Below are positions 1-64,000 of a stretch of DNA of 64,000 nucleotides, in pieces (position 1 is the stretch's first letter; every line of letters starts with the position of its first letter). The notes beneath the pieces were generated by a model. That model was given only the letters and a program-made list of their open reading frames with translations, had not been told where the DNA came from and made no database searches. Source of the stretch: Hymenobacter persicinus (GTDB taxonomy: Bacteria > Bacteroidota > Bacteroidia > Cytophagales > Hymenobacteraceae); the NCBI RefSeq assembly GCF_004167665.1, contig NZ_SEWE01000002.1:62001-126000 (forward strand), read 5' to 3'. The position numbers and the translations under genes are program-made.

Positions 1-728
1 TCGACACCACCAACCTGCTCATTGCCCAGCCCGACAATGGCGAGCAGGCCCTGGAAATAGCCGACCACCTGATTTCGTCGGGTGCCATCGACATCATCGT
101 TATTGACTCCGTGGCCGCCCTGGTGCCGAAAGGCGAACTGGAAGGCGACATGGGTGACTCCAAGATGGGTCTGCAGGCCCGTTTGATGAGCCAGGCCCTG
201 CGTAAGCTCACCGGTACCATCAACAAGACCGGCTGCTGCTGCATCTTTATCAACCAGCTGCGCGAGAAAATCGGCGTGATGTTCGGCAACCCCGAAACCA
301 CGACCGGCGGTAACGCCCTGAAGTTCTACGCTTCGGTTCGCCTCGACATCCGCCGTATCGGCCAGATCAAGGAGGACAAGGACAACGTGACCGGCAACCG
401 CACCAAGGTGAAGGTGGTCAAAAACAAGGTGGCGCCGCCGTTCAAGGTGATTGAGTTCGACATCATCTATGGTGAGGGCATCAGCAAAGTGGGCGAAATC
501 CTCGACCTAGGCGTCGACATGGGCATCATTGCCAAGTCGGGCTCCTGGTTCTCCTACAACGGCGACCGGCTCGGTCAGGGCCGCGAGGGCGTCAAGCAGA
601 TTCTGCTCGACAACCCCGAGTTGGCCGACAAGATTGAGCAGCAAATTCGTCAGATGGTAAAGGGTGAGCCTGAGGCGGCCCTGGCGGCCATCCCCACCGA
701 CGAATCCGTTGACGAGGACGACGAATAG
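1..728 (+). CDS. recA: RecA recombinase, C-terminal part (5' end outside window)
   Basis: This is the 3' portion of the homologous-recombination and SOS ATPase RecA; the reading frame is open from the first base, so the N-terminus and Walker A lie upstream of the window. Visible core elements are the Walker B strand ([10 protein letters not shown]), the [22 protein letters not shown] segment read in parts as the L1/L2 DNA-binding region, and the conserved [14 protein letters not shown] strand. The C-terminus ends in an acidic tail (DESVDEDDE), as is usual for RecA, where it tempers DNA binding. A strong intrinsic terminator follows 22 bases after the stop. Identification is secure; only the missing 5' end is unknown. 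Confidence 0.97.
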
Positions 729-750
729 TAGAATTTCGTTTTCGCTATTT

Positions 751-788
751 AAAAAAAGCCTTCCCGGGAAACCGGGAAGGCTTTTTTT
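751..788 (+). terminator. Intrinsic terminator after recA
   Basis: A 17-bp perfect stem (A-tract, GCCTTCCCGG / CCGGGAAGGC, T-tract) with a GAAA tetraloop is followed by T's. The symmetric A and T tracts would let it work in both directions, but only recA reads into it. Confidence 0.93.
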
Positions 789-887
789 GTCGTTAGTGAT
801 GGCCCGCTGAAAATCTGACCGTCAACCCCCTGAACGGGATTTGCGTTCCTTTTGCTGAGGTACGGTGCAAGTTTGCGGGGTTACTAA

Positions 888-895
888 TATCTTTG
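888..895 (+). promoter_or_regulatory. Candidate -7 box for the DUF3108 gene
   Basis: TATCTTTG matches the Bacteroidota -7 consensus TAnnTTTG and lies 52 bases before the preferred start at 948. A good TTTG -33 box at 19-base spacing is not present, so the call is moderate. Confidence 0.5.
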
Positions 896-947
896 CTGGC
901 ACCCCGTTTGAATGAGCACCGGCCAGATCCAATTTTGCCAATTCCTT

Positions 948-1769
948 ATGAAGCGCCGCTCGCTCCTGCTTTCTACTTTGCTGCTGCCACTGGCAGCACT
1001 CCTCGCTTTTGGCCCCGGCGACGCGGTCCGCAGCGTGCCCAATACCAGCTTCGAACGGGGTGAGGTGCTGCAGTACAAAGTGCACTACGGCCTGATCAAC
1101 GCCGCGGAGGCGACTATCGAGGTGTCCAACGACATCCACCGCGTTAATGAGCGGCCCTGTTTCAAGGCCACCGTGACGGGCAAGACCACTGGCTCCTTCG
1201 ACTTTTTCATGCGCGTGCGCGACACCTGGCGCACCTACATCGACACGACCAGCATTCTGCCCCAGAAGTTTTTCCGCAACATCGAGGAAAACAGCTACCG
1301 CAAAAAGGAAACCATCGACTTCGACCACCACCGCAACACGGTGCAGGTCGAAACCCAGAAAAAGAACAAAGCCGACCGGCACGAAACCTTCAAGGTGCCC
1401 GACAACGTGCAGGACATGGTCAGCGGCTTTTATTTCCTGCGTACCTTGAGCTACGATAACCGCCGCATCGGCGACATCATCCGGGTGCAGGGCTTCTTCG
1501 ACAACCAAGTATTTACGATGGACGTGATTTATAAGGGCCGGGAGACGGTGGAAACCAAAGCCGGCAACGTGCGCGCCATCAAGCTGGTCCCGAAAATGCC
1601 GAGCAACAAGCTCTTCCGCGGAGAAAATGCCATATCTGTCTACCTCTCCGACGACCGCAACAAGATTCCGGTGCTGATTCAGGCCGAGTTATTCGTGGGG
1701 GCCGTGAAGGTGGATATGTTCAAGTATCAAGGACTTAAAAGCCGGTTGAATCTGGTGGCTCAAAATTGA
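948..1769 (+). CDS. Exported DUF3108 domain protein
   Basis: A 273-residue exported protein. The ATG at 948 is preferred to the in-frame ATG at 912 because it begins a clear signal peptide (MKRRSLLLSTLLLPLAALLAF). The mature part starts with the family-typical phrase FERGEVLQYKVHYGLINAAEA and continues as beta-rich sequence ending LFVGAVKVDMFKYQ, which fits DUF3108, a family of periplasmic proteins of unknown role common in Bacteroidota and Proteobacteria. It stands alone, with a terminator on each side. The family call comes from sequence resemblance; no enzymatic function is suggested by any motif. Confidence 0.8.
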   Translation: MKRRSLLLSTLLLPLAALLAFGPGDAVRSVPNTSFERGEVLQYKVHYGLINAAEATIEVSNDIHRVNERPCFKATVTGKTTGSFDFFMRVRDTWRTYIDTTSILPQKFFRNIEENSYRKKETIDFDHHRNTVQVETQKKNKADRHETFKVPDNVQDMVSGFYFLRTLSYDNRRIGDIIRVQGFFDNQVFTMDVIYKGRETVETKAGNVRAIKLVPKMPSNKLFRGENAISVYLSDDRNKIPVLIQAELFVGAVKVDMFKYQGLKSRLNLVAQN

Positions 1770-1778
1770 CTTTCATTG

Positions 1779-1808
1779 AAAAGCGACTCCTTTCGGGTCG
1801 CTTTTTTT
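1779..1808 (+). terminator. Intrinsic terminator after the DUF3108 gene
   Basis: The stem AAAAGCGAC / GTCGCTTTT with loop TCCTTTCGG is followed by a T-run, 10 bases after the stop at 1769. Confidence 0.85.
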
Positions 1809-1933
1809 ATGCCCATACTGCATGTCCGACCGCCGCTCCACGTTGCCTGCCACCACCCGCCGCTCCCGCCTGGCCGCAGCGGTGGCGGCCTCAGTTCACA
1901 AAAAGGTAACACGCCCCGCCGTCCGGCAGGCGG

Positions 1934-1941
1934 TATTTTTG
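1934..1941 (+). promoter_or_regulatory. Candidate -7 box for the two-component regulator gene
   Basis: TATTTTTG fits TAnnTTTG and lies 39 bases before the GTG at 1981. It falls inside the long in-frame N-terminal extension, which supports the shorter start. No clear -33 box is seen. Confidence 0.4.
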
Positions 1942-1980
1942 TCTTCGCGCATCTTCTTTTACCCCCAAACCCCTCGACCC

Positions 1981-2679
1981 GTGCACCCAAACGCCTCCTC
2001 CCATCCCTACAAGATTCTCGTCGTGGATGATGACCCGGATATCGTGGAGCTGCTGGAATATAACCTGCGCAAGGAAGGCTATACCGTGGCCAGCGCCCCC
2101 GACGGCCGCAAAGCCCTGGAAGTAGCGCCCGCCTTTGCCCCCGACATCGTGCTGCTCGACGTGATGATGTCCCACCTCGACGGCATCGACACCTGCCGGC
2201 AGTTGCGCGAACAGCCTAAGTTCAAGGATACCTACATCATCTTCCTTACCGCCCGGGCCGAGGAATTCTCCGAAGTGGCGGCCTTCGAGGCCGGCGCCGA
2301 CGACTTCATCGCCAAGCCCATCAAGCCCCGGGCCCTACTCAGCCGCCTGGCCGCCTTCGTGCGCCGCGACAAAGACCCGCAGGCCGTGTCGGAAACCATC
2401 GAAATCAACGGGCTGACCATCGACCGGACTGGATTTGCCGTGTATCAGGAGGGCCGCAAGATCAGCCTGCCCAAGAAAGAGTTTGAGCTGCTGGCCTTTC
2501 TGGCCGCCGCCCCGCACAAGGTGTTCGGGCGCGACGAGCTGCTGCAGAACATCTGGGGTAACGACGTATTCGTGCTGGCTCGCACCGTGGACGTGCACGT
2601 GCGCAAGGTGCGCGAGAAAGTCGGCGACCACCACATCCAGACCATCAAGGGCGTCGGCTACAAGTTTAACAGCGACTAA
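1981..2679 (+). CDS. OmpR/PhoB-family response regulator
   Basis: A 232-residue DNA-binding response regulator. The receiver domain (about residues 10-125) has the acidic pair in KILVVDDDPD, the phosphoacceptor Asp60 in IVLLDVMM, Thr90 and Lys112 (AKPIKP). The winged-helix effector domain (about 135-232) ends HIQTIKGVGYKF, typical of the OmpR/PhoB class. I chose GTG at 1981 because the receiver begins just after it; the frame is open back to an ATG at 1822, but that adds 53 Arg/Pro-rich residues unlike any receiver extension and overlaps a likely promoter. The cognate kinase follows at 2758. It resembles PhoB/PhoP-like regulators; the stimulus cannot be read from sequence. Confidence 0.93.
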   Translation: MHPNASSHPYKILVVDDDPDIVELLEYNLRKEGYTVASAPDGRKALEVAPAFAPDIVLLDVMMSHLDGIDTCRQLREQPKFKDTYIIFLTARAEEFSEVAAFEAGADDFIAKPIKPRALLSRLAAFVRRDKDPQAVSETIEINGLTIDRTGFAVYQEGRKISLPKKEFELLAFLAAAPHKVFGRDELLQNIWGNDVFVLARTVDVHVRKVREKVGDHHIQTIKGVGYKFNSD

Positions 2680-2704
2680 CTGCCCCCTGGCTTTTAGGGT
2701 CAGG

Positions 2705-2740
2705 CGTCTGTGAGCGGGAATAGCGGCCCGCTCACAGACG
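2705..2740 (+). terminator. Hairpin between response regulator and kinase
   Basis: A 14-bp perfect stem, CGTCTGTGAGCGGG / CCCGCTCACAGACG, followed by TATTTTTA. It could be a terminator or a partial attenuator that lowers kinase expression relative to the regulator, since the two genes are otherwise only 78 bases apart. Confidence 0.7.
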
Positions 2741-2757
2741 TATTTTTATAGCTCACC

Positions 2758-3858
2758 TTGGCTGCTTTCGGCGTGTTTGCTTCCTCCCGTACCATTGCCA
2801 TTCTGATTGCGTTCCTGGTGGCCGGAGTGCTGACCACGCTGGCTTGGATTGCCCCTACCCTGACGCTGGAAGACGGCGCCCTGGCCGCGGGCATCACCGT
2901 GGCAGCCTGCTTTCTGCTCGTTTACCTGGCCTTTGAAGCCCTGATCTTCCGGGAAATCAACAACATCTACGCCGGCCTGGAAAACGTGAAGCGCAAGGAG
3001 TTCCGGCGCCTGTCGAACAAGTTTCTGTTCCGGCCCGAGCCACTTAAGCGCATGCGCGACGAAATCCTGCAGATGGCCGAGCGCAAACAGCAGGAAATCG
3101 ACGAGCTCAAGCGCCTGCAGGCCCTGCGCCGGGAGTTCCTGGCCGACGTGTCGCATGAGCTGAAAACGCCGATTTTCGCCGCCCAGGGCTTTTTGCACAC
3201 CGTCCTCGACGGGGACGTGGACGACGAATTTCTGCGCCACAAGTTCCTGAACAAGGCTGCTACTGCCCTCGACGCGCTGGATGCGCTGGTCCAGGACCTG
3301 GTTACCATTTCCCAGCTCGAAAAGGGCGTGGTGCGCATGCGGCGGCAGGCGTTTGACCTGGCCCAGCTGGTGCGCGAAATCTTCGAGCAGCTCGAGCAGA
3401 AAGCTGCCCAGCGCCGGGTGTCGCTGGAGCTGTTTCCACCTTCGTTGGCCACCGAGCCAGTGCGCGTGCTGGCCGACCGCAACCGCATCCGGCAGGTGCT
3501 TATCAACCTGATCGATAACGCCGTGAAATATGGCAAGGAAGACGGACACGTGGTGGTGAGCCTGGTGGAAAACAGCAAAAGCGTCAAGGTGTCGGTGCGC
3601 GACGACGGGGCCGGCATTGCCAAGCAGCACCAGAGCCGCATCTTCGAGCGGTTTTACCGCATCGACAAGAGCCGCTCCCGCGACTCCGGGGGCTCGGGCC
3701 TGGGCCTGGCCATCAGCAAGCACATCGTGGAAGCCCACAAGTCGACTATCCGCGTGCGCAGCGAGGCCGGGCTGGGCACCACGCTTGAATTTAAGCTGCC
3801 TAAGCCCCGCAAGCCCGGCCCCGACGCCTCAGCGCCGGGGGCCGAGGCCGGGGCGTAG
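2758..3858 (+). CDS. Membrane sensor histidine kinase
   Basis: A 366-residue HisKA/HATPase_c kinase, partner of the regulator ending at 2679. Two transmembrane segments (about 10-32 and 42-62) enclose only about ten residues, so there is almost no extracytoplasmic sensor. A linker follows, then the H-box REFLADVSHELKTP with His133, the N-box RQVLINLIDNAVKYG, and G-boxes in VRDDGAGIA and GGSGLGLAISKHIVEAH. The architecture is PhoR-like. The start is a TTG at 2758 (GTG at 2773 is an alternative), chosen because no ATG precedes the first membrane helix. The Pro/Gly/Ala-rich C-terminal tail is low-complexity. Confidence 0.92.
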   Translation: MAAFGVFASSRTIAILIAFLVAGVLTTLAWIAPTLTLEDGALAAGITVAACFLLVYLAFEALIFREINNIYAGLENVKRKEFRRLSNKFLFRPEPLKRMRDEILQMAERKQQEIDELKRLQALRREFLADVSHELKTPIFAAQGFLHTVLDGDVDDEFLRHKFLNKAATALDALDALVQDLVTISQLEKGVVRMRRQAFDLAQLVREIFEQLEQKAAQRRVSLELFPPSLATEPVRVLADRNRIRQVLINLIDNAVKYGKEDGHVVVSLVENSKSVKVSVRDDGAGIAKQHQSRIFERFYRIDKSRSRDSGGSGLGLAISKHIVEAHKSTIRVRSEAGLGTTLEFKLPKPRKPGPDASAPGAEAGA

Positions 3859-3878
3859 GCTTCCCAAGTCTTCGCCGT

Positions 3879-3886
3879 ACCTTTGC
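3879..3886 (+). promoter_or_regulatory. Candidate -7 box for the pseudouridine synthase gene
   Basis: TACCTTTG matches TAnnTTTG exactly and ends 7 bases before the ATG at 3894, which would give a nearly leaderless mRNA. The -33 region is weak. Confidence 0.5.
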
Positions 3887-3893
3887 GGCCTCT

Positions 3894-4607
3894 ATGAAGC
3901 TTCCCGATTTCCAAGACCTTATTCTGTTTGAAGACGACGACTTCATCGTCATCAACAAACCCCCGTTTCTGGCCACGCTCGACGAGCGGTTCGGCAACGC
4001 GCCCAACATTCTGCGCATGGCCCGGCAGTACACCGACGACGCCCAGGCCTGCCACCGCCTCGACAAGGAAACGTCCGGCGCCCTGGCCCTGGCCAAGAAC
4101 TCGGAGGCCTACCGCCACCTGTCCATGCAGTTTGAAAACCGGGAGGTGAAAAAACTCTACCACGCCGTGGTCTGGGGCGTGCACCGCTTCGACAATCAGT
4201 TGGTAGACCGCAGCATCGAAACCACGACCAAGGGCAAAGCCCGCCTGGCGTATAAGGGCAAGCCGGCCGAAACCTACTTCACCACCCTCGAAGCCTTTGC
4301 CCGTCACACGCTGGTGCAGTGCGTACCGGTCACGGGCCGGATGCACCAGATCCGCCTGCACCTGATGTATCTTCAGGCGCCCATCGTGGGCGACGCCATG
4401 TACGGGGGCGAAGATTTCTACCTGTCGTCGTTGAAAAAGAAGTTCAACGTGAAGGAGGGCGAGGAAGAGCAGCCCTTCATCAAGCGCTTCGCCCTGCACG
4501 CCGCCAAGCTGATTTTTACGGGTCTCAACGGCCGGGAAATCGTGGTTGAAGCACCCTACCCCAAGGATTTCCGGGTGCTCGTCGATACGCTGCGGCAGTA
4601 CAGCTAG
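3894..4607 (+). CDS. RluA-family RNA pseudouridine synthase
   Basis: A 237-residue pseudouridine synthase of the RluA/RluC/RluD family, which isomerises specific uridines in rRNA or tRNA. The catalytic motif is CHRLDKETSG with Asp57; downstream are the family blocks KLYHAVVWG, GKPAETYFTTLEAF, VTGRMHQIRLHL and PIVGDAMYGG. No N-terminal S4 domain is present, so the protein is the short RluA-like form. The target nucleotide cannot be assigned from sequence. It is a single-gene unit with a hairpin terminator at 4733-4772. Confidence 0.93.
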   Translation: MKLPDFQDLILFEDDDFIVINKPPFLATLDERFGNAPNILRMARQYTDDAQACHRLDKETSGALALAKNSEAYRHLSMQFENREVKKLYHAVVWGVHRFDNQLVDRSIETTTKGKARLAYKGKPAETYFTTLEAFARHTLVQCVPVTGRMHQIRLHLMYLQAPIVGDAMYGGEDFYLSSLKKKFNVKEGEEEQPFIKRFALHAAKLIFTGLNGREIVVEAPYPKDFRVLVDTLRQYS

Positions 4608-4732
4608 CCGCCCGCCCCCGCCCATATTCTACGGGCAGGTGCGGGCAGAGACTTGGTTGTAGCCGTAATCCTGCAAAGCGGAAAAAGTCCTGCGCTCAGC
4701 GCCGCTATAGCGGAGGCGGAGGCTTGCTTCGC

Positions 4733-4772
4733 AGAGTGCCTTAGCGCCCTGCCAGGGTCAGTAAGGCACTCT
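4733..4772 (+). terminator. Hairpin in the rluA-like / rplM intergenic region
   Basis: An 11-bp perfect stem AGAGTGCCTTA / TAAGGCACTCT with an 18-base GC-rich loop, followed by TTCAG. It is probably the terminator of the upstream gene. It lies before the rplM promoter, so it is unlikely to be an L13 leader. The rest of 4608-4892 shows only that promoter and a 5' leader. Confidence 0.6.
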
Positions 4773-4797
4773 TTCAGAAACAATTATTGAATCCCGG

Positions 4798-4828
4798 TTT
4801 GCATTTGCCCGCCAAAAGGGTAACTTTG
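4798..4828 (+). promoter_or_regulatory. Strong Bacteroidota sigma-A promoter for the rplM operon
   Basis: TTTG at 4798-4801 and TAACTTTG at 4821-4828 are separated by 19 bases, the consensus spacing of Bacteroidota housekeeping promoters. Transcription would start near 4835, about 58 bases before rplM. This is the cleanest promoter in the window. Confidence 0.85.
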
Positions 4829-4892
4829 TGTCCGTTTTTCCCGAACCCTTGCCGGGTTCTATCTCATTTTCAAACGCTTACTCAACTCCCCA

Positions 4893-5345
4893 ATGGATCA
4901 TCTGAGCTTCAAGACGGTATCCGTCAACAAAGCCAACGCCAACAAGGGCTGGGTCGTAATTGATGCTGGTGACAATACCCTGGGCCGCGTGTCCAGCCAA
5001 ATTGCCAACATTCTGCGCGGCAAGCACAAGCCCTCGTTCACGCCCAACTCTGATTGCGGCGATTCGGTTATCGTTATCAACGCCGACAAACTGCGCGTGA
5101 CCGGTAAAAAGATGACCGAAAAAATCTACGTATCGCACTCCGGCTACCCAGGTGGCCAGAAGCGTAAATCGATGCGCGAAGTGATGGAGAAATCCTCGAT
5201 CCGCGTAATCGAGCACGCCGTACGTGGCATGCTGCCCCACAACCGTCTCGGTCGGGAGCAGTTCCGCAGCCTGTTCGTGTACGAAGGTGCCGAGCACCCG
5301 CACGAAGCCCAGCAGCCGAAATCGGTTGATCTGACGAACCTGTAA
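4893..5345 (+). CDS. rplM: 50S ribosomal protein L13
   Basis: A 150-residue uL13, an early-assembly protein of the large subunit. Diagnostic blocks are GWVVIDAGDNTLGRVSSQIA, HKPSFTP, VTGKKMTEKIYVSHSGYPGG, AVRGMLPHNRLGR and VYEGAEHPHEAQQP. It is the first gene of the conserved rplM-rpsI pair, 42 bases before rpsI, behind the strong promoter at 4798-4828. Length is normal for the family. Confidence 0.98.
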   Translation: MDHLSFKTVSVNKANANKGWVVIDAGDNTLGRVSSQIANILRGKHKPSFTPNSDCGDSVIVINADKLRVTGKKMTEKIYVSHSGYPGGQKRKSMREVMEKSSIRVIEHAVRGMLPHNRLGREQFRSLFVYEGAEHPHEAQQPKSVDLTNL

Positions 5346-5387
5346 GCCTTCGCCGGCTTCTCTTTTTTCCCCAATTCGTTTCATTAA

Positions 5388-5774
5388 ATGGACATCCTCA
5401 ACACCTCTGGTAGAAGAAAAACCTCGGTGGCCCGCATCTACATGCAGGCCGGGCAAGGGAATATCACTATCAACAACCGGGACATGAAATCGTACTTCGG
5501 TAACGAGCTCCTGGAAAACATCGTGAACCAGCCTTTCGCTACGCTCGAGAAACTCGGGCAGTACGACATCAAAGTGAACGTAAGCGGCGGCGGTATCTCG
5601 GCTCAGGCCGAAGCTATCCGTCTGGCTATTTCGAAAGCTTTGGTTGAGCAGGACGGCGAAAGCCGCCCGGCCCTGAAGAAAGAAGGCTTCATGACGCGCG
5701 ACCCCCGCATGGTTGAACGCAAGAAGTTCGGCAAGCGCAAGGCCCGTCGCTCGTTCCAGTTCTCGAAACGCTAA
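5388..5774 (+). CDS. rpsI: 30S ribosomal protein S9
   Basis: A 128-residue uS9. It starts with the short bacterial N-terminus NTSGRRKTSVARIY, contains GGGISAQAEAIRLAISKAL, and ends in the basic tail that reaches the P-site tRNA (FGKRKARRSFQFSKR). It follows rplM and is 18 bases upstream of rpsB, within one operon. Confidence 0.98.
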   Translation: MDILNTSGRRKTSVARIYMQAGQGNITINNRDMKSYFGNELLENIVNQPFATLEKLGQYDIKVNVSGGGISAQAEAIRLAISKALVEQDGESRPALKKEGFMTRDPRMVERKKFGKRKARRSFQFSKR

Positions 5775-5792
5775 TCCCAGAGGAAATACATC

Positions 5793-6560
5793 ATGGCTCA
5801 GTCCACCACCTATAAAGACCTGCTCGACGCGGGTGCCCATTTTGGTCACCTTACGCGCAAGTGGGATCCGAAAATGGCGCCGTACATCTTCATGGAGAAG
5901 AACGGCATCCACATCATTGACCTGAACAAAACCCTGGTCTCGCTTGAGCAGGCTTCGCAGGCTATCCGCAACATCGCCAAGAGCGGTCGGAAAATCCTGT
6001 TCGTAGCCACCAAGAAGCAGGCCCAGGAAATTGTGACGGAAGAGGCCAAGCGGCTGAAAATGCCTTTCGTCACCGACCGGTGGCTGGGGGGCATGCTCAC
6101 CAACTTCGCCACGGTTCGCAAGTCGCTGAAGAAAATGAGCACCATCGACAAGATGGTGAAGGAAAACACGGCGTACGCAGCACTTGCCAAGCGTGAGCGG
6201 CTGATGATGTCGCGCGAGCGGGAGAAACTGGAGCGCGTACTGGGCGGCATTGCCGACCTGAGCCGCCTGCCCGCTGCCCTGTTCGTAATCGACGTGAAGC
6301 GTGAGCACATTGCCGTGAAAGAAGCTCAGAAATTGGGCATTCCGGTATTTGCCATGGTTGACACCAACTCCAACCCCGAGCTGGTTGACTTCCCAATCCC
6401 CGCTAACGACGACGCCTCGAAGTCGATTCAACTGATTGTTGGCGTTATCAGCAAGGCTATCGAAGATGGCCTGTCCGAGCGCAAAGTCGACAAGGACGAA
6501 GCTGACAAGAAGCAGTCGGAAGACGAAGGCATCAAGGAAAAACAAGCTGCTGACGAATAA
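5793..6560 (+). CDS. rpsB: 30S ribosomal protein S2
   Basis: A 255-residue uS2 needed for late small-subunit assembly and S1 binding. Family blocks are [71 protein letters not shown] and [19 protein letters not shown]. The C-terminus is a highly charged Lys/Glu/Asp tail common in Bacteroidota S2. In most bacteria rpsB is followed directly by tsf; here a terminator-like hairpin and a palindromic repeat intervene (6581-6711). Confidence 0.98.
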
Positions 6561-6580
6561 GCCCGTCAGGTAGCGAGAAG

Positions 6581-6622
6581 AGGGGAACATGCGAAGCACT
6601 CGGCTCCGGTGTTCCCCTTTTC
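6581..6622 (+). terminator. Terminator-like hairpin after rpsB
   Basis: AGGGGAACA pairs with TGTTCCCCTTTTCT around a GC-rich loop, giving a stem followed by T's. It would reduce read-through from rpsB to tsf. Confidence 0.65.
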
Positions 6623-6623
6623 T

Positions 6624-6711
6624 ATTGTCAGTTGTTAGTTGTCCATTGTTTGTTGTCGGTTAATTCAACGATTACGAACAACTAACCACGGACAACTAAC
6701 AACTAATAACT
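6624..6711. repeat. Intergenic palindromic element, copy A
   Basis: An 88-bp AT-rich inverted repeat made of TTGTYAGTTG-like words. The arms 6630-6644 and 6690-6704 are a perfect 15-bp inverted repeat. The first 27 bases match 25 of 27 bases of the element at 60825-60851, and the last 13 (6699-6711) are identical to 60904-60916. It lies 31 bases before tsf. It may be a REP-like mobile palindrome; no transposase is nearby. Confidence 0.75.
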
Positions 6712-6742
6712 CATCAACACCCCCACTCCTAATCTCACTAGA

Positions 6743-7579
6743 ATGGCCGCAATTACTGCCGCAGACGTGAACAAGCTCCGCACCATGACTGGCGCGGGCA
6801 TGATGGATTGCAAAAAAGCCCTGACCGAAGCCGATGGTGACTTCGAAGCCGCCCGCGACATCCTGCGCAAGCAGGGTCAGAAAATCGCCGACAAGCGCGC
6901 TGAAAACGAAACCTCGGAAGGTTTCGTGGCCGTAGCCCTCAACGACGACTCCACCTCGGGCAAACTGGTTGCCCTGGCCTGCGAAACGGAATCGGTAGCC
7001 AAGGTTGCCAACTTCCGCGAGCTGGTGCAGCGCATCCTGGACGCCGCCGTGCGCACCAACGCCGCGACCAAAGAAGATCTGCTCGCTACGAAGGAAGAAG
7101 ATGGCCTGACCATTCAGGAGCACATCACCGACCTGATGGGCAAAATCGGCGAGAAGCTGGACTTGACCTACGCCACGCTGAGCGCCGAGAAAGTAGCTTC
7201 CTACATCCACTCCGACAGCAAGAAAGGCGTACTCGTGGGCCTGAAGAACGTGGGTGGCGCTGACATTACTGCCGTTGGCCGCGACGTCGCCATGCAAATC
7301 GTAGCCATGAAGCCCGTTGCCGTTGACAAAGACGGTGTGGACGCTGCTACGGCTGAGCGCGAAATCGAAATCGGCAAAGAGCAGGCGCGTGCCGAAGGCA
7401 AGCCCGAAGCCATGCTGGAGAAGATTGCTCAGGGCAAACTCAACAAGTTCTACAAGGAGAACACCCTGCTGAACCAGGAGTTTGTGAAGGACGGCTCTAT
7501 GACCATCGCTCAGCTGCTCGACAAAACGTCGAAAGGCATGACCGTAACCGACTTCAAGCGCGTGGCTATCGGTGCCTAA
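6743..7579 (+). CDS. tsf: Translation elongation factor Ts
   Basis: A 278-residue EF-Ts, the nucleotide exchange factor that recycles EF-Tu-GDP. The N-terminal UBA-like region reads VNKLRTMTGAGMMDCKKAL, followed by EADGDFEAARDILRKQG; the core has VALACETESVAK and AMQIVAMKP, and the C-terminus ends TVTDFKRVAIGA. It is separated from rpsB by a hairpin and a repeat element, so it may depend on its own promoter or on read-through. A strong terminator follows. Confidence 0.98.
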   Translation: MAAITAADVNKLRTMTGAGMMDCKKALTEADGDFEAARDILRKQGQKIADKRAENETSEGFVAVALNDDSTSGKLVALACETESVAKVANFRELVQRILDAAVRTNAATKEDLLATKEEDGLTIQEHITDLMGKIGEKLDLTYATLSAEKVASYIHSDSKKGVLVGLKNVGGADITAVGRDVAMQIVAMKPVAVDKDGVDAATAEREIEIGKEQARAEGKPEAMLEKIAQGKLNKFYKENTLLNQEFVKDGSMTIAQLLDKTSKGMTVTDFKRVAIGA

Positions 7580-7598
7580 GCTTTAAGTTTAAAAGTAC

Positions 7599-7637
7599 AA
7601 AAAAGCCCCGCTAGCATCGTGCCGGCGGGGCTTTTTT
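7599..7637 (+). terminator. Intrinsic terminator after tsf
   Basis: The stem AAAAAAGCCCCG / CGGGGCTTTTTT is followed by GTG. Its stem and part of its loop are nearly the same as the terminator at 10044-10081. Confidence 0.92.
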
Positions 7638-8252
7638 GTGCCCCTTCCCCAAGCTCTACTGGCAGGTAGTAATCGGTGCGGACTATGAATGGCAATAGAA
7701 ACTAGGTAGCTCCTGATACTTCAGCGCGTAGTTGCTCTCTTCGTCACAAGATCATAAGGTGAAGCCTGAAAAATAGTGGAAACAAATAAAACATTCCTAA
7801 TAATGGCCTGAGCTCAACCGTATAATAACTAGTAAAATATGATTGCTATATATTTATTAAGTACCATTCCCATTTTGGGATTAGGCATAATGGATTACTA
7901 TTCTCGTTATCCGGAATATTTACAATAATTATCGACTGGAGCTTGCAGCTTAGATCATGACAAGCCTCAATAGCGCTGATTACCGATGAGCCCACTATAT
8001 CATCTATGCTAAATGCAATATATAAGCTACTTCGATACTAATCCTGGTAGTAACCGCTCAGTAAAACCCCTCCAAGAATGGGAAAACCAACTTATTCACC
8101 GCGTGATTAGGCTGGTTCATGGTCGGTTTTATTCTATTTTATCGAATTATGAATATTTTCATGAACTCTTACGTATAAGTTTACAGCTTGGCGCGTTCAT
8201 GGCGCCTGCCGCCCTTACTTTTCTACCACCTGTTTCAACATCATCCTATCTG
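7638..8252. other. AT-rich intergenic stretch without a convincing gene
   Basis: About 615 bases with clearly lower GC than the flanks, including runs such as TATATATTTATTAAG. I see no RNA gene, repeat or transposase in it. From 8013 the frame is open into the next gene, but its predicted 80-residue peptide has no recognisable domain and uses codons unlike the downstream part. It may be a decayed gene, a recently inserted fragment or a long regulatory region. Confidence 0.5.
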
Positions 8253-8966
8253 ATGGCACTAACCGCATACCCATTTCACCCGACAACTGGCGAATTGCTT
8301 CCCAGTTATCGGGATGCCTACCTGCGAGGCGACTTAACCCTCAAAAACGCCGAGCTCGTTGATGCTTACCTGAAAGCCAACCCGGCCCAGGGCGACGAAA
8401 CCCTGCAGCGCTTCTACGCCATGCAAACCAAGGGTGACAACGTTAAGCCCGTTGGCTGGATCCAACAGCAATTTCACCTCATGCGTACCGAGCCCGTGCG
8501 TTTTCGCCGCCGCGCTGGTTCCATCATTCTCGTAGGTTCCCTGCTCAGCGGAGCTCTGCTGGCGGGCAACAGCCGTCCCGCAACCTTGCCCACCGATTTG
8601 CCGGCTACGTCTCCCACCACCCTTACTAATGACAATGTGGTAGCGTCGGCAGAAGCCAGCGGAACGGCTGCCACCGCGGCCAGCACCATGTCCGTTATCA
8701 AAGGTCGGATTCTGGATGAAAACGGCCATCCGCTAGTTGGTGCCACCGTGATTGATAAGGTAAGCGGCCGGGGCATCAGCACCAACGCTCAGGGCGCCTA
8801 CACCCTGCTCGTGCCCGCCAACCAGACTTCGCGCCTGCAGTACGGCTACGGAGGCTACAGCGAGGAAGAAATCCAGGTGAAAGGCCGCAGCACGCAGAAC
8901 GTGACGCTGCTGCCCCGCACCGACGCCCCCGCCAAAACAAAGAAGCGTCACTGGCGCCTGTTTTAG
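8253..8966 (+). CDS. Single-pass membrane protein with CarboxypepD_reg-like domain
   Basis: A 237-residue protein from the preferred ATG at 8253. Residues 1-85 are a soluble, probably cytoplasmic region (QRFYAMQ, WIQQQFH), followed by a basic stop-transfer (RFRRR), a membrane helix at about 88-105 and a Thr/Ala-rich linker. The C-terminal carboxypeptidase-regulatory-like beta-sandwich has the SusC-type signature IKGRILDENGHPLVGATV, then GRGISTNAQGAYTLLVP. This lone domain on a membrane anchor suggests a periplasmic binding or scaffolding role, but none is known. The frame extends upstream to ATG 8013; I reject that start because base composition changes sharply there. Confidence 0.65.
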   Translation: MALTAYPFHPTTGELLPSYRDAYLRGDLTLKNAELVDAYLKANPAQGDETLQRFYAMQTKGDNVKPVGWIQQQFHLMRTEPVRFRRRAGSIILVGSLLSGALLAGNSRPATLPTDLPATSPTTLTNDNVVASAEASGTAATAASTMSVIKGRILDENGHPLVGATVIDKVSGRGISTNAQGAYTLLVPANQTSRLQYGYGGYSEEEIQVKGRSTQNVTLLPRTDAPAKTKKRHWRLF

Positions 8967-9194
8967 CCCTGTAGGCTTCCTGCTTCCGAACGATGCAAGC
9001 TTGGCGGCAGCATTCGTTCGTGAGCAGGTCCCAGCCGGGTAAGCCTTGCTTAGGGTACCCTACCAACCAACAGGCCTGAATCCAGGCCGCTTCTACTCTC
9101 TATCTAGTTTTCCTGCTGCGCATGGGGCTGCCTAGCGTTGTCCCAGGCCCATCCGCAGCGTCGACCGGACGTCTTTTGGTTTCCTTATTCCTGA

Positions 9195-9617
9195 ATGAAA
9201 TTCCCATTTTTCAATCGACTGCAACTCAAGAAAATCACCGTAGCGGTGGCCGATGAAACGGGAAAGCAGGCGCAGAAGGTACTGGAAGGACTGCTGGCCG
9301 AGCTCCCGGACCTGCTAATGACTTGCGTGGTCGATATTTCCTCCGGGCAGGTGCTGGCGTTTTACACCGTCAGCAGCGACTACAATCCCAACCAGATCAG
9401 CCTGCGCCATGCCAAGCTGCTGCGCACCATGGATCAAGCCCTGGCCAGCAACGCTTGGGTGGGCGGCCCCCTGACGGACGTGTCCGTCATGCTGGAAGAC
9501 CAGCTTCATCATCTGCGCCCAATGAATGCCGGCAAATGGTACTGCTTCCTGGCCGTACGCACTGCCGACGTGAACCTGGGCATTGCCAAAGAAATCATGC
9601 GCCGGCATACGGCCTGA
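9195..9617 (+). CDS. Roadblock/LC7-like protein, first of a pair
   Basis: A 140-residue protein without signal or membrane segment. The fold resembles the roadblock/LC7 (MglB-type) family: helix LEGLLAELPDLLMTCVVDISSGQVLAFYTV, then a central helix ending LLRTMDQAL, and a final strand YCFLAVRTADVNLGIAKEIM. In bacteria such proteins often act as GAPs or scaffolds for small Ras-like GTPases of the MglA type, but no GTPase gene is nearby. The paralogue at 9669 follows after 51 bases, so the two are probably co-transcribed and may form a heterodimer. The family call is by resemblance. Confidence 0.65.
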   Translation: MKFPFFNRLQLKKITVAVADETGKQAQKVLEGLLAELPDLLMTCVVDISSGQVLAFYTVSSDYNPNQISLRHAKLLRTMDQALASNAWVGGPLTDVSVMLEDQLHHLRPMNAGKWYCFLAVRTADVNLGIAKEIMRRHTA

Positions 9618-9668
9618 TTCTCCTCTCCTGTTTTCATTTTTTCAACTACCCCCTAGTTTTCCCCTTGT

Positions 9669-10028
9669 ATGGCCACCAGCCCCAAACAAACCGTTCAGGA
9701 TATCCTTGCCGAACTCCCCACGTTGCTCGCCGTAGCCGTAGTAGAAACCGAAACCGGCATGCCGCTGGCCTCGCACGCTAACATTGCTGATTTCGACATC
9801 GAAACTGCCGCCGCCTACAACACGGAAGTGGTAAAGGCCAAGCTGAAAGCCATCCAGGCCCTGAAGCTTAACCAGACGGTACAGGACATCCTGCTCACGC
9901 TGACGGACCAGCTGCACCTGCTCAAACTCTCCCCCGACGGTTCGAAGTTCGTGTACCTGGCCGTTAACGCCCGGGATACGAACCTGGCGCAAGCCCGCCA
10001 GATCCTGAAAGCCCATTCCGGCCTCTAA
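9669..10028 (+). CDS. Roadblock/LC7-like protein, second of a pair
   Basis: A 119-residue cytoplasmic protein with the same layout as its neighbour at 9195: VQDILAELPTLLAVAVVETETGMPLAS, a central helix (VVKAKLKAIQAL), DQLHLLKLSPDGSKFVYLAVNARDTNLAQARQIL. Shared features are the DILxxLP start, the DQLHxLxP segment and the final strand-helix with DTNLAxAxxIL. It is likely a roadblock/LC7 partner of the first protein. A TAGTTTT string at 9654-9660 is a possible weak internal -7 box. A strong terminator follows. Confidence 0.62.
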   Translation: MATSPKQTVQDILAELPTLLAVAVVETETGMPLASHANIADFDIETAAAYNTEVVKAKLKAIQALKLNQTVQDILLTLTDQLHLLKLSPDGSKFVYLAVNARDTNLAQARQILKAHSGL

Positions 10029-10043
10029 GCCCGAAAGCAAACA

Positions 10044-10081
10044 AAATGCCCCGCTGGCATTCTGCCGGCGGGGCTTTTTTT
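10044..10081 (+). terminator. Intrinsic terminator after the roadblock pair
   Basis: The GCCCCGC / GCGGGGC stem is followed by seven T's. It is very similar to the terminator after tsf. Confidence 0.9.
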
Positions 10082-10097
10082 GTGTTATACTTATCAG

Positions 10098-10394
10098 ATG
10101 GAAAACTTGCGCAAAGCCGCTTACCGAGGCATTCTATATAATTTTCTAGTCGGTATCAGATGTGCGCCCGTTGCGCTGACGGACGCTGAAGAGGCTAGAG
10201 CAATCCGCATCGGCCGACACGCTGGTCCTGTGGCTTATTTGCTGCACAATCTGGCTTTGGCCTCCGTGCAGGATTTTGTCGGCTTTGACGAGGATGCCTT
10301 CTGGCGGTCAGTTGAAGCGTTTAACAACCGTAATCCTAGTATTGCAGTGCCGCACTTTCGCAAGCAGTTTGAAGCCGATTTATTTGCTCACTGA
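10098..10394 (+). CDS. Small protein of unknown function
   Basis: A 98-residue protein starting at ATG 10098 (MENLRKAAYRGILYNFLVG); the open frame extends six codons further but into the terminator. It has mixed alpha-helical character with no signal peptide and no motif I recognise. Codon use is less GC-biased than in neighbours. Its last codons overlap the end of the convergent DUF3089 gene by 15 bases. It could be a real small gene; conservation is unknown. Confidence 0.5.
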   Translation: MENLRKAAYRGILYNFLVGIRCAPVALTDAEEARAIRIGRHAGPVAYLLHNLALASVQDFVGFDEDAFWRSVEAFNNRNPSIAVPHFRKQFEADLFAH

Positions 10395-11441
10395 ATACCA
10401 GGCCCGCACCCGCGCCTCGGCGTTCTGGCGCAGGTTCATATAAAACAGGCCGTAGTCGGCAATGTGGAAGGAGTGACGGAGCTGGGGCTGGCCGGGCAGC
10501 AGAAAGCGCGGGTAGCCCAGGGGTTTGGGCGGGTGAATCCAGAGCAGGCCATTGTGCACTTTAGCGTCGACCACGGCCGTATCGATTCGGTCGAAGCCGA
10601 TGGGTACGCCACCGTGGTTTAATGCGCTGGAAGCCGTCATGGTGTCCAGCTTCCAAGTGAGCGGATTAGTGGCCACGCCCCCGGCGAAGGGCGGATACTC
10701 ATTGCCCCACTCCACCGCGTTCCAGGTCACGTAGCAGCCCGTCTGGGTGGAGTCGGCGCAGGGACGCACGGCCTGATACTCGTCGGTTTTGACTTTGAAG
10801 CCTATCAGGTAAGCTACCACCAGCTGTTGGCGCAGCTTGGGGTTGGTATCGAAAAACTCGTGCAGCAGGCGCGTGGCGTGGAAAGTGCCCTGGCTGTGGC
10901 TGGCAATGATAATAGGCCGGCCCTGGTTGTAGTGGGCTAGGTAATACTGAAAAGCGGCCTTCACGTCGCCGTAGGCCAGGTCGAGAGCGCGGCGGCCGTT
11001 GTCGCTCTGCTCGTCGAAGAAGGAGTAAAGCGTAGCCTGCCGGTAGCGGGGCGCGAAAATGCGGCCGGCGGAGTTGAACACGCCCGCCTGCTTGCGAATC
11101 ACGCTGCCGTCGGTGAACCGATTCAGGCGCTCATCGGTCAGGTCGGCATTCCAAGCTTCGCGCTTGAAAAAGGTGGTGGGATGCACGTAGAACACGTCGG
11201 CCCGGGCCGTCTGCTGCTCGTCGCGCAAGGCCGTGTGGCGCGGCACTACGTCGGCGGAGTCGCGGCGGCTGGGCAGGGCGGCCCAGCTGGCGGGCAGGGA
11301 ATAGTCGGGAGCCAGGGCGGGCTGGTAGGCCGTAAACTGCTTGCCGGGCTTGATAAGGGTGGTGCAGGAACTCAGCGCGGTGCTGCCGGTCAGCAGCACA
11401 CCCAGCGCCGCAGTCCGCAGAAATACAGAAGTAGTAAGCAT
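10380..11441 (-). CDS. DUF3089 lipoprotein, alpha/beta-hydrolase-like
   Basis: A 353-residue lipoprotein: signal peptide with lipobox ending ALSSC (Cys26). The mature part has DVFYVHPTTFF, SAGRIFAPRYRQATLYSFF, a helix with AFQYYLAHYNQGRP and the nucleophile elbow IIASHSQGT with Ser183, which is the DUF3089 pattern of predicted alpha/beta-hydrolases. Candidate acid and His residues are in the C-terminal third (HNGLLWIHPP, SFHIADYGLFY). It is probably a membrane-anchored esterase or lipase of unknown substrate. The gene ends inside the last codons of the convergent small gene at 10098. Confidence 0.82.
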   Translation of the reverse strand: MLTTSVFLRTAALGVLLTGSTALSSCTTLIKPGKQFTAYQPALAPDYSLPASWAALPSRRDSADVVPRHTALRDEQQTARADVFYVHPTTFFKREAWNADLTDERLNRFTDGSVIRKQAGVFNSAGRIFAPRYRQATLYSFFDEQSDNGRRALDLAYGDVKAAFQYYLAHYNQGRPIIIASHSQGTFHATRLLHEFFDTNPKLRQQLVVAYLIGFKVKTDEYQAVRPCADSTQTGCYVTWNAVEWGNEYPPFAGGVATNPLTWKLDTMTASSALNHGGVPIGFDRIDTAVVDAKVHNGLLWIHPPKPLGYPRFLLPGQPQLRHSFHIADYGLFYMNLRQNAEARVRAWYSVSK

Positions 11442-11517
11442 GACGACTAGTTAGAACACAAAAATAGCTCACGCCGGGTTGGCGGGAGCTATTTCGTTTG
11501 GGCTAACCAGCTGGTGA

Positions 11518-12627
11518 CTACTCCGTGAAGGTATTTTCCAGCAGTCGTTCCTGCCGCAGGTACTTGATTTTGAAGTTGCGGTCGAACCGGACGCGGACCT
11601 GGGCGCGAGTTTGCTGGTGCTTTTGCAACGACTGCCGCAGGGCGCTGCTTTTTTCCAGGAACGTGACCACGCGGGAGCCGTCGTTGACGGGGGCACTAAC
11701 CTGCAGGCTGCCGGGCTCAATCTGAGTTTCGGCCTCCAGAAACTCCGGGAAATGGCTTTTGGTCAGCTCTTCGTTGATGGCGGCCGGCGTGGTATTCTGC
11801 ATCGTGTAGAACCGCTCCACGGTGGGCGCAAAATACTGGGCTGCGCTAAACGGAGCCGCTTTCAAATCCTCGTAGTAAGCCGACAGCACGCCCTCAATCC
11901 GGGTGCGGGCGGCGCTGTCGTCGGCGGGAGTTTCGGCGGGCGGCGCATCAGCGGGGGAAGTGGCGGGAGCCGTGCGGGCCGAATCCGGGGCCGCTGCCGG
12001 GGACACGACGGGCGGCGCCACCCGAATCGTTTCGGGCGCCGGGGCGGGTGGCAGGTCAATCTGCTCGGCCTGGGGGCCGGTTTCAGGCTCTACCTGCACG
12101 CTGTCGGCCTCGGTCTGGCTGGTACTGCTCAGGTGTTCCGACTCCCGGTTGCCCAGCATCAGGTAGGCCACCAGGGCCAGCAGCGCCACGATGCCGCCGA
12201 TGATAAGCACAGTCATCAGCGGGTTGCGGGCCGGGGCCACGTAGGGCATATCGACCTCTTCCGCTTCCACCGGCGGCAGCGGCTCGGCGTCGTAAACGTC
12301 TTCCGCGCTGGGCGAAGCCCCTGGCCGCCCCGACTCGATGGGCCGGCTAAATGGATCGGCCGGCGGGGCCGGCGCGCTCGGGGGCACGATGGGCGGCACG
12401 GATGGCGGCGGCGGATGGGACACGATGGGCGGCAGCAGGGGCTCCTCCACCGGGGCGCTGGCCGTCAGCGGCGGGGGCATTTCCATCGGCGGCGGCGCAA
12501 CAGGGGCCGACTCGCTGAAAAGGAGCTTTTGTTTGAGCGTGGTAAACTCTTCGGGGGTGATGGTGCCCGCGTCGAGCCATTCTTTGAGCTGACGCAGGGT
12601 ATCGAGGGGGGAAGGATCTTTTTCCAT
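11518..12627 (-). CDS. Membrane protein with N-terminal SHOCT-like motif and proline-rich linker
   Basis: A 369-residue protein. The first 37 residues form a SHOCT-like motif (DTLRQLKEWLDAGTITPEEF, then TTLKQKLL), usually found at C-termini and thought to mediate oligomerisation. Next come a long Pro-rich acidic region, a membrane helix at about 136-158, a second Pro/Ala-rich linker and a C-terminal globular part (about 245-369, ARTRIEGVLSAYYEDLKAAPF) probably in the periplasm, similar to the DUF4440/NTF2-like layout but not clearly assigned. It is the last gene of a likely three-gene unit (13679 to 11518). Function is unknown. Confidence 0.75.
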   Translation of the reverse strand: MEKDPSPLDTLRQLKEWLDAGTITPEEFTTLKQKLLFSESAPVAPPPMEMPPPLTASAPVEEPLLPPIVSHPPPPSVPPIVPPSAPAPPADPFSRPIESGRPGASPSAEDVYDAEPLPPVEAEEVDMPYVAPARNPLMTVLIIGGIVALLALVAYLMLGNRESEHLSSTSQTEADSVQVEPETGPQAEQIDLPPAPAPETIRVAPPVVSPAAAPDSARTAPATSPADAPPAETPADDSAARTRIEGVLSAYYEDLKAAPFSAAQYFAPTVERFYTMQNTTPAAINEELTKSHFPEFLEAETQIEPGSLQVSAPVNDGSRVVTFLEKSSALRQSLQKHQQTRAQVRVRFDRNFKIKYLRQERLLENTFTE

Positions 12628-12668
12628 TGGGAGCTAAGCGGAGAACTTGACGAAGCCAGCCGGCCCGC

Positions 12669-13388
12669 CTACTTACGTTCCAGGGCCGTCATTCGGTCAC
12701 GCTTGCGCTGGAGCTGGAGCTTGCGCAGGTCCATCTGCTGGGCATTGCCGATGAGCTTAACGGAGTCTTCGCGGGCTTTAAGCGTGTTGCTGATGTTCTG
12801 CTGCTTGAGGGCCTCGATTTTCGCCAGGTTGCTGGTGGTGTTGGTCTGGAGGCTGGTGCGGTCCTTTTCCAGCTTCTCCTTTTCCTTCTCGGCTTCCTTG
12901 AGCTGCTTTTCGGCCTCGGCAATCTGCTCCCGGTAGGCCTTGAGGCGGGCAGCCGAGGCAAAGCTCTGGGTGATGGTGCGCAGGGCCGCAAACTCGGTGG
13001 CGTTCTTGTCGGGGCTCAGGAAAGTGTCGGCGCCGAAAGCGGCCCACACCGACAGTTCGGAGGTAGAGTCGGTGGGCGAGGTGACGGTGGAATACAGGTC
13101 GATGAGCTTGCCCGACACGCTGGAGGCCGGCGTCTGCTTGGCCACGAGCAGGTCGCTCTTGCCCAGCCCAAGCACGCCCCCACCCTTGAGGCGAATGTTG
13201 TAGGTATCCTTGAGCCACGACTGCCAGAAATCCCGCGTCCAGGCGGCGGTGCCTTCGACCTGCACCTTCACCGCGTCGCGCTCCTTTTTCTCGAAGTTGA
13301 CGCTGGTCGTGCGCGCGTCGTAGAGCTGGGCCTGCACGGCCGTGCAACAGGAGCAGAAAATCAACAGAACAGCAACGTAGAATTTCAT
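12669..13388 (-). CDS. Secreted coiled-coil protein of unknown function
   Basis: A 239-residue exported protein with signal peptide MKFYVAVLLIFCSCCTAVQAQ. The middle region is globular (WTRDFWQSWLKDTYNIRLKG, GLGKSDLLVAKQ), and the C-terminal half is a charged coiled coil (about 140-235, with KEAEKEKEKLEKD and LRKLQLQRKRDRM). It is 41 bases upstream of the SHOCT-like membrane gene and 45 bases downstream of the gene ending at 13434, on the same strand, so the three probably act together at the envelope. I do not recognise the family. Confidence 0.72.
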   Translation of the reverse strand: MKFYVAVLLIFCSCCTAVQAQLYDARTTSVNFEKKERDAVKVQVEGTAAWTRDFWQSWLKDTYNIRLKGGGVLGLGKSDLLVAKQTPASSVSGKLIDLYSTVTSPTDSTSELSVWAAFGADTFLSPDKNATEFAALRTITQSFASAARLKAYREQIAEAEKQLKEAEKEKEKLEKDRTSLQTNTTSNLAKIEALKQQNISNTLKAREDSVKLIGNAQQMDLRKLQLQRKRDRMTALERK

Positions 13389-13433
13389 AGGATTCGAAAA
13401 ATTAAAAGCTCACAAATTCACTAGTCCGCCACT

Positions 13434-13679
13434 CTACAGGTCGTGGCGGTCGAAAGCGGCCTGCAGGTCGTGGCGCATCTGCTGGAAGCGCTGCACGGCG
13501 GCAGCAATAAACTCGGCGTCGAGCAACGTGCGCACGTCGTCCTCACTGGTCACGTCCATCTCGCTCACCTTGTAGGTTTGCTCGAGCTGGCCTTTTTCGA
13601 GCTTGATGAGGTACTTGCCGTTCCAGGAAAAGAGCGTGATTTTGGCGTCGGGGTGGGGAATATCGGCGAGTTGGCGCAT
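13434..13679 (-). CDS. Small cytoplasmic protein of unknown function
   Basis: An 81-residue protein from ATG 13679 (MRQLADIPHPDAKITLFSWN). The frame extends to 13808, but those 43 residues are Arg/Cys-rich and overlap the promoter of the divergent gene at 13827, so the short form is preferred. Visible content is a beta strand pair (KITLFSWNGKYLIKLEKG) followed by acidic helical sequence. An AACCTTTG string just upstream resembles a -7 box. It is the first gene of the unit running to 11518. No function is assigned. Confidence 0.65.
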   Translation of the reverse strand: MRQLADIPHPDAKITLFSWNGKYLIKLEKGQLEQTYKVSEMDVTSEDDVRTLLDAEFIAAAVQRFQQMRHDLQAAFDRHDL

Positions 13680-13794
13680 GGCGGCAAAGGTTGGCGAAAT
13701 TGACGGGGCGAAGATAGGCAGGCGGCCGCTACCAGCCCGCCGCCGGCAAGCTCGACATAACACCCGGCTGGCTCCCGCGTAAGCCCTCGTAACG

Positions 13795-13802
13795 CAGTTT
13801 TG
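13795..13802 (+). promoter_or_regulatory. Candidate -7 box for the gene at 13827
   Basis: CAGTTTTG is one mismatch from TAnnTTTG and lies 24 bases before the ATG at 13827. Confidence 0.35.
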
Positions 13803-13826
13803 TTTCACCTAAACCATTCTTGCACC

Positions 13827-14012
13827 ATGCCCCAGGGAGATAAATCGGCCTACACCGACAAGCAGAAGCGGCAGGCTGAACATATTGAAGAGAGCTACGA
13901 AAAGCGCGGCGTCTCGGCCGATGAAGCCGAAAGCCGCGCCTGGGCCACCGTCAACAAGCAGGACGGCGGCGGCAAGAAAAGCGGCTCCGGCCGCAAGAAA
14001 GCCGACAAGTAA
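13827..14012 (+). CDS. Small basic 'plasmid stabilisation' family protein
   Basis: A 61-residue hydrophilic protein (MPQGDKSAYTDKQKRQAEHI, then EESYEKRGVSADEAESRAW and ATVNKQDGGGKKSGSGRKK). This pattern matches a widespread small family commonly annotated as plasmid stabilisation protein, although its real role is not established and nothing here indicates a plasmid or a toxin-antitoxin pair. I chose the ATG at 13827 rather than 13800 because the family begins MPxGDKS. It has its own promoter-like sequence and a strong terminator. Confidence 0.75.
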   Translation: MPQGDKSAYTDKQKRQAEHIEESYEKRGVSADEAESRAWATVNKQDGGGKKSGSGRKKADK

Positions 14013-14026
14013 CCTACCGAGTATCC

Positions 14027-14069
14027 AAAAAAGCGGGCCGGCCTCCTCCCAGGAAGCCGGCCCGCTTTT
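14027..14069. terminator. Bidirectional terminator
   Basis: The stem AAAAGCGGGCCGGC / GCCGGCCCGCTTTT lies between the convergent genes ending at 14012 (+) and 14105 (-), with A and T tracts on either side. Confidence 0.9.
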
Positions 14070-14104
14070 GCAATTTCAGGTCTGGGCAGCGTTTAAGTCC
14101 GGGC

Positions 14105-15127
14105 TTAGGCTACCGCGTGCAGGATCACCCACAGCGAAACCGTGGAAATGACGGCCCACAGCAGCACGCCCTGCACGAAGGGCCGTACGCCCACCGAGCG
14201 CAGTACCCGGGCCGACAGCCCCGCCCCGATCAGAAACAGCGTGACGGTGAGACCGAGCTTGGCCACGGTCACGATAAACGGGGCCAGCGGGTGCAGGGCC
14301 GGCACGTAGGTATTGAGCAGCATGGCCCCCACGAAGCCCAGAATGAAGTAAGGCAGCTTGAGCTTGGTGCCGGGCGTTTTGAAGAGCAGAGCCGTGCCCA
14401 GGCTCACCGGAATAATCCAGAGGGCGCGGGCCAGTTTTACGGTGGTGGCAATCTGCAGGGCCTGGTCGCCGTAGTGGCTGGCGGCGCCTACCACCGAGCT
14501 GGTGTCGTGGATGGCAATGGCGCACCAGAGGCCGAACTGGTTCTGGGTCATCTGCAGCCAGTGGCCCACGGCCGGAAACAGGAACAGGGCCACCGAGTTG
14601 AGCACGAACACCGTGCCCAGGGCCACCGACATCTGCGACTCTTCAGCCTTCACTACTGGCCCCACCGCCGCAATGGCGCTGCCCCCGCAGATGGCGGTGC
14701 CGCAGGAAATCAGGTGGGCGGTTTTACGGTCAATTTTCAGCCAGCGGCCCACCAGAAAGCCCAGCACCAACGTGCCGAAGATGGAGGCCACGGTGAACAA
14801 GATTCCTTCCCGGCCGGCCTGCAGGGCCTGCTGCGCGTTCATGCCGAAGCCCAGCCCGACCACCGAGTACTGCAGCAGCTTGCTCGTGTACTGCCGGCTT
14901 TGCGCCGGAAAGGGGTTGCCGAAGATTAGCGCCACCACCAGCCCCAGGGCCAGGGCTAGCGGCGGGGAGCCCCAGGGCGTCAGGCACAGCAGCAGGGCCA
15001 ACCCGAATACCAGCATCGGCAGCGTCAGGCGCCGGCCGAAGAGCGGAAAAGACCACTGCCGCAGGGCAGCAGCGTCGGGGAAAATACGGGAAGAGGCAAC
15101 AGGGCGGGATGGGTGGGCAAGCTTCAT
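14105..15127 (-). CDS. YeiH-family (UPF0324) putative sulfate exporter
   Basis: A 340-residue polytopic inner-membrane protein with about ten hydrophobic helices. Family marks are GLVVALIFGNPFP, SVVGLGFGMN, HLISCGTAICGGSAIAAVGP and AIAIHDTSSVVGAA. The family is annotated as putative sulfate exporters (YeiH/YadS), but substrate evidence is thin. I start at ATG 15127 (MKLAHPS); an in-frame ATG lies four codons upstream at 15139. A LysR gene lies just upstream on the same strand, matching the yeiE-yeiH association known from enterobacteria, and a palindrome at 15200-15214 lies in the promoter region. Confidence 0.9.
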   Translation of the reverse strand: MKLAHPSRPVASSRIFPDAAALRQWSFPLFGRRLTLPMLVFGLALLLCLTPWGSPPLALALGLVVALIFGNPFPAQSRQYTSKLLQYSVVGLGFGMNAQQALQAGREGILFTVASIFGTLVLGFLVGRWLKIDRKTAHLISCGTAICGGSAIAAVGPVVKAEESQMSVALGTVFVLNSVALFLFPAVGHWLQMTQNQFGLWCAIAIHDTSSVVGAASHYGDQALQIATTVKLARALWIIPVSLGTALLFKTPGTKLKLPYFILGFVGAMLLNTYVPALHPLAPFIVTVAKLGLTVTLFLIGAGLSARVLRSVGVRPFVQGVLLWAVISTVSLWVILHAVA

Positions 15128-15199
15128 GGCGGGTGGCAAAGGCTACCCCAAAAGTACGGCTCCCCCACCCCGGTCGATAATCAAAAATACGAATAGCTT

Positions 15200-15214
15200 A
15201 TTACCTGAGGTAAT
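15200..15214. promoter_or_regulatory. Likely LysR-type operator upstream of the YeiH-like gene
   Basis: The 15-base perfect palindrome ATTACCTGAGGTAAT contains TTA-N7-TAA, the box recognised by CbbR/CysB-like LysR regulators. It is 73 bases before the transporter start and 62 bases past the LysR stop. Confidence 0.6.
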
Positions 15215-15216
15215 CT

Positions 15217-15284
15217 GTGAATTAGTGAGTTGGTGCTTTCGTGAGTTGTCGTTCTGGTACTTAGGAAAGCACTAATTAACTCAC
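15217..15284. repeat. Imperfect intergenic inverted repeat
   Basis: GTGAGTTGGTGCTTTC at 15225-15240 pairs imperfectly with GAAAGCACTAATTAACTCAC at 15265-15284. It reaches into the end of the LysR gene. Its word composition (GTGAGTTG, ACTCAC) resembles the palindromic elements at 6624 and 60825 but it is not the same sequence. It could also be the LysR terminator. Confidence 0.45.
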
Positions 15285-16187
15285 CACTTCCCCGCTAAGG
15301 CTCCGGTGGGCGTGGGCGAGGAAGCGCTGGGCCTGGGCCGACAGGGGCTGGCCCTGTACCCAGACGGCTTCGAAGCGCCGGGGCAGGTGGAGTTCCCGCA
15401 CCGGAATGATTTCCAGCTCCCCGGCGGCTACCTCCTTGGTCAGGGCCCGCTTCGAGACGAACCCGACGCAGTCGGGGGCCGCCTCCAGGTAGGCCTTGAT
15501 GGCTTCGGTGTTGTCGAGGTAAAAGGCCACTTTTAGCTCGGCGAGCTTGATGTGGTGGGCGCGCAGGGCAAACTCCAGCACTTCCAGCGTGCCCGAACCC
15601 CGCTCCCGCAGCACCAGCGGGTGCCGCAGCACTTCGGCCAGGGGCAGGGGCTCGGCGGGCGGACCGGTGGGCGTGGCCCGGCGCACGGCCAGCAGCTCGT
15701 CGTGGAGCAGCAACTCGTAGTGCAAATCCCGGCTTTTTACCTGCCCCTCCACGAAGCCCAGGTCGATGTGGCCCCGCAGCAGGGCCTCGGCTACCTGCTC
15801 GGAGTTGGCGTTGAGCAACGTCAGCTCGACATGGGGGTAGCGCTGCTGGAAGCTGGGCAGAATGGGCGGAATCAGGTACTGGGCCAGGGTGGTGCTGGCC
15901 CCCAGACGCAGGCGGCCCGCGGCCTCATCGTGTAGGGTGTGGAGCTGCTCGGTAAGCTGCCGGTGCAGGCTCTCCACGGCGTCGGCGTGGGCCAGCAGCA
16001 GCCCGCCGGCGGTGGTGAGGCTGACGCGGTTGCCGCGGCGCTCAAACAGGCGCTGCCCGTAGAGCCGCTCCAGCTCCCGGATGTGCTTGGTCACGGCGGG
16101 CTGGGTGATGTAGAGCTCCTGGGCGGCCTTGGTAAAGCTCAGGTGACGGGCCACCGACTGAAATACGCGCTGACGAAAATCGGGCAT
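15276..16187 (-). CDS. LysR-family transcriptional regulator (YeiE/CysL-like)
   Basis: A 303-residue LysR protein. The N-terminal winged helix reads FQSVARHLSFTKAAQELYIT, then QPAVTKHIRELERLYGQRLF; the effector domain begins RLRLGASTTLAQYLIPPIL and contains IDLGFVEGQVKS. These features resemble the CysL/YeiE group. It probably regulates the YeiH-like gene downstream through the TTA-N7-TAA palindrome. The open frame runs much further upstream, antisense to the S9 peptidase, but the start is ATG 16187, preceded by a TATCTTG -7-like box. It is divergent from the peptidase gene. Confidence 0.92.
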   Translation of the reverse strand: MPDFRQRVFQSVARHLSFTKAAQELYITQPAVTKHIRELERLYGQRLFERRGNRVSLTTAGGLLLAHADAVESLHRQLTEQLHTLHDEAAGRLRLGASTTLAQYLIPPILPSFQQRYPHVELTLLNANSEQVAEALLRGHIDLGFVEGQVKSRDLHYELLLHDELLAVRRATPTGPPAEPLPLAEVLRHPLVLRERGSGTLEVLEFALRAHHIKLAELKVAFYLDNTEAIKAYLEAAPDCVGFVSKRALTKEVAAGELEIIPVRELHLPRRFEAVWVQGQPLSAQAQRFLAHAHRSLSGEVVS

Positions 16188-16202
16188 GCGCGCAAGATAG
16201 GA

Positions 16203-16276
16203 TGGTTTTTGGTGGGTGGTTTTTGGTTTATGGCTTCCGGAATGTTCAAAAGCCATAAACCAATCACCAAAAACCA
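16203..16276. repeat. Inverted repeat between divergent LysR and S9 peptidase genes
   Basis: GGTTTATGGCT (16225-16235) and AGCCATAAACC (16251-16261) are a perfect 11-bp inverted repeat with imperfect outer arms built from TTTTTGGT / ACCAAAAA words. It fills the divergent promoter region and could be a regulatory structure or another member of the word-rich palindromes seen elsewhere in the window. Confidence 0.6.
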
Positions 16277-16319
16277 GTCTTACCTTTCCCTTCCAATTCC
16301 TTCCCTCCTTCTTCTCCTG

Positions 16320-18374
16320 ATGAATAAATCCATTCTGACTGCGCTGCTGGCTTTGCCACTGGCCGCCGGAGCCCAGCAAAGCGTGCTGACGCCCGAAAAG
16401 CTCTGGCAGCTCGGCCGCCTGGGCGAAATGCAGGTTTCGCCCGACCACCGGACCGTGGCCTTTACCGTGACCCGCTACTCGCTCACCGACAACAAGGGCA
16501 ACACCGACATCTTTACCGTGCCCGTGGCCGGCGGCGCGGTGCGGCAACTGACGACCACGCCCGGCTCGGAAAACACGATTAATTGGCGCCCCGACGGCAA
16601 GCTGACCTTTATTTCCGGGGAAGGCGGCACCGACCAGCTCTACGTGATGAACGCCGACGGCACGGGCAAACAGCAGCTCAGCGCCTTTCCCGACGAGGGC
16701 CTGAGTAACCTGAAGTACGCGCCCAAGGGTAACTTCATCCTGTACACCCAGGACGTGAAGACCGGCAAGGAAATCAAGGACTGGTACCCCGACCTGCCCA
16801 AGGCTGACGCCAAGATTATCGACGACTTGAACTACCGGCACTGGAACGTCTGGGACGATTTCAAGGCCACCCACGTGTTCTTCCAGCCCATCGGGGCCGA
16901 CGGCAAGCCCACCGGCTACGGCAAGGACGCCATGGCCGGGGAGAAGTTTGACGCGCCCCTGCAGCCCCTGGCCGGCTCCGAGCAGCTCGCCTTTTCGCCC
17001 GACGGCTATTCGGTGGCCTACACCTCGCGCAAGCTCACCGGCAAGGCCGAGGCCGAAAGCACCAACTCCGACATCTACCTCTACAACCTGCGCGACGGCA
17101 AAACCGAGAACCTGAGCCTGGGCCTCGAGGGCTACGACACGGAGCCTGCCTTCTCTCCCGACGGCACTAAGGTGGCCTGGCTGAGCATGGCTACACCCGG
17201 CTTCGAGTCGGACCGCAACGGCATCGTGGTGTACGACTTCAAGACCAAGAAGCGTGCGGACATCACCGCGGGCTCGGAGCAGGCCGCGGGCAACATCCGC
17301 TGGAGCCCCGACGGCAAGGCCATCTTCTTCACCGGCGTGGTGCAGGGCACCGACCAGCTGTTTTCGATTCCGAGCAAGGGCGGCAAGATGCGGCAGCTGA
17401 CGAGCGGCGCCCAGAACTACAACTCTTTCGAGCTGGCCGACGCCACCACCGCCATTGCCAACAAAACCACCATCGGCAGCCCCGCCGACCTGGTGCGCCT
17501 CGACCTGAAAACCGGCAAGGAAACGCCGCTCACCACCCTCAACAAAGACGACCTGGCCGGGGTGACGATGGGCAAAGTGGAAGACCGCCGCGTGACCACC
17601 ACCGACGGCAAGCAGATGCAGGTCTACGTCATCTACCCGCCCGGCTTCGACCCGGCCAAGAAGTACCCGACCCTGCTGTACTGCCAGGGCGGCCCGCAGA
17701 GCCCGATTACCCAGAGCTGGAGCTACCGCTGGAACTTCCAGCTGATGGCCGCCAACGGCTACATTGTGGTGGCGCCCAACCGCCGCGGCCTGCCCGGCTT
17801 CGGCACCGAGTGGAACAACAGCATCAGCGGCGACTGGGGCGGCCAGCCTATCCGCGACTACCTCTCCGCCATCGATGACGTGAGCAAGGAAAGCTACGTG
17901 GACAAGGACCGCCGCGGCTGCGTGGGCGCTTCCTACGGCGGTTACTCGGTGTATTACCTGGCCGGCCACCACGAGGGCCGCTTCAAAACTTTCATTGCCC
18001 ACGCCGGCCTGTTTGACCTGACCAGCTGGGACCCGAGCACCGAGGAAATGTTCTTCGCCAAGCACGACATCGGCGGGGCGCCCTGGGACGTGCCCCAGCA
18101 CAAAAGCTACACCCAGTTCAGCCCCCAGCTGTTCGTGGGCAAGTGGGACACCCCGATTCTGGTCATCCACGGCGGCAAGGACTTCCGGGTGCCCGAAGGC
18201 CAGGGCATGGAAGCCTTCGGCTCGGCCCAGCTGCGCGGCATTCCGAGCCGCTTCCTGTACTTCCCCAACGAGGGCCACTGGATTCAGAAGCCCCAGAATG
18301 CCGTGCTCTGGCAGCGGGTGTTTTTCGAGTGGCTGGGCCGCACCCTCCACCCCGACAGCCCCGCGGCCAAGTAA
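16320..18374 (+). CDS. Secreted S9-family prolyl oligopeptidase-type serine peptidase
   Basis: A 684-residue periplasmic peptidase. The start is ATG 16320 with signal peptide MNKSILTALLALPLAAGAQ; the upstream open frame is antisense to LysR and non-coding. A beta-propeller occupies about 20-430 (repeated motifs such as AFSPDGYSVAYTSR and IRWSPDGKAIFFTG). The alpha/beta-hydrolase domain follows, with nucleophile Ser538 in GASYGGYS, Asp621 in GGKDFRVP and His653 in NEGHWI. It belongs to the DPP-IV / acylaminoacyl-peptidase group that removes short peptides or acyl-amino acids. A terminator follows. Confidence 0.94.
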   Translation: MNKSILTALLALPLAAGAQQSVLTPEKLWQLGRLGEMQVSPDHRTVAFTVTRYSLTDNKGNTDIFTVPVAGGAVRQLTTTPGSENTINWRPDGKLTFISGEGGTDQLYVMNADGTGKQQLSAFPDEGLSNLKYAPKGNFILYTQDVKTGKEIKDWYPDLPKADAKIIDDLNYRHWNVWDDFKATHVFFQPIGADGKPTGYGKDAMAGEKFDAPLQPLAGSEQLAFSPDGYSVAYTSRKLTGKAEAESTNSDIYLYNLRDGKTENLSLGLEGYDTEPAFSPDGTKVAWLSMATPGFESDRNGIVVYDFKTKKRADITAGSEQAAGNIRWSPDGKAIFFTGVVQGTDQLFSIPSKGGKMRQLTSGAQNYNSFELADATTAIANKTTIGSPADLVRLDLKTGKETPLTTLNKDDLAGVTMGKVEDRRVTTTDGKQMQVYVIYPPGFDPAKKYPTLLYCQGGPQSPITQSWSYRWNFQLMAANGYIVVAPNRRGLPGFGTEWNNSISGDWGGQPIRDYLSAIDDVSKESYVDKDRRGCVGASYGGYSVYYLAGHHEGRFKTFIAHAGLFDLTSWDPSTEEMFFAKHDIGGAPWDVPQHKSYTQFSPQLFVGKWDTPILVIHGGKDFRVPEGQGMEAFGSAQLRGIPSRFLYFPNEGHWIQKPQNAVLWQRVFFEWLGRTLHPDSPAAK

Positions 18375-18387
18375 GCCCGGATTACCC

Positions 18388-18420
18388 AACAGGTCCCGCC
18401 GCATCCGGCGGGACCTGTTT
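18388..18420 (+). terminator. Intrinsic terminator after the S9 peptidase
   Basis: The stem AACAGGTCCCGCC / GGCGGGACCTGTT has a short loop and is followed by TGCTTTTGG. Confidence 0.85.
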
Positions 18421-18484
18421 GCTTTTGGAGTTTTCGCGCCTTAGGTCTTATCTTCTGCCTCCTTTCTATCCAATTAGCTTCGCC

Positions 18485-19651
18485 GTGTTCCGCTACCTAT
18501 CCTGTCTGTTGCTTGCACTGCTGCTATCCCCCCCAGCGGGTCGGGCCCAGAATCCCTACCCCCAGAACACCTACCCCAGCCAGTTTCGCCAGCCCATCCG
18601 GAGCTACGGACCGGCCCAGTCGGGGCTGCAGTCCCGCTCCAACCGGATTACCATTGGCCCCAGCATTCCTATTGCGCTGCAAAGTGCCGACGACCTGATT
18701 ATTGGAGAGCCGGACTCAGCCCGCCGCCGCCAGTACGTGCAGCAGCGGGTGCGCTCCGTGGTAAAAGTGCGCCTTGATGGGCGGGGCCAGGTCCAGGACA
18801 CGCTGGAATACCAAGCCTTCAACGAGCAGGGCCGCGCCACGGAAGCGGGCACTTCTCCCGGCCGGATTAGGCGGCAGTGGAGCTACAATGCCCAGGGCCA
18901 CTGCACGGCCTTGGTAGTGCTGCCAGCGACCAGTCAACCCTACACCTTCATCACGAGCTACCATCCGGGCTTGCGTCGGGGGCAGCAGGAAGTGCTCCAG
19001 CCCAATGGCACCCGCACCGTGGTGGGTGAAAGGCAGCTCTACCAGCACGCCGACACGCTTCTCACGGAGGCCGTCGGCCACAACCTGCTGGTGGGCAACC
19101 ACCAGTACTTGGACTATTACCAACGCAGCCTGCGGCTCCAGCCCCACCCCGACACTGTACTCTGCCTGACCGGCTTCTACGACCAGAACAAGCAGCTCAC
19201 CGGCTCCCGGGTCGACTACTTGCTTTATCAAGCCGGGCAGCTCACCGAAAGCGGCCGGCTCGACCTTGGCCAAGCCGCCAAGGCCCAGCCTGAAGCCGGG
19301 GGCGCGGCCGGAACGGTAGTGCCGCTGCTTAGTTCCCACCAAGCGCTGCTGGCGTTGCGCCGCGGATCGGGGCGGCTGGAGGTGCGCCGCTCCCACTACG
19401 ATGCCCGCCGCCGCCTGATCAAGCAGGAAAATCTGCCCCAGGCCGGCACCAGTCGGGAAGTGCTCAACACCTACAACTCCCTCGACCAGCTCATTGGCCA
19501 GCAACTGGTTACCTCCGGCATCTCCTCCCCGACCCGCTCGGCCTTCACGGTTTATTCGTATTCGCCCACAGGGCTGCTGCTTGGCGAAACTACCAATGCC
19601 CGTTCCAGCAAGCCGGTATTTTACCGGTATCTGTACCAATACTACCGTTGA
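18485..19651 (+). CDS. Secreted protein with YD/RHS-like repeats, unknown function
   Basis: A 388-residue exported protein starting at GTG 18485, where a signal peptide begins (VFRYLSCLLLALLLSPPAGR); the open frame extends back into the S9 peptidase and that part is a shadow. The mature protein begins Gln/Asn/Pro-rich, then has beta-rich segments resembling YD-type repeats (RQWSYNAQGHCTALVV, FYDQNKQLTGSRVDYLLY, HYDARRRLIKQENLP, VYSYSPTGLLLGETTNARSS). It is too short to be a toxin-type RHS protein and has no toxin tip. It is probably an outer-membrane or surface-associated protein; the function is not identified. Confidence 0.7.
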   Translation: MFRYLSCLLLALLLSPPAGRAQNPYPQNTYPSQFRQPIRSYGPAQSGLQSRSNRITIGPSIPIALQSADDLIIGEPDSARRRQYVQQRVRSVVKVRLDGRGQVQDTLEYQAFNEQGRATEAGTSPGRIRRQWSYNAQGHCTALVVLPATSQPYTFITSYHPGLRRGQQEVLQPNGTRTVVGERQLYQHADTLLTEAVGHNLLVGNHQYLDYYQRSLRLQPHPDTVLCLTGFYDQNKQLTGSRVDYLLYQAGQLTESGRLDLGQAAKAQPEAGGAAGTVVPLLSSHQALLALRRGSGRLEVRRSHYDARRRLIKQENLPQAGTSREVLNTYNSLDQLIGQQLVTSGISSPTRSAFTVYSYSPTGLLLGETTNARSSKPVFYRYLYQYYR

Positions 19652-19825
19652 GGCTGGGCAGCGGCCGGGGAGGTCGTTCTACGGTTCACCTTGGCTGTTT
19701 CGGGCGCTTTTCCTCCTCCCCGTCGGGAAAGAGGAGGCTGTATTTAATATTATAATTCCTATGTTTGGTGGTACTGCGGGGCGGAGTGGGCGAGAAATCA
19801 GGTATCCGTTTATAATCCATCGGCA

Positions 19826-21802
19826 TTGCATACTCCCTATCCTTACCTGACGAGCAACGCGACCCGGCCCGCGGCCCCCTGGTTGCTGGTACTGCTTTTG
19901 CTGCTGGGCAGCTGGCTAGGCAGCCCCGCCGCCCGCGGCGCCGAGGCCCCCCACATCGTGCGCGACACGCTGTTGCTCAAGGACCCCAAGGGGCCCCACA
20001 TTTCGGAGGCTTACCGCTACTACACCGAGCCCTTCAGCACCCCGCCCGACCCCGAACGAGTGGAAGCCCTGTGGCGGGCGGGCAAGCTCCAACCCGGGCC
20101 CTGGCACAAAACCCTGAATCTGGGCATCCTGCACGAGCGGGTCTGGATGCGGCTGGTGGTGCGCAACACTGACCCGGAGCGCCTGCGGTTTCTGTGGAGC
20201 ATCTTCAACTTTGCCGACAGCGCCGCCCTGTACTGCCGCCGGACCGGCGAAACGAAGTTTACCCGCCTGGGCGCGGGCAGCTCCTGGGTGCCGGCCGCCG
20301 ACCGGCAATTCCCGGCCCGCTCCCTGAGTTTTCCCTTCGCCCTGGCGCCCGGCGAAACAGCCGTGCTGCTGCTGCGCATTGAGGTGCACACGGGCGGGGT
20401 GTACCTGCCCACCTACATCGAAACCACCGAGCACTTTCTGGCCTGGGAAATGAACTTCCCCTTCGACCGATATTGGGTGTGGTTGCTGGGCTTCTACTTG
20501 GGCAGCGCGCTCTTCAGCCTGGTGCTCTACGCCTTTCTGCGCGACCGAATCTACCTCTGGTACGTCACCTACGTGGCCTGCATCACCCTGTTTCTGATGA
20601 TGGAAGACGGCCTGGATGCCATGCTGCTGCCCGCGGGCCTGTACCGGGTGCTCTGGTCGGTTGGGCAATATAATCTGATGATGCTGGCGGCGGCGGCGGG
20701 CATCCGCATCATGCAGCTGTTTCTGCGCCTGCGCGCGGGCTGGCCCCGCCTGCACCGCACCGGCAACTGGCTGGCGGGCCTAGCCGTGGGATTCGTGGTG
20801 CTCTACGCCGGGCTCTATCCCTGGGCCGTGCGCCACAACAGCCTGCTGCTGGTGCAGATTCTCAACGATGCCCGGGAAGTGCTGCTGCTGACGGTGTTCG
20901 GCTACGGCTGGGTGGCCCTGCTGGCGCTGATCCTGAGCCCGCGGCGGCGGCTGGCGGGCTACTACCTGCTCACGTACTTCTTCTTCATCGTGGGCTTTGC
21001 TTTGTTCTGGCTCAACCACATCGGCCTGACCAGCTTCAACCCCATTTACCCCAACGCCCTAGCCTGGGGGCTGTTTTGCGAGCTGCTGGTGCTCAGCGCC
21101 CTGCTCACCGGCCGCTTCCGCCACACCCTGCGCCACAACGAGCGGCTGCGCACCCGCCAGCTGCGCCAGCGCAACCTGCTCGGCAGTCGCCTGATTGCGG
21201 CCCAGGAAGAGGAGCGCGAGCAGCTGGCCCGGGAGCTCCACGACGCGCTGGGCCCCAACCTGGTGGCCCTGAACATGGCCTGGCAGGGGCCGGCCCTGCA
21301 GGAAGCCCTAGCCACGACGCCCGCCGCCGCGGCCGTGGGCCGGCAGAGTGAGCTGCTGCTGCGCCACCTCTACGACAGCGTCCGCTCGATGAGCCACTCC
21401 CTGCTGCCAGCCCAGCCCGGCCTGGGCAGCCTGGTCGATTCGCTGCAGGCTTTGGGCGAGCTGTTCAACCTCTACGGCACGCCCGCCGTGCTCATTCGCT
21501 GCGACCCGGGCCTGAATGAGCTGCCCGCCCCGCTGCAGCTGGCCACCTACCGCATTGCCGCCGAGCTGCTCAACAACGCCATCCGCCACGCCCACGCCAC
21601 CGAAGTGCAGGTGCGGGTCCGGCCCTCGAATGACCGCCTGGAAATCGTGGTGCAGGACAACGGCCGCGGCTTCGGGGCCGCCGTGCCCGAGGCCGGCATC
21701 GGCCTGCGCGGGGTAAAGGCCCGCGCCGCCTATCTGCGCGGGCAGGTCGATATCAACAGCTCCCCCCAGGGTACTACCGTTCTGGTGCTGCTGCCGCTTT
21801 AA
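19826..21802 (+). CDS. 7TM-DISM sensor histidine kinase (HisKA_3 type), orphan
   Basis: A 658-residue membrane kinase. The start is a TTG at 19826; a signal sequence follows (WLLVLLLLLGSWLG). Next come an extracytoplasmic 7TMR-DISMED2-like sensor domain (about 45-200, RLVVRNTDPERLRFLWS, VLLLRIEVHTGGVYLP), seven hydrophobic helices (about 215-410, 7TMR-DISM), a coiled linker, and a NarL-type dimerisation domain (AAQEEEREQLARELHDALGP) with His472. The HATPase_c domain has AELLNNAIRHAHA, VQDNGRGFG and GIGLRGVKARA. This kinase class normally pairs with a LuxR-type regulator, but none is adjacent. The ligand is likely a carbohydrate, inferred from the family. Confidence 0.9.
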   Translation: MHTPYPYLTSNATRPAAPWLLVLLLLLGSWLGSPAARGAEAPHIVRDTLLLKDPKGPHISEAYRYYTEPFSTPPDPERVEALWRAGKLQPGPWHKTLNLGILHERVWMRLVVRNTDPERLRFLWSIFNFADSAALYCRRTGETKFTRLGAGSSWVPAADRQFPARSLSFPFALAPGETAVLLLRIEVHTGGVYLPTYIETTEHFLAWEMNFPFDRYWVWLLGFYLGSALFSLVLYAFLRDRIYLWYVTYVACITLFLMMEDGLDAMLLPAGLYRVLWSVGQYNLMMLAAAAGIRIMQLFLRLRAGWPRLHRTGNWLAGLAVGFVVLYAGLYPWAVRHNSLLLVQILNDAREVLLLTVFGYGWVALLALILSPRRRLAGYYLLTYFFFIVGFALFWLNHIGLTSFNPIYPNALAWGLFCELLVLSALLTGRFRHTLRHNERLRTRQLRQRNLLGSRLIAAQEEEREQLARELHDALGPNLVALNMAWQGPALQEALATTPAAAAVGRQSELLLRHLYDSVRSMSHSLLPAQPGLGSLVDSLQALGELFNLYGTPAVLIRCDPGLNELPAPLQLATYRIAAELLNNAIRHAHATEVQVRVRPSNDRLEIVVQDNGRGFGAAVPEAGIGLRGVKARAAYLRGQVDINSSPQGTTVLVLLPL

Positions 21803-21846
21803 CCGGCCAGACGCATCCCCTGCTATCCCACCCCATTTCATTACTT

Positions 21847-22383
21847 ATGAAACCCACTTTATTCCTCTACGCGGGCCTGCTGCTGCTCACCCAGTGCAGC
21901 AAGTGCAAAAAAGACGACCCCACCCCTGCCGAGCAGTTGCCACCCGCCACGCAGACCGGCGCCAACACCTTCGGCTGCCTGGTCAATGGGCAGCCGTACA
22001 CGCCTAGCGGCTATAATGGCGTCAGTAATTATGCAGTGCTCTATGATCCTGGCTTCAAAGGCGGAAGCTTGGACGTGCGCACCTATCGATACCCAAGACC
22101 AGGCAAAAGTCAATACCTGATCTTGAGTAGCACTAACATTGATAAGCCAGGCGTTTATCAATTCTCTCCTACAGCAGGAGCGTTTTTTACGGATGCGCTT
22201 AGGCCTGTCCCATGCAACAATTACGACAGTAGTGATAACAACACCTATTCGAAGGGAACCATCACCATCACTCGGCTGGACCTTAATGCCGGCATCATTT
22301 CCGGCACGATTGACTTCACCTTAGCCCAGCCTGGCTGCGACACGATTAAGGTCACGCAGGGGCGCTTCGACAAAAAGCTGTGA
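21847..22383 (+). CDS. Lipoprotein, DUF6252/DUF5025-like
   Basis: A 178-residue lipoprotein with lipobox LLTQC (Cys17) followed by charged SKCKKDDP. The mature part has the phrase NTFGCLVNGQPYTP typical of a group of Bacteroidota lipoproteins (DUF6252/DUF5025-like), then alternating strands ending TIKVTQGRFDKKL. Codons in the middle (about 22010-22330) are less GC-rich than in neighbouring genes. It lies 44 bases after the orphan kinase and may be co-transcribed. Function is unknown. Confidence 0.72.
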   Translation: MKPTLFLYAGLLLLTQCSKCKKDDPTPAEQLPPATQTGANTFGCLVNGQPYTPSGYNGVSNYAVLYDPGFKGGSLDVRTYRYPRPGKSQYLILSSTNIDKPGVYQFSPTAGAFFTDALRPVPCNNYDSSDNNTYSKGTITITRLDLNAGIISGTIDFTLAQPGCDTIKVTQGRFDKKL

Positions 22384-22422
22384 CGCCCCGCGAAATGCCG
22401 GGTTGGTCCTGCTCAAGCGGTT

Positions 22423-22956
22423 TTAGGCGCCTGCGGCTCCTTGGGGCGGCCATTCGGCTTTCAGTACCGACATCACCAGCTTGTCGTGAAACACGCCGCG
22501 CCGGCATGCCGCCTGGCGGAGTCGCCCTTCCAGGATGAACCCCGCTTTGGTATAGGCTTTCACCCCGCCCGGGTTCAATTCGGAAACCGTGAGCATAATC
22601 CGGTTGAGCTGGTGGCGGGTGAAGCCCAGGTCGACGATTTGCTGCGTGACGGCCGTCCCCACGCCCTGGCCCCAGGCGGCTTTCTCGCCGATAAAAATGA
22701 AGTATTCAGCCGACTGGTTTGCTGTGGAAATGCCGGTGAGGCCGGCGTAGCCAATCAGCTTGTTGGTTTCCGCCCAATAGATGCCCAGGTTCAGAGTGTT
22801 GGGCTGCACCAGGGTGGCGGCAAACCACTCGTCAATCTGCTCCGTGGTTTTTAGGCGTTGGAACACTGAGAGCGAATACTCGATGACCTCGGGGTCACGG
22901 AGCCACGCGTAGAAGTGCGCGGCGTGTTCGGGTTGCAAAGGAGCGAGCTTCACCAT
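22423..22956 (-). CDS. GNAT-family N-acetyltransferase
   Basis: A 177-residue acetyltransferase of the RimJ/RimL/SpeG group. The acetyl-CoA pyrophosphate-binding loop is AAWGQGVGTAV, preceded by the strand AEYFIFIGE and followed by NRIMLTVSELNPGGVKAYTKAGF. The substrate is not predictable. A TACCTTTA -7-like box on the minus strand (22998-23005) is the probable promoter. Confidence 0.88.
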   Translation of the reverse strand: MVKLAPLQPEHAAHFYAWLRDPEVIEYSLSVFQRLKTTEQIDEWFAATLVQPNTLNLGIYWAETNKLIGYAGLTGISTANQSAEYFIFIGEKAAWGQGVGTAVTQQIVDLGFTRHQLNRIMLTVSELNPGGVKAYTKAGFILEGRLRQAACRRGVFHDKLVMSVLKAEWPPQGAAGA

Positions 22957-22997
22957 GGCCTGGGCTGGTCGTTAGCTGCCTGGGAGCAGGCAGGCGC

Positions 22998-23005
22998 TAA
23001 AGGTA
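22998..23005 (-). promoter_or_regulatory. Candidate -7 box for the GNAT gene
   Basis: TACCTTTA on the minus strand is one mismatch from TAnnTTTG, 41 bases upstream of the start. Confidence 0.4.
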
Positions 23006-23085
23006 AGCACCCACCGCCCCGGCGCACACTCGCGGCATAAAGAGCCAGGGGCGGTGGGCGGCCAACCGGGCAGGCGGCGCAGGCC

Positions 23086-25230
23086 TTACGCCAGCACTGC
23101 CTCGGTTACCTTGCCGATGTCGGAGCTGACTTTCTGGATGAATTCGAGCTGTTCGAGCAGCAGCCGGTCGTCGGCGGTGAGGTCGGCTTTCTTGAGCTGC
23201 ACGGGCTCGATGAGGGCCGTGTCGGCGGGGGCGGGCGGGGCCGGGGCTTCGAGCTTCTTCTGGCTGCGGCTCAGCACGGCCATGGCCTGTTTCACGGCCC
23301 GCATGCCCTCGGCCGGGTAAGCGGGTCGGTGCTGGGCCAGCACGGCCGAGGTGATGGTGGCAATGTTGGAAGACAGAATGTGGTTGAGCACCACGAACTG
23401 GTGCACTTGGGCGCTGTTGCGCTGCTTGCTCTTGGGCTCCGACAGCATCCGCTGAAACGCCGCCGCCAGGTTGGCCGAGCTTACGTAGACCGTTTTGCGG
23501 GTCAGGCGGTAGTCAGTGGCCTGAATGGGGGTACCGGCCAGGCTGTCGGCCAGCTTCTGCAGATAGCTCACGTTGGCTTGCAGCACGGCACGCATAAAGT
23601 CACGGAGCTGGTCGGACTCCCAGCGCGGAAACAGCAGATAGCCGGCCATAAACGCAATGATGCAGCCGATGACGGTATCCAGAATACGCTCCTCCACCAC
23701 GTCGAGGTAGCCCAGGCCCAGGAAGCTGAACAGAATCAGCAGGTAGGGCGTGAGCGAAATCACGGTGACGATGTAGTTGATGCGCTGGAAGCTGTAGGCC
23801 ACCACCATCAACACCACCAGCAGGGCAAACTGGGCCGTCTTGTCTTTTACCAGCAGCAGAATGGCCACCCCAATCACTCCGCCCACCACCGTACCCAGGA
23901 TACGCTGGTAGTTGCGCTGCTTGGTCAGGCTGAAGGCGGGCTTGAGCATGTAGGTGGTCGTCATCAGAATCCAGTAGCCGTGGTGGCCGTGCAGAAAAAA
24001 CTTCGACACGATGTAGCCCACCAAGCAAGCCAGCGTCATGCGCACGGAGTGGCGAAACACCGAGGAGTTGAAGGTCAGGTTGTCGCGCAGGGCCTTGCCC
24101 TCGATTTCCTGGTGCGACACGAACTGATTGTACTCGGCGGCCCCGCCCCGGGCCGGGGCCAGGGCGGCCCGGTCGAAGTAGTTGAGGATGTCGCGCACGC
24201 GCTGGGTGAGGTTGCGCAGGTTCACCAGGATTTTCTTGAGCACGATGCTACTGACCTCGGGGTGGCGGGCACTCACGGCGTCGGTGCGCTGCTTGAGGCG
24301 TTCGAGCTGCCCGGTCAGGTCGGCTTGGCTACGGTAGGGCCGGTTGGCCTGGATGGCCAGCCCGATGCGGTCCAGCTCCACGGCCAGGTCCCGGATCAGG
24401 CGGGCCACGTCGTCGAGCACGCCGGTGGGGCCGTACCGCTCGCGCAGCGCCGCATAGTCGTAGTAGGTGGCCGTGATGTGCTCGTAGAGGTCCACCACGT
24501 CGACGAAGGTGAGCACCATGCGCCGCCCCACGCTGGTCGACTCGTTTACAATCTGCCGGCTCTTGAACAAGACCTCGCGCACGGCGTCCTGCTTTTCGCT
24601 CACCACCACCTGCTGGGCCACGAGGCGGCGGTAGTCTTCGTCGAGGTTGGTAGTGGCGCTGTAGAACTCGGCCTTGATTTCGAGAAACTGCGAAATGGCG
24701 TGAATGCACTGCCCCAACGCCTGCTGGGCAGGCCGGTAGGGCCGCACCCGGTAGAAAATCAGGGCCAGGGCCATGTACCAGAGCCCGCCGGCCAGCACCA
24801 GGCCGCTGTAGGGCAGCACCTGGGCCGGCGTCAGGGGCCGGTCCATCATCAGGATCATAATCAGCAGCGAGGCCGTGCCCACGAGCGAGGCGCGGTTGCC
24901 GTACACGAGCAGCATCGTGAAGACGAAGCTCAGCGCCACCACTTCCAGGCCCATCAGCACCACGCTGCTGCGCACGAAGCCCGTGAGCACGGCCACCAGA
25001 AACACCGACAGGCAGGTAATCAGCATGCCGTTGCGCTTGTGCGCCACCGGCCCGGGCGTGTCGACCACGCTCACGCACACGGCCCCAGTGGACAGCGTGA
25101 TGCCGGTTTCGAGGTAGCCAAGCTGGCCGAAGAGCAGGGACGGAATCAGGATGGACAGCGTGATGCGCACCCCATCGGAGAAATCCTGGCTGGAAAAGAA
25201 ATATTGAACGGAACGGGTGGAAGGCGACAT
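23086..25230 (-). CDS. FUSC-family membrane protein (YccS/YhfK-like)
   Basis: A 714-residue inner-membrane protein from ATG 25230 (MSPSTRSVQYFFSSQDFSDG), consistent with other Bacteroidota FUSC proteins; the frame extends 29 residues upstream. Two hydrophobic blocks of about five to six helices each (about 20-160 and 385-520) are separated by a cytoplasmic domain, the YccS/YhfK duplicated layout. Conserved text includes ETGITLSTGAVCVSVVDTPGP and HGYWILMTTTYMLKPAFSLT. The family is thought to export aromatic acids or similar organic acids, but the substrate is unknown here. Confidence 0.9.
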   Translation of the reverse strand: MSPSTRSVQYFFSSQDFSDGVRITLSILIPSLLFGQLGYLETGITLSTGAVCVSVVDTPGPVAHKRNGMLITCLSVFLVAVLTGFVRSSVVLMGLEVVALSFVFTMLLVYGNRASLVGTASLLIMILMMDRPLTPAQVLPYSGLVLAGGLWYMALALIFYRVRPYRPAQQALGQCIHAISQFLEIKAEFYSATTNLDEDYRRLVAQQVVVSEKQDAVREVLFKSRQIVNESTSVGRRMVLTFVDVVDLYEHITATYYDYAALRERYGPTGVLDDVARLIRDLAVELDRIGLAIQANRPYRSQADLTGQLERLKQRTDAVSARHPEVSSIVLKKILVNLRNLTQRVRDILNYFDRAALAPARGGAAEYNQFVSHQEIEGKALRDNLTFNSSVFRHSVRMTLACLVGYIVSKFFLHGHHGYWILMTTTYMLKPAFSLTKQRNYQRILGTVVGGVIGVAILLLVKDKTAQFALLVVLMVVAYSFQRINYIVTVISLTPYLLILFSFLGLGYLDVVEERILDTVIGCIIAFMAGYLLFPRWESDQLRDFMRAVLQANVSYLQKLADSLAGTPIQATDYRLTRKTVYVSSANLAAAFQRMLSEPKSKQRNSAQVHQFVVLNHILSSNIATITSAVLAQHRPAYPAEGMRAVKQAMAVLSRSQKKLEAPAPPAPADTALIEPVQLKKADLTADDRLLLEQLEFIQKVSSDIGKVTEAVLA

Positions 25231-25448
25231 CGACGGCGGCGGGCAGCGGTTTTGGCTCGGAAGCCTATACGGCGCTACCCGCTGCATAGGCCGCTCCGGG
25301 CCGGGCCAAGCTACCAAAAATCCGGCCCGCGGCCCCCGGGGCCAGTAACGGCCGGCAAAAAAAATCGGGGCGCAATGCCCGGCGCGTTGCTAGCTTTACG
25401 AGGGGCCGCCGGCCCGGCCGTTTCACTATCTGCTACTTTCTGCGCGCT

Positions 25449-26816
25449 ATGCGTCACTCGTTATTGCTGCTGGGCCTGCTGGCCGCCACTACTCTCCCCG
25501 CCCGGGCCCAGTGGGTGCTGCAGCCCATCAGCTTTGCCTCCCAGGACCACGAGCCCGAGGTAATTGCGGCCCTGGATGCCAACACGGCCTGGACGGCGGC
25601 CAACTTCCGCTTTTACCGCGCCGCGCCGCCCCAGGTGGCCCGCACCGCCGACGGGGGCGCCACTTGGCGGGTGAGTACCGTACCCGTGCCCACGGGCAGC
25701 CAGGGCAATGGGGTCATGGACCTCTCGGCTCTGGACGCCAACACGGCCTGGATTGCGGTAGCCAACCACTTCAGCGGACCAGCGGAGGGCAGCATCCGCA
25801 AAACCACCGACGGGGGCCTGACCTGGACGACCCAGACCACGGCCGCCGAGTTTCCGGTCAACGGCGCCCAGCCCAGCTTCGTGCACTTCTTTGATGGCAG
25901 CACCGGCATCTGCGGGGGCGGCTACGGCGGCGACCCATCTTTCCGGCTCTTTACCAGCAGCAACGGCGGCACCACCTGGACCCGGGTGCCAGCCTCCCGG
26001 CTGCCGGCTTTGCTGCCCAACGAAAACGGCCTCGCGGCCACCTACGCCCGCGGCAACACCATCTGGATCAGCACCAGCCTGGGCCGGGTTCTGCGCAGCC
26101 CCGACCGGGGCCTGACCTGGACCGTGGGCAGCACCGGCCAGCCCAACGGCCTGGCCAGCCTGGCCTTCCGCGACGACCTGCACGGCCTGGCCGTGTACGC
26201 CTACAACCGCAACAACCTGCTGCTGCGCACCACCGACGGCGGGCTGACCTGGACGGTGGTCAACTACTCCGGGCCCCTGCGCGGGGATATGGCCGTGCAA
26301 CTGGTACGCGGCTCCAACACCTACTTTTCCCTGAGCGCGGCCCCGCTGCTGAACCGCGGCTCGGTGATTTCCACCGACGATGGCCAGACCTGGACGGCCC
26401 TCGAAACCACGTTTCTGCACGGTTACGCCGCCGACTTTGCCTCACCCACGGCCGGCTGGGTCACCCAGTTTGAGCCCGACGCCGATGGGGACCCCAACGG
26501 CAGCCGGGGCTTGCACAAGTACGTGGGCACCCCGCTGCCGACCCGGGCCAGCCAGCCCCAGGCCGCGCTGGGAGCGTATCCTAACCCCAGCACCGACGGC
26601 CGCTTCCGCCTGCCTCTGGACGCTGCTTTGCGCCAGACGGCCACCCAGATGCAGGTTTACGACGCGCTGGGCCGGTTGGTGCTGCGCCAGGACGTTCTTA
26701 AAGACGCCGGGCAGCAGCTGCTCGACCTCGGCACCCAGCCCGCGGGCTGGGATTTGGTGGTGGTGCCCACGCCCGCCGGGCCCCGTCAGCAGCGCGTGCT
26801 GGTGCAGCCCCGCTAG
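25449..26816 (+). CDS. Secreted BNR/YCF48-like repeat protein with T9SS sorting domain
   Basis: A 455-residue secreted protein with signal peptide MRHSLLLLGLLAATTLPARAQ. Residues 20-370 form a beta-propeller with Asp-box / YCF48-like repeats (RTADGGATWRVS, KTTDGGLTWTTQ, RSPDRGLTWTVG, RTTDGGLTWTVV). The C-terminal 80 residues are a type A T9SS sorting domain (LGAYPNPSTDGRF, VYDALGRLVLRQ), so export across the outer membrane by the type IX system and cell-surface attachment are expected. The binding target is unknown. It ends 10 bases from the convergent STAS-like gene. Confidence 0.88.
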   Translation: MRHSLLLLGLLAATTLPARAQWVLQPISFASQDHEPEVIAALDANTAWTAANFRFYRAAPPQVARTADGGATWRVSTVPVPTGSQGNGVMDLSALDANTAWIAVANHFSGPAEGSIRKTTDGGLTWTTQTTAAEFPVNGAQPSFVHFFDGSTGICGGGYGGDPSFRLFTSSNGGTTWTRVPASRLPALLPNENGLAATYARGNTIWISTSLGRVLRSPDRGLTWTVGSTGQPNGLASLAFRDDLHGLAVYAYNRNNLLLRTTDGGLTWTVVNYSGPLRGDMAVQLVRGSNTYFSLSAAPLLNRGSVISTDDGQTWTALETTFLHGYAADFASPTAGWVTQFEPDADGDPNGSRGLHKYVGTPLPTRASQPQAALGAYPNPSTDGRFRLPLDAALRQTATQMQVYDALGRLVLRQDVLKDAGQQLLDLGTQPAGWDLVVVPTPAGPRQQRVLVQPR

Positions 26817-26826
26817 CGTACCTAGC

Positions 26827-27210
26827 TTACCCCGCCAGCCGCTGCGGTGCCCAGACGTGGTTGATCCGCTGCTGACAATACTGCTGGGCATCGAGCAGAG
26901 TGGGCACAATCAGCGGGGCGAGGGCGGGGTCTTGGGTGAGCAGCTCCTTGCGCACGGCCTCGCTCAGGTGACACAGAATCAGGCTCACGCCCTGGCGGTT
27001 GAGCTTGCGGCCGTAGCGCGTGAGCAGGGCCGCGGCGTGGGCGGGCAACTGATGCAGGCTGCTGCAGTCGACCCAGACGCTGCCCTTGCCGCTGCGGGCG
27101 GCCCGGCTCAGGGCCTGGTGCAGCACGGTTTCGGACGGCGCCGTGGGCAAAGCCTCATCTACCAGGATCAGCAGATAGCTTTCGGGTAAAATCTCTCGAT
27201 AGATTTCCAT
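26827..27210 (-). CDS. STAS-like protein (anti-sigma-factor-antagonist fold)
   Basis: A 127-residue cytoplasmic protein starting at ATG 27210 (MEIYREILPESYLLILVDEA). The alternating pattern, with SVWVDCSSLHQLPAHAAALL in the position of the usual STAS phospho-loop (DCSSL resembling the D-[ST]-S motif) and the strand GVSLILCHLSEAVRKEL, fits a STAS domain as in SpoIIAA-type antagonists. The adjacent serines are candidate phosphorylation sites. No matching RsbW-like kinase or RsbU-like phosphatase is next to it. The open frame extends to 27417, but that part is composition-poor and rejected. Family by fold-level resemblance. Confidence 0.6.
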   Translation of the reverse strand: MEIYREILPESYLLILVDEALPTAPSETVLHQALSRAARSGKGSVWVDCSSLHQLPAHAAALLTRYGRKLNRQGVSLILCHLSEAVRKELLTQDPALAPLIVPTLLDAQQYCQQRINHVWAPQRLAG

Positions 27211-27700
27211 TAACGTAACGTGCAGTTTGCAAAGGTGTCGGGGAAAGCAGGGCGGAACTAACGACTCCGGACGCGGGTACGAGCCGGCCGGTACTGAACT
27301 ACTAGCTAAAACCAAAGCCGCGGCCAGCAGCCGGGACTTTGCAGATTCTTCGCCCGCAAGGCTGGCCGGATACGGCTGCCCAGCGGCGGCATTGGCGACT
27401 TCTTCCGGCGCCCCCACGGGCAGCCCACACAGGCTCAGCAGCTTACCTGACTACCAGAAGATGATGGCCTCTAGACCCGATTTTGCACGGGATAGTTTCC
27501 CAGCGCAATCCGTTATTAGAATTACACAAAACAACTTCACCCGCCTATCCTTGGCCCGCTCCCGCGGCTTCTCCCCGCCATATTACCCGGTATAGCCGGA
27601 CTACTGCTCTCATGCGCCGGCATCGCCCAGCTTTAGGCTGATACTTGACCCACAAGAGGTTAGCTATATTTACTTCTAATAATACAACTCCTTCAACGCC
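27211..27700. other. 490-base intergenic region
   Basis: I see no convincing gene here. A CACCTTTG string (minus strand, near 27231-27238) is a possible -7 box for the STAS-like gene. The 122-residue plus-strand open frame in this stretch is low-complexity and is probably chance. The right half is less GC-rich. Confidence 0.5.
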
Positions 27701-28669
27701 CTAGTACAGAATGTCATCCACCGGCTTGAGGACTTCGGGCAGGTTGGTTTCGCCCAGCATTTCGCGCAAGTCGATTTCGATGGTCCGGCACAGGGCCGTC
27801 ATGGGCACGTCGTTCATCTGGTTCTCAAACGGATTCTCGCTGGTGTGGCCCACTACCTCAATCGTGTTGAACACCCACGACACGAGCATCGAAAACGGAA
27901 TGGTAAGCCAGATATGGTCGGGGCCGAGGCGGGAAAACTCGGCAATCAGGCCCAACGGTAGCAGGGCCACGAACAGCCACACGAAGAGGTAGCTGAAAAA
28001 GGCGTACTGCCGGGGAAAAGGCGTGTTCTTGATTCGCTCGCAGCCGCCCTGCAGGTCGTAGAGCCGGTCCAGGGTGCGCATCATGGCCACGTGCTGGAAA
28101 TCGTTGAGCAGGCCCCGCTCCTCGCGCAGGCGGCGTAGCTCGGCGCCCTGCTCACGCACGAGGTGGGTGGGCGGGTTGCGCTTGTGGCGCGTCGCCTCCG
28201 ACTCGGCCGGGTCGAGGAAGGGCGCCACGTCGGTGTCCCAGAGCTCGGGCTGCTGGCGCAGACGGATGCGCAGGGCGTTGCACCAGGCCAAGTGGCGGTA
28301 GAGCAGGCGGCGGTGGCGCACGCTCAGCTCCTCGAGTGTGGCGGCCGGGGCCTCCACGCCGGGAGCATCCACTACGGAGGTCACAAACTCCAGGGCCTGC
28401 ACGGCCCAGCTGCGGCTGCTGTTGACGATGCCGCCCCAGATCTGGCGGGCGTCGAGGAAACGGTCGTAGGAGCCGTTGTTTTTAAAGCCAATGTAAAAGG
28501 ACACGGCAATACCGAGCGTGCCCACCGGCTGCCACGGAATAGCCACCGAGTGAACGTTCAGCGGCCCGTACACAATGCAGACCACCGCCGACCAGATGGC
28601 GAAAGCCAGCAGGCTGCGCCAGGAAGATTCAAAAATGAGGCGCCAACGGAGGTTACTGCGAACGTACAT
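27701..28669 (-). CDS. Bestrophin-family anion channel protein
   Basis: A 322-residue membrane protein of the bestrophin / UPF0187 family, which forms pentameric chloride or anion channels. Typical segments are MYVRSNLRWRLIFESSWRSL, GTLGIAVSFYIGFKNNGSYDRF, ARQIWGGIVNSSRSWA, and the pore and C-terminal region IPFSMLVSWVFNTIEVVGHTSENPFENQMNDVPM. Bacterial members resemble KpBest; physiological roles are mostly unknown. Confidence 0.9.
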   Translation of the reverse strand: MYVRSNLRWRLIFESSWRSLLAFAIWSAVVCIVYGPLNVHSVAIPWQPVGTLGIAVSFYIGFKNNGSYDRFLDARQIWGGIVNSSRSWAVQALEFVTSVVDAPGVEAPAATLEELSVRHRRLLYRHLAWCNALRIRLRQQPELWDTDVAPFLDPAESEATRHKRNPPTHLVREQGAELRRLREERGLLNDFQHVAMMRTLDRLYDLQGGCERIKNTPFPRQYAFFSYLFVWLFVALLPLGLIAEFSRLGPDHIWLTIPFSMLVSWVFNTIEVVGHTSENPFENQMNDVPMTALCRTIEIDLREMLGETNLPEVLKPVDDILY

Positions 28670-28732
28670 GGAAGGAAATTGAGCGGGAAACGTGAACGAA
28701 ATAACGGCGGCGCTACTGTTTAGTTGGCCGGC

Positions 28733-30622
28733 TTAGGCTTCATGGTCATCTTCCAGGTCGATGCCCATGAGCTGCATGAGCTTGCTGGCGTTGAAGCTGC
28801 CGCAAACCCCGGGCGTGAGGTGGTAGTCAAACAGAATCCGGTCCCCCTCGATGACGCTGTTGAAGCTGTAGTTGGTCACGGCCCCGGGCAACTCGTCGGC
28901 CATGGCGGCCAGCTCCAGGTCGTGCGTGCTGATCAGGCCGCTGGCCGGGCGGCGGTGTAGCTGCCGGATCAGGGCCCGGGCCCCGCGGTGCCGGTCCCGG
29001 GAGTTGGTGCCCTTCAGGATTTCGTCGAGCAGGTAGAAAACCGGGAATTCGGGAGGGGTTGTCGGCGCACCGGCAGCAGCCGGCCCGGCCGTAAGCTCCA
29101 GCAGCAGGCGCAGGCGCTTGAGCTCGGCATAAAACGAGGACGTGCTTTCGGCCAGGTTGTCCTGGGTGCGCATGGCCGAGTACACCCGGGCCGGGCTCAG
29201 GTGCAGCCGTCGGGCGCAGACCACCCCGCCGGCCAGAGCCAGCACCATATTCAGCCCCACGGTGCGCAGGAAAGTGCTTTTACCCGACATGTTGGAGCCC
29301 GTAATAACGCCTGTCCGACCGTAGCCGGCGGTGTGGAAGTCGTTGGTGGTGCGCCCGGCGCTGAAAATGAGCGGGTGGCCCAGGGCTTCGGCCGTTACTT
29401 CCAGGGGCTCGGGGCTGAGCGTGGGCACGGCGTACGCGGGGTTGGCAAACTGAAATCCGGCCAGGCTGACCAGGGCCTCCAACTCGGCCTGCACTTCCAG
29501 CACGGTGGTCAGTTCGGGCCCCAAGTGGCGTTTCCAGCGCTCCAGCTGCCACATGGCGTGCAGGTCCCAGAGCAACAGGCTGTTGGTCAGCAGCAGGGCC
29601 AACGGATGTTCCCGCACCGAAAACATGCCCGCCACCGTGGCCAGCCGCCCCAGGCGCACCGTGGCCGCCGTACCGTGGCTGGCCGTGCGCAGCCGCGCGC
29701 GCAGCTCCCGCAGCCGGGGGGCCTGCCAGTCCTGCTCGGTGTCATCTTCAAACCAGGCCAGCTGAGCCTGGGTGGCCCGCAGGGCGTCGCGCATGGCCAG
29801 GGCCTGCTCCCCGTACTCAGCCCGGATAGCGCCGAAACGGCCGTTGAACAGACTGATGGCCAATACCACGAAGGCCACGGACCGGTAGCCCAAGCCCAGC
29901 ACGCCGGCCCCGATGGCCGCCAGCAGCAGCAGGGGCAGCAGCACGAGCATCGGCTTGAGCCAGGGCTTGTCAGCAAAATAGTCGGGGCGGGCCAGCCAAG
30001 TGCTGAAGGCCCGCGGGTCGGCCTGCTGGTGGGGAAAGTGCCGGGCCCGGGCCTGCCACTCCTGCCGCCAGCTGGTTTCGGGGGCCAATTCGGCGGCGGC
30101 CTGCTGCCGGGCCACCACTTCCGGCGCCGCCGCCGGGGCCAGCAGCCAGCCGGCCAGCCAGTCGTGGCCCAGGCGGGTGGTAGCGCGGTTCAGGAGTTGA
30201 AACAGGGACTGGGCCCCGAACACGTCGAGGTCGGCGGCGTAGGCGTGCTGGGCGTCGAGGTAGCGCAGGCCGCCGTCGAAACCCGAAAGCTGGCCGGACA
30301 GGCGGCGCAGCTCCTCCTGGTTGAGCTGGGCCAAAAGGCGGTGATGCTCCCGCTGGTAGTGCATCCGGGAGTGCCAGCGCACCAAGAGCCAGAACGCCAG
30401 CCAGACCGCGGCCAAAAACCCGATGCCCGCCCCGATCTGACCGTTCGTAAACAGCCCCCAAGCCCCGGCCGCGCCCAGTCCGAACAGCAGCACCCGCAGC
30501 CAGCCCCCAAGCTGGTGCCGGCCGGCAAAGTGCTTTTCCTGGTCGGTGTGGACGGTCAGGTTTTCGGTGAAAACGTCGGCGGGGGCAATGGAAAGCGAAC
30601 GAACAGCGGCGGAAACGGGCAT
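28733..30622 (-). CDS. Membrane-anchored MutS-family ATPase
   Basis: A 629-residue protein. The start is ATG 30622 (MPVSAAVRSLSIAP), not the GTG further upstream, because a promoter-like TACCTTCG (30646-30653, minus strand) overlaps that GTG. N-terminal hydrophobic segments (about 45-80 and 220-260) place it in the membrane, followed by a MutS-like lever region and a MutS domain V ATPase: Walker A GSNMSGKST with Lys448, then VFYLLDEILKGTNSRDRHRG as Walker B and signature, and LISTHDLELAAMADE. There is no mismatch-recognition domain I. Many Bacteroidota have such proteins, annotated as DNA mismatch repair protein, but a role in mismatch repair is unproven. Confidence 0.88.
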   Translation of the reverse strand: MPVSAAVRSLSIAPADVFTENLTVHTDQEKHFAGRHQLGGWLRVLLFGLGAAGAWGLFTNGQIGAGIGFLAAVWLAFWLLVRWHSRMHYQREHHRLLAQLNQEELRRLSGQLSGFDGGLRYLDAQHAYAADLDVFGAQSLFQLLNRATTRLGHDWLAGWLLAPAAAPEVVARQQAAAELAPETSWRQEWQARARHFPHQQADPRAFSTWLARPDYFADKPWLKPMLVLLPLLLLAAIGAGVLGLGYRSVAFVVLAISLFNGRFGAIRAEYGEQALAMRDALRATQAQLAWFEDDTEQDWQAPRLRELRARLRTASHGTAATVRLGRLATVAGMFSVREHPLALLLTNSLLLWDLHAMWQLERWKRHLGPELTTVLEVQAELEALVSLAGFQFANPAYAVPTLSPEPLEVTAEALGHPLIFSAGRTTNDFHTAGYGRTGVITGSNMSGKSTFLRTVGLNMVLALAGGVVCARRLHLSPARVYSAMRTQDNLAESTSSFYAELKRLRLLLELTAGPAAAGAPTTPPEFPVFYLLDEILKGTNSRDRHRGARALIRQLHRRPASGLISTHDLELAAMADELPGAVTNYSFNSVIEGDRILFDYHLTPGVCGSFNASKLMQLMGIDLEDDHEA

Positions 30623-30645
30623 AATAACGAAACAAGTAGCAGCCA

Positions 30646-30653
30646 CGAAGGTA
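30646..30653 (-). promoter_or_regulatory. Candidate -7 box for the MutS-like gene
   Basis: TACCTTCG on the minus strand is one mismatch from TAnnTTTG, 23 bases upstream of the ATG at 30622. It helps decide the start. Confidence 0.45.
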
Positions 30654-30678
30654 CGCCGCCCCGGTCCGCTTCGGCCAC

Positions 30679-31200
30679 TTATTTCCCGGTTTCAGCCGGG
30701 CCCGCCTGGTCCCAGTCCGCCGGGAGCTGCTTGTGCGACCCGTCGCAGTAGGGCTTATTGGCCGATTGTCCGCAGCGGCACAGGGCGGTGCGCGGGTGCA
30801 GTTGCTGCTGCCCGTCGGCGCCGCACACCAGCACCGGGCCGTGCACCAGCAGCGGCCCGCCGGGACTTACCTCCACCCGCGGCAGGTCGGTGGGGCGGGT
30901 TTCGGCCACGGTGGCCCGCACGTCGTCGGTAACGGGCAAAGTGGCCGGCTCGGCGGCCCGGTCGGCGTTGCGGAAGTAGCTTAGCGCCCCGCTGGGGCAG
31001 GTTTCAATCTGCCGCTCAATGGCGGCCGAGGATGCCGCCGTGGGGTCAATCCAGGGGCGGCGCTCAAAGTCGAACACGGCGGGCAGGCCCTGCACACACT
31101 TTTTGGAGTGAATGCACAGCGCCGGCTGCCACACCACCGTGACTTCACCGTTGGAGTAGTGCTTAACGATGGGGCGCGGAGTGGGGTCGGCGGAGCTCAT
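30679..31200 (-). CDS. Two-domain iron-sulfur protein: Fer4_19 plus CDGSH
   Basis: A 173-residue cytoplasmic protein. The N-terminal Fer4_19-type mono-cluster domain has Cys29, Cys35 and Cys68 (ALCIHSKKC, IETCPSGAL). The C-terminal CDGSH zinc-finger-like domain has the full signature C-x-C-x2-S-x3-P-x-C-D-G-S-H at residues 141-156 (CRCGQSANKPYCDGSH), so Cys141, Cys143, Cys152 and His156 bind a 2Fe-2S cluster. It may carry electrons or store clusters. It lies 56 bases upstream of the MutS-like gene on the same strand, although that gene appears to have its own promoter. Confidence 0.88.
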   Translation of the reverse strand: MSSADPTPRPIVKHYSNGEVTVVWQPALCIHSKKCVQGLPAVFDFERRPWIDPTAASSAAIERQIETCPSGALSYFRNADRAAEPATLPVTDDVRATVAETRPTDLPRVEVSPGGPLLVHGPVLVCGADGQQQLHPRTALCRCGQSANKPYCDGSHKQLPADWDQAGPAETGK

Positions 31201-31481
31201 GGCAAGGCAGGGTGGCGGTACAGGTGAGCTTCAAGCTAGCATTTTGGCGCCAGATGTCGGCACTATCCTGCTGCTGATGGAGCAGCGCAAAGTAGAATTC
31301 GGGAATTATTGCTGCCTGCTCAGCATTATTTTCCCCACCGAATTTCCGCCCGGCTTTATCCGCAATCCACGCCCTTTATTGATGATTACCTGTAGATTAG
31401 AAACTAAGAAGTTGGACATGTTGATAAAAAACAAAATCTTGTGTCAGCAAATCAATTGATTCCTATCTACCGCTTATTGCC

Positions 31482-32237
31482 ATGAAACTATCCACCCGTC
31501 TGGCCCTGGGGCTGGCCCTGGCCTTACCGGCCTGCCACAAGAAAGACGTACCCGCCGACCCCTGCAAGAAGCTGCAGCTCCCCCACCTGAACATCCGTTA
31601 CCTCGAGGGCACGGGCACCCCCTCCCCCGACACGGTCTACACCGGCCAGGTCGTCGGCTTCGAGGCCCCCGCCGCTCCCTATACCAGCTACCAGTGGCAG
31701 GTGGGCAGTGCGGCCAATACCCGTACCGAGCGCCGCTTCGCGCTGGACTTCCCCGAGGCCGTCACCGGCCGCATTCCCGTGCGCCTGATTGCTCGCCGCC
31801 CGCCCAGCACCGCCTGCTTCCCCAAGGACGACGGCGTGGACACGCTGCTGACCACGCTCACGCTCATGCCCCGCGGCGACCTGCGCGCGCCCATCTACGG
31901 CAAGTTTCAGGGCGCCAACGTGGACGCGCCCCGCGACACGTTTACCGTGCGCATCTTTCTCGGGCCCAACTATGTTTTCCCCAACAACCCGGCCGCCCCG
32001 CTGCTGAACTACCTGCGCAACCTGGGCAAGGGCTGTCAGTCTCCTTCCTTCGAGGTAGGCCTGCGCTGGCGCGGCATCAATATCAACCATGACATGAATG
32101 ACTCCGGCTGCCTGAGCCCTTACGGCAAGGGCTACCTGACCACGCGCGACAGCCTGCGCATCGAGTACGACGAATATCTATCCTCTACAAGCTTACAGAA
32201 GCGCAGCCGCGTGTTCCTGGGCAAGCGCGTCAAATAG
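31482..32237 (+). CDS. Lipoprotein of unknown function
   Basis: A 251-residue lipoprotein with signal peptide and lipobox LPAC (Cys18), followed by HKKDVPADPC. The mature part begins with a beta-sandwich-like region (TVYTGQVVGFEAP, YTSYQWQVGSAANTRTERRF) resembling a PKD or Ig fold, then a C-terminal domain that I cannot assign (GLRWRGININHDMNDSGC). The 281 bases upstream are AT-rich and hold no visible gene. No operon partner is seen. Confidence 0.7.
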   Translation: MKLSTRLALGLALALPACHKKDVPADPCKKLQLPHLNIRYLEGTGTPSPDTVYTGQVVGFEAPAAPYTSYQWQVGSAANTRTERRFALDFPEAVTGRIPVRLIARRPPSTACFPKDDGVDTLLTTLTLMPRGDLRAPIYGKFQGANVDAPRDTFTVRIFLGPNYVFPNNPAAPLLNYLRNLGKGCQSPSFEVGLRWRGININHDMNDSGCLSPYGKGYLTTRDSLRIEYDEYLSSTSLQKRSRVFLGKRVK

Positions 32238-32346
32238 TAGCTTTTTCATCCGCTATCATTTCAAACCTCCTGGTACGGCTTTCGGAGCGGGAAGGACGGC
32301 AACGCCGGGCCAGTCAACCTTTACACCGCACTTGCGCACTTCTCCC

Positions 32347-34542
32347 CTACCGCTCAAACCGCACGGCCAGGAAGAAATTGCGGCCCGCGCCGCTGATACC
32401 GGAGGCAAAGACGCGGTAGTTGGTATCGAGGATATTTTCCAGGCCCGCCTGCACGGCCCAGCTACGGGTGAGCTGGTAGCTGGTCCGCAGGTTGAGCGTG
32501 TACCAGCCCAGCGCCCCAACAGGAGTAGCCTGGGGCAGGTTGTCCTCGCCGGACGGGCTGTACTCGTGCACCCGCTTGCGGCCGTTGAACAGCACCGAGC
32601 CCTCGGCCGTGAGCTTGGCCTGCTGGTAAGTCAGCGCGGCGCGGCCGTAGAGCGGGGAAATATGGTCCAGGGGCACGTCGGCCACCCGGTCCCGGCCCTG
32701 GGTGTAGGTCAGGGTGCCATCGAGGCGCAGGTGGGCGGGCAACGCCAGCTGGGCCCGGGCCGCCACGCCCCGAATGCGGGCCTTCCCGGTATTCACGGTG
32801 GCCACGGTAGCGTAGGTTTGGCCGTTGTAGGTCGTGGTGGTCTTGCCGTCGGGCGTGGTGAAGGGGCGTACTACCAGCGCGTCGCGCAGGGTGGTGTAGA
32901 AGCCGGTCAGGGACACCAGCAGCCGGTCCTGCACGGTTTCTGACAGTTCCACCTCGTAGTTCACCACGCGCTCCGGCTTCAGGCCGGGGTTGGGCACGAT
33001 GAGCGTGCCGTTGTTCTGCTCGAAGGTTTTGTTGATGTCGTCCACGTTGGGGTTGCGGAAACCCGTCGCCACCAGCCCGCTCAGGCGCAGGCCGGCCGGC
33101 AGCAGGGCCACCAGCCCCACGTTGCCGTCGAGGGAAGCGGAGCTCTGGTCGACCTGCCGGTACTGCGTATCGAAAAAGCGCGGGTCAAACTCAGCATTCA
33201 CCTGCACCCGGCTGTAGCGCAGACCGTCGGAGAGGATCAGGCGGTCCGTAATTTCCCAGCGGTGGGCCGCGTACAGACCCTGGGTGGCGTAGGTTGAGCC
33301 GTTGGGGTAGCGCGTCACGATGGGCGTCACGGCCCCGGTCACGACGTTGACGCCCTCGCCGATGCTGCGCACCCGGTTGTGGGTAAGCTCGGCCCCGTAG
33401 CGCAGCTCGTGCCGGCCGATATTCTTGAACAAGTCCAGGTTGGCACTGAGTACCCGCACTTTCTCGGTGTTTTCCTGGCGTACGTCCTTGCCAAAGTCGC
33501 GCACGAGGCGGCTTTCCTCCACGGCCTGCACGGCGGGCGTGAGGCGCAGCACATCGAACAGGCCGCGGCGGCGGGTCAGCTCGAGTTGGTAGGAGCCGAA
33601 AAGCCGCTTCTGGGGACCATAATCCCACTCGGCGTAGCGCAGGGCGCCGTTGCGGTAGGTTTGCAGCCTATCGAAGCGGGGCACGTCGGAGGTCGTGGAC
33701 AGCTGTAGGTTGAGCAGGTGGCGCTGGCCGGTTTTGGGCTGAAACAGCAGCTTCTGCACCACGTCGAGCTGGCGGTAGCCGGTGAACTTCTGGCGGTTCA
33801 CCTCGTCGTTGGCCACCACCACGTCCTTGCCGTTTTGGCGCTCCACGTACTGCTTCACTTCCCCAAAGCCGGGGTAGGCGTCGATGCCGTGGCGGCCTTT
33901 GCGCAGGTCGTCGAAGTCGGTGGCGGTGATGCTGGTAAACGTGGCCCAGCGCTTCCAGCCCAGGGAAAAGTCGGTGTGGGCGGTTTTTTCGCGGGCGGCG
34001 GTGGCGTAGCGCAGCAGGTTGGTGGTACGGGCCGCGAAGCCGGTGCTGTCGGCCAGCCGGGGCTGCTTGGTGTAGAGGCTGATAACCCCGCCCAGGGCGT
34101 CGGAGCCGTACATCACCGCGCCCGCGCCATTCAAAATCTCCACCCGCTCCAGGGCGTTGGCGTCCACGCTGAGAATGTTCTGCAAATGGCCGGCCCGGTA
34201 GATGGCGTTGTTGAGCCGCACCCCGTCGACGACCAGCAGCACCTTGTTGGCCTCGAAGCCGCGCATCACCGGGGAGCCGCCGCCGTGCTGGGACTTCTGC
34301 ACGAACACCCAGCCCGAGTTCTGCAGCGCATCGGCTATGGTGGCCGGGTTTTGCAGGCGGATGCGCCGGGCCGTGAGCACGTCAATCTGCTGGGGAATGT
34401 CGCGCTTGGTTTCCAGAGTGCGGTTAGCCGACACCACCACCTCACTGAGCCCGATAACCTTGCTCGAATCGGGGGAAAACTGCTCGGCGGGGCATTCCGG
34501 GCCGGCAAAGAGCTCCAGCAGAGCGGGTAGCAAATGTTTCAT
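32347..34542 (-). CDS. TonB-dependent outer-membrane receptor
   Basis: A 731-residue receptor. The plug domain spans about 30-155: EVVVSANRTLETKRDIPQQI, then GGGSPVMRGFEANKVLLVVDG, RLNNAIYRAGHLQNILSVDA, RVEILNGAGAVMYGSDALGG. A 22-strand barrel follows, ending with the aromatic-rich strand AGRNFFLAVRFER. The plug pattern resembles hemin or siderophore receptors (HmuR/BtuB type). A TonB box may lie in SKVIGLSEVVV. The signal peptide is poorly defined, so the real start could differ from ATG 34542. A perfect -7 box TATCTTTG lies 24 bases upstream. Confidence 0.93.
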   Translation of the reverse strand: MKHLLPALLELFAGPECPAEQFSPDSSKVIGLSEVVVSANRTLETKRDIPQQIDVLTARRIRLQNPATIADALQNSGWVFVQKSQHGGGSPVMRGFEANKVLLVVDGVRLNNAIYRAGHLQNILSVDANALERVEILNGAGAVMYGSDALGGVISLYTKQPRLADSTGFAARTTNLLRYATAAREKTAHTDFSLGWKRWATFTSITATDFDDLRKGRHGIDAYPGFGEVKQYVERQNGKDVVVANDEVNRQKFTGYRQLDVVQKLLFQPKTGQRHLLNLQLSTTSDVPRFDRLQTYRNGALRYAEWDYGPQKRLFGSYQLELTRRRGLFDVLRLTPAVQAVEESRLVRDFGKDVRQENTEKVRVLSANLDLFKNIGRHELRYGAELTHNRVRSIGEGVNVVTGAVTPIVTRYPNGSTYATQGLYAAHRWEITDRLILSDGLRYSRVQVNAEFDPRFFDTQYRQVDQSSASLDGNVGLVALLPAGLRLSGLVATGFRNPNVDDINKTFEQNNGTLIVPNPGLKPERVVNYEVELSETVQDRLLVSLTGFYTTLRDALVVRPFTTPDGKTTTTYNGQTYATVATVNTGKARIRGVAARAQLALPAHLRLDGTLTYTQGRDRVADVPLDHISPLYGRAALTYQQAKLTAEGSVLFNGRKRVHEYSPSGEDNLPQATPVGALGWYTLNLRTSYQLTRSWAVQAGLENILDTNYRVFASGISGAGRNFFLAVRFER

Positions 34543-34565
34543 GAAGAACAGATGAAGAAGGAAGC

Positions 34566-34573
34566 CAAAGATA
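34566..34573 (-). promoter_or_regulatory. -7 box for the TonB-dependent receptor gene
   Basis: TATCTTTG on the minus strand matches TAnnTTTG exactly. No good -33 box is seen. Confidence 0.55.
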
Positions 34574-34610
34574 GGCTACGCGGTTCTTTGTCGAGCTTAC
34601 TCCAGCCTGT

Positions 34611-35708
34611 TCAGCGCGGCATAAGCCGCCGCAGCGGGCTGTCGGGCTTCAGAAAAGCGTCGAGCTCCGCCCAGCTGAAGTCCCCCGTGAAGCTGCCCTG
34701 CAAGGTCCGGAACAGGAAGTTCGACATGCCGTACTGAGTCGGGTGGTCGAAGGTAAGGCCGTTGGGTGCCACCTTGAACTCGCGCACACTGGCCAGGGAA
34801 AACTGCTCGGCGCGCAGACCCTCCCGGTCTTCGTCTTGCAAGAGCTCCTGCTGTTCGGCGATAATGCCTTCCAGCACCGGTCGCAGCTTCTGCTGGCCCA
34901 GGGCCAAAAACCGGCTCAGCTGCTCGGGCCGGATTTCATCGGCCAGGTCTACTGCAAAGCCCGTGTTGAGGTCAATGGCCTGGGACTGGTAGCTGTGCCA
35001 GATGCTGGCGCCCACGCCCTCCTCCCAGACCGTGATGCTGAGCAGGCCCCGCTCGTTGCAGTTCACGTCGTAACGAAGCTCCTGGGAGCCGTAGTGTACG
35101 CCGCTTTCCCGCTGGTCGGCGGCGTGGGCCCGCAGGCTGGCCAGGTCTTCCCCCATCAGGCTTTGCAGGGAGAATCGGTGCGCCAGCAGGGCCCTGACGC
35201 CCGCATCCGGCACGGTCACGACGGGTACCTCGAAGGTGCGCAGGTAGGTACGGGTCTGCACCCGGGCCGCCGCCACCCGGGCCGTTGTGGGCACCCGGGT
35301 CAGGTGGAAGGGCAAAAGCACGGTGCCCGCCGCGTTGTACCAGGTGCCCGTCAGGGAGTGGTCGGGCTGCAGGCGCAACACAAACCGCCCCGTGGTGACC
35401 GTGTCGTTTTCGGCCGTTTCGCGCAGGGCCACGGCGCCGCCCTCGCCCGTGGGGCGGCCGGTCAGATCCAGCAGGCGGCCGTTGGCGCAGTAGTAATACT
35501 GCCCGGTCAGGGCCGAGTCGCGGGTGGAAAGCTGCAGCCGGATGGGGTAGCGGCCACCCAGCGCGCCTTCGTAGGAGCCCACCAGGGGCTGCGCCTGCCG
35601 CAGCTCCCGAAGCTGCGCGGCCCGGAATTGTCCCGGGTCCTGTTGGCCGAATGCAGCTCCACCGGCGGAAAGCAGGGCAACTACCAGCAGGCAATACCGA
35701 TGGTGCAT
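34611..35708 (-). CDS. Secreted DUF3298/RsiV-like protein
   Basis: A 365-residue exported protein from ATG 35708, where the signal peptide MHHRYCLLVVALLSAGGAAF begins. The frame continues upstream through the RidA gene, a shadow. The N-terminal half is beta-rich (GSYEGALGGRYPIRLQLS, LTGTWYNAAGTVLLPFHL); the C-terminal half has a DUF3298-like ending (EFKVAPNGLTFDHPTQYGMS) known from RsiV and PdaC-type proteins that bind or act near the cell wall. It starts one base after the stop of the RidA gene, so they form an operon. Confidence 0.72.
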   Translation of the reverse strand: MHHRYCLLVVALLSAGGAAFGQQDPGQFRAAQLRELRQAQPLVGSYEGALGGRYPIRLQLSTRDSALTGQYYYCANGRLLDLTGRPTGEGGAVALRETAENDTVTTGRFVLRLQPDHSLTGTWYNAAGTVLLPFHLTRVPTTARVAAARVQTRTYLRTFEVPVVTVPDAGVRALLAHRFSLQSLMGEDLASLRAHAADQRESGVHYGSQELRYDVNCNERGLLSITVWEEGVGASIWHSYQSQAIDLNTGFAVDLADEIRPEQLSRFLALGQQKLRPVLEGIIAEQQELLQDEDREGLRAEQFSLASVREFKVAPNGLTFDHPTQYGMSNFLFRTLQGSFTGDFSWAELDAFLKPDSPLRRLMPR

Positions 35709-35709
35709 G

Positions 35710-36147
35710 CTAAGCCCCGGCAACCGCCGCCACGCACTTGAGCTCGATGGCAATGGGCGTGGGCAGGCAGTTGATTTCGACCGTGGTCCGGCAGGGCTGG
35801 CTGCTGGCGAAGTACTCGGCGTAGAGCCGGTTGTAGACATGAAAGTCGTCCTTCATGTTGGTCAGAAACACGGTCACGTCCACCAGGTCTTCCCAGCGGG
35901 CGCCGGCTTCTTCCAGGATGTAGCGCACGTTCTGAAACACGGCGTGGCACTGGCTTTCGAAGTCGTAGCTCAGGATGTTGCCGTCCTCGTCCAGCTCCAC
36001 GCCGGGCACGGCCTTTTGCCCCCGCTGCCGGGGCCCGACGCCCGACAGAAACAGCAGGTTGCCCACCCGGCGGGCGTGCGGATACAGGCCGACCGGTTCG
36101 GGGGCCCGGCTGGAATTGTGCGCAGAGGAGGTTTCGTCAGGTGCCAT
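35710..36147 (-). CDS. RidA-family protein (imine deaminase-like)
   Basis: A 145-residue RidA/YjgF-family protein. Such proteins hydrolyse reactive enamine and imine intermediates. The family segments are LFLSGVGPRQRG, QCHAVFQNVRYILEEAGARW, VDVTVFLTNMKDDFHVYNRLY and the C-terminal strand IAIELKCVAA. The canonical arginine-containing R-x-x-V-x-V ending is replaced by CRTTVEINCLP, close to 2-aminomuconate deaminase-like members. It shares a transcript with the DUF3298-like gene downstream; a -7 box TAGTTTTG lies at 36153-36160. Confidence 0.88.
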   Translation of the reverse strand: MAPDETSSAHNSSRAPEPVGLYPHARRVGNLLFLSGVGPRQRGQKAVPGVELDEDGNILSYDFESQCHAVFQNVRYILEEAGARWEDLVDVTVFLTNMKDDFHVYNRLYAEYFASSQPCRTTVEINCLPTPIAIELKCVAAVAGA

Positions 36148-36152
36148 ACGGC

Positions 36153-36160
36153 CAAAACTA
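36153..36160 (-). promoter_or_regulatory. -7 box for the RidA operon
   Basis: TAGTTTTG on the minus strand matches TAnnTTTG exactly and lies 5 bases before the ATG, implying an almost leaderless transcript. Confidence 0.5.
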
Positions 36161-36260
36161 CCGAATTCCGGCGCAATTCGTAAGGATAATGACCTGTTTA
36201 CCGGCTGGTGCGGTTGTTGTAAACTTCGCTGGCATCCTCTCCTTCTAACCCCTGCTTCCT

Positions 36261-37076
36261 ATGCTCACCTCCGTCCGTCGTCTGGCGCTGCTCGTAGTAC
36301 TCAGCACCGTTTCGCTCACCGCCGCCCAGGCCCAGAAAAAGCTTAAGTACCCGAAAGTGCAGGCCGACCAGATCTACGACGCCGTGCAGAAGCCAGCCGT
36401 GCCCGTGGGCGGGCTGCAGGCCTACGCCGACTACCTCGAGAAAAATCAACAGTACCCCACCAAGGCCCTGCAGGCCGGGCAGGAAGGCACGGTCAACGTG
36501 ACGTTCGTGGTGGAAAAATCGGGCGGTATTTCCAACGTGGCCGTTACGCAGGCCGTAGCCCCGGAGTTGGACGCGGAAGCCATTCGCCTGATTAAAGGCG
36601 GGCCGAAATGGACGCCGGCCGAGCACAAGGGCGGCAAGGTGCGGCAGCGCGTGACGGTCCCCATTTCCTACAAGCTGCCCCTGGGCGCCGGCGGTCCCGC
36701 CCCCGCCGTGGCCGACGACGGCACGCCCCTGAAGCCCGCGGGCACCAACGGCGCTCCGGCCCCGACGGTGGTGGCGCCCGAGCAGCCCGCCCGGCCCGTG
36801 GGCGGCACCGACGCCTTTTTTGAGTGGATCCAAAAAAATCAGCGCTACCCCGCCTTGGCCCGGCAGCGCAAGGTGGAAGGCCGCGTGCCGGTGGAGTTCA
36901 TGATTCAGAAAGACGGTACGCTGACCGACGTAAAGCTGGCTGGCAAGCGCCTGGGCTCCGGCCTCGACGAGGAAGCCCTGCGCCTGATCAAGGCCGCGCC
37001 CAAGTGGACGCCCGCGCAGTTTCAGGGGCAGCCCGTAAAGCAAAAGATGGTGTTGCCGGTTATATTCCAGTTGTAG
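36261..37076 (+). CDS. Periplasmic protein with two TonB C-terminal domains
   Basis: A 271-residue exported protein with signal peptide MLTSVRRLALLVVLSTVSLT. Two TonB_C domains are present in tandem: about 45-140 (ADYLEKNQQYPTKALQAGQE, then VVEKSGGISNVAVTQ, IRLIKGGPKWTPAEHKG) and about 180-271 (FEWIQKNQRYPALARQRKVE, IQKDGTLTDVKLAGKRLGSG, LRLIKAAPKWTPAQFQG), joined by a Pro/Ala-rich linker. There is no N-terminal TonB membrane anchor, so it is not a standard energy-transducing TonB. It may bind receptors or be a soluble partner. The diadenylate cyclase-like gene follows after 81 bases. Confidence 0.88.
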   Translation: MLTSVRRLALLVVLSTVSLTAAQAQKKLKYPKVQADQIYDAVQKPAVPVGGLQAYADYLEKNQQYPTKALQAGQEGTVNVTFVVEKSGGISNVAVTQAVAPELDAEAIRLIKGGPKWTPAEHKGGKVRQRVTVPISYKLPLGAGGPAPAVADDGTPLKPAGTNGAPAPTVVAPEQPARPVGGTDAFFEWIQKNQRYPALARQRKVEGRVPVEFMIQKDGTLTDVKLAGKRLGSGLDEEALRLIKAAPKWTPAQFQGQPVKQKMVLPVIFQL

Positions 37077-37157
37077 CATACTCCGCGCCTTGCCGCGGGT
37101 TAAAATATCGGCCGTCGTTATCCGTCCTGCCTAGAGACCTTCCTTTCCGTTTGCGTT

Positions 37158-38735
37158 ATGCTTGCCCCGCTGCCCTTGATTTCCGCCCCGCCCGTCGCGC
37201 CCATGCTGCCACCGCTGACCCCGGTGAACGAATTAACCATCTGGCCCTACCAGGCGCGTTTTCGGCAGGCGGCGCAGGGCATTGCCGACGGCATCTTCGA
37301 GGCCCTGGACGATGAGCTGGACCCGGACGTGATTGTGGTCGGAATTCCGCTGGACCAAACGACGCCCGAGCCGACGGCCGTCTGCCTGGAACCGGCCGAC
37401 TGCGGTCTCGACTTCCGCCGCTTCGGCGACGTGCTGGCCCGGGGGGAGCATTTTCAGCTCACCGAGCCCTGGCCTTCGACTTCACCCTCACCCGAACGGG
37501 AACATATTACTACCGAAATGGCCGTTCGGCGCCAGCACGCCATGGGGCTGCGCCGGGCCATGCAGGAAGTCCTCGACGAGCTGGATACGCCCACTGGCCG
37601 GCGCCAAAGCTTTGCCGGCTGGCCTATTCAGGTGGGCAGCTACTACGTGATAACCGTACTTCAGCTCAACCGCAAAGCCCTACGCCTGCACCCGACGCTG
37701 CGGCCCAACCGGTTTTACACCGACGGTAAGCTATTGGCGCCTTCGCTGCTGCAGGCGGCCATTCTGCGCTTCAATGAGGAGTGCATGAAGTCGCTCACCG
37801 AACCGGAGCCGGGCTCGGGGCTGCTGGTACGCCCCCGCGAAACGGAGGAACTGGTGCGGGCAGCCGGCAAGTTGCTAATGGATACCCTGGCGCAGGCGCT
37901 GGGCATCAGCCCGGGTTCGGCCAAGCTGTTTGCGACCTGTAACACGATTTCGTCCTTGCGCTACGAGGGCGCCGAGGGCGTGGGTAAGCTGATTCTGGCC
38001 GCCCGCCGCCACCCCAACCTGGAAGAAGTTTTTGCCCTGACCTGCCCCACCCCGCTCACCGATTACCGGGCCGTGCGCAAGCTGCTCGAAATGACCACTG
38101 CCGACGTAAGCCTGCTCGCCGACGGCGAAAATGTGTACGCTCTGGGCCGGCAGATTGGCACCTACGACGCCTCCCGCGAGGACTTGTTTCTGATCAACTT
38201 CGTGACTCATTACGCCTGGGAATTTCAGCACGACGGCAAGGTGCTTATGCGCAGCAACTACGGCCTGCCCAGCCTGCCCCGCGCCCGGCTCAACCGTTCC
38301 AAGTTCCGCAAAGACCTCAAGCGCACCTTCGAGTTGACCGACCCGATTAAAGTGGAGCGCCTCTGGGACGTGGTGCTCGAAGCCAGCCGGCAAAAGCACG
38401 GGACGTTGGTTGTCATCACCACCGAGGCCCTGGCCGAAGCCGACCGCCTTAAGCTGCAGTGCACCCTCATTGAGCCCGTCCCGCTGACTCCGCTCATCAC
38501 CCGCCTCATCACCGCCATCGACGGCGCCATCCTCATCGACCCCGAATCGTACTGCTACTCCATCGGCGTGATTCTCGACGGCAAGGCTTCCGGCAACGGC
38601 ACCAGCACCCGCGGCGCCCGCTACAATTCGGCCATCCGCTACGTGGAAAGCAGCCCTTACCCCTGCATGGCCATCGTGGTCAGCGAGGATGGCCTGGTCG
38701 ACGTCATCACCAAAGACAGCAACCGCGAGGAATAA
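37158..38735 (+). CDS. Predicted diadenylate cyclase (DisA_N/DAC domain) with large N-terminal sensor region
   Basis: A 525-residue cytoplasmic protein. The last 115 residues match the DAC fold that makes c-di-AMP from two ATP: strand GTLVVITTEALAEA, helix with LTPLITRL, DGAILIDPESYCYSIGVIL (DGA at 455-457), then RGARYNSAIRYVESSPYPCM in the place of GTRHRAA, and the strand IVVSEDGLVDVI. The usual RHR becomes R-Y-N. Residues 1-410 form a large region (IADGIFEALDDELDPDVIVV, FATCNTISSLRYEGAEGVGK, YRAVRKLLEMTTADVSLLAD) resembling the DACNV-type sensor domain described by Aravind and colleagues. ATG 37158 is chosen; ATG 37203 is an alternative. The gene is alone, ending in a terminator. Confidence 0.82.
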   Translation: MLAPLPLISAPPVAPMLPPLTPVNELTIWPYQARFRQAAQGIADGIFEALDDELDPDVIVVGIPLDQTTPEPTAVCLEPADCGLDFRRFGDVLARGEHFQLTEPWPSTSPSPEREHITTEMAVRRQHAMGLRRAMQEVLDELDTPTGRRQSFAGWPIQVGSYYVITVLQLNRKALRLHPTLRPNRFYTDGKLLAPSLLQAAILRFNEECMKSLTEPEPGSGLLVRPRETEELVRAAGKLLMDTLAQALGISPGSAKLFATCNTISSLRYEGAEGVGKLILAARRHPNLEEVFALTCPTPLTDYRAVRKLLEMTTADVSLLADGENVYALGRQIGTYDASREDLFLINFVTHYAWEFQHDGKVLMRSNYGLPSLPRARLNRSKFRKDLKRTFELTDPIKVERLWDVVLEASRQKHGTLVVITTEALAEADRLKLQCTLIEPVPLTPLITRLITAIDGAILIDPESYCYSIGVILDGKASGNGTSTRGARYNSAIRYVESSPYPCMAIVVSEDGLVDVITKDSNREE

Positions 38736-38799
38736 TGTCGTTACGAGGGGGCTCGCCGCAGCACGCCGCCCTGTGCAATGCAGCCAACTCTTTAGTAGC

Positions 38800-38833
38800 A
38801 AAAAGCCCGGTCGATTAGCTCCGACCGGGCTTT
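38800..38833. terminator. Bidirectional terminator after the DAC gene
   Basis: AAAGCCCGGTCG / CGACCGGGCTTT, between convergent genes ending at 38735 (+) and 38917 (-). Confidence 0.88.
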
Positions 38834-38916
38834 CCATTTTACAAGGCGCTGCTTATGGTTTGCAACGGATTGCTTCGCCTTGCTCGCAATGACAGTTTTT
38901 CCCTGGAAGAGAGACT

Positions 38917-39429
38917 TTATTTTTTGGCCCGGTACGACCACGTGATGCGGAACACGGCCACCGTGTCGCCGGCCTGGTCGGTGCCGGTGCTGGTGCAGAC
39001 CACGGTGCGGCCCTCGCCGGTGGCCCGGCTCTCAGCGATGGCTTGGGCAATACGGGGCCCGTCGGAGCTGGTGAAAGCAATCAGGCCCACGGCTTTCTTG
39101 GTGAATTCCGCTTCCAGCCCCACCACCAGCATCGACACGCGCCCGCCCTGGGTGTGCATCATGGAGAGTACGCCGCTGGCCATTTCGGCGGCCATGCTCA
39201 GGCAGGCGAAGTAGATGCTGCGAAATGGATTTTTGGTCAGGTACTTAAACGGCACCGTCACCGTGGCTTGCTCGGGCGTGATTTCGCGGATGCGCAAGCC
39301 GGCCAGGTAGGCCATGGGCAGGCTGCGCAGCATAAACAGGCGCAGCTTCAGCGGGTTGGAAATGGTACGCCGGAAAGCCGCCGCCTGGGGCGTATCCGGG
39401 GAAGCGGGAACAGCTGCGGAAGTAGACAT
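38917..39429 (-). CDS. DUF4442 hot-dog-fold thioesterase-like protein
   Basis: A 170-residue cytoplasmic protein from ATG 39429 (MSTSAAVPASP); the open frame has 12 more residues that are likely untranslated. The hot-dog pattern is REITPEQATVTVPFKYLTKN, FRSIYFACLSMAAEMASGVL and RTVVCTSTGTDQAGDTVAVFRITW, which fits the DUF4442 acyl-CoA thioesterase-like family. Substrate unknown. Confidence 0.8.
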   Translation of the reverse strand: MSTSAAVPASPDTPQAAAFRRTISNPLKLRLFMLRSLPMAYLAGLRIREITPEQATVTVPFKYLTKNPFRSIYFACLSMAAEMASGVLSMMHTQGGRVSMLVVGLEAEFTKKAVGLIAFTSSDGPRIAQAIAESRATGEGRTVVCTSTGTDQAGDTVAVFRITWSYRAKK

Positions 39430-39544
39430 GGCCAGCGGACTACGTGGAGAAGCTGCAAAAAGCAAAAAATATTCGGCATGCCGAGCTTTTTCACATGTTT
39501 ATCCGCGGGCAGTATTTACAAAGTTTCTTAACGGGGTACTGGGC

Positions 39545-40090
39545 CTACTTTTTAGGCTTTGACGACCGGGTCGGAGTCGCGGGGCGCGGGTAGATACTCA
39601 GCTCCTTGTAGGTGGAAACCGGGTCAGTTTCGCGGCGAAAATCCAGCTCGTCCAGCACGCCAATTACCAGCTCCACGGTGGTATAGACAATGCAGCCGTC
39701 GAGCAGGTGGCCACCCAGGGTGCGGCCGGTGGAGTCGGCCACGGACAGGTGTAGGTGGCTGCCGTTGGTGGAAAGCGTGCCGACCAATGACACAATTTCG
39801 AAGTGCCCCCGGTACACGGTCGGGCCGGGTTGATTGGCCAGGCGCAGGGTGGTCGTGGTCAGGCTGCCCACGCTGGTCACGAGGGCGCCGGCCCGGATCT
39901 GGTGCTGCTCGGTGAAGGCTTGGAGCTGTTGGCGCAGGTCGTCGCCGGGGCGCAGGCGCAGGGCGTACGTGCGCATGATGGAGGCGTGGGCGGTGGGAGC
40001 CGCGGAGGAAGTGGACATAGCAGAAGCCGTTTGCTGGGCCCGCGCCGCCGAAGCGCTCAGGCACAGCATCAATAACCAAAGACAACGCAT
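39545..40090 (-). CDS. Exported PPC-domain (DUF296) protein
   Basis: A 181-residue protein. I start at ATG 40090, where a signal peptide begins (MRCLWLLMLCLSASAARAQ); the longer frame to 40198 crosses a promoter-like TACCTTTA. The PPC (plants-and-prokaryotes conserved) domain has MRTYALRLRPGDDLRQQLQA, GALVTSVGSLTTTTLRLAN, GTLSTNGSHLHLSVADSTG and GGHLLDGCIVYTTVELVIG, including the HLHLS metal-binding pattern and trailing His. Most PPC proteins are cytosolic; an exported one is less common. A role in metal or nucleic acid binding is not settled. Confidence 0.82.
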   Translation of the reverse strand: MRCLWLLMLCLSASAARAQQTASAMSTSSAAPTAHASIMRTYALRLRPGDDLRQQLQAFTEQHQIRAGALVTSVGSLTTTTLRLANQPGPTVYRGHFEIVSLVGTLSTNGSHLHLSVADSTGRTLGGHLLDGCIVYTTVELVIGVLDELDFRRETDPVSTYKELSIYPRPATPTRSSKPKK

Positions 40091-40114
40091 CGGGAGCCGA
40101 AAGCAGGTGAACCA

Positions 40115-40122
40115 TAAAGGTA
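40115..40122 (-). promoter_or_regulatory. Candidate -7 box for the PPC-domain gene
   Basis: TACCTTTA on the minus strand, 24 bases upstream of ATG 40090, one mismatch from TAnnTTTG. Confidence 0.4.
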
Positions 40123-40154
40123 CGCGCGGCCCACCAAGCGGCTGGACGGCAACG

Positions 40155-40180
40155 CAAAAAAGCCGGCAGGAGCCGGCTTT
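40155..40180 (-). terminator. Terminator of the ECF sigma operon
   Basis: On the minus strand, AAAGCCGGC / GCCGGC is followed by six T's, 30 bases after the DUF4097-like stop codon. It ends the sigma / anti-sigma / DUF4097 transcript. Confidence 0.85.
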
Positions 40181-40209
40181 CAGATGATAATTGCTCACTG
40201 AAGTATAAA

Positions 40210-41457
40210 TCAGCGGTTGAAGCGCACGTCGCCGTAACGGACTTTCACGCTCACGTTGCCGGCGTTGCGCACTGGCACCACCCCGAAGCGCCCCTGCATA
40301 TCACTGGATGACGAGCTGTTTTCCTCGGCGTCTACTTTCACCAGGCGCTTGTCCACGAGCAGCTTGCCGTGCTGGGTGTTCACGTCGAAGTTGAAGCCGG
40401 CCCCGTCAGGGAAGTTGAGCAGAATGGTGCTGAAGCCCCCATCCACGTTGATAGCGCGGAAATTGCGGCCCGTGGTGCGCACCTCAAACGAAGGGCAGTA
40501 CTGCACGGCCATGTCCAGCCGCTCGTCGATTCGGTCGATGCTGAAGCGGGAGTAGCCCGAGGTGCCGCGCAGGCTGCGCACGGTGCCTAGGGCCACGTCG
40601 CCGTACTTGCTGTGCACGGTCAAGTCCTGCACGGTGCCCATGTCGATGTCGGAGTAGTTGTTGCGCAACGTCACGAGTTGGCCCTCATCGAGGCGGAGCT
40701 TGGAGTAGGAAGCATCGATGCTGGCCCGGCGGGCGTAGCTGATAGCGGCCTGCCCGTTGCCCACGCGCAGCAAGTTCTGCGGGCCTTCGAGGCGGCCGGT
40801 GCGCAGGGTGCCATATTCGACGGCCAGCTCGGTGCTGCCGGTCAGGTCACTGGCAATGCTGATTTCTCCGAAGGCGTTATACACCCGCAGGACCGTGTTT
40901 TTGGGCAGCCACACTGTATAGTTGACTTCGTAGAGCTTGGCGTGGCTCCCGCAGGCCTTGGGCATGGCCCCAAACTGAGTGCGAAAGGCAATGCCGCCGG
41001 TTTCGGCGTCGTGGTCGGTGCTCTGCACCCGGATCATGTCGAGCAGCTGCTGGGCTTTGTCCTCGCTGTCGGCGCGGCTGAGCACTTCCACGTCGGTGCG
41101 AATCTCGTTGCGGGTCCAGGTATTGATCTGCACCCGGCCGTAGCGGGTGTCTACGGCGTAGGACCGGCCAGCGGCCGGGTAGGTGCGGCTCAACTTGCGG
41201 CTGCGCTCCACCAGCAAGCCGGGCTGGGCTTCATCCTGGGGGCCCTGCGCGGTCTGCGCATTCTGCTGGGGTTCCTGGGGCTTGCCGCCATTTTGCAGGG
41301 GCTCCGCTTCCGCGGCCGGCAGGTCCCGGTACAGGGCAAAGGCCGTCAGCGGCACGGGCGTCGCGGTGGGCCGCTCCCGGGCGGGGCTGACGGTGGTCAG
41401 ACCCAGCAGAAAGAGTGTCCCGAGGGCGCAGGTGCGCAGGATCTGGCGTGGGTTCAT
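40210..41457 (-). CDS. Exported DUF4097-like beta-helix protein
   Basis: A 415-residue exported protein with signal peptide MNPRQILRTCALGTLFLLGL. A Gln-rich linker precedes repeated short strands characteristic of DUF4097/DUF2807-type adhesin-like beta-helices (YAVDTRYGRVQINTWTRNEI, VYNAFGEISIASDLTG, LTVHSKYGDVALGTVRSLRG, VNTQHGKLLVDKRLV). It is the last gene of the ECF operon, starting 3 bases from the anti-sigma stop, and is probably the surface or periplasmic output or sensor of that system. Confidence 0.82.
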   Translation of the reverse strand: MNPRQILRTCALGTLFLLGLTTVSPARERPTATPVPLTAFALYRDLPAAEAEPLQNGGKPQEPQQNAQTAQGPQDEAQPGLLVERSRKLSRTYPAAGRSYAVDTRYGRVQINTWTRNEIRTDVEVLSRADSEDKAQQLLDMIRVQSTDHDAETGGIAFRTQFGAMPKACGSHAKLYEVNYTVWLPKNTVLRVYNAFGEISIASDLTGSTELAVEYGTLRTGRLEGPQNLLRVGNGQAAISYARRASIDASYSKLRLDEGQLVTLRNNYSDIDMGTVQDLTVHSKYGDVALGTVRSLRGTSGYSRFSIDRIDERLDMAVQYCPSFEVRTTGRNFRAINVDGGFSTILLNFPDGAGFNFDVNTQHGKLLVDKRLVKVDAEENSSSSSDMQGRFGVVPVRNAGNVSVKVRYGDVRFNR

Positions 41458-41460
41458 GGC

Positions 41461-42177
41461 TTACTTGGTGACCGGCTCAACGTATTGCTGGACCTGGGCC
41501 CGGGTACGCAGCTGCTGATTCAGAATATCGAGCCGGATCTGCAGGTTGCGGTTCATGGCGTCGAGCACGACGTCGGGCTCGGGGTTGCGGGCCAGCTCCA
41601 CCTTGAGCTGCTGGTAAGTCGAGTCCAGGGTCGCCATTTCGCGCTTCCAGTCGTCAGGACCCGCACCGAGCTGCTTGTCGAGTTGCACCAGCTCAGCCTG
41701 GCGCTCCTTGATCTGGCTGGCGTAGTAGGTTTCCATGCGCAGCACGGCGGCGGCGGTCCGCTGCACCGGCGTAGCGCCGGCAGCCGTGGCTACCGATTCG
41801 GAGCCCAGCCCGAAGGGGTTCGACTCCACCGCCGCGGCCTCGTCCTCGGAAACAGCCGCCACGGTGGCGGTACCAATGCTGGTCCAGGCGCCCGATTGGG
41901 GGTCGTTTTTCAACCATACCACGCCCACGCCGGCCAGCAGCAATACCAGCAGAGTGGCGGCTATGCCGTAGGCAAAGCGGCGCCGGCGCCCCGGCGCAGC
42001 AGGCGTCGACGTAGCCGGCCGCAGGGGCAGAATGCGCAGCGGAGCGGCGTCGGCCACCTCTTCGGCGTCCAGGCTCTGCTCAATGGCATCCCACAAATCC
42101 GGGCGGGGCTCGAATGCGTCGAAGTCGGCGCGGTGCCGTCCGACGAAGTCCTCAAGTCCGGTTTTATCCTTTTTCAT
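41461..42177 (-). CDS. Membrane anti-sigma-like protein
   Basis: A 238-residue protein from ATG 42177 (MKKDKTGLEDFVGRHRADFD). The N-terminal ~60 residues are cytoplasmic (FDAFEPRPDLWDAIEQSL is typical of Bacteroidota anti-sigma factors), followed by a basic stretch (GRRRRF), a membrane helix at about 74-94 and a periplasmic region with a helical coil (MATLDSTYQQLKVELARNPE). It sits 70 bases downstream of the ECF sigma gene and directly upstream of the DUF4097-like gene, so it probably holds the sigma factor inactive until an envelope signal. Confidence 0.8.
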   Translation of the reverse strand: MKKDKTGLEDFVGRHRADFDAFEPRPDLWDAIEQSLDAEEVADAAPLRILPLRPATSTPAAPGRRRRFAYGIAATLLVLLLAGVGVVWLKNDPQSGAWTSIGTATVAAVSEDEAAAVESNPFGLGSESVATAAGATPVQRTAAAVLRMETYYASQIKERQAELVQLDKQLGAGPDDWKREMATLDSTYQQLKVELARNPEPDVVLDAMNRNLQIRLDILNQQLRTRAQVQQYVEPVTK

Positions 42178-42247
42178 AACGGTGAGTATACGCACAATTC
42201 TTTCTCCAATCGGTTCCCGGATACGCTATCCGGGGTTTTGGGCTTTC

Positions 42248-42811
42248 TTACAACCCATGCTGGCGGGCCAGCTCCAGCAGCTTCTTACGGGCCCGGCTGT
42301 ACTGCGACTTCGAGGTGGACTCGGTGATGTTCAGAATGCCCGCAATTTCGGCGTGGTCGTAGCCTTCGAGCAGGTACAAGCTTAGTACCACGCGGTAGCC
42401 GTCGGGCAGTTCCTGCACGCAGCGCCGCACCACGTCGGCCCGCCACGAGAGTTCCTCAGCGTCAAACTCGCCCTCGGCTTCATCGGCCGTGGGCGCGTCG
42501 TGCTGGTCGGCCAGGGGCACGAGCTGCAGGCGCCGGTTGCGCAGGCAGTTGATGCTTTTGTTGATGACGATACGCTTGAGCCAAGAGCCGAACGAGGAGT
42601 CACCCTTGTAGCTGTGCAGCTCCCGGAAGGCGCTCAGAAACGACTCCTGCAGCACGTCCTCCGCCTCGGCGTAGTCGCCGGTGATGCGCACGGCGGCGTT
42701 GAACATGGCCTTGGAGTAGCGCTTGTAGATTTCGGCCTGAGCCCGCCGGTCGCCCAGGCGGCAGCGCTCCACGAGCGGGGCGTTGATGTCGGTGTACGCG
42801 AATGCCTCCAT
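42248..42811 (-). CDS. ECF-type RNA polymerase sigma factor
   Basis: A 187-residue sigma-70 family protein of the ECF class. Region 2 is CRLGDRRAQAEIYKRYSKAM followed by DYAEAEDVLQESFLSAFREL and SFGSWLKRIVINKSINCLR; region 4 is LPDGYRVVLSLYLLEGYDHA, EIAGILNITESTSKSQYSRA. ATG 42811 is chosen over the TTG at 42862. It leads the operon with the anti-sigma and DUF4097-like genes. Confidence 0.92.
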   Translation of the reverse strand: MEAFAYTDINAPLVERCRLGDRRAQAEIYKRYSKAMFNAAVRITGDYAEAEDVLQESFLSAFRELHSYKGDSSFGSWLKRIVINKSINCLRNRRLQLVPLADQHDAPTADEAEGEFDAEELSWRADVVRRCVQELPDGYRVVLSLYLLEGYDHAEIAGILNITESTSKSQYSRARKKLLELARQHGL

Positions 42812-43003
42812 ACGGTCCTGGGTTGGGGGTGAGCTGGAATCTGGGGGAGGGTAAATATCCAACTTTCCGGGCTAAGCAGCTAGTGCTGATGGGTAAGTGC
42901 CAAAAAGACAAGGGAAGTTCCGCCGGGTTGCACCCCGCCCCAGGATATCCGCTGCCGCCGCCCTACCTTAGGGGTTGCCTTGTATACTTCCCTACTTTTC
43001 TCC

Positions 43004-43534
43004 ATGCGTTATACATTCGTTTTGAGCGCCCTCTGCGCCACGGTGCTGCTGACCGGCTGCGGCAAGAAAATCGACTTCGGCCAAGACGCCGGCATCACCA
43101 TGCGCGATGAGCGGAACGTGCCCCAGGGCGCCGGCGACCCCACCGACTGGACCACCGACGGCACCTGGAACAAGACCGAGCGCGGCCTCTTTCACCTCGC
43201 CCCTGCTGTTGACCTGAACGGCAGCCAACAGGGCGGCGTGTCGGGTCTAAGTTTTTATCCAAACCCGGTGTCTTCCGCTACGCGGTCTGCCCATTTCAAT
43301 TCCGGCACTGCCCAGGCCGATATGCAGCTGAAACTGGTGTTCGTGGACCGTAAATACAAAGTGGTGCTGGAGCAGGATGCCCAGGCTGCCAAGGGCAAAA
43401 ACATGCTGTTTGCCCTCACTCTGCCCGCCGACAAGTTCAAGGCCGACGCTACTTACCGCCTGTACTACGTGTACTACGGCGCCGATGGAACGCTCTACTA
43501 CAAGGGCCACGGCGACATCCGAATCGATGAGTAG
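43004..43534 (+). CDS. Lipoprotein of unknown function
   Basis: A 176-residue lipoprotein from ATG 43004 with lipobox LLTGC (Cys19) then GKKIDFGQDAG. The mature part contains GLSFYPNPVSSATRS, a phrase seen in T9SS-type sorting regions but here in mid-protein, then a beta-sandwich (MQLKLVFVDRKYKVVLEQ, YRLYYVYYGADGTLYYKGHG). It is divergent from the ECF sigma gene; a TACCTTAG box (42964-42971) lies 32 bases before the start. Confidence 0.75.
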   Translation: MRYTFVLSALCATVLLTGCGKKIDFGQDAGITMRDERNVPQGAGDPTDWTTDGTWNKTERGLFHLAPAVDLNGSQQGGVSGLSFYPNPVSSATRSAHFNSGTAQADMQLKLVFVDRKYKVVLEQDAQAAKGKNMLFALTLPADKFKADATYRLYYVYYGADGTLYYKGHGDIRIDE

Positions 43535-43554
43535 CGCGCCCCGCTTCCAACGAA

Positions 43555-43587
43555 AAAGGCCCGTCCGGAACTTCCGGACGGGCCTTT
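43555..43587. terminator. Bidirectional terminator
   Basis: A near-perfect 16-bp stem AAAGGCCCGTCCGGAA / TTCCGGACGGGCCTTT with a one-base centre, between convergent genes ending at 43534 (+) and 43610 (-). Confidence 0.92.
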
Positions 43588-43609
43588 GTATAACGGTTGA
43601 GCAAGCTGC

Positions 43610-45205
43610 TTACACGTCGAACTTGATGCCCTGGGCCAGCGGGAGCTGGTCGGAGTAGTTGATGGTGTTGGTTTGCCGGCGCATGTACACTTTCCAGGCG
43701 TCGGAGCCGGACTCGCGGCCGCCGCCGGTTTCCTTCTCCCCGCCGAAAGCCCCGCCGATTTCGGCGCCCGAGGTGCCGATGTTCACGTTGGCAATGCCGC
43801 AGTCAGAGCCGGTAGCCGACAGGAAGGCTTCAGCCTCGCGCATGTTCAGGGTGAAAATGCTCGATGAGAGGCCCTGCTTCACGCCGTTTTGCAGCTCAAT
43901 GGCGTTTTCCACGCTGCCCGAGTACTTAATCAGGTACAGGATGGGCGCGAAGGTTTCCTCCTGCACGGTGTGGTACTCGTTCTTGGCTTCCACCAGCGCG
44001 GGCTGCACGTAAGTGCCCGTGGGGTAGTCGGCGCCTTCCAGCACCTGACCGCCGGTGAGCAGGGTACCCCCCTCGGCCTGCACGGCCGCCAGCGCTTTGG
44101 TGAAGCCTTCCACGGCGTGCTTATCAATCAGCGGGCCCACGAGCGTACCTTCCTGGAGCGGGTTGCCGATGGGTAGTTTGGGATAAATGGCGAGCAGGCG
44201 CTGCTTCACATCTTCGAAAATGCTTTCGTGGATGATGAGGCGGCGGGTGGTGGTGCAGCGCTGGCCGGCGGTGCCCACGGCCCCGAATACCACGGCGCGC
44301 ATGGCCATGTCGAGGTCGGCGTGCTGGGTCAGGATGATGGCGTTGTTGCCGCCCAGCTCCAGCAGGGCGCGGCCTAGGCGGGCGCCCACTACCTCGCCGA
44401 CTTTCTTGCCCATGCGGGTGCTGCCCGTAGCCGACACCAGCGGTACGCGGGTATCGGCGGCCATGGCGGCCCCGATTTCGGCGCCCCCAATGATGACGTT
44501 GAATACACCCTCGGGCACTTCATTCTCGGCCAGCACGTCCCGGATGATGTGCTGCACGGCCACGGCTACCAGCGGGGTTTTCTCCGAAGGCTTCCAGATG
44601 CTCACGTCGCCGCAGACGGCGGCCAGCATGGCATTCCAGCTCCACACGGCCACCGGGAAGTTGAAGGCCGAGATGATGCCCACGATACCCAGGGGCTGGT
44701 ACTGGTCGTACATGCGGTGGGCGGGCCGCTCGGAGTGCATGGTGAAGCCGTGGAGCTGGCGCGAGAGGCCCACGGCGAAGTCACAGATATCAATCATTTC
44801 CTGGACCTCGCCCAGGCCTTCCTGCATGATCTTGCCCATCTCGTAGCTCACGAGCTTGCCCAGGGGCTCCTTGAACTCGCGAAGCTTGTTGCCGATCTGG
44901 CGCACGATTTCGCCGCGCTTGGGCGCCGGCACCAGGCGCCACGACTTGAAGGCTTCCTGAGCTTTGAGGACCACCTGCTCGTAATCGGCGGTAGAGGCCA
45001 TGTGCACGCTGGCAATCTTGCGGCCGTCGGCGGGGGACTGGATGGCCGTGGCGTGGTCGGTGGAGCCACCCCAGGCGCGGCCGGTGCTGTAGGCGGCATT
45101 CTGGGGCTCGACGCCTAGCTCGCGCAACACGTGCTGGATACCGTGCGGGTCGGCGTGGGCCGGGGCGTCGCCGGTGGCGGTGGCTTCTTCGAGGGCTTGT
45201 TTCAT
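43610..45205 (-). CDS. Aldehyde dehydrogenase, ALDH7/AASADH type
   Basis: A 531-residue NAD-dependent aldehyde dehydrogenase. The nucleotide-binding region has SIWKPSEKTPL and ATGSTRMGKKV; the general base is in LLELGGNNAIIL, and the catalytic Cys317 is in GTAGQRCTTTRR, followed by EETFAPILYL and the C-terminal SGAEIGGAFGGEKETGGGRE. These segments match the ALDH7A1 / alpha-aminoadipate semialdehyde dehydrogenase (AmaB/Pcd) group of lysine catabolism. A -7-like box TAGCTTTA is at 45261-45268. Confidence 0.92.
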   Translation of the reverse strand: MKQALEEATATGDAPAHADPHGIQHVLRELGVEPQNAAYSTGRAWGGSTDHATAIQSPADGRKIASVHMASTADYEQVVLKAQEAFKSWRLVPAPKRGEIVRQIGNKLREFKEPLGKLVSYEMGKIMQEGLGEVQEMIDICDFAVGLSRQLHGFTMHSERPAHRMYDQYQPLGIVGIISAFNFPVAVWSWNAMLAAVCGDVSIWKPSEKTPLVAVAVQHIIRDVLAENEVPEGVFNVIIGGAEIGAAMAADTRVPLVSATGSTRMGKKVGEVVGARLGRALLELGGNNAIILTQHADLDMAMRAVVFGAVGTAGQRCTTTRRLIIHESIFEDVKQRLLAIYPKLPIGNPLQEGTLVGPLIDKHAVEGFTKALAAVQAEGGTLLTGGQVLEGADYPTGTYVQPALVEAKNEYHTVQEETFAPILYLIKYSGSVENAIELQNGVKQGLSSSIFTLNMREAEAFLSATGSDCGIANVNIGTSGAEIGGAFGGEKETGGGRESGSDAWKVYMRRQTNTINYSDQLPLAQGIKFDV

Positions 45206-45260
45206 GGGTACTGCTATGGGTTGGATGGGATGTGCGGAAGCGGGGGCCGAAGCCGGGCCG

Positions 45261-45268
45261 TAAAGCTA
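45261..45268 (-). promoter_or_regulatory. Candidate -7 box for the aldehyde dehydrogenase gene
   Basis: TAGCTTTA on the minus strand is one mismatch from TAnnTTTG, 55 bases before the ATG. Confidence 0.4.
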
Positions 45269-45381
45269 AGAAATCGGCGCGGGCCGGACGAAGGGCCGGC
45301 CTCACGTATTAGTTTTCTCCGTGGGCATGCAGGTCATTGCGGGCGCCATTCAAGCAGCCAAAGAATAACCTGGAAAGCACG

Positions 45382-45417
45382 AAAAAGCCCCACCAGATAC
45401 CTGACGGGGCTTTTTCA
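45382..45417 (-). terminator. Terminator of the DegP gene
   Basis: GAAAAAGCCCC / GGGGCTTTTTC lies 21 bases after the DegP stop; on the minus strand it ends in T's. Confidence 0.88.
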
Positions 45418-45438
45418 GTGTTAAGGCTGGCCGCTAAG

Positions 45439-46935
45439 TTAGTTCGACTGCCCGATGGGGTAATAGGCTTTGCGGCCGTCGGGGTACACGCCTTCCACCA
45501 GCGTGCCGTCCCCGTTCTTGGCGTCTTCCAGGTAGCGCTGCACATCCTGGGGGTTATTCACCCGGTTCTTGTCGATGCGGGTGATGATAAAGCCGTCCAC
45601 GATGCCGGTTTCCTTGAAGTTGGAGCCTTTGATGCCGCTGATTTTGGCGCCGCCTTCCAGGCCCAGCTTGTTGAGTTCCTGCCGGCTTACCGGCGAAAGG
45701 GTGGCGCCTTCGTACTTCAGGCCGCTGCTTTCGCGTACCACGTCGGTGGTGCCGGTGGCGTTGCGCAGGGTGGCGTTGGCTACGCGGGCATCATTGCCGC
45801 GCAGGAAGCCCACCTTGATTTTGTCGCCGGGGCGGAAGCGGGCCACCTGCTCCTGCAGCTGGGACGAGGTGTTCACCTTCACCCCGTTGATTTCGGTGAT
45901 GATGTCGCCCTCCTTCAGGCCGGCTTCCTGGGCGGCGCTGTTGGCCGTTAGACCCACCACGTACACCCCGTTGAGGGTAGCCAGCTTCTTCTCGGAAGCC
46001 AGCGTGGCATCCACTTCGCGCATGTTCACGCCCAGCAGGGCGCGCTGTACCACTTTATACTTGAGCAGGTCGTCCACGACTTTGCTCACAATAGCACTGG
46101 GCACGGCGAAGGAGTAGCCCTCAAAAGCGCCCGAACGGGAAGCAATGGCCGAGTTGATACCTACTAGGTCGCCGTTCAGGTTCACCAGGGCCCCACCCGA
46201 GTTGCCGGGGTTTACCACGGCGTCGGTTTGCAGGAAAGACTCAATGCCCATCCCCTGCCGGTCGCGCAGAATGTTGATGTTACGGCCCTTGGCGGAGATA
46301 ATGCCGGCCGTCACGGTGGAGTTCAGGTTGAAAGGGTTGCCTACGGCCAGTACCCACTCCCCTACTTTTACGTTGTCGGAGTTGCCGTAGCGCACGAAGG
46401 GCAGGTTGTCGGCCTTCACTTTGAGCAGGGCCAAGTCGGTATTGGGGTCAGTGCCGACCAGCTCCGCCTGAAACTTACGCTTGTCGTCCATGACCACCTC
46501 AATCTTATCGGCCTTGTCGATAACGTGGTTGTTGGTCACGATGTAGCCGTTGGCGGCAATGATAACGCCCGAGCCGGAGCCGACTTGCGGGCCCTGCTGC
46601 TGCCGGAACTGCTCGGCATCGTCGCCGAAGAACTGGCGCAGGAAGGGGTCCATGCGCATGGCGGCGTTGTTGTCACTCGATTTAGGACCGTATTCGGTCA
46701 TCACGTGCACCACGGCGGGCGTCACCGAGGAGGCGGCGGCCACAAAGTTGAGGCCTTCCGGCACCACGTACTTGCTGCTGTTTAGTTCGCTGGTGTAGCG
46801 CACGTTGGGGTCGGCAGCCACTACCACGGGCGCGTTGGTGCGCTCGGGCTCCAGTAGCTTATACCCACCCACGGCCACTCCGCCACCGAGAACCGCGGAA
46901 CCGAGCAGGCCGAGCATCATCTGTTTTGCTTGCAT
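45439..46935 (-). CDS. DegP/DegQ-type periplasmic serine protease
   Basis: A 498-residue Do-family protease-chaperone of the envelope. A membrane-anchor-like N-terminus (MMLGLLGSAVLGGGVAVGGY) precedes the trypsin-like domain with His137 (TNNHVID), Asp167 (NTDLALLKV) and Ser246 (NPGNSGGAL), followed by two PDZ domains (about 300-385, GVNMREVDATLASEKKLATL, GDIITEINGVKV; and about 400-490, GFIITRIDKNRVNNPQDVQR). It removes or refolds damaged envelope proteins. Confidence 0.95.
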   Translation of the reverse strand: MQAKQMMLGLLGSAVLGGGVAVGGYKLLEPERTNAPVVVAADPNVRYTSELNSSKYVVPEGLNFVAAASSVTPAVVHVMTEYGPKSSDNNAAMRMDPFLRQFFGDDAEQFRQQQGPQVGSGSGVIIAANGYIVTNNHVIDKADKIEVVMDDKRKFQAELVGTDPNTDLALLKVKADNLPFVRYGNSDNVKVGEWVLAVGNPFNLNSTVTAGIISAKGRNINILRDRQGMGIESFLQTDAVVNPGNSGGALVNLNGDLVGINSAIASRSGAFEGYSFAVPSAIVSKVVDDLLKYKVVQRALLGVNMREVDATLASEKKLATLNGVYVVGLTANSAAQEAGLKEGDIITEINGVKVNTSSQLQEQVARFRPGDKIKVGFLRGNDARVANATLRNATGTTDVVRESSGLKYEGATLSPVSRQELNKLGLEGGAKISGIKGSNFKETGIVDGFIITRIDKNRVNNPQDVQRYLEDAKNGDGTLVEGVYPDGRKAYYPIGQSN

Positions 46936-47097
46936 GGGGGTTTAGATAAAATTGAGGGGAAGGGAAGTTTAGGGGAAGTTACAGCAGCAGCGTGAGCTCT
47001 GAATGAACTACAGCCTGCTAACGCTAGAGTCGGGCTGGGTGGTATAGAGTTGCATTAAGTTGCATTCCGGGCTTTAAGCTACTAACACCGAAACCAA

Positions 47098-47127
47098 CAA
47101 AAAAGACACCGCCGGGGTGTCTTTTTT
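47098..47127 (-). terminator. Terminator of the Hsp20 gene
   Basis: AAAAAAGACACC / GGTGTCTTTTTT with a GCCG loop, 16 bases after the Hsp20 stop. Confidence 0.9.
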
Positions 47128-47143
47128 GCCGGCAACGGGAGCC

Positions 47144-47593
47144 TTAACGCACCTCAATGTGGTGCTTGGTCACTTTTTTACTGTCAAAGGGCAGCGTCAC
47201 GCGCAGCACCCCGTCGGTGAGTTCGGCTTCGATGGCCGTGGCGTCCACGGTGTCGGGGAGGCGGAAGGTGCGGCGGAACGTGCCGTAAGCCGTTTCCACG
47301 CGGCGGAACTTCACGCCGTTTTCCTCACCGGTGACGGGGGCTTTGCGCTCCCCGCTAAGTACGAGGTTGCCTTCCTGAAAGTCAATAGAGAGGCTGTCCT
47401 TAGCCACGCCGGGCAGAGTCAGCAGCAGCTCGAAGCCGGTGGCCGACTCGAGGATATCAGCCTGGGGCACAAACGAGGTGCCGGGCGTGGTGGACGCTAC
47501 CTGCGGGTCGCGCAGCAGCTCATTGAGGACGGAGTTGAAAGCGGCGCGGGAAGGACGAACGGAAGGGCGGTTGTTATAAACGAGAGTTGCCAT
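47144..47593 (-). CDS. Hsp20/alpha-crystallin small heat shock protein
   Basis: A 149-residue small heat shock protein that holds unfolding proteins. The alpha-crystallin domain has FVPQADILESATGFELLLTL, PGVAKDSLSIDFQEGNLVLS, GERKAPVTGEENGVKFRRVE and the GTFRRTFRLPDTVDA, ELTDGVLRVTLPF motifs; the C-terminal tail is short. No CIRCE-like inverted repeat is visible upstream; heat control, if any, is not readable from this sequence. Confidence 0.93.
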   Translation of the reverse strand: MATLVYNNRPSVRPSRAAFNSVLNELLRDPQVASTTPGTSFVPQADILESATGFELLLTLPGVAKDSLSIDFQEGNLVLSGERKAPVTGEENGVKFRRVETAYGTFRRTFRLPDTVDATAIEAELTDGVLRVTLPFDSKKVTKHHIEVR

Positions 47594-47831
47594 GGGAAGC
47601 AGAATGGTAAAGTTGAAGGATTGAACTACCGGTTGCGGTATGCCCCTAACCTATAAATTCTGTACCAGTCGGCCTCCAGTCCTTTTTCAAGACAAAAAGT
47701 CCTGATTCAGCGAATTCAGTTTTGCCTTTTTTTCACTCGTCTTCATAAATGTGCCTTCAAAAGCTCTCGATACACTTTTCAGCTCTATCAGAAACAGACT
47801 TATTGTCAGTAATCTGTTTCCGTGCGAGCAT

Positions 47832-48656
47832 TTAGTGTTGGGAAGGCAAGGGTTGCCGCTCCGTCACGGCGCCCCCGCGGAACAAAGTCAGGCGTAGGTC
47901 CAGGCCCGCGACGGGCGTCACGAAATTGGTGCGCCCCCCGCTTACCTGCTCGCCGGCGCTGTTGAAAAACGGCAAGGAGTTGCGGTAGATGGTCTGGTAG
48001 GCGAACCACGGGGTCAGGTCGAAACGGGGAGAAAACCGCACGCCCACTTCCGCCCGCAGGCTGCCAAAGTCGAGGGTGCGCTCCTTGAGCTGGTTTTCGT
48101 CGCGCTGGAAGCGCAGGTAAGCCACTGCTTCGTAGGCTAGGCGGGGGCGCAGGGTGAACTGGTCGCCCAGGGCAAAAATGCGCTCAGCATCGAGCCGCAG
48201 GCGGGCCAGGGCGCGGTTGTCATTTTCGACCAGCTGATTGCGGGTAATGACGTATTCCACGCCTAGGCGCTGCCCCAGGCTCACGGGCCCGAGGGCCCCG
48301 CGGTGGCGCACCAGCAGGCCGGGCACCACGCTTCCCGGCAACCCCAGCAGCTCCCCGTTGCCGCGGTTAGTGCGCGGCACGTAGCGCAACGTGGCGCCCC
48401 CGCTCCAGTGCTCGGACCAGAAATGCTCGTAGCCCAGGCTCAGCTGCCCCTGCTCCAGGCGGGTCCGGTAGCCCGCCCCGGTGAAGACAACCGGGCTGTA
48501 GGCGGCCAGCAGATAATCATTGCCCGCCAGCGCCATTTCCACCTGGGCCTGGGGCACCAGCACGGTCAGCGGGTTGGCAAGGCGTTGCTGGGCAGCGGCA
48601 GCAAGGGGAGCAACCAGGCTGGTCAGGGCCAGCAGAAAGCGGGGAGCAGCAGTCAT
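47832..48656 (-). CDS. Exported DUF2490-family beta-barrel-like protein
   Basis: A 274-residue exported protein with signal peptide MTAAPRFLLALTSLVAPLAA. The mature part is a regular series of amphipathic strands (GYEHFWSEHWSGGATLRYVP, LGVEYVITRNQLVENDNRAL, RLAYEAVAYLRFQRDENQLK, FDLTPWFAYQTIYRNSLPFF) that fit a small outer-membrane beta-barrel of the DUF2490 type. Role unknown. The 238-base gap upstream of Hsp20 holds nothing I recognise. Confidence 0.75.
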   Translation of the reverse strand: MTAAPRFLLALTSLVAPLAAAAQQRLANPLTVLVPQAQVEMALAGNDYLLAAYSPVVFTGAGYRTRLEQGQLSLGYEHFWSEHWSGGATLRYVPRTNRGNGELLGLPGSVVPGLLVRHRGALGPVSLGQRLGVEYVITRNQLVENDNRALARLRLDAERIFALGDQFTLRPRLAYEAVAYLRFQRDENQLKERTLDFGSLRAEVGVRFSPRFDLTPWFAYQTIYRNSLPFFNSAGEQVSGGRTNFVTPVAGLDLRLTLFRGGAVTERQPLPSQH

Positions 48657-48699
48657 AGCAGAAACTACGGGATAAGGATACGCAAGGCAGGCTGGGGCC

Positions 48700-49893
48700 T
48701 TATTCGGCGGCCAGTTCGCGTAGCGTGAGCCAGGTCATGAGGCCGGGGCCAACCTCGAGGGCCCTGGAGTCGATGTCGAAGGTGGGCGTGTGCACCGAGG
48801 CGGCAAAGCGGCCGTCGGCGGCCCGGGTGCCCAGGCGGTAGAAACAGGCATTGGTAACCTGGGAATAGTAGGCAAAGTCCTCGGCGGCCATCCACTGGTC
48901 CAGCTCCACCACGTTTTCGGCGCCCAGGTACTCCTCGGCGGCGGAGCGGGTACGGGCCGTGAGTTGGGGCTCGTTTTCCAGGTAAGGATAGCCGCGCCGG
49001 ATTTCCAGCTCGCAGCTGGCCCCCATCGACTCAGCCAAGCCTTCCACGAGCTTGCGTAGGTGGCCGTGGGCCTCGTTGCGCCACTCCTCGTTGAGGGTGC
49101 GGAAGGTGCCCTCCAGCTTCACCTCGTTGGGAATTACGTTGGTGGCGCCGTTGGCAATGACTTTCCCGAACGAGAGTACCGAGGGCAGCTTCGGGCTGGC
49201 CCGGCGGCTGACAATCTGCTGGGCGGCCACGATGATGTGGGCGGCCACCAGCACGGGGTCAATGTTCTGCTCGGGCATGGCACCGTGCCCACCCTTGCCG
49301 CGCACGGTCAGGTAGAGCTCGTCGGTGCTGGCCATGTAGCGCCCGGAGCGCAGCCCCACCTGTCCGGCCGGCAGTAGCGGAAACACGTGCTGGCCCAGAA
49401 TGCTGGCCGGGACCGGGTTTTCGAGCACGCCTTCTTGTATCATCAGGGAAGCGCCACCGGGCAGCAGCTCCTCGCCGGGCTGGAAAATCAGCTTCACAGT
49501 ACCCTCAAACTCGTCGCGCAACTGGCTCAGGATGCGGGCCGTGCCCAACAGGGACGACGTGTGCACGTCGTGGCCGCAGGCGTGCATCACCCCGGCGTTG
49601 GTAGATTTGTAGGGCACCTCGTTTTGCTCCTGAATAGGCAGTGCGTCCATGTCGGCGCGCAGGGCCACGACCCGCCGGCCGGGGTTGCGCCCTTCGATGA
49701 GCACCACCAAGCCCGTGGTGGCCAGCGGCTGGGGGTGCAGGCCCAGCTTTTCGAGCTCCTGCCCTACGAAGGCCACCGTCTTGAACTCCTTGAACGAAAG
49801 CTCGGGGTTGGCGTGCAGGTGCTGACGCAGGGCCACCGTGTCGGCGGCGGCTTCGGCGGCGAGAGTTTTGACGCGGGCAAGCAGGTGTTCCAT
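48700..49893 (-). CDS. M20-family metal-dependent amidohydrolase
   Basis: A 397-residue peptidase M20D/amidohydrolase of the IAA-amino acid hydrolase, N-acyl-amino acid and hippurate hydrolase type. Metal-binding motifs are RADMDALPIQE, VMHACGHDVH (Cys and two His) and FQPGEELLPGGASLMI; the dimerisation domain contains GKGGHGAMPEQNIDPVLVAA and the C-terminal ligand region is AAEDFAYYSQ. ATG 49893 is chosen (MEHLLARVKTL). Confidence 0.92.
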   Translation of the reverse strand: MEHLLARVKTLAAEAAADTVALRQHLHANPELSFKEFKTVAFVGQELEKLGLHPQPLATTGLVVLIEGRNPGRRVVALRADMDALPIQEQNEVPYKSTNAGVMHACGHDVHTSSLLGTARILSQLRDEFEGTVKLIFQPGEELLPGGASLMIQEGVLENPVPASILGQHVFPLLPAGQVGLRSGRYMASTDELYLTVRGKGGHGAMPEQNIDPVLVAAHIIVAAQQIVSRRASPKLPSVLSFGKVIANGATNVIPNEVKLEGTFRTLNEEWRNEAHGHLRKLVEGLAESMGASCELEIRRGYPYLENEPQLTARTRSAAEEYLGAENVVELDQWMAAEDFAYYSQVTNACFYRLGTRAADGRFAASVHTPTFDIDSRALEVGPGLMTWLTLRELAAE

Positions 49894-49961
49894 AGTAGGG
49901 GCAGACAAACCAAAACGCCCTGCGCGGGGCTCCGGCACGGCGTTCGGCAACAGAAGAAAGC

Positions 49962-50513
49962 TTAGAAAGTGGTTTTGTTGAGCAGCACCTGGGTGGGTTC
50001 GAGCTCGGCCTTGGGGGCCAACGGGCGCAGGCGCAGCATGGCCTGCTCGGCTTCGAGGCGGGTCAGGTAGTCGCCTACCCAGAGGCGGTACACTGGCTGG
50101 CGGAAGGTCAGATAGTCGGTTTCCTCAGGGTAACGGCTGATGATGGCGCGCCGGATGGCCATGGCCTGCTCCCGCTCCAGCCCCACGTAGGCCAGGATGC
50201 GGAAACCCTGGGCATACTTCACGTTCTGGTTGGTAAAAGCCTGGTCGCGCAGGCGCTGCTCAATCTGGGCATTAACCTGATTGGTGGGCGTGACAACCGT
50301 CTTGGGGCCCGCGCCGGGTGCCAGCGCAGTCGGCTTAGGGGCGGTGAAAACGGGCCGGTAACGGCTTAAGTCTTCGGGCGCCGCGGTAGCTGGGCCGCGG
50401 CGGGCCGTGTCGGGGGCCGCGGTGTTAGAAGAGGCAACGGGTGCGGAGGCTGCGCAGGCACTCAGCGCAATCAGGGCAGGAAATAAGAGCACGTTAGGAA
50501 ACAGGTTTTTCAT
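49962..50513 (-). CDS. SPOR-like domain lipoprotein
   Basis: A 183-residue lipoprotein with lipobox LSAC (Cys20) followed by an Ala/Pro/Thr-rich linker. The C-terminal ~80 residues (GFRILAYVGLEREQAMAIRR, then VYRLWVGDYLTRLEAEQAML) form a SPOR-like fold that in other proteins binds denuded peptidoglycan glycans. Its start codon overlaps the end of deoC by 20 bases, so the two are translationally coupled. Confidence 0.78.
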   Translation of the reverse strand: MKNLFPNVLLFPALIALSACAASAPVASSNTAAPDTARRGPATAAPEDLSRYRPVFTAPKPTALAPGAGPKTVVTPTNQVNAQIEQRLRDQAFTNQNVKYAQGFRILAYVGLEREQAMAIRRAIISRYPEETDYLTFRQPVYRLWVGDYLTRLEAEQAMLRLRPLAPKAELEPTQVLLNKTTF

Positions 50514-51174
50514 TTTCTTCCAGCAAAGCTAAGCTATTGGAGGAGCCAATCCGGTCGGCGCCGGCCGCCACCAGCGTCAGGGCCGCCGCCCGGGTCCGGA
50601 TTCCACCCGCCGCCTTGATACGCATCGTGCCCGGTAGCGTACGGCGCATGAGCTCAATATCAGCCAGGGAGGCGCCCCGGCTGGCGAAGCCGGTGGAGGT
50701 TTTCACGAAGTCGGCGCCGGCGGCCACGCAGAGCCGGCAGGCCTGCACGATTTCCGTTTCCGTGAGCAGGGCCGTTTCGATAATGACTTTGAGCAGGGCA
50801 TTTTTGAAGTGGCAGAGTTCGGCCAACTGCCCGATTTCGTCTTCCACCTCCTCCAGCCGGCCCGACTTAAACGCGGCCACGTTGATGACCATGTCGAGCT
50901 CGGTGGCGCCGTCAGTGAGGGCCTGGTGGGCTTCGAAAAACTTGACCTTGGTAATCTGGTAGCCCAGGGGAAACCCGATGACGGTGCAGACCGGTACGCT
51001 GGTGCCCTGGAGTTGCTCGGCGGCATAGCGCACGTAGCAAGGCGGCACGCATACGGAGGCAAAACCGGCCGCCGCCGCCTCGGCGCAGAGCGTGGCAATC
51101 TGGTCCTGGGTGGCATCGGGGCGCAGCAGCGTGTGGTCGATGCGGGCGGCGAGGTTGGTAAAGGTTGGGCTCAT
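50494..51174 (-). CDS. deoC: Deoxyribose-phosphate aldolase
   Basis: A 226-residue class I aldolase that splits 2-deoxyribose-5-phosphate to glyceraldehyde-3-phosphate and acetaldehyde in nucleoside salvage. The residues are Asp94 (TELDMVINV), the Schiff-base Lys158 (ADFVKTSTGFA) and Lys187 (RIKAAGGIR), with the N-terminal ARIDHTLLRPDAT. ATG 51174 is chosen; the upstream extension to 51240 is Cys/Ser-rich. It overlaps the SPOR-like lipoprotein gene. Confidence 0.95.
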   Translation of the reverse strand: MSPTFTNLAARIDHTLLRPDATQDQIATLCAEAAAAGFASVCVPPCYVRYAAEQLQGTSVPVCTVIGFPLGYQITKVKFFEAHQALTDGATELDMVINVAAFKSGRLEEVEDEIGQLAELCHFKNALLKVIIETALLTETEIVQACRLCVAAGADFVKTSTGFASRGASLADIELMRRTLPGTMRIKAAGGIRTRAAALTLVAAGADRIGSSNSLALLEENEKPVS

Positions 51175-51377
51175 AAGGGTGGTGGTAGTTAGAGCAGAAC
51201 GGCAGCATGACCGAAGCCGCCCGCAGGAGCTCCCAGTCACCTAATACTAGTCATTTTCCGGCGGGCGGAGGGCGGCCCATATGTACGGAATACAGCGGCC
51301 AACGGCGGTGAAGGAAGCAGGCTGTTGTACGCGCAAAAATATTGCCTCAAAGTCGGGGGCCTGCTGGCCGCAACGCT

Positions 51378-51413
51378 AATGGCCGGCAGCTCCTTACGGA
51401 ACTGCCGGCCATT
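51378..51413 (-). terminator. Hairpin after secA
   Basis: AATGGCCGGCAG / CTGCCGGCCATT, a 12-bp perfect stem, lies 28 bases after the secA stop. There is no T-run on the minus strand, so it may be an RNA stability element instead of a terminator. Confidence 0.55.
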
Positions 51414-51440
51414 GGTACGGTTTGCGCGTCGAAACCGACT

Positions 51441-54842
<3,402 letters not shown>

Positions 54843-54878
54843 ACTGGTCTTTTTAAGCTGAAACGCCGGGGCGTACCT

Positions 54879-54886
54879 CAAATTTA
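54879..54886 (-). promoter_or_regulatory. -7 box for secA
   Basis: TAAATTTG on the minus strand matches TAnnTTTG exactly, 36 bases before the start. A CAAA at 54912-54915 could be the -33 box, but spacing is 25 bases. Confidence 0.5.
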
Positions 54887-54952
54887 AGGCGTTTTTCGGG
54901 AATTCCCCGACCAAAGCGCCCGCCATTCATCGCCCCGACCTCCGAAACGACG

Positions 54953-54984
54953 AAACCCCGTACCTCAAAGAGTGTGCGGGGTTT
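54953..54984. terminator. Hairpin between glf and secA
   Basis: AAACCCCG / CGGGGTTT with a 16-base loop. With the hairpin at 55082-55113 it fills much of the 318-base gap 54843-55160, which otherwise holds only the secA promoter. Confidence 0.6.
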
Positions 54985-55081
54985 GCCAGGAGTGCATTGT
55001 TGTCAGGCGCAGCCGGCAGGTGCCGTTGCCAGCAAAGCCCAGCCTTCCGGCCCGGGCAGTGCGCCCGGGCCCGTATAGCAA

Positions 55082-55113
55082 CAAGCCCCGCCATTGGTGC
55101 ACGGCGGGGCTTG
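55082..55113 (-). terminator. Likely terminator of glf
   Basis: CAAGCCCCGCC / GGCGGGGCTTG, an 11-bp stem 47 bases after the glf stop; the T-run is weak. Confidence 0.6.
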
Positions 55114-55160
55114 ATAGATCAGGACAGTGCTTTGGGTTTGGCCAAGCCCGCGCCCGGGAA

Positions 55161-56342
55161 CTACTCCTTCTGCGGAGCCCGGCTCACGAGCTTTTCAACC
55201 AAGGAAGCTGAGCCGCTGATGGCGGGCTTTTTGGCCAGCAGAGCCTCCTCCGACTTTTCAGTGAGCTTTTTGTAGAGCGTCAGGGCCTGGGCTACTACCT
55301 GGTCCATGTTGTAGTACTTGTAGGTCGCCAGGCGGCCTACGAAGTGCACGTTCGGCGTTTCATCGGCCAGCTTCTTGTACTTGTTGTACAGCTCGGCGTT
55401 TTCGAGGCGCGGAATGGGGTAATACGGGTCGCCCTCGGCTTTAGGGTACTCATACACCACGCTGGTTTTGGGGTGCTGCTGACCGGTCAGGGCCTTGAAC
55501 TCCGTGATGCGGGTGTAGAGGTGCTCGTTGGGGTAGTTCACAACCGGGGCGGCCAGGAACTTCTCCACGTTCAGCGTTTCGTGCTTGAACTCCAGGGAGC
55601 GGTAAGGCAGCTTCCCAAACTTGAAGTCGAAATACTCATCGACGGGACCCGTGAAGATGATTTCCTTGAACGGAATGAAATCGATGATTTCATGGTAATC
55701 CGTGTTCAGCATCACCTTGATGTTGGGGTGGTTGAGCATGTTCTCAAACATCCGGGTGTAGCCGTGCAGGGGCATGGCTTGGTAGGTGTCGGTGAAGTAC
55801 CGGTCGTCGCGGTTGGTGCGGGTGGGTACGCGGCTCGTCACCGACTTATCCAGCTCCGAGGGGTCCATTCCCCACTGCTTGCGGGTGTAATTCTTGAAAA
55901 ACTTCTCGTACAACTCCCGGCCCACTTTACTCACCACCACGTCTTCCGACGTTTTGATGACCGGAATTTCCTCGGCCAACGACTCCAGAAACTGCTCTAC
56001 CTCGAAGCTGTTCAGCGAGAGGCCGTAGAGCTTGTTGATGGTATCCAGGTTAATGGGCATCGGCACCATCTGTCCATCGACGGAGGCCAGCACGCGGTGC
56101 TCATAGGGGCGCCAATCGGTGAAGTTGGACAGGTACTCGAATACGTCCTTCGAGTTGGTGTGGAAGATATGGGGGCCGTATTTGTGCACCAGCACGCCCT
56201 CCTCATTGTAATGGTCGTAGGCGTTGCCCGCAATATGGTTGCGCTTATCGATGATAAGCACTTTTTTGTTTGAACGGGTGGCAAGGCGCTCGGCCAGAAC
56301 ACTGCCGGCAAAGCCGGCCCCAACGATGAGATAATCAAACAT
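55161..56342 (-). CDS. glf: UDP-galactopyranose mutase
   Basis: A 393-residue FAD-dependent mutase that makes UDP-galactofuranose for surface polysaccharides. The FAD-binding start is FDYLIVGAGFAGSVLAERLA; other blocks are YGPHIFHTNSKDVFEYLSNF, RVPTRTNRDDRYFTDTYQAM, PIPRLENAELYNKYKKLADE and VHFVGRLATYKYYNMDQVVA. ATG 56342 is chosen. The glycosyltransferase gene lies 87 bases upstream on the same strand, so they likely work together on a galactofuranose-containing glycan. Confidence 0.95.
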   Translation of the reverse strand: MFDYLIVGAGFAGSVLAERLATRSNKKVLIIDKRNHIAGNAYDHYNEEGVLVHKYGPHIFHTNSKDVFEYLSNFTDWRPYEHRVLASVDGQMVPMPINLDTINKLYGLSLNSFEVEQFLESLAEEIPVIKTSEDVVVSKVGRELYEKFFKNYTRKQWGMDPSELDKSVTSRVPTRTNRDDRYFTDTYQAMPLHGYTRMFENMLNHPNIKVMLNTDYHEIIDFIPFKEIIFTGPVDEYFDFKFGKLPYRSLEFKHETLNVEKFLAAPVVNYPNEHLYTRITEFKALTGQQHPKTSVVYEYPKAEGDPYYPIPRLENAELYNKYKKLADETPNVHFVGRLATYKYYNMDQVVAQALTLYKKLTEKSEEALLAKKPAISGSASLVEKLVSRAPQKE

Positions 56343-56429
56343 AGCGAAGCGGGTCTTGGTGGAAAGAATGCGGTGTGGAAGGAATAATACGGGCAATACG
56401 AAAGGGGTACGAGTGCAGTTAGGTCGAGC

Positions 56430-57659
56430 TTAGGCCTTGGCCTTCAGGCGCTGCTGCATCAGCTCCACCATACGTTGCCAGGTCAAATCCCAGGAAATGG
56501 TTGCCAGGTACTCATCGGTGCGGGTGCGCCAGTTAGTATCCTGGGTTTGGTGCAGGGCCGTACCAATAGCTTGGCCGAACTCGTCGGCCGTGGAGGCAAT
56601 CTGCACCAGGTTCAATTCGCCGTAAGGGCGTACCACGTCCCGAATCGGAGTACTCACCACGGGTTTACCGGCCGCGAGATATTCGGGCGTTTTGGTGGGT
56701 GAGATAAACTTCGTGCTTTCGTTGTCGGCGAACAGCAGCGTGGCTACATCCCAACCGCATAAATATGCCGGGAGTTCCTTGTATTCTTTACCGCCCAGAT
56801 AATGGATGTTGGCCGTGCGCGGCAGGTCGGCCGGATCAATCTTGACCACGGGCCCGATGATGACGAACTGCCATTCGGGATGGGCGGCGGCCAGTTCCCC
56901 GAGCAGGGCAATGTCCAACCGCTCATCAACCACTCCAAAAAACCCAACCCGTGGGTGGGCAATGCCGGCCTGGTCGGCCGGCTCCGCAAGCTTGGTCCGC
57001 GCCTGCCCAAAGTGGTCTTTATCGATGCTGCTGGGGAAGGCGTGGGCATCGTGGTGCTGCAGGCTTTTGGCCTCGTACAGGCTCTGGCCGCCCGTAAACA
57101 CCAGGTCCGCCTTCTGAAACAGCTCCTGCTCCAACTCGCGCAGCTTCGGCGGCGCAAACTTGAAGGCCGCCAGCTCGTCCATGCAGTCGTACACGGTGAG
57201 CACGGGGTGCAGGTGGCGCGACTTGCTGAGCGCCATCGGGGTATAATACCAAAAAAGGTATTTGCTTATATTATTCTCGGCGAAATAAGCCGTGAGCAGC
57301 TTGGCCTGCAGCGCGTCGGACTGCTCCTCGGAGAGGCCGACCGGCAGGTGAGCAACCAGCACCTTGACGCCGTTCTGGCGCTCTTTTACTTCGAAATGCG
57401 CAAAGCTTTCTTCGGTCTGGTCGTGGTGCAAAAAGGGCTCCTCCACGTAGAAAACGCGGCCGTGCTGGGCGAAGCGCGACAACAGGTGCTGGGGACGCTG
57501 CCAGACAAAGTCCCAGTGCAGGTGGGCAAAGCACACCAGGTCGGGCAGGGAGTACGTAAAATCAGAACCAGATACGGCGGATTTAGCGGCGGAAGATGGG
57601 GCAGTGAGGTTGTTGACGGAGGTGCGCGGGGCAGCCTCCGCTGCAGTTGAGGGCGGCAT
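56430..57659 (-). CDS. Glycosyltransferase family 1-like protein
   Basis: A 409-residue GT-B glycosyltransferase. It contains VCFAHLHWDFVWQRPQHLLS, GRVFYVEEPFLHH, LVFTGGQSLYEAK, the acceptor-side region VGFFGVVDERLDIALLGELA and the sugar-nucleotide C-terminal block KTPEYLAAGKPVVSTPIRDV. The first 30 residues are low-complexity and may not be translated. It precedes glf in the same direction, so it may add a Gal or Galf unit. Confidence 0.88.
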   Translation of the reverse strand: MPPSTAAEAAPRTSVNNLTAPSSAAKSAVSGSDFTYSLPDLVCFAHLHWDFVWQRPQHLLSRFAQHGRVFYVEEPFLHHDQTEESFAHFEVKERQNGVKVLVAHLPVGLSEEQSDALQAKLLTAYFAENNISKYLFWYYTPMALSKSRHLHPVLTVYDCMDELAAFKFAPPKLRELEQELFQKADLVFTGGQSLYEAKSLQHHDAHAFPSSIDKDHFGQARTKLAEPADQAGIAHPRVGFFGVVDERLDIALLGELAAAHPEWQFVIIGPVVKIDPADLPRTANIHYLGGKEYKELPAYLCGWDVATLLFADNESTKFISPTKTPEYLAAGKPVVSTPIRDVVRPYGELNLVQIASTADEFGQAIGTALHQTQDTNWRTRTDEYLATISWDLTWQRMVELMQQRLKAKA

Positions 57660-57864
57660 AGAAAGAAGCTGGGAAGAAAAGGTTGGGCCGCGAAAACCCG
57701 AAATTGCTCCCTGTGCTTTTCCGCGGCTTACTCTTATACGTTACCGCCCGAAAAAAGGATACCGCCCGCGGCCCGCACCAGCCAGCCCCGCTTTTCGGAG
57801 CTCAACGCTACTGCTCAGCTGCTTACGCCTGACCCCGGCTAACGTGTTCTGCCTCATCTTGCTG

Positions 57865-58383
57865 CTACGCCAGCAAGTATTGCATTTCGACGGCGTGCTG
57901 CCAGAGATTTTCTTGCCGCAGCCAGTCGCGACGCACGCCCACGCGCCGAAAACCCGCCTGCCGGAACAGCCGCAGGCTGGCGCGGTTGTCGGCCGCCACG
58001 GTGCAGTAGAGCTGGTGCAGGCGCAGGGTACGGCGGGCGTAGGGTAGCAGCAGCAGCAGGGCCGCCTGAGCGAAGCCCCGGCGCCGCTCGGCGGCCAGCA
58101 CCGTGATGCCCACACCGGCCCGCTGGTGCAGGGGCTCGAAGTCGAACAGATCGAGCGTGCCCACGGGCCGGGCATCAGCGGCGGCGCAAATTATGAGGCG
58201 CAGCTGGCGCACTTCGTGAAAATCGGCGGTGGCGTGCTCGAGGTACTGTCGCAAGGCGTGGCGCGACACCGGCGCCAGCGTGTCCGAAACGCCCCAGATA
58301 GAAGGATCATTTTCCAGCGCGTAGAGAAACTCCAAGTCGGAGGGCTCGAGGGCACGCAGAAAAACCGGACCGGACTGCAGCAA
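57865..58383 (-). CDS. GNAT-family N-acetyltransferase (RimJ/RimL-like)
   Basis: A 172-residue acetyltransferase. The acetyl-CoA loop is AERRRGFAQAAL after the strand RAGVGITVLA, with the C-terminal SLRLFRQAGFRRVGVRRDWL. Substrate unknown. A 205-base gap separates it from the glycosyltransferase gene. Confidence 0.85.
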   Translation of the reverse strand: MLQSGPVFLRALEPSDLEFLYALENDPSIWGVSDTLAPVSRHALRQYLEHATADFHEVRQLRLIICAAADARPVGTLDLFDFEPLHQRAGVGITVLAAERRRGFAQAALLLLLPYARRTLRLHQLYCTVAADNRASLRLFRQAGFRRVGVRRDWLRQENLWQHAVEMQYLLA

Positions 58384-58454
58384 GGGACGAAACGAATTAT
58401 AAGTGGTCAGACAACGCGCGGCAACTCCAAGCCGGCCCCCCAGCCGCTGCGGGA

Positions 58455-59267
58455 TTAGGTCAGGGAAGGTACGTCAATCTGCCCGCCGAACACGCGCACA
58501 GCCGGCCCGCTCAGGTACACCTGGGTAAAGGAGCCGTCGGGCTGGGTTTGGAAAGCCACCTGCAGGTCGCCGCCGGGGGTGCGCAAACGCACCGGGCTGG
58601 TAGCGCCCCGCCGGGACGCGGCCAGCGCCACGGCCGTCACGCCGGTGCCGCAGGACAAGGTTTCATCTTCCACGCCCCGCTCGTAGGTGCGCACCTGCCA
58701 GGGCTGGTCGTCGGCCACCGGGCCTTCCACAAAGTTGACGTTGGTACCTTTCTCGCGAAACCGCTCACTGTTGCGCAACAGGCGGCCTTCGGCAAACACG
58801 TTGAGCTCGGCCAGGGTGCTGGCGGGCAGAAACCGGACGAGGTGGGGCGAGCCGGTATCCAGAAATACACCCATCTCGTCGATTTCCTGCTGCCCCAGCA
58901 CGTCCTGCATGCGCAGATGCACGATGTTGTCGGCGTCGACGTGCGCCTCGTGGGGGCCGTCGGCGGCCAGGAAGTGGGCCCGGTCCTGCATCACGCCCAA
59001 GTGGCGGGCAAAGGCCACGGTGCAGCGGCCGCCGTTGCCGCACATCGAGCCTACGTAGCCGTCGGCGTTGAAGTACACCATCTCAAAGTCGTAGCTGGGG
59101 TGGTTGCGCAGCAAAATCAGGCCGTCGGCGCCGATGCCCCGGCGCCGGTCGCAGAGGTGGCGCACGAGGCGGTAGTCGGTGGTGTCGAACTGCTGGGCGC
59201 GGTCATCGAGCATCACGAAGTCGTTGCCGGTACCCTGGTACTTATGGAAGGTGAGCGTCATGGTCAT
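58455..59267 (-). CDS. dapF: Diaminopimelate epimerase
   Basis: A 270-residue DapF that converts LL- to meso-diaminopimelate for lysine and peptidoglycan. The active-site cysteines are in SMCGNGGRCTVAFA and LSCGTGVTAVALAASR; the start has FHKYQGTGNDFVMLDDRAQQ. ATG 59267 is the longest start; ATG 59261 is equally plausible. A CATCTTTG box lies just upstream on the minus strand. Confidence 0.95.
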   Translation of the reverse strand: MTMTLTFHKYQGTGNDFVMLDDRAQQFDTTDYRLVRHLCDRRRGIGADGLILLRNHPSYDFEMVYFNADGYVGSMCGNGGRCTVAFARHLGVMQDRAHFLAADGPHEAHVDADNIVHLRMQDVLGQQEIDEMGVFLDTGSPHLVRFLPASTLAELNVFAEGRLLRNSERFREKGTNVNFVEGPVADDQPWQVRTYERGVEDETLSCGTGVTAVALAASRRGATSPVRLRTPGGDLQVAFQTQPDGSFTQVYLSGPAVRVFGGQIDVPSLT

Positions 59268-59318
59268 AAAGTATACAAAGATGGCAGGAAACCCCGGGAA
59301 GCCAGCCGCGGGGCTGCG

Positions 59319-59795
59319 CTACTCCCCCCCTGCTTTGCGCAGCAAGGCAATCTGACCGGCGTGGTAGAGGTTGTGCTGGGCCAGTCCGTGCAACAACACG
59401 TAGCGGGTCACATCCGTGCCCGGCGCCCCTACTGTCTGCTCCAGCTCCTCGTCGGTCAGGGTCGGCAGCTGGGTCAGCAGGCGGCTCTGCGCCTGAACCA
59501 ACGCCTGCCGGGCCTGCTCCCAGGCTGCCGCGGTGGCAGCTTCGGGCACAGCGGGCCAATCCAGCGCGTCAGGCACAGGAACTTCCAGCCCGGTAACTAC
59601 CCGCTCATGCACCACGTTTATCCAGGTGGTCAGGTGCAACACCAACTCCCAGATGCTGTGCGCCCCAGGTATCGGCCGCCGGGCCGCCCGAACGGCGTCC
59701 ACCCCGCGCAGCGTTGTGAGCAGGCTGGGGCCCGACCACGTGTCGCCATCGAAGGCGCGGGTCAGCTGGTCGGTCAGGCGGGAAAGCTCGGTCAT
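59319..59795 (-). CDS. DinB-family protein
   Basis: A 158-residue DinB/DUF664-like four-helix protein, usually metal-binding. The His residues in IWELVLHLTTWINVVHE, and in LLHGLAQHNLYHAGQIALL, are in the positions of the DinB metal site. It is a short gene just upstream of dapF on the same strand (51-base gap). No assigned reaction. Confidence 0.85.
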   Translation of the reverse strand: MTELSRLTDQLTRAFDGDTWSGPSLLTTLRGVDAVRAARRPIPGAHSIWELVLHLTTWINVVHERVVTGLEVPVPDALDWPAVPEAATAAAWEQARQALVQAQSRLLTQLPTLTDEELEQTVGAPGTDVTRYVLLHGLAQHNLYHAGQIALLRKAGGE

Positions 59796-59889
59796 GGCGG
59801 GCGGCGGCAGGCAAACGCAGGGAAGATACGAACTCGGGCCGGCACCCGGGCACGGGGCCGCCGCAAAAGGGGATTCGGCGCGGATGCCC

Positions 59890-59897
59890 TACCTTTG
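59890..59897 (+). promoter_or_regulatory. -7 box for the methyltransferase gene
   Basis: TACCTTTG matches TAnnTTTG exactly, 33 bases before ATG 59931. The -33 region is weak. Confidence 0.5.
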
Positions 59898-59930
59898 ACG
59901 GCCCGCCCGGCGGCGGCTTAGCTTTCTACT

Positions 59931-60812
59931 ATGTACTCCTTTCTGACCACTGGCCCTTGGCCTGATTACGAGCTGATCGACTCGGGCAACTTCGAAAAGC
60001 TCGAGCGTTTTGGCCAGCACATCCTGGCCCGCCCCGAGCCCCAGGCCATCTGGGACCCACACCTGGCTGCGGCCGAGTGGGGCCGGGCCCACGCCACGTT
60101 TACCCGCGAAAAAGGCAGCCAGGAGCGCGGGCAATGGAAAATCAAGCCCGGCACGCCCGAGCAGTGGCTCATCAACTACGACCAGCACGGGCTGAAGCTG
60201 CGGTTTCGGCTGGGCATGTCGTCGTTTAAGCACGTGGGCCTGTTTCCCGAGCAGGACCCCAACTGGCAGTTTATCTACCAGCAAACCAAACAGCGCAAGG
60301 CCGCCACGCCGCGGGTGCTGAATTTGTTTGCCTACACCGGCGCGGCTACCCTGGCGGCTCGGGCCGGCGGCGCCGACGTGACCCACCTCGATTCGGTGAA
60401 GCAGGTCAACTTCTGGGCCCGCGACAACATGGAAGCCAGTGGCCTCGACGGGGTGCGCTGGCTGGTGGAAGACGCCATGAAGTACGTGAAGCGCGAAGTG
60501 AAGCGCGGCAGCAAGTACCAGGGCCTGATTCTGGACCCGCCCGCTTACGGCCGCGGCCCCAACGGCGAGAAGTGGCAGCTCGAAGACGAACTCAACGAGC
60601 TGCTCAAGCTCTGCAAGGAGCTGCTCGACCCCCAGGACCACTTTTTTCTTATCAATCTGTACTCGCTGGGCTTCTCGGCCCTGATTCTGGACAACCTGGT
60701 GACTGAAATCTTCCCCAAGAATCACGCTACCCGCGAAATCGGGGAAATCTATCTGCACGACTGGGGCCAGCGCAAGCTCCCGCTGGGCACGTTCTGCCGG
60801 TTTGCCACCTGA
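59931..60812 (+). CDS. RlmI-like SAM-dependent RNA methyltransferase
   Basis: A 293-residue methyltransferase of the RlmI/Trm5-like cytosine-C5 group (23S rRNA). The SAM motif is RVLNLFAYTGAATLAARAGG, then VTHLDSVKQVNFWARDNMEA, and the catalytic-side motif is LILDPPAYGRGPNGEKW. The N-terminal PUA domain of RlmI is missing, so this is the shorter form; a second catalytic Cys typical of RlmI is not obvious here. Confidence 0.88.
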   Translation: MYSFLTTGPWPDYELIDSGNFEKLERFGQHILARPEPQAIWDPHLAAAEWGRAHATFTREKGSQERGQWKIKPGTPEQWLINYDQHGLKLRFRLGMSSFKHVGLFPEQDPNWQFIYQQTKQRKAATPRVLNLFAYTGAATLAARAGGADVTHLDSVKQVNFWARDNMEASGLDGVRWLVEDAMKYVKREVKRGSKYQGLILDPPAYGRGPNGEKWQLEDELNELLKLCKELLDPQDHFFLINLYSLGFSALILDNLVTEIFPKNHATREIGEIYLHDWGQRKLPLGTFCRFAT

Positions 60813-60824
60813 GTTTAGTTGTTA

Positions 60825-60916
60825 ATTGTCAGTTGCTAGTTGTTCATTGTTAGGTCGTTCAAGAACTGGCAACGAACAACTAGCAACTGACAACGAACAA
60901 CTGACAACTAATAACT
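60825..60916. repeat. Intergenic palindromic element, copy B
   Basis: A 92-bp AT-rich element. The arms 60826-60845 and 60874-60893 are a perfect 20-bp inverted repeat. Its first 27 bases match 25 of 27 in the element at 6624, and its last 13 (60904-60916) are identical to 6699-6711. It ends 8 bases before ppx. With copy A it defines a small dispersed palindrome family. Confidence 0.8.
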
Positions 60917-60924
60917 AACAACCA

Positions 60925-61872
60925 ATGCTGCACCACCGCCGCCTGGCCCTGATTGACATGGGCACCAACACGTTTCACCTGCTGATTGTGGAGCTGCCCG
61001 AGGCCCGGCACGCCGAGCCCCAGGTGCTGCTGCGTACCAAGGTGGGCGTCAAGCTCGGCGAGGGCGGTATCAGCAAGGGCGAAATTGCTCCCGAGGCCTA
61101 CGCCCGGGCCCTGCACACGCTGGCCGCGTTTCAGGAGGAAATCGAGCTGCACCAGGTCACCGACGTGCGGGCCACGGCCACCAGCGCTGTGCGCAACGCC
61201 GCCAACGGCCCCGACCTAGTCAAGGATATCTTCGAGCAAACCGGCATCCGCGTCGACATCATCCCCGGGGCCCGGGAGGCGGAGCTGATTGCCAAGGGCG
61301 TGCGCCAGGCCGTGAACCTGGGTCAGGAGCCCCACCTGCTCATGGACATCGGTGGAGGCAGCGTGGAGTTTATCGTGGCCGAACAGCAAACCATCTTCTG
61401 GAAGCAAAGCTTTGAAATCGGGGCCCAACGCCTGCTGGACAAGTTTTTCCGCCACGACCCGCTCACGGCCGCCGACGTGCAGGATGAACAGGACTACCTG
61501 GCCCAGGTGCTGAGCCCGCTCACGGCGGCCATTCAGCATTTTCGCCCCCGGGCCCTGGTGGGCGCATCCGGCACTTTCGACACGCTCGGCGACCTGCAGG
61601 CGGCCCGCGACGGGGCCCCGCGCGGCACCAGCGTGCCCCCCGAAACGGCCATTCCGCTCGACAGCTTCTACCGGAGCTACGACGAGCTGCTCAGCACCAC
61701 CCACGCCCAGCGCCTGCTTATGCCGGGCATGACGCCCCTGCGCGCCGACATGATTGTGGTGGCCTGCGTGCTGATTGACTTCGTGCTCAAAACCTACGAC
61801 TTCGCCCACATCCGCGCCTCAGCCTACGCTTTGAAGGAAGGCCTGCTGTCGGAACTGCTGGGCGCGGAGTAG
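60925..61872 (+). CDS. ppx: Exopolyphosphatase / guanosine pentaphosphatase family
   Basis: A 315-residue Ppx/GppA-family phosphatase of the actin-ATPase fold that removes phosphate from polyphosphate or pppGpp. The phosphate loops are ALIDMGTNTFHLLIVE and LLMDIGGGSVEFIVAEQ; GASGTFDTLGDL is the adenosine/phosphate region and MIVVACVLIDFVLKTY the last helix. It lacks the C-terminal HD domain of the long form, so it resembles the short Ppx. The repeat element at 60825 lies directly upstream. Confidence 0.9.
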   Translation: MLHHRRLALIDMGTNTFHLLIVELPEARHAEPQVLLRTKVGVKLGEGGISKGEIAPEAYARALHTLAAFQEEIELHQVTDVRATATSAVRNAANGPDLVKDIFEQTGIRVDIIPGAREAELIAKGVRQAVNLGQEPHLLMDIGGGSVEFIVAEQQTIFWKQSFEIGAQRLLDKFFRHDPLTAADVQDEQDYLAQVLSPLTAAIQHFRPRALVGASGTFDTLGDLQAARDGAPRGTSVPPETAIPLDSFYRSYDELLSTTHAQRLLMPGMTPLRADMIVVACVLIDFVLKTYDFAHIRASAYALKEGLLSELLGAE

Positions 61873-61956
61873 AACCTGCTGCGCCGTAGCGCCTAGCCGC
61901 CCGCGCCACCGCCACCGCCACCAGAAACGTTTTTTCTTTGCTTCCCTTCTCTGGTT

Positions 61957-63024
61957 ATGACCAACACGTTTTCCTATAACCACCTGTTTGCCTTCACCGA
62001 GTCCGTGTTTCGCAGCATGGGCTGCCCCGAGGAAGATGCCACGCTGGCCACCGAAGTACTGCTTTCCGCTGATTTGCGCGGCATCGACTCCCACGGCGTG
62101 GCCCGCCTTGTGGGCTACGTGCGCCTCTGGGAAGCCGGCCGCATCAATGCCACGCCTCGGGTAGGCATCGTGCACGAGACGCCCAGCACGGCCGTCGTCG
62201 ACGGCGACGGGGGCCTGGGCCTGGTAGTAGCCCCCAAGGCGATGGCAATTGCGTTGGAAAAAGCCCGACTGGTGGGCACAGGCTGGGTATCGGTGAAGAA
62301 CTCCAACCACTTCGGCATTGCCGGCTACCACGCCATGAAGGCCCTGGCCCACGACATGATTGGCATGGCCATGACCAACGCCAGCCCGCTCGTGGCCCCT
62401 ACTCACTCCCTCGACCGGCTGTTGGGTACCAACCCCATTGCCGTGGCCATTCCCGCTGGCGACCAGCCCGACTTCGTGGCCGACTTTGCCACTACCACGG
62501 CCGCCAACGGCAAGCTCGAAATTGCCCAGCGCAAGCAGAAGCCCGTGCCCGAAGGCTGGGTGCAGAACGCTGACGGCTCCGGCTCCACCGACGCCAACGC
62601 CGTCAAAAACGGCGGGGCCCTGCTCCCGCTCGGCGGCGACACCGGCTCCCACAAGGGCTACTGCCTGGGTAGCATCGTGGACATCTTCTCGGCGGTGCTG
62701 TCGGGAGCCAACTACGGGCCCTGGGTGCCGCCCTTCGTAGCCTTCCTGCAGCCCCCGGCCGACCCGGTGGGCCAGGGGCTGGGTCACTTCTTCGGGGCCA
62801 TGCGCATCGATGCCTTCCGTCCCGCCGCCGAGTTCAAGGCCCACATGGACAACTGGATCAGTACCTTCCGCAACGCCCGGGCCGTGGAAGGGCAGCAGGT
62901 GCTGATTCCCGGCGACCCGGAGCGGGAAATGGCCGCCGTGCGCCTGCTCGACGGCATTCCCCTGCTCGACCCCGTGGTGAAAGACCTCGAAACCGTAGGC
63001 GCCAAATTCGGCCTGACGCTGTAG
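61957..63024 (+). CDS. Ldh/MDH-type NAD(P)-dependent oxidoreductase
   Basis: A 355-residue Ldh_2 family oxidoreductase (malate/L-lactate, ureidoglycolate or sulfolactate dehydrogenase type). The segments are SADLRGIDSHGVARL, VVDGDGGLGLVVAPKAMAIA, VKNSNHFGIAGYHAM, LGTNPIAVAIPAG and GSHKGYCLGSIVDIFSAVLS. The exact substrate cannot be assigned. A bidirectional terminator follows. Confidence 0.9.
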   Translation: MTNTFSYNHLFAFTESVFRSMGCPEEDATLATEVLLSADLRGIDSHGVARLVGYVRLWEAGRINATPRVGIVHETPSTAVVDGDGGLGLVVAPKAMAIALEKARLVGTGWVSVKNSNHFGIAGYHAMKALAHDMIGMAMTNASPLVAPTHSLDRLLGTNPIAVAIPAGDQPDFVADFATTTAANGKLEIAQRKQKPVPEGWVQNADGSGSTDANAVKNGGALLPLGGDTGSHKGYCLGSIVDIFSAVLSGANYGPWVPPFVAFLQPPADPVGQGLGHFFGAMRIDAFRPAAEFKAHMDNWISTFRNARAVEGQQVLIPGDPEREMAAVRLLDGIPLLDPVVKDLETVGAKFGLTL

Positions 63025-63041
63025 CGCAGCAGTCTACGTAC

Positions 63042-63082
63042 ATAAAAAAGCCCGTCTGCATCGTGCAGACGGGCTTTTTTAT
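63042..63082. terminator. Bidirectional terminator
   Basis: A 17-bp perfect stem AAAAAAGCCCGTCTGCA / TGCAGACGGGCTTTTTT, between convergent genes ending at 63024 (+) and 63100 (-). Confidence 0.93.
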
Positions 63083-63099
63083 GTCACTAATAGCTGAGC

Positions 63100-63927
63100 C
63101 TAGCTGTTGTTGGCCAGCAGGGTATTCATGGCCACGTCCTGATTGAGGTATTTCGACGAATACGAAGCGTCGTTGCCATTCAAAAACAGGCAGGTGCCAT
63201 TACCGACGGCGTCGATAATCTGGGCGTACTGGTCCATCGGCAAAGCCGGGCAGCCGAGGCTGCGGCCCAGGCGGCCGTACTGACGAATAAACTCCTCGCT
63301 CACGTAGTCGGCGCCGTGCATGACCACGGAGCGCATCATGGCGTTGGTGTTATAGCCCTCATCGACGCCCTGCAGCTTCAGGGAACGGCCGTGCTTGCCG
63401 TTGTACTCGCTTTGGGTCACGTAAAAGCCCAGACTGCTCATGTTCGACTCGTTCTCGTTAGAGAAGTTGGTCGCCACGTTCTCGCCCGAGTTGTGTCCGT
63501 GGGCCACCAGGGTGTGGAAAACCACCTGCTTGCTGGCCAAATCCAGCACCCACAGGCGCTTTTCGGTCGAGGGCAGGTCGAAGTCAATAACGGTCAGCAG
63601 TTTTTTGTCGCCCAGCTTGCCTTCTTTCTCCAAGTTGAGGTAGCCGGTCATGGCTTTCTCAAACACGGAGTAGTTGAGGCCCTGCTGCTCCACCTTCAGG
63701 TCGCGGTACAGATCGTGCAGCTCCTGGTCGAAGAAAGCGGCCTGCATGGCCTTGGGCGAAGGCATTTTGGCTGGTACATCCGTAGCGTGCGCCAGCGACT
63801 TGCTGACGGGCGAAGCCATGGGCGTCGCGAGAAACAAGGCGGCCACGAAGGGCAGTACCCGGCGCGTCAGCACGCGACGAGCCCGGATTTTAAGACGCTT
63901 CCGCTTGGTTACACTCGGCTTTTCCAT
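63100..63927 (-). CDS. Murein L,D-transpeptidase catalytic domain protein (YkuD_2 type)
   Basis: A 275-residue exported protein: a basic N-terminus (KRKRLKIRARRVLTRR) and signal-like segment (VLPFVAALFLATPMAS) precede the YkuD_2/PF13645-type domain. The catalytic region has VVMHGADYVSEEFIRQYGRL with His204 and GRSLGCPALP with Cys226. It probably forms 3-3 crosslinks or other peptidoglycan edits. The last ~70 bases of the window (63928-64000) are its upstream region without recognised elements. Confidence 0.88.
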   Translation of the reverse strand: MEKPSVTKRKRLKIRARRVLTRRVLPFVAALFLATPMASPVSKSLAHATDVPAKMPSPKAMQAAFFDQELHDLYRDLKVEQQGLNYSVFEKAMTGYLNLEKEGKLGDKKLLTVIDFDLPSTEKRLWVLDLASKQVVFHTLVAHGHNSGENVATNFSNENESNMSSLGFYVTQSEYNGKHGRSLKLQGVDEGYNTNAMMRSVVMHGADYVSEEFIRQYGRLGRSLGCPALPMDQYAQIIDAVGNGTCLFLNGNDASYSSKYLNQDVAMNTLLANNS

Positions 63928-64000
63928 TTACTCAGGTGTTTCAGTTGTAAAAAAGGCCTCCCAAACTCCGCAAGCCCCAACAAACGCACATACGCAAATC

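Follow-up and report, generated by a model that had tools for sequence, protein, structure and literature searches.

The gene at positions 37,158 to 38,735 of the window (the whole 64,000-nucleotide stretch of Hymenobacter persicinus DNA analysed here) encodes a DACNG-DACNH-DAC protein that is probably a soluble, ligand-gated nucleotide cyclase acting in core signalling in Hymenobacter, uncoupled from CBASS operons; we give this reading a probability of about 0.6. The architecture itself is known, while its genus-wide, two-paralogue, CBASS-free core version in Hymenobacter appears to be new: the open-access literature searched gave no description of it, and nothing on DACNG, on DACNV, or on Hymenobacter with c-di-AMP. 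The features of the locus are as follows.

36261..37076, + strand: protein with two TonB_C domains (PF03544), 81 nt ahead of the DAC gene; putative operon partner
37158..38735, + strand: DACNG-DACNH-DAC protein, 525 aa, the 'B' paralogue (ATG-start ORF)
37239..37880, + strand: DACNG probable sensor domain, residues 28-241 (Pfam PF21752, E 1.1e-67)
37923..38234, + strand: DACNH probable sensor domain, residues 256-359 (Pfam PF21750, E 3.6e-30)
38379..38711, + strand: DAC (diadenylate cyclase) domain, residues 408-518 (PF02457, E 1.1e-10, plus structural match)
38520..38528, + strand: DGA motif, residues 455-457 (D455 and G456 invariant in 62/62 alignment rows)
38610..38633, + strand: RGARYNSA, residues 485-492, with R488-Y489-N490 at the canonical R-H-R place (alignment)
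38917..39465, - strand: DUF4442 protein (PF14539), convergent neighbour outside the unit

All three domains scored over the cut-off of 27 bits in hmmscan against Pfam (DACNG 228.4 bits, DACNH 104.5 bits, DAC 41.6 bits), and the domain assignment is far above chance (E = 1e-67, 4e-30 and 1e-10, respectively). With DG and RGxR(Y/F)N in its C-terminal DAC domain, the protein shows every defining feature of the DACNG-DACNH-DAC family. The sequence-only reading had proposed a soluble cyclase with a dedicated sensor-like N-terminus, DGA at residues 455-457 and RGARYNSA at 485-492. Translation and alignment placed both motifs at these residues, PF02457 and the structure prediction described below both recovered the DAC domain, and Pfam labels DACNG and DACNH 'probable sensor domain'. 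No transmembrane helix was found in the protein, the highest 19-residue Kyte-Doolittle mean being only 1.45, within the DAC domain. Two N-terminal stretches, CNTISSLRYEGAEG (261-274) and VRKLLEM (306-312), both lie within DACNH; Y269 and E270 of the former and R307 and K308 of the latter are invariant in the 62-row alignment, and Y269 is replaced by H in the 19 A paralogues. The names DACNG and DACNH reportedly come from Burroughs 2015. A PF02457 profile search of the contigs of the same genome left the window protein unlisted despite its 41.6 bits in hmmscan, so DACNG-type DACs are undercounted by that search. PADLOC gave no match for the protein.

An AlphaFold2 model built on the 62-row alignment (pLDDT 89.8, pTM 0.87) matched DisA and CdaA entries over its C-terminal part with Z of 11.3-13.4 (VIA), including M. 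tuberculosis DisA 9y9y_D (Z 13.4, rmsd 2.9 A, 123 residues), T. maritima DisA 3c1y (Z 13.2) and CdaA 8c4n (Z 13.0). By sequence, neither the single window protein nor the 62-row profile matched a solved structure. DACNG gave weak best fold matches, to MglB (Z 6.0-6.7, under the level of a trustworthy match, and 6.0 for the domain modelled alone, pLDDT 91) and to LuxR-type ligand-binding domains (Z about 5; VIA), and Foldseek returned no match for it at E <=0.001. As these Z values are only middling, no fold family is claimed for DACNG; its modelled alpha/beta arrangement is compatible with, and not proof of, a roadblock/GAF/LuxR-LBD-like sensor. A sensor role of DACNG and DACNH draws on the 'probable' of the Pfam label and on weak fold matches (Z about 6), a point that counts against the ligand-gated reading.

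DACNG was found by profile search in all 120 Hymenobacter genomes examined, at two places in 116, three in 3 and one in 1 (81% complete); in two of the three-place genomes (G005 and G010), one copy was split over two places. A sample of 150 genomes of the family had DACNG in 76 (66 Hymenobacter, 8 of g26, a sister group, each carrying two copies, and 2 of g23 with one), and a sample of 395 genomes of the phylum had it in four, all Hymenobacter, and in 0/391 others. As some Flavobacterium and Pedobacter species carry the DACNG-DACNH-DAC family, its absence outside Hymenobacter is not absolute. The 19 genomes in which both places were read (17 Hymenobacter, 2 g26) had exactly one A and one B copy apiece, which dates the A/B split before the separation of these two groups. 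In a 104-row tree, A and B each came out as a single clade (support 100), that of A joining g23, and 25/27 CBASS-linked rows fell in another part, the other two (L132 and L147) lying apart from them. The tree used 104 of 129 rows (leaving out L090, L164-L166 and 21/29 named Hymenobacter rows) and a quick method, and with several very long branches it does not settle whether A and B are sisters. A mobile or phage origin was rejected for the window copy, as the gene is core in 120/120 genomes. Phage records gave 0 tblastn matches among 50,697 at E 1e-5 or E 1, and viral contigs gave four family matches, three of them remote, at 24-31% identity with the Citrobacter query. The fourth, on a 34.9-kb IMG/VR viral contig (L163), is a full-length family DAC 51% identical to the Citrobacter protein and is accompanied by a CD-NTase and a Cap15-like gene detected with our own profiles.

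The alternative that survives best, though we consider it unlikely, is that the protein is still anti-phage: a DS-2-type DAC, standing alone or acting in trans, which strengthens defence or supplies an effector encoded at another chromosomal site. It draws on the family relationship, since DS2_3_antiphage (NF053872) was the sole NCBIfam match of the window protein (E 1.2e-137). DS-2 combines a phospholipase and a cGAS-like cyclase with a DAC, by the name DS2_3 the third gene of the system, and the DefensePredictor study (PMC13092281) reports that mutation of either of two predicted catalytic residues of the DAC abolished defence, so that the DAC is needed there; the same source credits the CBASS-DAC association to Galperin 2023, 'All DACs in a row'. 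The proposed link between the RYN family and DS-2 comes from the NCBIfam name and from homologues over the DS2_3 cut-off with RYN and an adjoining CD-NTase (L036, L083 and L037 among those tested). DS-2-type CD-NTases lay in the flanks of 23/51 non-Hymenobacter loci, and one more, L126 (Chryseobacterium), carries a different type of CD-NTase within a type II CBASS. These loci come from the best 80 of 362, ranked by their likeness to a Citrobacter protein that is itself CBASS-linked, so that the proportion with CBASS is no fair sample. Homologues on Citrobacter and Gluconobacter plasmids adjoin a patatin and a nucleotidyltransferase gene, and a plasmid homologue of Priestia lies near a nucleotidyltransferase gene; neither gene was found within 8 kb of the Dyadobacter and Phycisphaera plasmid homologues. 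Our own profile detected Cap15, a STING-like effector, in the flanks at 15 DAC loci, four of them Pfam-confirmed. In addition, the genome of the window itself carries a CBASS-like pair of patatin and SMODS/DncV-like CD-NTase genes (L081, 7537-10089 on contig C20), on a different contig from the DAC genes.

Several results weigh against a defence role. The window protein scored 459.7 bits and paralogue A 453.7, below the DS2_3 equivalog cut-off of 630, and the match of the window protein stopped at position 487 of 576 in the profile. What is missing is a C-terminal extension some 110-120 residues long: the motif is followed by 30-35 residues in Hymenobacter rows and by 109-123 in those full-length relatives in which the script located it. 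Profiles detected no CD-NTase, patatin or Cap15 gene in the flanks of the window locus (L040, C2:91000-109000), of 37 other A/B loci, of two g23 loci or of 29 named Hymenobacter loci. The 67 Hymenobacter flanks (38 A/B and 29 named) overlap, with L043 and L153 identical, and the CD-NTase queries were a DS-2-type profile and the L081 and L126 cyclases, which an unlike CD-NTase may escape. A CBASS at the window locus was thus not found within the flanks read, and the earlier remark that no effector gene adjoins the DAC gene held. Presence in 120/120 genomes, nearly always as a pair, is unlike the sporadic occurrence of defence genes, and the Pfam CD-NTase model SMODS matched only 17/71 Hymenobacter genomes, 16 over cut-off. 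This model misses some CD-NTases; by its measure, A and B persist without one in most species.

The joint absence of the extension and of CBASS neighbours suggests, from sequence comparison, that the extension may serve coupling to CBASS partners. This is no strict rule, as the Dyadobacter and Priestia members also lack the extension, the Priestia one lying near a nucleotidyltransferase gene, and the extension is retained by many members for which no CD-NTase was detected.

Three loci outside Hymenobacter combine DAC and Cap15 genes with no adjoining CD-NTase detected (L097, 9992-12344; L111, 9992-12368; L091, 9309-11752). The two genes are convergent in Psychrobacter (L097), where the other neighbour of Cap15 is purL, and in Acinetobacter rudis, where they lie beside a DRT reverse transcriptase; in Methylomonas they are on the same strand with a gap of 5 nt. 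In the Psychrobacter genome SMODS matched nothing, while the A. rudis and Methylomonas genomes have a single match apiece, and the DAC-Cap15 loci are a possible CD-NTase-free system. In the Chryseobacterium locus (L126), a 147-aa ORF at 9063-9506 with RGSRYRTA and a weak DAC match below cut-off (E 0.009), separated from the full DAC protein by a JAB gene, is a possible second, shortened DAC.

The sequence-only reading had taken RYN as a changed motif altering activity or substrate, but the motif does not set this protein apart. The pattern RG[AS]R-(Y/F/L)-N was present in 38/38 ORF rows collected without using the motif, from searches of the same genome, a DACNG HMM in relatives, and tblastn on plasmids (7 matches, 5 read); these rows, some from members next to CBASS genes, represent 36 different loci including the window, three rows being one paralogue, and the L variant is RGARLNAT in L038. 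In the 62-row alignment (61 of 84 fetched loci plus the window, leaving out L090, L164-L166, 5 near-duplicates and 14 Hymenobacter), D455, G456, D474, G475, R485, G486, R488 and N490 were invariant in 62/62 rows, and position 489 was Y in 58 and F in 4. As the best 80 of 362 genome loci were retrieved through RGARYNS- and AIGVILDG-type patterns, conservation of the motif in this alignment is partly built in; the same eight residues were invariant in 38/38 A and B sequences of Hymenobacteraceae, a set collected by way of DACNG. A degenerate motif peculiar to the window protein was thus ruled out, RYN being family-wide. The genome also encodes a membrane CdaA (CdaA_N plus DAC) with DGA and GLRHRAA and 139.5 bits for Pfam DAC. 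In hhalign against this CdaA, RYN fell under RHR at a very low alignment probability of 1.4%, so the DAC homology rests on Pfam and on the fold.

Family-wide loss of two of the three RHR residues raises the question of catalysis, and a DAC domain that no longer cyclises, binding nucleotide in a protein that acts as regulator or scaffold, is a still less likely account than defence. The low Pfam DAC score (41.6 bits against 139.5 for the CdaA of the same genome) points in this direction, as does the finding on M. tuberculosis DacA (PMC3328451) that RHR to AAA abolished ATP binding and activity. However, RYN keeps the first arginine of RHR, R488, N490, D455 and G456 are invariant, and the same motif is found in homologues over the cut-off of DS2_3, a family named after a DAC whose catalytic mutants are reported to lose defence. 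A low Pfam score is also a poor guide, as these homologues may score lower still (L083 and L111 had no Pfam DAC match at E 0.01). No enzyme assay of a DACNG-type DAC was found in the searchable open-access literature.

Selection and conservation bear on the same question. The 11 ortholog pairs computed had dN/dS of 0.03-0.23, indicating purifying selection (0.086/0.683 between the window gene and the relative nearest to it in the tree). Conservation is highest in the DAC domain, with a mean pairwise identity of 91.3% among 19 B proteins, followed by DACNH (83.6%) and DACNG (52.6%); the values for 19 A proteins were 78.8%, 75.7% and 68.0%, respectively, and 87 residues were invariant across all 38 A and B proteins. 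On these alignments, DAC is the most constrained part of the B-type protein, and a dead cyclase under such constraint on its catalytic domain is less likely than a working one.

It is improbable that the enzyme cyclises but that the RYN site and the invariant D474 give a product other than c-di-AMP, differing in base or linkage: the family-wide loss of H and R together with an invariant DG (ILDG) where the CdaA of the same genome has ILPV would fit such a product, which would keep a second pathway apart from the c-di-AMP of CdaA, but the motif residues of known DACs contact mainly the ATP phosphates and metal, so specificity need not change.

Regarding the surroundings of B, the TonB_C gene lay upstream in the same strand and order in 19/19 B loci, at 13-124 nt in 17 of them, with one overlap due to ORF choice and one gap of 604 nt. 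This tight spacing suggests that the TonB_C and DAC genes may form a single transcript, and their products may be functionally linked. The order may instead be kept by inherited synteny alone, as the DUF4442 gene is likewise convergent to B in 19/19 loci, at spacings of 16 to 6542 nt. The A loci have other neighbours. At L041, an 86-aa protein with two hydrophobic stretches, predicted to be a two-helix membrane protein (9079-9339, + strand), is divergent from the A-type DAC gene; it is kept in 18/18 other A loci, had no Pfam or PADLOC match, and is a possible membrane partner for the A-type cyclase. An HI0933-like flavoprotein gene also lies beside A in 18/18 other A loci. Near the A-type DAC of L041 are a CLC-type channel with two CBS domains (12048-13826) and an Na/H exchanger (10764-11951), found in 16/18 and 12/18 other A loci, respectively. 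In other bacteria, c-di-AMP targets include CBS-domain proteins and cation transporters. No gene for a c-di-AMP receptor was shown to be linked to the DAC gene.

A core gene in two versions would probably make a signalling molecule used in a routine or a stress response. As a canonical membrane CdaA is already present and presumably supplies housekeeping c-di-AMP, A and B would be dedicated inputs. A cytosolic ligand would bind DACNG and/or DACNH, and its binding would bring DAC domains head-to-head, as DAC chemistry needs; head-to-head dimers are required by known DACs (PMC8573169). D455 together with R488/Y489/N490 would then stand in for the DGA/RHR set and join two ATP into c-di-AMP or a closely related product, and the signal would act on targets encoded elsewhere. 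More speculatively, and on balance doubtfully, a defence-type cyclase family would have entered the Hymenobacter core as two specialised, C-terminally shortened paralogues, a second nucleotide-signalling route next to CdaA with a distinct signal made at the RYN site, and in other lineages the DAC, coupled to the STING-like Cap15 with no CD-NTase, would alone supply the signal of a CBASS-like system.

The DACNG-type family has so far been noticed as a partner of CBASS. Hymenobacter offers a natural separation of the two, with the enzyme in every species examined and no SMODS-type CD-NTase in 54/71 genomes. This bears on the activity and product of RYN-type DACs, on the ligands of DACNG and DACNH, and on how a defence-type enzyme may be turned into a core regulator. 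For assays, the Hymenobacter DAC may also prove cleaner than DS-2 with its two cyclases.

Compared with known systems, the window protein shares DACNG-DACNH, DG and RGxRYN with the DS2_3 (NF053872) homologues over cut-off, from which it differs in falling below that cut-off and in lacking the C-terminal extension. It has DGA where DGT is common in the CBASS-linked clade, and its gene is core chromosomal with no CBASS neighbours found, unlike the DS2_3 defence members. With DisA and CdaA it has the DAC fold and DGA in common, and it carries RYN instead of their canonical RHR. DisA carries a C-terminal DNA-binding part. CdaA has a transmembrane part where the window protein has N-terminal DACNG and DACNH, and the genome encodes a separate CdaA. 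Likeness to the sensor-linked DAC proteins (Burroughs 2015; Galperin 2023) lies in DACNG and DACNH themselves, through the Pfam description of each as a probable sensor domain.
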